DNA from: JBGPLH01 sp041486365 [NCBI: Thermodesulfobacteriota bacterium]
Lineage (GTDB): Bacteria; JAUYMQ01
Length of the DNA stretch: 6,112 nucleotides
NCBI GenBank assembly: GCA_041486365.1
Contig: JBGPLH010000206.1
Coordinates: 1-6,112 of the forward strand
Direction of reading: 5' to 3'
The translations under genes and the position numbers were made by a program. The notes under the pieces are model-generated. The model was given only the letters and a program-made list of their open reading frames with translations. It was not told where the DNA came from and ran no database searches. Below are positions 1 to 6,112 of the stretch, piece by piece; the first letter of the stretch is position 1; each line of letters begins with the position of its first letter.

Positions 1-48
1 AAGTCTGACCCGAGGTCCCGAGCGCAGCGAGGGCCGACAAAGTCTGAC
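1..48 (+). repeat. 9-nt direct repeats flanking repeat copy 1
   Basis: AAGTCTGAC occurs at 1-9 and again at 40-48, a period of 39 nt or 13 codons. In frame it reads SLT-RGPERSEGRQ-SLT. The match stops after position 48. This suggests either the last unit of a tandem 39-nt array continuing left of the window, or a direct duplication bracketing the inserted element. The left edge prevents a choice. Confidence 0.6.
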
Positions 49-1222
49 GAGCGGCGCGCGCCGCGCTTCCGGCGGAGCCCGGCCGCGTGTCCTGGAGATC
101 CTCACGTGCCTGGAGCCCGGCGGCGCGGAAGCGATGGTGCTCGATCTCGCGCGCGGGCTCACGCGCCACGCCGACGTGGCCGTCGCGTACCTGAAGGGCC
201 CGGGAACGCTCACGCCCGCCTTTCGCCGGGCCGGGATCCCCGTCCACGCCCTCGGGATCGAGGGCCTCCGGGACGCGGCGGGCCTCTGGAGGCTCCTCGA
301 TCTCGTCGCCTCCGGCCGCTTCGACGTGGTCCACACGCACCTCCTGCACGCCGGGATCCTGGGCCGCGCGGCCGCGCGCCTGGCGCGGGTCCCCGTGATC
401 GTCCACACGCAGCACAACACGCTCCACTGGGAGACGACCTCGCCCCTGCTCGCGCGTGCCAATCGCGCGACGCTCGGCTTCGCTGATCGCGTGATTGCCG
501 TCGGGGAAACCGTGGCGGAGATGACGGCGCTCCACGGCCGTGTACCGCGGGAGCGGATCGCGACGATCCCCAACGGGGTGGACGTGCACCGATTCGTCCC
601 CGCCGACGCGCGCGGGTTTCTCGCGAAATCCTTCGGCGTGCCCCCGGACGCGCCGCTCGTCGGCGTCGTGGCGGGCTTTCGCCGCGTGAAGGGGCACGAC
701 GTGCTGCTCCCCGCCATCGAAGAGGTCGCCCGCGCGATCCCCGGCCTGCGCCTCCTGCTGGTCGGCGACGGCCCTCTCCGCGGCGCGGTCGAGCGGGAGA
801 TCGCCGCCCGGGGCCTTTCGGAGCGGACGATCCTCGCGGGGATGAGAACCGACGTCGAGGCGATCGTCCCGGGCTGCGACGTGATCGCGCTTCCGAGCCG
901 GGAGGAGGGAGTGCCCGTGAGCGTGCTCGAGGCGATGGCCTGCGGGGTGCCCGTCGTGGCCACGCGGGTCGGCGGGACGCCGGAGGTGCTGGCGGACGGG
1001 CGCACGGGGCTCCTCGTGCCGCCGGAGGATCCGCGGGCGCTGGCCGCGGCGCTGCTCCGCCTGCTGCGCCGACCCGAGGAGGCGCGCGCCATGGGGAAGC
1101 ACGGGCGGGAGAGGGTGCTCGAGCGCTTCAGCATCGGCGAGATGATCGCGCGGACCTGGGCGCTCTACGAGACGCTGCTCGCGGAGTCCAGGGAGAGGAG
1201 GGGCTGGCATGTGCGGGATTGA
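2..1222 (+). CDS. GT4-type glycosyltransferase A, 5' end outside window
   Basis: Predicted GT-B fold, retaining glycosyltransferase that moves a sugar from a nucleotide donor to a growing glycan in the cytoplasm. Visible motifs are the first beta strand and glycine loop RVLEILTCLEPGGAE (86-130), HTH (332-340), IPNGVD (566-583), a donor-phosphate Arg/Lys patch GFRRVKGHD, LLVGDGP, and the E-x7-E motif with glutamates at 905-907 and 929-931, followed by a typical GVPVVATRVGG stretch. The ATG at 134 would remove the first strand and glycine loop, so it is not the true start. The frame is open to the left edge with no in-frame ATG, GTG or TTG between 2 and 133, so the start lies upstream. The visible 406 residues are already full family length; the first 27 or so are a repeat-derived leader (GPERSEGRQ) and linker. 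It overlaps the next gene by 14 nt. Donor and acceptor are unknown. Confidence 0.9.
   Translation, partial: SLTRGPERSEGRQSLTSGARRASGGARPRVLEILTCLEPGGAEAMVLDLARGLTRHADVAVAYLKGPGTLTPAFRRAGIPVHALGIEGLRDAAGLWRLLDLVASGRFDVVHTHLLHAGILGRAAARLARVPVIVHTQHNTLHWETTSPLLARANRATLGFADRVIAVGETVAEMTALHGRVPRERIATIPNGVDVHRFVPADARGFLAKSFGVPPDAPLVGVVAGFRRVKGHDVLLPAIEEVARAIPGLRLLLVGDGPLRGAVEREIAARGLSERTILAGMRTDVEAIVPGCDVIALPSREEGVPVSVLEAMACGVPVVATRVGGTPEVLADGRTGLLVPPEDPRALAAALLRLLRRPEEARAMGKHGRERVLERFSIGEMIARTWALYETLLAESRERRGWHVRD
12..41 (+). repeat. Interspersed 30-nt repeat, copy 1 (translated as GPERSEGRQ)
   Basis: This 30-nt sequence is identical to positions 1333-1362. One mismatch follows (G42 versus A1363), then a shared TCT. 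It is read in the frame of glycosyltransferase A as GPERSEGRQSL, the same frame as in copy 2. Its core GAGCGCAGCGAG is nearly a mirror repeat and does not form a long hairpin. The element is open in five of six frames; a TGA at 45-47 closes the sixth. It lies ahead of the catalytic fold, so it would form an N-terminal leader if the gene starts upstream. Confidence 0.85.
51..64 (+). repeat. Perfect 14-nt palindrome after repeat copy 1
   Basis: GCGGCGCGCGCCGC at 51-64 equals its own reverse complement. It begins 9 nt after the 30-nt repeat ends and lies in the linker before the glycosyltransferase fold. It may be part of the repeat element or a chance product of very GC-rich sequence; copy 2 has no equivalent palindrome at this spacing. 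Confidence 0.5.
1196..1201 (+). promoter_or_regulatory. Ribosome binding site of the AsnB-like gene
   Basis: A perfect AGGAGG, extended by two more G, lies 7 nt before the ATG at 1209 and inside the last codons of glycosyltransferase A. It agrees with the Met-Cys start required for a class II amidotransferase. Confidence 0.8.
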
Positions 1223-3176
1223 CGGAATCCTGTCGCCGCGGCCCATCGATCCGGCGCGGCTCGAGGCGATGACGCAGGCGCTCACCCACCGCGGACCCGA
1301 CGGAGGCGGCGTGTGGATCGGGCGGCCTGCCGGAGGTCCCGAGCGCAGCGAGGGCCGACAAAATCTAAACGCTCATGGCCGCCCCCATGTGGGCCTCGGG
1401 CACCGCCGGCTGGCCATCGTCGATCTGTCCGCCGCGGGCGCCCAGCCGATGTCCTGCGCGGACGGCCGCCTCACGATCGTCTTCAACGGCGAGGTCTACA
1501 ACCACGATGCGCTCAGGCAGCGCCTCGCCGCGCGCCACCGCTTCCGATCCCGCTCGGACACCGAAGTGCTGCTCCACGGCTGGGAGGACGAGGGGAGTGC
1601 GTTTCTAGATCGCGTCGACGGCATGTTCGCGCTGGCCGTCTGGGACGCCCGCGACGGGAGCCTCACGCTGGCGCGCGATCGGATCGGCGAGAAGCCGCTC
1701 TTCCACGCATGGATCGGCGACACCTTCGTCTTCGCCTCCGAGCTCGGCGCGCTGCTCACGCATCCGGACTTTCCGCGGGAGATCGATCCCGAAGGACTTG
1801 ATCACTACCTCACCTGGGGCGCGATCCCGGCCCCCTGGACCATCTTCCGCGCCGCGCGGCGGCTCGGGCCGGGAAGCCTGCTCCGGGTGAAGGACGGCAA
1901 GGCCATCGAGACCGTGTGGCACCTGCCGGCGCCCGACCCTGATCCGCCCGCGACGCAAGCGGAGGCGCGGGCGCGGCTGCGCTCGGCCCTGGAGGACTCG
2001 GTCCGGTCGCGGCTGTCCGGGGACGTGCCCGTGGGCGCCTTTCTCTCGGGCGGCATGGACTCAAGCGTGATCGTGGGGCTCGCTTCCCGGGCCATGGGCG
2101 GCGTGCTCCGGACCTTCACCGTCGGCTTCGATGGCGCGGGTCCCTTCGACGAGCGGGCCTGCGCGCGGGAGGTGGCCCGGGCGTACGGAACGAATCACAC
2201 CGAGATCGTCATCGGGCCGGCGGAGGCCATCGCGGAGGCCGAGGCGCTGCTCGGCACGCTCGATGAGCCCTTCGGCGATTCCAGCGCGATCCCCACCTCG
2301 CTGGTCTCCCGGCACGCCCGGCGCGCGGTGAAGGTCGCGCTCTCGGGCGACGGCGCGGACGAGCTCTTCGCCGGCTACTGGAAGTACGTCGCCGAGTCGC
2401 TCTCTCCCTGGTACGCCAGGGTCCCCGCGGGCCTGCGCCGGGCGCTGGCGGGCGCCGCCGCGGCACTGCCCGAGGATCGCCGATCGGCGACGGGCGAGGC
2501 CCTGCGCCGCGCGCGGAAGTTTCTCCTCCGATTTGAGCCGGAGCCCGCGGCGCGGCACGCGGCCTGGATGCGCGTCCTGGACGCCGGGGCCAAGAACGAT
2601 CTGCTGGCCGCGCCCGACCCGGCGCTGTGGGCGAAGACCGATTCGCTCATCGAACGGCTGTACCAGGAGGCGCGGACGGACGACGTGCTGGGCGCCATGC
2701 TGTCCGTGGATCTTCGCCACACGCTCCCCACCGATATGCTGGCCAAGGTCGATCGCATGAGCATGGGCGTGGGGCTTGAGGTGCGCCTGCCCTATCTCGA
2801 TCCGAAGGTCATCTCGCTGGCCCTCGCGATCCCCTCGGCCTGGAAGCTCCGGGGCCGGCGTCGCAAGGCGATCCTCCTGGACGCCTGCGCGGACCTCGTG
2901 CCGCCCACCCTGCGCCGGCGTCCGAAGCGGGGATTCGAGCTGCCGCTCGGAGAGTGGTTCCGGGGCCCGCTGCGCGGTCTCCTCGAGGACACGCTCTCCG
3001 GGGAGACGCTCCGGGCCCAGGGGATCTTCCGGCCGGAGGCGGTGGCGCGCCTGAAGCGCGATCACCTCTCCCGGCGCCGGGATCACACGGCGCGCCTGTG
3101 GTGCCTCCTCGTCTTCACCGCATGGCATCGGCGCGCGCTCTCCGCCGCGCCGCGGGGCGGGGGAGGCGGGGCATGA
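1209..3176 (+). CDS. asnB: AsnB-type glutamine-hydrolysing amidotransferase with repeat-derived insertion
   Basis: A class II glutamine amidotransferase fused to an ATP-pyrophosphatase synthetase domain. Glutamine is hydrolysed in the N-terminal domain, and the ammonia amidates an adenylated carboxylate, which is aspartate in true AsnB. The start is fixed by MCGI, which leaves Cys2 as nucleophile once Met is removed. The glutaminase domain (about 1-210) shows RGPD (28-31), LGHRRLAIVDLS (63-74), NGEVYN (93-98), SDTE (116-119) and ASE (176-178). The synthetase domain shows the PP-loop SGGMDSS (280-286), SGDGADELFAGY (379-390), KVDRMSM (513-519) and EVRLPYLD (524-531). All key residues are present, so it should be active. 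Residues about 38-57 are an extra 20-residue insertion carrying GPERSEGRQ. At 655 aa it is within the size range of the long AsnB homologues found in polysaccharide and exosortase loci. Given its glycosyltransferase neighbours it may amidate a sugar carboxylate rather than aspartate; that part is inference. The C-terminal Gly run is encoded by the next gene's ribosome binding region. Confidence 0.95.
   Translation: MCGIDGILSPRPIDPARLEAMTQALTHRGPDGGGVWIGRPAGGPERSEGRQNLNAHGRPHVGLGHRRLAIVDLSAAGAQPMSCADGRLTIVFNGEVYNHDALRQRLAARHRFRSRSDTEVLLHGWEDEGSAFLDRVDGMFALAVWDARDGSLTLARDRIGEKPLFHAWIGDTFVFASELGALLTHPDFPREIDPEGLDHYLTWGAIPAPWTIFRAARRLGPGSLLRVKDGKAIETVWHLPAPDPDPPATQAEARARLRSALEDSVRSRLSGDVPVGAFLSGGMDSSVIVGLASRAMGGVLRTFTVGFDGAGPFDERACAREVARAYGTNHTEIVIGPAEAIAEAEALLGTLDEPFGDSSAIPTSLVSRHARRAVKVALSGDGADELFAGYWKYVAESLSPWYARVPAGLRRALAGAAAALPEDRRSATGEALRRARKFLLRFEPEPAARHAAWMRVLDAGAKNDLLAAPDPALWAKTDSLIERLYQEARTDDVLGAMLSVDLRHTLPTDMLAKVDRMSMGVGLEVRLPYLDPKVISLALAIPSAWKLRGRRRKAILLDACADLVPPTLRRRPKRGFELPLGEWFRGPLRGLLEDTLSGETLRAQGIFRPEAVARLKRDHLSRRRDHTARLWCLLVFTAWHRRALSAAPRGGGGGA
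1320..1384 (+). repeat. Probable insertion element bounded by 8-bp inverted repeats
   Basis: GGGCGGCC (1320-1327) and GGCCGCCC (1377-1384) are exact reverse complements. They bracket the segment that aligns with no residue in ordinary AsnB proteins (codons 38-57, 1320-1379). An inner pair GAGCG (1341-1345) and CGCTC (1370-1374) could extend the fold. The 60-nt excess is a multiple of three, so the frame is kept. The boundaries rest on comparison with remembered AsnB sequences, where RGPD and the HRRL or HERL motif are about 13 residues apart against 33 here. Confidence 0.55.
1333..1362 (+). repeat. Interspersed 30-nt repeat, copy 2 (inside the amidotransferase gene)
   Basis: Identical over 30 nt to 12-41 and read in the same frame, giving GPERSEGRQNL at residues 43-53. 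The following bases (AATCTAAAC) differ from copy 1 (AGTCTGACG) mainly by G-to-A changes, which looks like diverged homology beyond the exact block. This tail is noticeably AT-richer than the surrounding gene. The copy is in the same orientation as copy 1, 1,321 nt downstream. Confidence 0.9.
3162..3166 (+). promoter_or_regulatory. Ribosome binding site of glycosyltransferase B, in a G-rich tract
   Basis: GGAGG lies 6 nt before the ATG at 3173 and fixes that start over upstream in-frame ATGs such as 2954. It sits within a G-run tract (3154-3171: runs of 4, 5, 2 and 4 G with single-base gaps), which also encodes the Gly-rich tail of the amidotransferase. Confidence 0.75.
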
Positions 3177-4381
3177 GCGCGCGGATCCCCATCGTCCACC
3201 TGGTGAACACAGATTTCTTCGGGCGCTTCCTGATGCTGGGGCAGCTTCTCGCGCTCCGGGACGCCGGCTTTGCGCCCCGCCTCGTCGCGGGCCCGGGGCC
3301 CCTCATCCCCGAGATCGAGGCCGCGGGGATTCCCGTGACGGTGCTCGCTTCCAGCCGCCGAATTGCTCCGCTCGCCGATCTCGCCACGCTCGGACGCCTC
3401 GCGCGGATCCTGCGCGCAAGCGGGGCCTGGCTCGTTCACACGCACAACCCCAAGCTCAACCTGCTGGGCCCCCTCGCCGCGCGCCTCGCCGGTGTGCCCC
3501 GCGTCGCGACGACCGTGCACGGCTACTACTTCCACGAGGGGATGCCCGGGGTTGCCCGCGCCGCGTTCCAGGCCCTCGAGCGCGTCTCGTCGGCCTGCGC
3601 CGACGTGGTCTTCACTCAGAGCCGGGAGGACTACGAGACGGCGCTGCGCGCGGGCTTGTGCCCGCCGGGGAAGCTCGAGCACCTGGGCAACGGGGTCGAT
3701 CTCTCGCGCTTCGACCCGCACCGCGTGAAGCCCGACGATGTGGCGCGCACGCGGGAGATGATCGGGATTCCGGCAAACGCGCCGGTCGTGGGGATCGTGG
3801 GCCGCATGGTGCGTGAGAAGGGGTACCTCGAGTTCCTCGAGGCCGCGGCGATCGTGGCGCGCGTTCACCCCGGCGCGCACTTCGTCGCCGCGGGCCCCGA
3901 CGAGCGCTGGCAGAAGCCCGACGCCCTGCGCCGCGAGGAAGTCCTGGCCCTGTCGCAGCGCGATCCGGCGCTCCGCGGGAAGTTCCACGCGCTCGGACTC
4001 CGGCAGGATCTCCCCGAGCTGTTCGCCGCGATGGACGTGGTGGCGCTTCCCTCGCACCGCGAGGGATTCCCGCGAAGCCTGATCGAGGCGGCGGCCATGG
4101 CCCGGCCCATCGTGGCCACCGACATCCGCGGCTGTCGGGAGGTGGTGCGCGACGGGGAGAACGGCTTCCTCGTTCCGGTCAAGGACACGGCCGCGCTGGC
4201 CGATAGGATAGAGGCCCTTCTGTCCAGGCCCGACGTGGCGGCGGAGATGGGCGCGCGGGGGCGCGTCATCGCGCTCCGCCACGACGAGCGCGAGGTCAGC
4301 CGGCGGGTGGTGGCCGGCTACGAGCGGTTGCTCTCTTCTCCAGTAGGAAGATCACGCCCAGCCCTGACGAGAGTCCCGTGA
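3173..4381 (+). CDS. GT4-type glycosyltransferase B, CapM/PglA-like
   Basis: Predicted retaining GT-B glycosyltransferase of 402 residues, resembling the CapM/PglA group that adds a sugar to lipid-linked glycans. The N-terminal domain begins RIPIVHLVNTDFF and carries VHTHNPK (88 onward) and a TVHGYYFHEG acceptor-side loop. The C-terminal donor domain shows GNGVDLSRF, GIVGRMVREKGY with the donor-phosphate Arg and Lys, and the E-x7-E motif (Glu297 and Glu305) in REGFPRSLIEAA, followed by ATDIRGCREVV, which is typical of CapM-like enzymes. The start at 3173 is chosen because it overlaps the preceding stop as ATGA, has a good ribosome binding site, and precedes the first beta strand directly; an upstream in-frame start at 2954 would only add Pro/Gly/Arg-rich residues read from inside the amidotransferase gene. 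The last 14 or so residues are a short non-family tail. It overlaps the next gene by 4 nt (GTGA). Donor and acceptor cannot be named. Confidence 0.93.
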   Translation: MSARIPIVHLVNTDFFGRFLMLGQLLALRDAGFAPRLVAGPGPLIPEIEAAGIPVTVLASSRRIAPLADLATLGRLARILRASGAWLVHTHNPKLNLLGPLAARLAGVPRVATTVHGYYFHEGMPGVARAAFQALERVSSACADVVFTQSREDYETALRAGLCPPGKLEHLGNGVDLSRFDPHRVKPDDVARTREMIGIPANAPVVGIVGRMVREKGYLEFLEAAAIVARVHPGAHFVAAGPDERWQKPDALRREEVLALSQRDPALRGKFHALGLRQDLPELFAAMDVVALPSHREGFPRSLIEAAAMARPIVATDIRGCREVVRDGENGFLVPVKDTAALADRIEALLSRPDVAAEMGARGRVIALRHDEREVSRRVVAGYERLLSSPVGRSRPALTRVP

Positions 4382-5616
4382 CGACACGGGTGCTGCACCT
4401 GCATACGCTCGATCTGGCGACGGGCTCCGGCCTGAACACGCTGGCCACGGTCCGGGGGCTGCGCACCATCGGATTCGAGGCGGAGCTGGCTTGCGGCGAT
4501 CCGGAGGGCGGCGCGGGCGAGCGCCTCTCGGCAGTCGCGGAGCGGGAGGGCGTTCCCGTGTTCCGCCTGCGACATCTCGGGCGGCGCACGGACCCGCTGC
4601 GGGACGCGCGGGCCCTGGCCGAGATTGCCGGCCTCGTCCGGCGGCGGGGCGCGCAGGTCGTCCACACGCACAATTCCAAGGCGGGACTCCTCGGCCGCAT
4701 CGCCGCCCGGGCCTGCGGCGTGCCCGCGGTGATCCACACGGTCCACGGCTGGGCCTTCGAGCAGGCGGGATCGGCCGCCGCGCGGGGGCTGTACCGGATC
4801 CTGGAGCGGGGGGCCGCGCGCCTGGCCCATCGCACGATCGTCGTTTCCCGGGCCCTCGAGGCCGCCGCGGAGAGCGCGGCCATCCCCGGCGGCGCGCGGC
4901 GGACGGTGCTCTACAGCGGGATCGATCTGGAGGCGTTCCGGACCGCCGGGCGCGACGGCGCGCTGCGCGCGCGGCTGGGGGCGGACGATCGGACGTTCCT
5001 GGTCGGGCAGGTGGCGCGGATCTGGGAAGGGAAGGGACACGAGACGCTGCTGGATGCCTTCGGACGGCTGCGTCGCGAGTGTCCACGCGCGCGCCTGGTG
5101 ATCGTGGGCGACGGGCCCGGGCGCACCGCGCTCGAGCGGCGGGCGGCCATGACGGGCCTGGCCCCGTTCGTCCGGTTCACGGGGCACCGCGAAGACGTCG
5201 CCTTGGTGACGGCGCAGCTGGACGCGGCGACGCTCCTGTCCCAGTACGAGGGGATGGGACGCGTGGTCGTGGAGGCGCTTGCGGCGGGAGTTCCGGTCGT
5301 GGCCTCGCGCGTGGGCGGGATCTGCGAGCTGGTGCGCGAGGGCGAGAACGCGTTCCTGGTGGCGCCCGGCGACGTGGGGGGCGTGGCCGCCGCGCTCGGG
5401 CGCCTGGCCTGGGATGAGGGGCTGCGCGCGCGGATGGCGGCGGCGGCGCGGACGGGGGTGGATGCCCGCTTCGATGCGTCGCGGATGGTGGAGCGGATCG
5501 CGGAGATCTATCAAGAGGCGCTTGCCGGATCGCGCGTCGCGATTCCCGCACCGGCCATCGGGCCGGCGTCGCCCCTGCTGACGACGATTTCGGACGGGAG
5601 CAAACGGTGTACCTGA
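4378..5616 (+). CDS. GT4-type glycosyltransferase C
   Basis: Predicted retaining GT-B glycosyltransferase of 412 residues with a GTG start. The first strand RVLHLHTLDLATGSG is followed by VHTHNSKAGLLGR (95 onward), HTVHGWAFE, a serine-rich hinge VLYSGIDLEAF, QVARIWEGKGHETLL with the donor-phosphate Arg and Lys, LVIVGDGPGR, and the E-x7-E motif (Glu291 and Glu299) in QYEGMGRVVVEALAAG. GTG at 4378 is chosen because it begins immediately before the first strand and overlaps the previous stop as GTGA. The preceding ribosome binding site is weak (GAGAG at 4369-4373), so translation probably depends on ribosomes finishing glycosyltransferase B. The final 28 or so residues (Ala/Pro-rich, then TTISDGSKRCT) look like a tail outside the fold, and their last codons overlap the next gene by 10 nt. 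It shares the HTHN-K pattern with glycosyltransferase B, so the two may be related by old duplication. Its sugar specificity is unknown. Confidence 0.93.
   Translation: MTTRVLHLHTLDLATGSGLNTLATVRGLRTIGFEAELACGDPEGGAGERLSAVAEREGVPVFRLRHLGRRTDPLRDARALAEIAGLVRRRGAQVVHTHNSKAGLLGRIAARACGVPAVIHTVHGWAFEQAGSAAARGLYRILERGAARLAHRTIVVSRALEAAAESAAIPGGARRTVLYSGIDLEAFRTAGRDGALRARLGADDRTFLVGQVARIWEGKGHETLLDAFGRLRRECPRARLVIVGDGPGRTALERRAAMTGLAPFVRFTGHREDVALVTAQLDAATLLSQYEGMGRVVVEALAAGVPVVASRVGGICELVREGENAFLVAPGDVGGVAAALGRLAWDEGLRARMAAAARTGVDARFDASRMVERIAEIYQEALAGSRVAIPAPAIGPASPLLTTISDGSKRCT
5551..5566 (+). repeat. Short GC hairpin near the end of glycosyltransferase C
   Basis: CCGGCC (5551-5556) and GGCCGG (5561-5566) form a 6-bp stem with an ATCG loop, 40 nt before the next start codon. 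No T-run follows, so it is not a normal intrinsic terminator. It may be chance in GC-rich coding sequence. Confidence 0.35.
5596..5600 (+). promoter_or_regulatory. Ribosome binding site of the WecA-like gene
   Basis: GGGAG lies 6 nt before the GTG at 5607, inside the last codons of glycosyltransferase C, and supports GTG as the start of the membrane protein. Confidence 0.65.
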
Positions 5617-6112
5617 TCGTCTTCCTGGTCGCGGCCGCAGTATCGCTCCTCGCGACGCCGCTGGTGCGGCGCCTGGCGATGGCGCTCGGGGTCCTGGACC
5701 GTCCGGAGGCGCGCAAGATGCACCGGAAGGCGATGCCGCTGCTCGGCGGCATCGCGGTCGCCCTCGGGTTCGCGGCCGGATGCCTCCTGGCCTATTCGCT
5801 TCCGGGCCACCGCGCGCCGGAGACTCCGCTCTTCGGCCTCGCGATCGGCGCGTTGCTCATGGTCGGGCTCGGGGTGTACGACGACGCGCGCGGCGCCGAC
5901 GCACGCCTCAAGCTCTCCGTGCAGGCGCTCGCCGCCCTCGTCGTGATTGCTTCCGGGAGCCGGATCGGGATCCTCACGAATCCCTTCGGCGGGACCTGGG
6001 ACCTCGGAGCGCTCTCGGTGCCGGCGTCGGTCCTGTGGATCGTCGGGATCACCAACGCCATGAATCTCATCGACGGGCTCGACGGCCTGGCGGCGGGGAT
6101 CGGCGCGATCGT
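5607..6112 (+). CDS. WecA/TagO/MraY-family undecaprenyl-phosphate sugar-1-phosphate transferase, 3' end outside window
   Basis: An integral membrane enzyme that transfers a HexNAc-1-phosphate (often GlcNAc-1-P) from a UDP-sugar to undecaprenyl phosphate, the first committed step of many lipid-linked glycans. The visible 168 residues contain the family signatures in order: an N-terminal hydrophobic helix (about 3-20), DRPEARKMHRKAMPLLGG (31-48), a helix at about 49-65, a helix ending in the Mg-binding DD (GVYDDARG, Asp92 and Asp93), LKLSVQ (101-106), and NAMNLIDGLDGLAAG (150-164) with Asp156 and Asp159. About half of the usual 330-370 residues is present; the frame is open to the right edge. 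It starts with GTG at 5607, overlapping glycosyltransferase C by 10 nt. The motifs fit the WecA/TagO/WbpL side better than MraY, because the gene lies among glycosyltransferases rather than murein genes. Which sugar it uses cannot be told. Confidence 0.92.
   Translation, partial: MYLIVFLVAAAVSLLATPLVRRLAMALGVLDRPEARKMHRKAMPLLGGIAVALGFAAGCLLAYSLPGHRAPETPLFGLAIGALLMVGLGVYDDARGADARLKLSVQALAALVVIASGSRIGILTNPFGGTWDLGALSVPASVLWIVGITNAMNLIDGLDGLAAGIGAI

What the first reader, a model, noticed from the sequence alone, without database searches (positions are those of the whole stretch)
1320..1384. Repeat-derived 20-residue insertion inside the glutaminase domain of the amidotransferase
RGPD and the HRRL motif are 33 residues apart here, against about 13 in the AsnB proteins I remember. 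The excess of 20 residues (60 nt) carries a 30-nt sequence found elsewhere in the window. The frame is kept and all catalytic residues remain, so a repeat element appears to have been inserted in frame and tolerated in a surface loop of a metabolic enzyme. This parallels the Rickettsia palindromic elements, but in a very different, GC-rich genome.
Basis: partly seen in the sequence, partly recalled or inferred. Interest (0 to 1): 0.62.

Follow-up and report, generated by a model that had tools for sequence, protein, structure and literature searches.

The report
Hairpin repeat inside an enzyme loop
A short hairpin-type DNA repeat seems to have landed, in frame, in a floppy loop of a bacterial sugar-coat enzyme without visibly breaking it; this is a clean new example of a kind of event already described in other bacteria.

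Summary
RGPD and HRRL are 33 residues apart, and the loop carries a 32-nt sequence that recurs at 14-45 (0 expected in shuffles). The nearest relative found (L001, AsnB 64% identical, five genes in the same order) lacks it. Against L001 the excess is 13 residues (39 nt), not 20. That gap is the only one above 3 residues in 1,965 aligned columns over five genes, and it sits on the repeat. AlphaFold2 places the segment between two strands of one hairpin; residues 42-52 are the only internal stretch below pLDDT 50. The repeat's hairpin core, CCCGAGCGNAGCGAGGG, forms a 35-copy REP-like family in one of 50 genomes searched, where one copy matches 24 of 27 window letters. L001's genome has a different TGTC-tagged hairpin family. 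In-frame REPs, and the equation of Rickettsia RPE-4/6 with CGTC REPs, are published (PMC3733652). Best reading: REP-like intragenic insertion in a tolerant loop. Against it: the core is widespread with unrelated flanks, folding energy is ordinary, and copy number in the source genome could not be tested.

The parts
1209..3176 (+). asnB-like glutamine amidotransferase gene (655 aa), host of the insert
   Evidence: ORF; Pfam Asn_synthase 2.6e-97, GATase_6 and GATase_7; TIGR01536 above cut-off, TIGR03108 (XrtA/PEP-CTERM amidotransferase) 513 bits, below its 817 cut-off
1331..1369 (+). 39-nt repeat unit, copy 2, inside the glutaminase domain; its length equals the 13-codon gap against L001 (exact edges uncertain by a few bases)
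   Evidence: 35 of 39 identical to copy 1; 13-residue gap against L001
1338..1354 (+). hairpin core CCC-GA-GC-GCA-GC-GA-GGG of copy 2
   Evidence: sequence; core recurs in G031 and in viral contigs
1320..1384 (+). extended loop region (codons 38 to 59), bounded by an 8-nt inverted repeat GGGCGGCC / GGCCGCCC at 1320-1327 and 1377-1384
   Evidence: fold z-score only -0.97, so the outer inverted repeat may be chance
10..48 (+). 39-nt repeat unit, copy 1, in the open frame that leads into the first glycosyltransferase
1..9 (+). AAGTCTGAC, identical to 40-48: possible tail of a further unit upstream (39-nt period), cut by the window's end
2..1222 (+). GT4 glycosyltransferase frame, open to the window's 5' end; no ATG, GTG or TTG in frame before the EPGG motif, so copy 1 may be translated as an N-terminal extension

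Best explanation
A short hairpin repeat of the REP kind (unit about 39 nt, 13 codons) was inserted in frame into the AsnB-like amidotransferase gene. It landed at the tip of the beta-hairpin between RGPD and HRRL. The unit has no stop codon in the frame used and its net length is a multiple of three, so the reading frame survived. The 13 extra residues form a probably disordered loop that the enzyme probably tolerates. A second copy, apparently part of a 39-nt-period array, lies just upstream of or within the first glycosyltransferase gene. Shown: the two copies, the empty site in a syntenic relative, the in-frame length, the low-confidence loop, and REP-like repeats with the same core or tip in other genomes. 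Inferred: mobility (perhaps by a tyrosine transposase of the IS200/IS605 or RAYT kind acting on a single-stranded hairpin), high copy number in the source genome, and retained enzyme activity.
For: Two copies, 0 expected in shuffles. Syntenic relative L001 lacks the insert, and the 13-residue gap is the only one above 3 residues in 1,965 aligned columns over five genes. The net length, 39 nt, equals the spacing of AAGTCTGAC at 1-9 and 40-48. Codons 50-56 (CGA CAA AAT CTA AAC GCT CAT) are the lowest-GC3 run of seven in the gene (1 of 7, gene mean 0.89). The model puts the segment between strands 32-37 and 60-67, with 42-52 below pLDDT 50 in a 91.9 model. The core CCCGAGCGNAGCGAGGG has 35 copies in G031 against 0 for the reversed control, and none in the other 49 genomes of that call; of 31 distinct G031 sites read, 30 carry a [T/C]GTC[A/G]T tag, and four pairs lie in inverted orientation 44 nt apart. 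One G031 copy is the only match to the window 27-mer at up to 3 mismatches in 80 genomes, with 0 control matches. The relative G001 has its own hairpin family with the same GAGCGNAGCGA tip: 38 of 53 distinct tip sites read, all 38 with a TGTC tag; it also has three Y1 transposase matches. REPs inside genes are published (PMC3733652).
Against: Only two copies are seen, and the source genome is not held. The exact 27-mer is in none of the 84,980 species genomes as held (contigs under 3,000 bases are not held). G001 has no copy of the window's core at up to 1 mismatch, while the reversed control had 3. The hairpin is not unusually stable by nearest-neighbour energies (z from -0.60 to +1.41 for the bare element). 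The core is widespread with unrelated flanks (at least 120 viral-contig stretches against 13 for the reversed control), so sharing the core alone is weak evidence of kinship. In the 18 open stretches tested from G031 and G001 no copy lies inside a Pfam domain, so intragenic placement was not seen there. None of the 7 G031 transposase loci read (of 9 matches) has the core within 2 mismatches, so no transposase is tied to that family. The GACAAARTCTGAC flank adjoins the core in one G031 copy only. The second GT4 gene has a run of seven codons with no G or C in third position, so the codon anomaly is not unique in the window.
Confidence: 0.72

Rival explanations
1. The unit is a 39-nt tandem minisatellite that belongs to this locus. 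One unit was copied from the upstream array into asnB by local recombination, with no mobile REP element involved.
For: 39-nt spacing at the window's start and a 39-nt net insert; both copies on the same strand, 1.3 kb apart; the exact 27-mer is in no species genome held; no transposase tied to the core in G031.
Against: The core is a REP-like hairpin, dispersed in one searched genome and related by its tip to a dispersed family in the closest relative. The two units already differ at 4 of 39 sites.
Confidence: 0.16
2. The loop is a naturally variable, lineage-specific extension, and its likeness to the upstream sequence is gene conversion or coincidence.
For: The loop varies in length among homologues (19 to 24 on the relaxed scale in 5 of 79), and L001 is already longer than most.
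Against: 32 nt shared with one degenerate site and 0 shuffle matches; the gap coincides with the repeat; anomalous third-position composition in codons 50-56.
Confidence: 0.07
3. Assembly artefact: the window's end or the loop was wrongly joined at a repeat.
For: The window begins inside the repeat, a typical place for an assembly to break (whether the window is a whole contig is not known).
Against: The frame is kept, both flanks of the insert match L001, and the two copies are not identical.
Confidence: 0.05

Closest known systems
CGTC-tagged REPs (PMC3733652), which include Rickettsia RPE-4 and RPE-6
   Same: Short hairpin repeats, tag CGTC, TGTC or CCTC at one end, sometimes inside genes. 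G001 and G031 carry hairpins with a GTC tag and the same GAGCGNAGCGA tip.
   Different: The window element has TGTC next to its stem only on the strand opposite to that in G001 and G031; it has no A-T pairs at the stem base and no adjoining CCA tail; copy number unknown.
Rickettsia palindromic elements (RPE; Ogata 2000 and 2002, seen only as summarised in passages of PMC10969869; Ogata 2002 not held)
   Same: A repeat inserted in frame in unrelated genes, encoding a peptide carried by the host protein.
   Different: PMC10969869 gives about 150 bp for RPEs; here about 39 nt, in a 73% GC sequence; no sequence comparison with RPEs was made.
GTAG REPs and REPINs with RAYT transposases (PMC3733652; REPIN paper PMC3116915 seen only in the listing)
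   Same: Hairpin repeats in inverted pairs; G001 has a Y1 transposase gene flanked by copies of a repeat (L112).
   Different: No GTAG on either strand at 1-60 or 1310-1395; no transposase domain in the five window proteins; the repeats beside that G001 transposase are a different family.

Membership tests
Intragenic in-frame short hairpin repeat (broad kind) | repeat present at another place and absent from the orthologous site | tested here: met
   second copy at 10-48; L001 empty at the site
Intragenic in-frame short hairpin repeat (broad kind) | frame and conserved residues of the host gene kept | tested here: met
   655-codon frame open, invariant columns shared with 36 homologues
Intragenic in-frame short hairpin repeat (broad kind) | stable hairpin | tested here: inconclusive
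   folds, but no better than shuffles under RNA or DNA parameters
Intragenic in-frame short hairpin repeat (broad kind) | many copies dispersed in the source genome | not testable with these tools
   no genome held for the window
CGTC-tagged REP | tag CGTC, TGTC or CCTC at one end of the stem | tested here: inconclusive
   TGTC adjoins the stem on the minus strand (1360 to 1357), but on the opposite strand to the G001 and G031 copies
CGTC-tagged REP | stem of 8-9 bp beginning with A-T pairs, loop of 4-5 | tested here: not met
   the stem begins GG/CC with an unpaired base in the four RNA folds and two of four DNA folds; the other two DNA folds pair differently
CGTC-tagged REP | short tail, mostly CCA | tested here: not met
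   no CCA next to the stem on either strand; the only + strand CCA at 1-60 or 1310-1395 is at 1385
GTAG REP / REPIN | GTAG tag | tested here: not met
   no GTAG on either strand at 1-60 or 1310-1395
GTAG REP / REPIN | associated RAYT gene | tested here: inconclusive
   none in the window; source genome not held
Rickettsia palindromic element | sequence similarity to an RPE family | not tested
   no RPE sequence was compared; only the published equation of RPE-4/6 with CGTC REPs was read

The most novel reading that the evidence does not exclude
The 39-nt unit is a protein-decorating repeat: 13 codons long, open in five of six frames, read in the same frame (GPERSEGRQ) in both genes of this window. 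It would spread through coding sequence of an uncultured GC-rich lineage much as RPEs do in Rickettsia, and be kept because unit length and open frames make insertions harmless.
Probability: 0.12. Interest if true: 0.6.

Novelty: new member of a known kind. Interest (0 to 1): 0.34.

Why it matters
It gives a clean case with an empty site in a relative: a hairpin repeat adds 13 residues to a core enzyme at a loop that a structure model predicts to be disordered. It fits the suggestion in PMC3733652 that intragenic REPs can be neutral when they fall in flexible linkers or loops. It also led to the sight that the hairpin core is far more common than its reversed control in viral contigs, with different stems, which deserves study of its own.

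Tried and rejected
A mobile element with its own gene in the window: rejected, the five window proteins are three GT4 glycosyltransferases, the amidotransferase and a WecA-like transferase. A known RNA family: no Rfam match at gathering threshold. Further copies of the core in the window: 9 matches at up to 3 mismatches against 5.8 expected, only the two known ones exact. Phage or plasmid origin of the repeat, tested with bases 1-55 and 1-60: no convincing match (best E-values 1 and 0.4). GACAAARTCTGAC as a fixed part of the family: rejected, of 6 matches in 50 genomes only L173 (the same place as L084) adjoins the hairpin. Intragenic copies in the two comparison genomes: one search found 20 of 31 G031 copies and 27 of 39 G001 copies in open stretches of 150 codons or more, which means little at high GC; I gave Pfam 8 such stretches of G031 and 10 of G001 (8 loci), and the domains found (in 2 of 8 and 2 of 10) all start beyond the copy. 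A transposase beside the G031 family: not seen in 7 of 9 matches read. An unusually stable hairpin: not supported by standard energies; the tandem-GA plus GNA-loop reading is recalled chemistry and was not modelled. The excess of 20 residues as one event: rejected because L001 already has 7 of them. Of six paper searches, the strings of the core gave 0 papers, strings of the G001 repeat gave 8 papers whose titles are unrelated, and in the 12 of 29 papers listed I saw none that ties this mini-hairpin to REPs.

Full report
What is in the window. The 6,112 bases (73% GC) carry a sugar-polymer gene cluster on the + strand: a GT4 glycosyltransferase open to the 5' end, an AsnB-like amidotransferase (1209-3176), two more GT4 enzymes and a WecA-like transferase cut by the 3' end. 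The amidotransferase is closest to the XrtA/PEP-CTERM amidotransferase model TIGR03108, but below its cut-off (513 against 817 bits); it passes the asparagine synthase model TIGR01536.

The repeat. GGTCCCGAGCGCAGCGAGGGCCGACAAARTCT occurs at 14-45 and 1335-1366, and at up to 3 mismatches nowhere else in the window, with 0 matches in 200 shuffles. Taken as 39-nt units, 10-48 and 1331-1369 agree at 35 of 39 sites, and AAGTCTGAC at 1-9 equals 40-48, which suggests a 39-nt period cut by the window's start. Five of the six frames of bases 1-48 are open. Both copies are read in the same frame, GPERSEGRQ; with five open frames this agreement alone is weak evidence.

The insertion. The best of 80 related loci (L001, a MAG named Deltaproteobacteria bacterium C24_metabat.bin.90; 64% identity, the other 79 at 45% or less) is syntenic with the window over 5.8 kb. 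Across the five genes (1,965 aligned columns) the gap lengths are 3; 1, 2, 13, 1, 2; none; 2; none, and the 13 is the segment that holds the repeat. So the insertion relative to L001 is 39 nt. On a relaxed scale 79 of 80 loci range from 15 to 24 and the window has 35; the protein read from L024 starts beyond the motif and was not measured. The loop therefore tolerates length change in general, and this case is the extreme.

Signs of recent origin. Codons 50-56 have one G or C in seven third positions, the lowest run of seven in a gene with GC3 0.89; a binomial estimate gives 1.2e-5 per run, with 649 runs in the gene. Against this, the second GT4 gene has a run of 0 in 7 at nt 4334, so such runs are not unique in the window.

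Structure. AlphaFold2 with 36 homologues gave mean pLDDT 91.9 and pTM 0.92; residues 42-52 are the only internal segment below 50 (the other is the C-terminus), between strands 32-37 and 60-67. The best solved relatives are TsnB9 (7ylz) and E. coli AsnB (1ct9); in the 7ylz sequence alignment the query has 20 residues there that the chain lacks. The invariant residues D31 and R67 lie at the other end of that hairpin from the tip, so the loop should be remote from Cys2; I did not measure the distance.

What kind of repeat. The core reads CCC-GA-GC-GNA-GC-GA-GGG. Among 50 of the 80 genomes, one (G031, genome of L044, an Acidobacteriaceae MAG) has 35 copies against 0 for the reversed control, and 49 have none. 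In G031 all four bases occur at N, 30 of 31 distinct sites read carry [T/C]GTC[A/G]T before the core, and four pairs lie in inverted orientation 44 nt apart, which is REP or BIME behaviour. In all 80 genomes the only match to the window 27-mer at up to 3 mismatches is one of these copies. The exact 27-mer is in none of the species genomes held. The relative G001 has none of the window's core at up to 1 mismatch, but a different hairpin, TGTCATTGCGAGGAGCGNAGCGACGAAGCAATCC: 38 of 53 distinct tip sites read belong to it, all with TGTC (not all 88 sites were read). Its tip count is 88 against 30 for control. G001 also has three Y1 transposase matches, one flanked by copies of another repeat. In G031 none of the 7 transposase loci read has the core nearby.

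A caution on kinship. The tip is thus shared by many unrelated-looking hairpins, perhaps because it is a stable fold (recalled, not tested), and the core alone does not prove descent. The tip is not enriched everywhere: counting by eye, 6 of 50 genomes have at least 20 sites and at least twice the control (G001, G010, G014, G017, G027, G031), while others, such as G029 and G044, fall below control. Standard energies do not make the element stand out.

Against the literature. PMC3733652 (passages, sections 6 and 15, and part 1 of 2 of section 17 read) describes CGTC-tagged REPs, equates R. conorii RPE-6 and RPE-4 with CGTC-1 and CGTC-4, lists REPs within ORFs of several species, and suggests that they may be neutral when in flexible linkers or loops. 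PMC10969869 (passages) summarises in-frame RPE insertions. Ogata 2002 was not held. The window element fails two CGTC features (A-T stem base, CCA tail) and is inconclusive on the tag, and it lacks GTAG, so I do not file it as a CGTC or GTAG REP; it works like an intragenic REP.

Mechanism, with what is shown. Shown: repeat, empty site, in-frame net length, low-confidence loop, REP-like repeats with the same core or tip elsewhere. Inferred: transposition of a hairpin repeat by a Y1-type transposase acting in trans, survival because the frame stayed open and the loop is tolerant, and enzyme activity. Copy 1 may be translated too: no ATG, GTG or TTG precedes the EPGG motif in the first glycosyltransferase frame, so either translation starts upstream of the window or the start is unusual.

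Verdict. A sound observation with a corrected size, and an ordinary though tidy explanation: a new member of a known kind.

Noticed in passing
Viral-contig loci L178-L257; G001, G010, G014, G017, G027, G031: The hairpin tip GAGCGNAGCGA has at least twice its reversed control, with 20 or more sites, in 6 of 50 genomes (for example G027 171 against 59, G017 151 against 61, counted by eye; others are at or below control), and CCCGAGCGNAGCGAGGG is in at least 120 viral stretches against 13 for control, with many different basal stems. A recurrent hairpin tip may be worth its own study.
   Followed up: partly
L112 (G001), about 1090-2510: A Y1 transposase gene flanked on both sides by copies of a repeat (CCGTGCCCTAAAGGGCCGGCTC...) in direct and inverted orientation, a REPtron-like arrangement.
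   Followed up: partly
window 4334-4381: The second GT4 gene has a C-terminal tail beyond its homology to L001 (after residue 386) that starts with seven codons without G or C in third position at 4334-4354, perhaps former intergenic sequence.
   Followed up: partly
window 1320-1327 and 1377-1384: A perfect 8-nt inverted repeat brackets the extended loop; by energy it is not beyond chance.
   Followed up: partly
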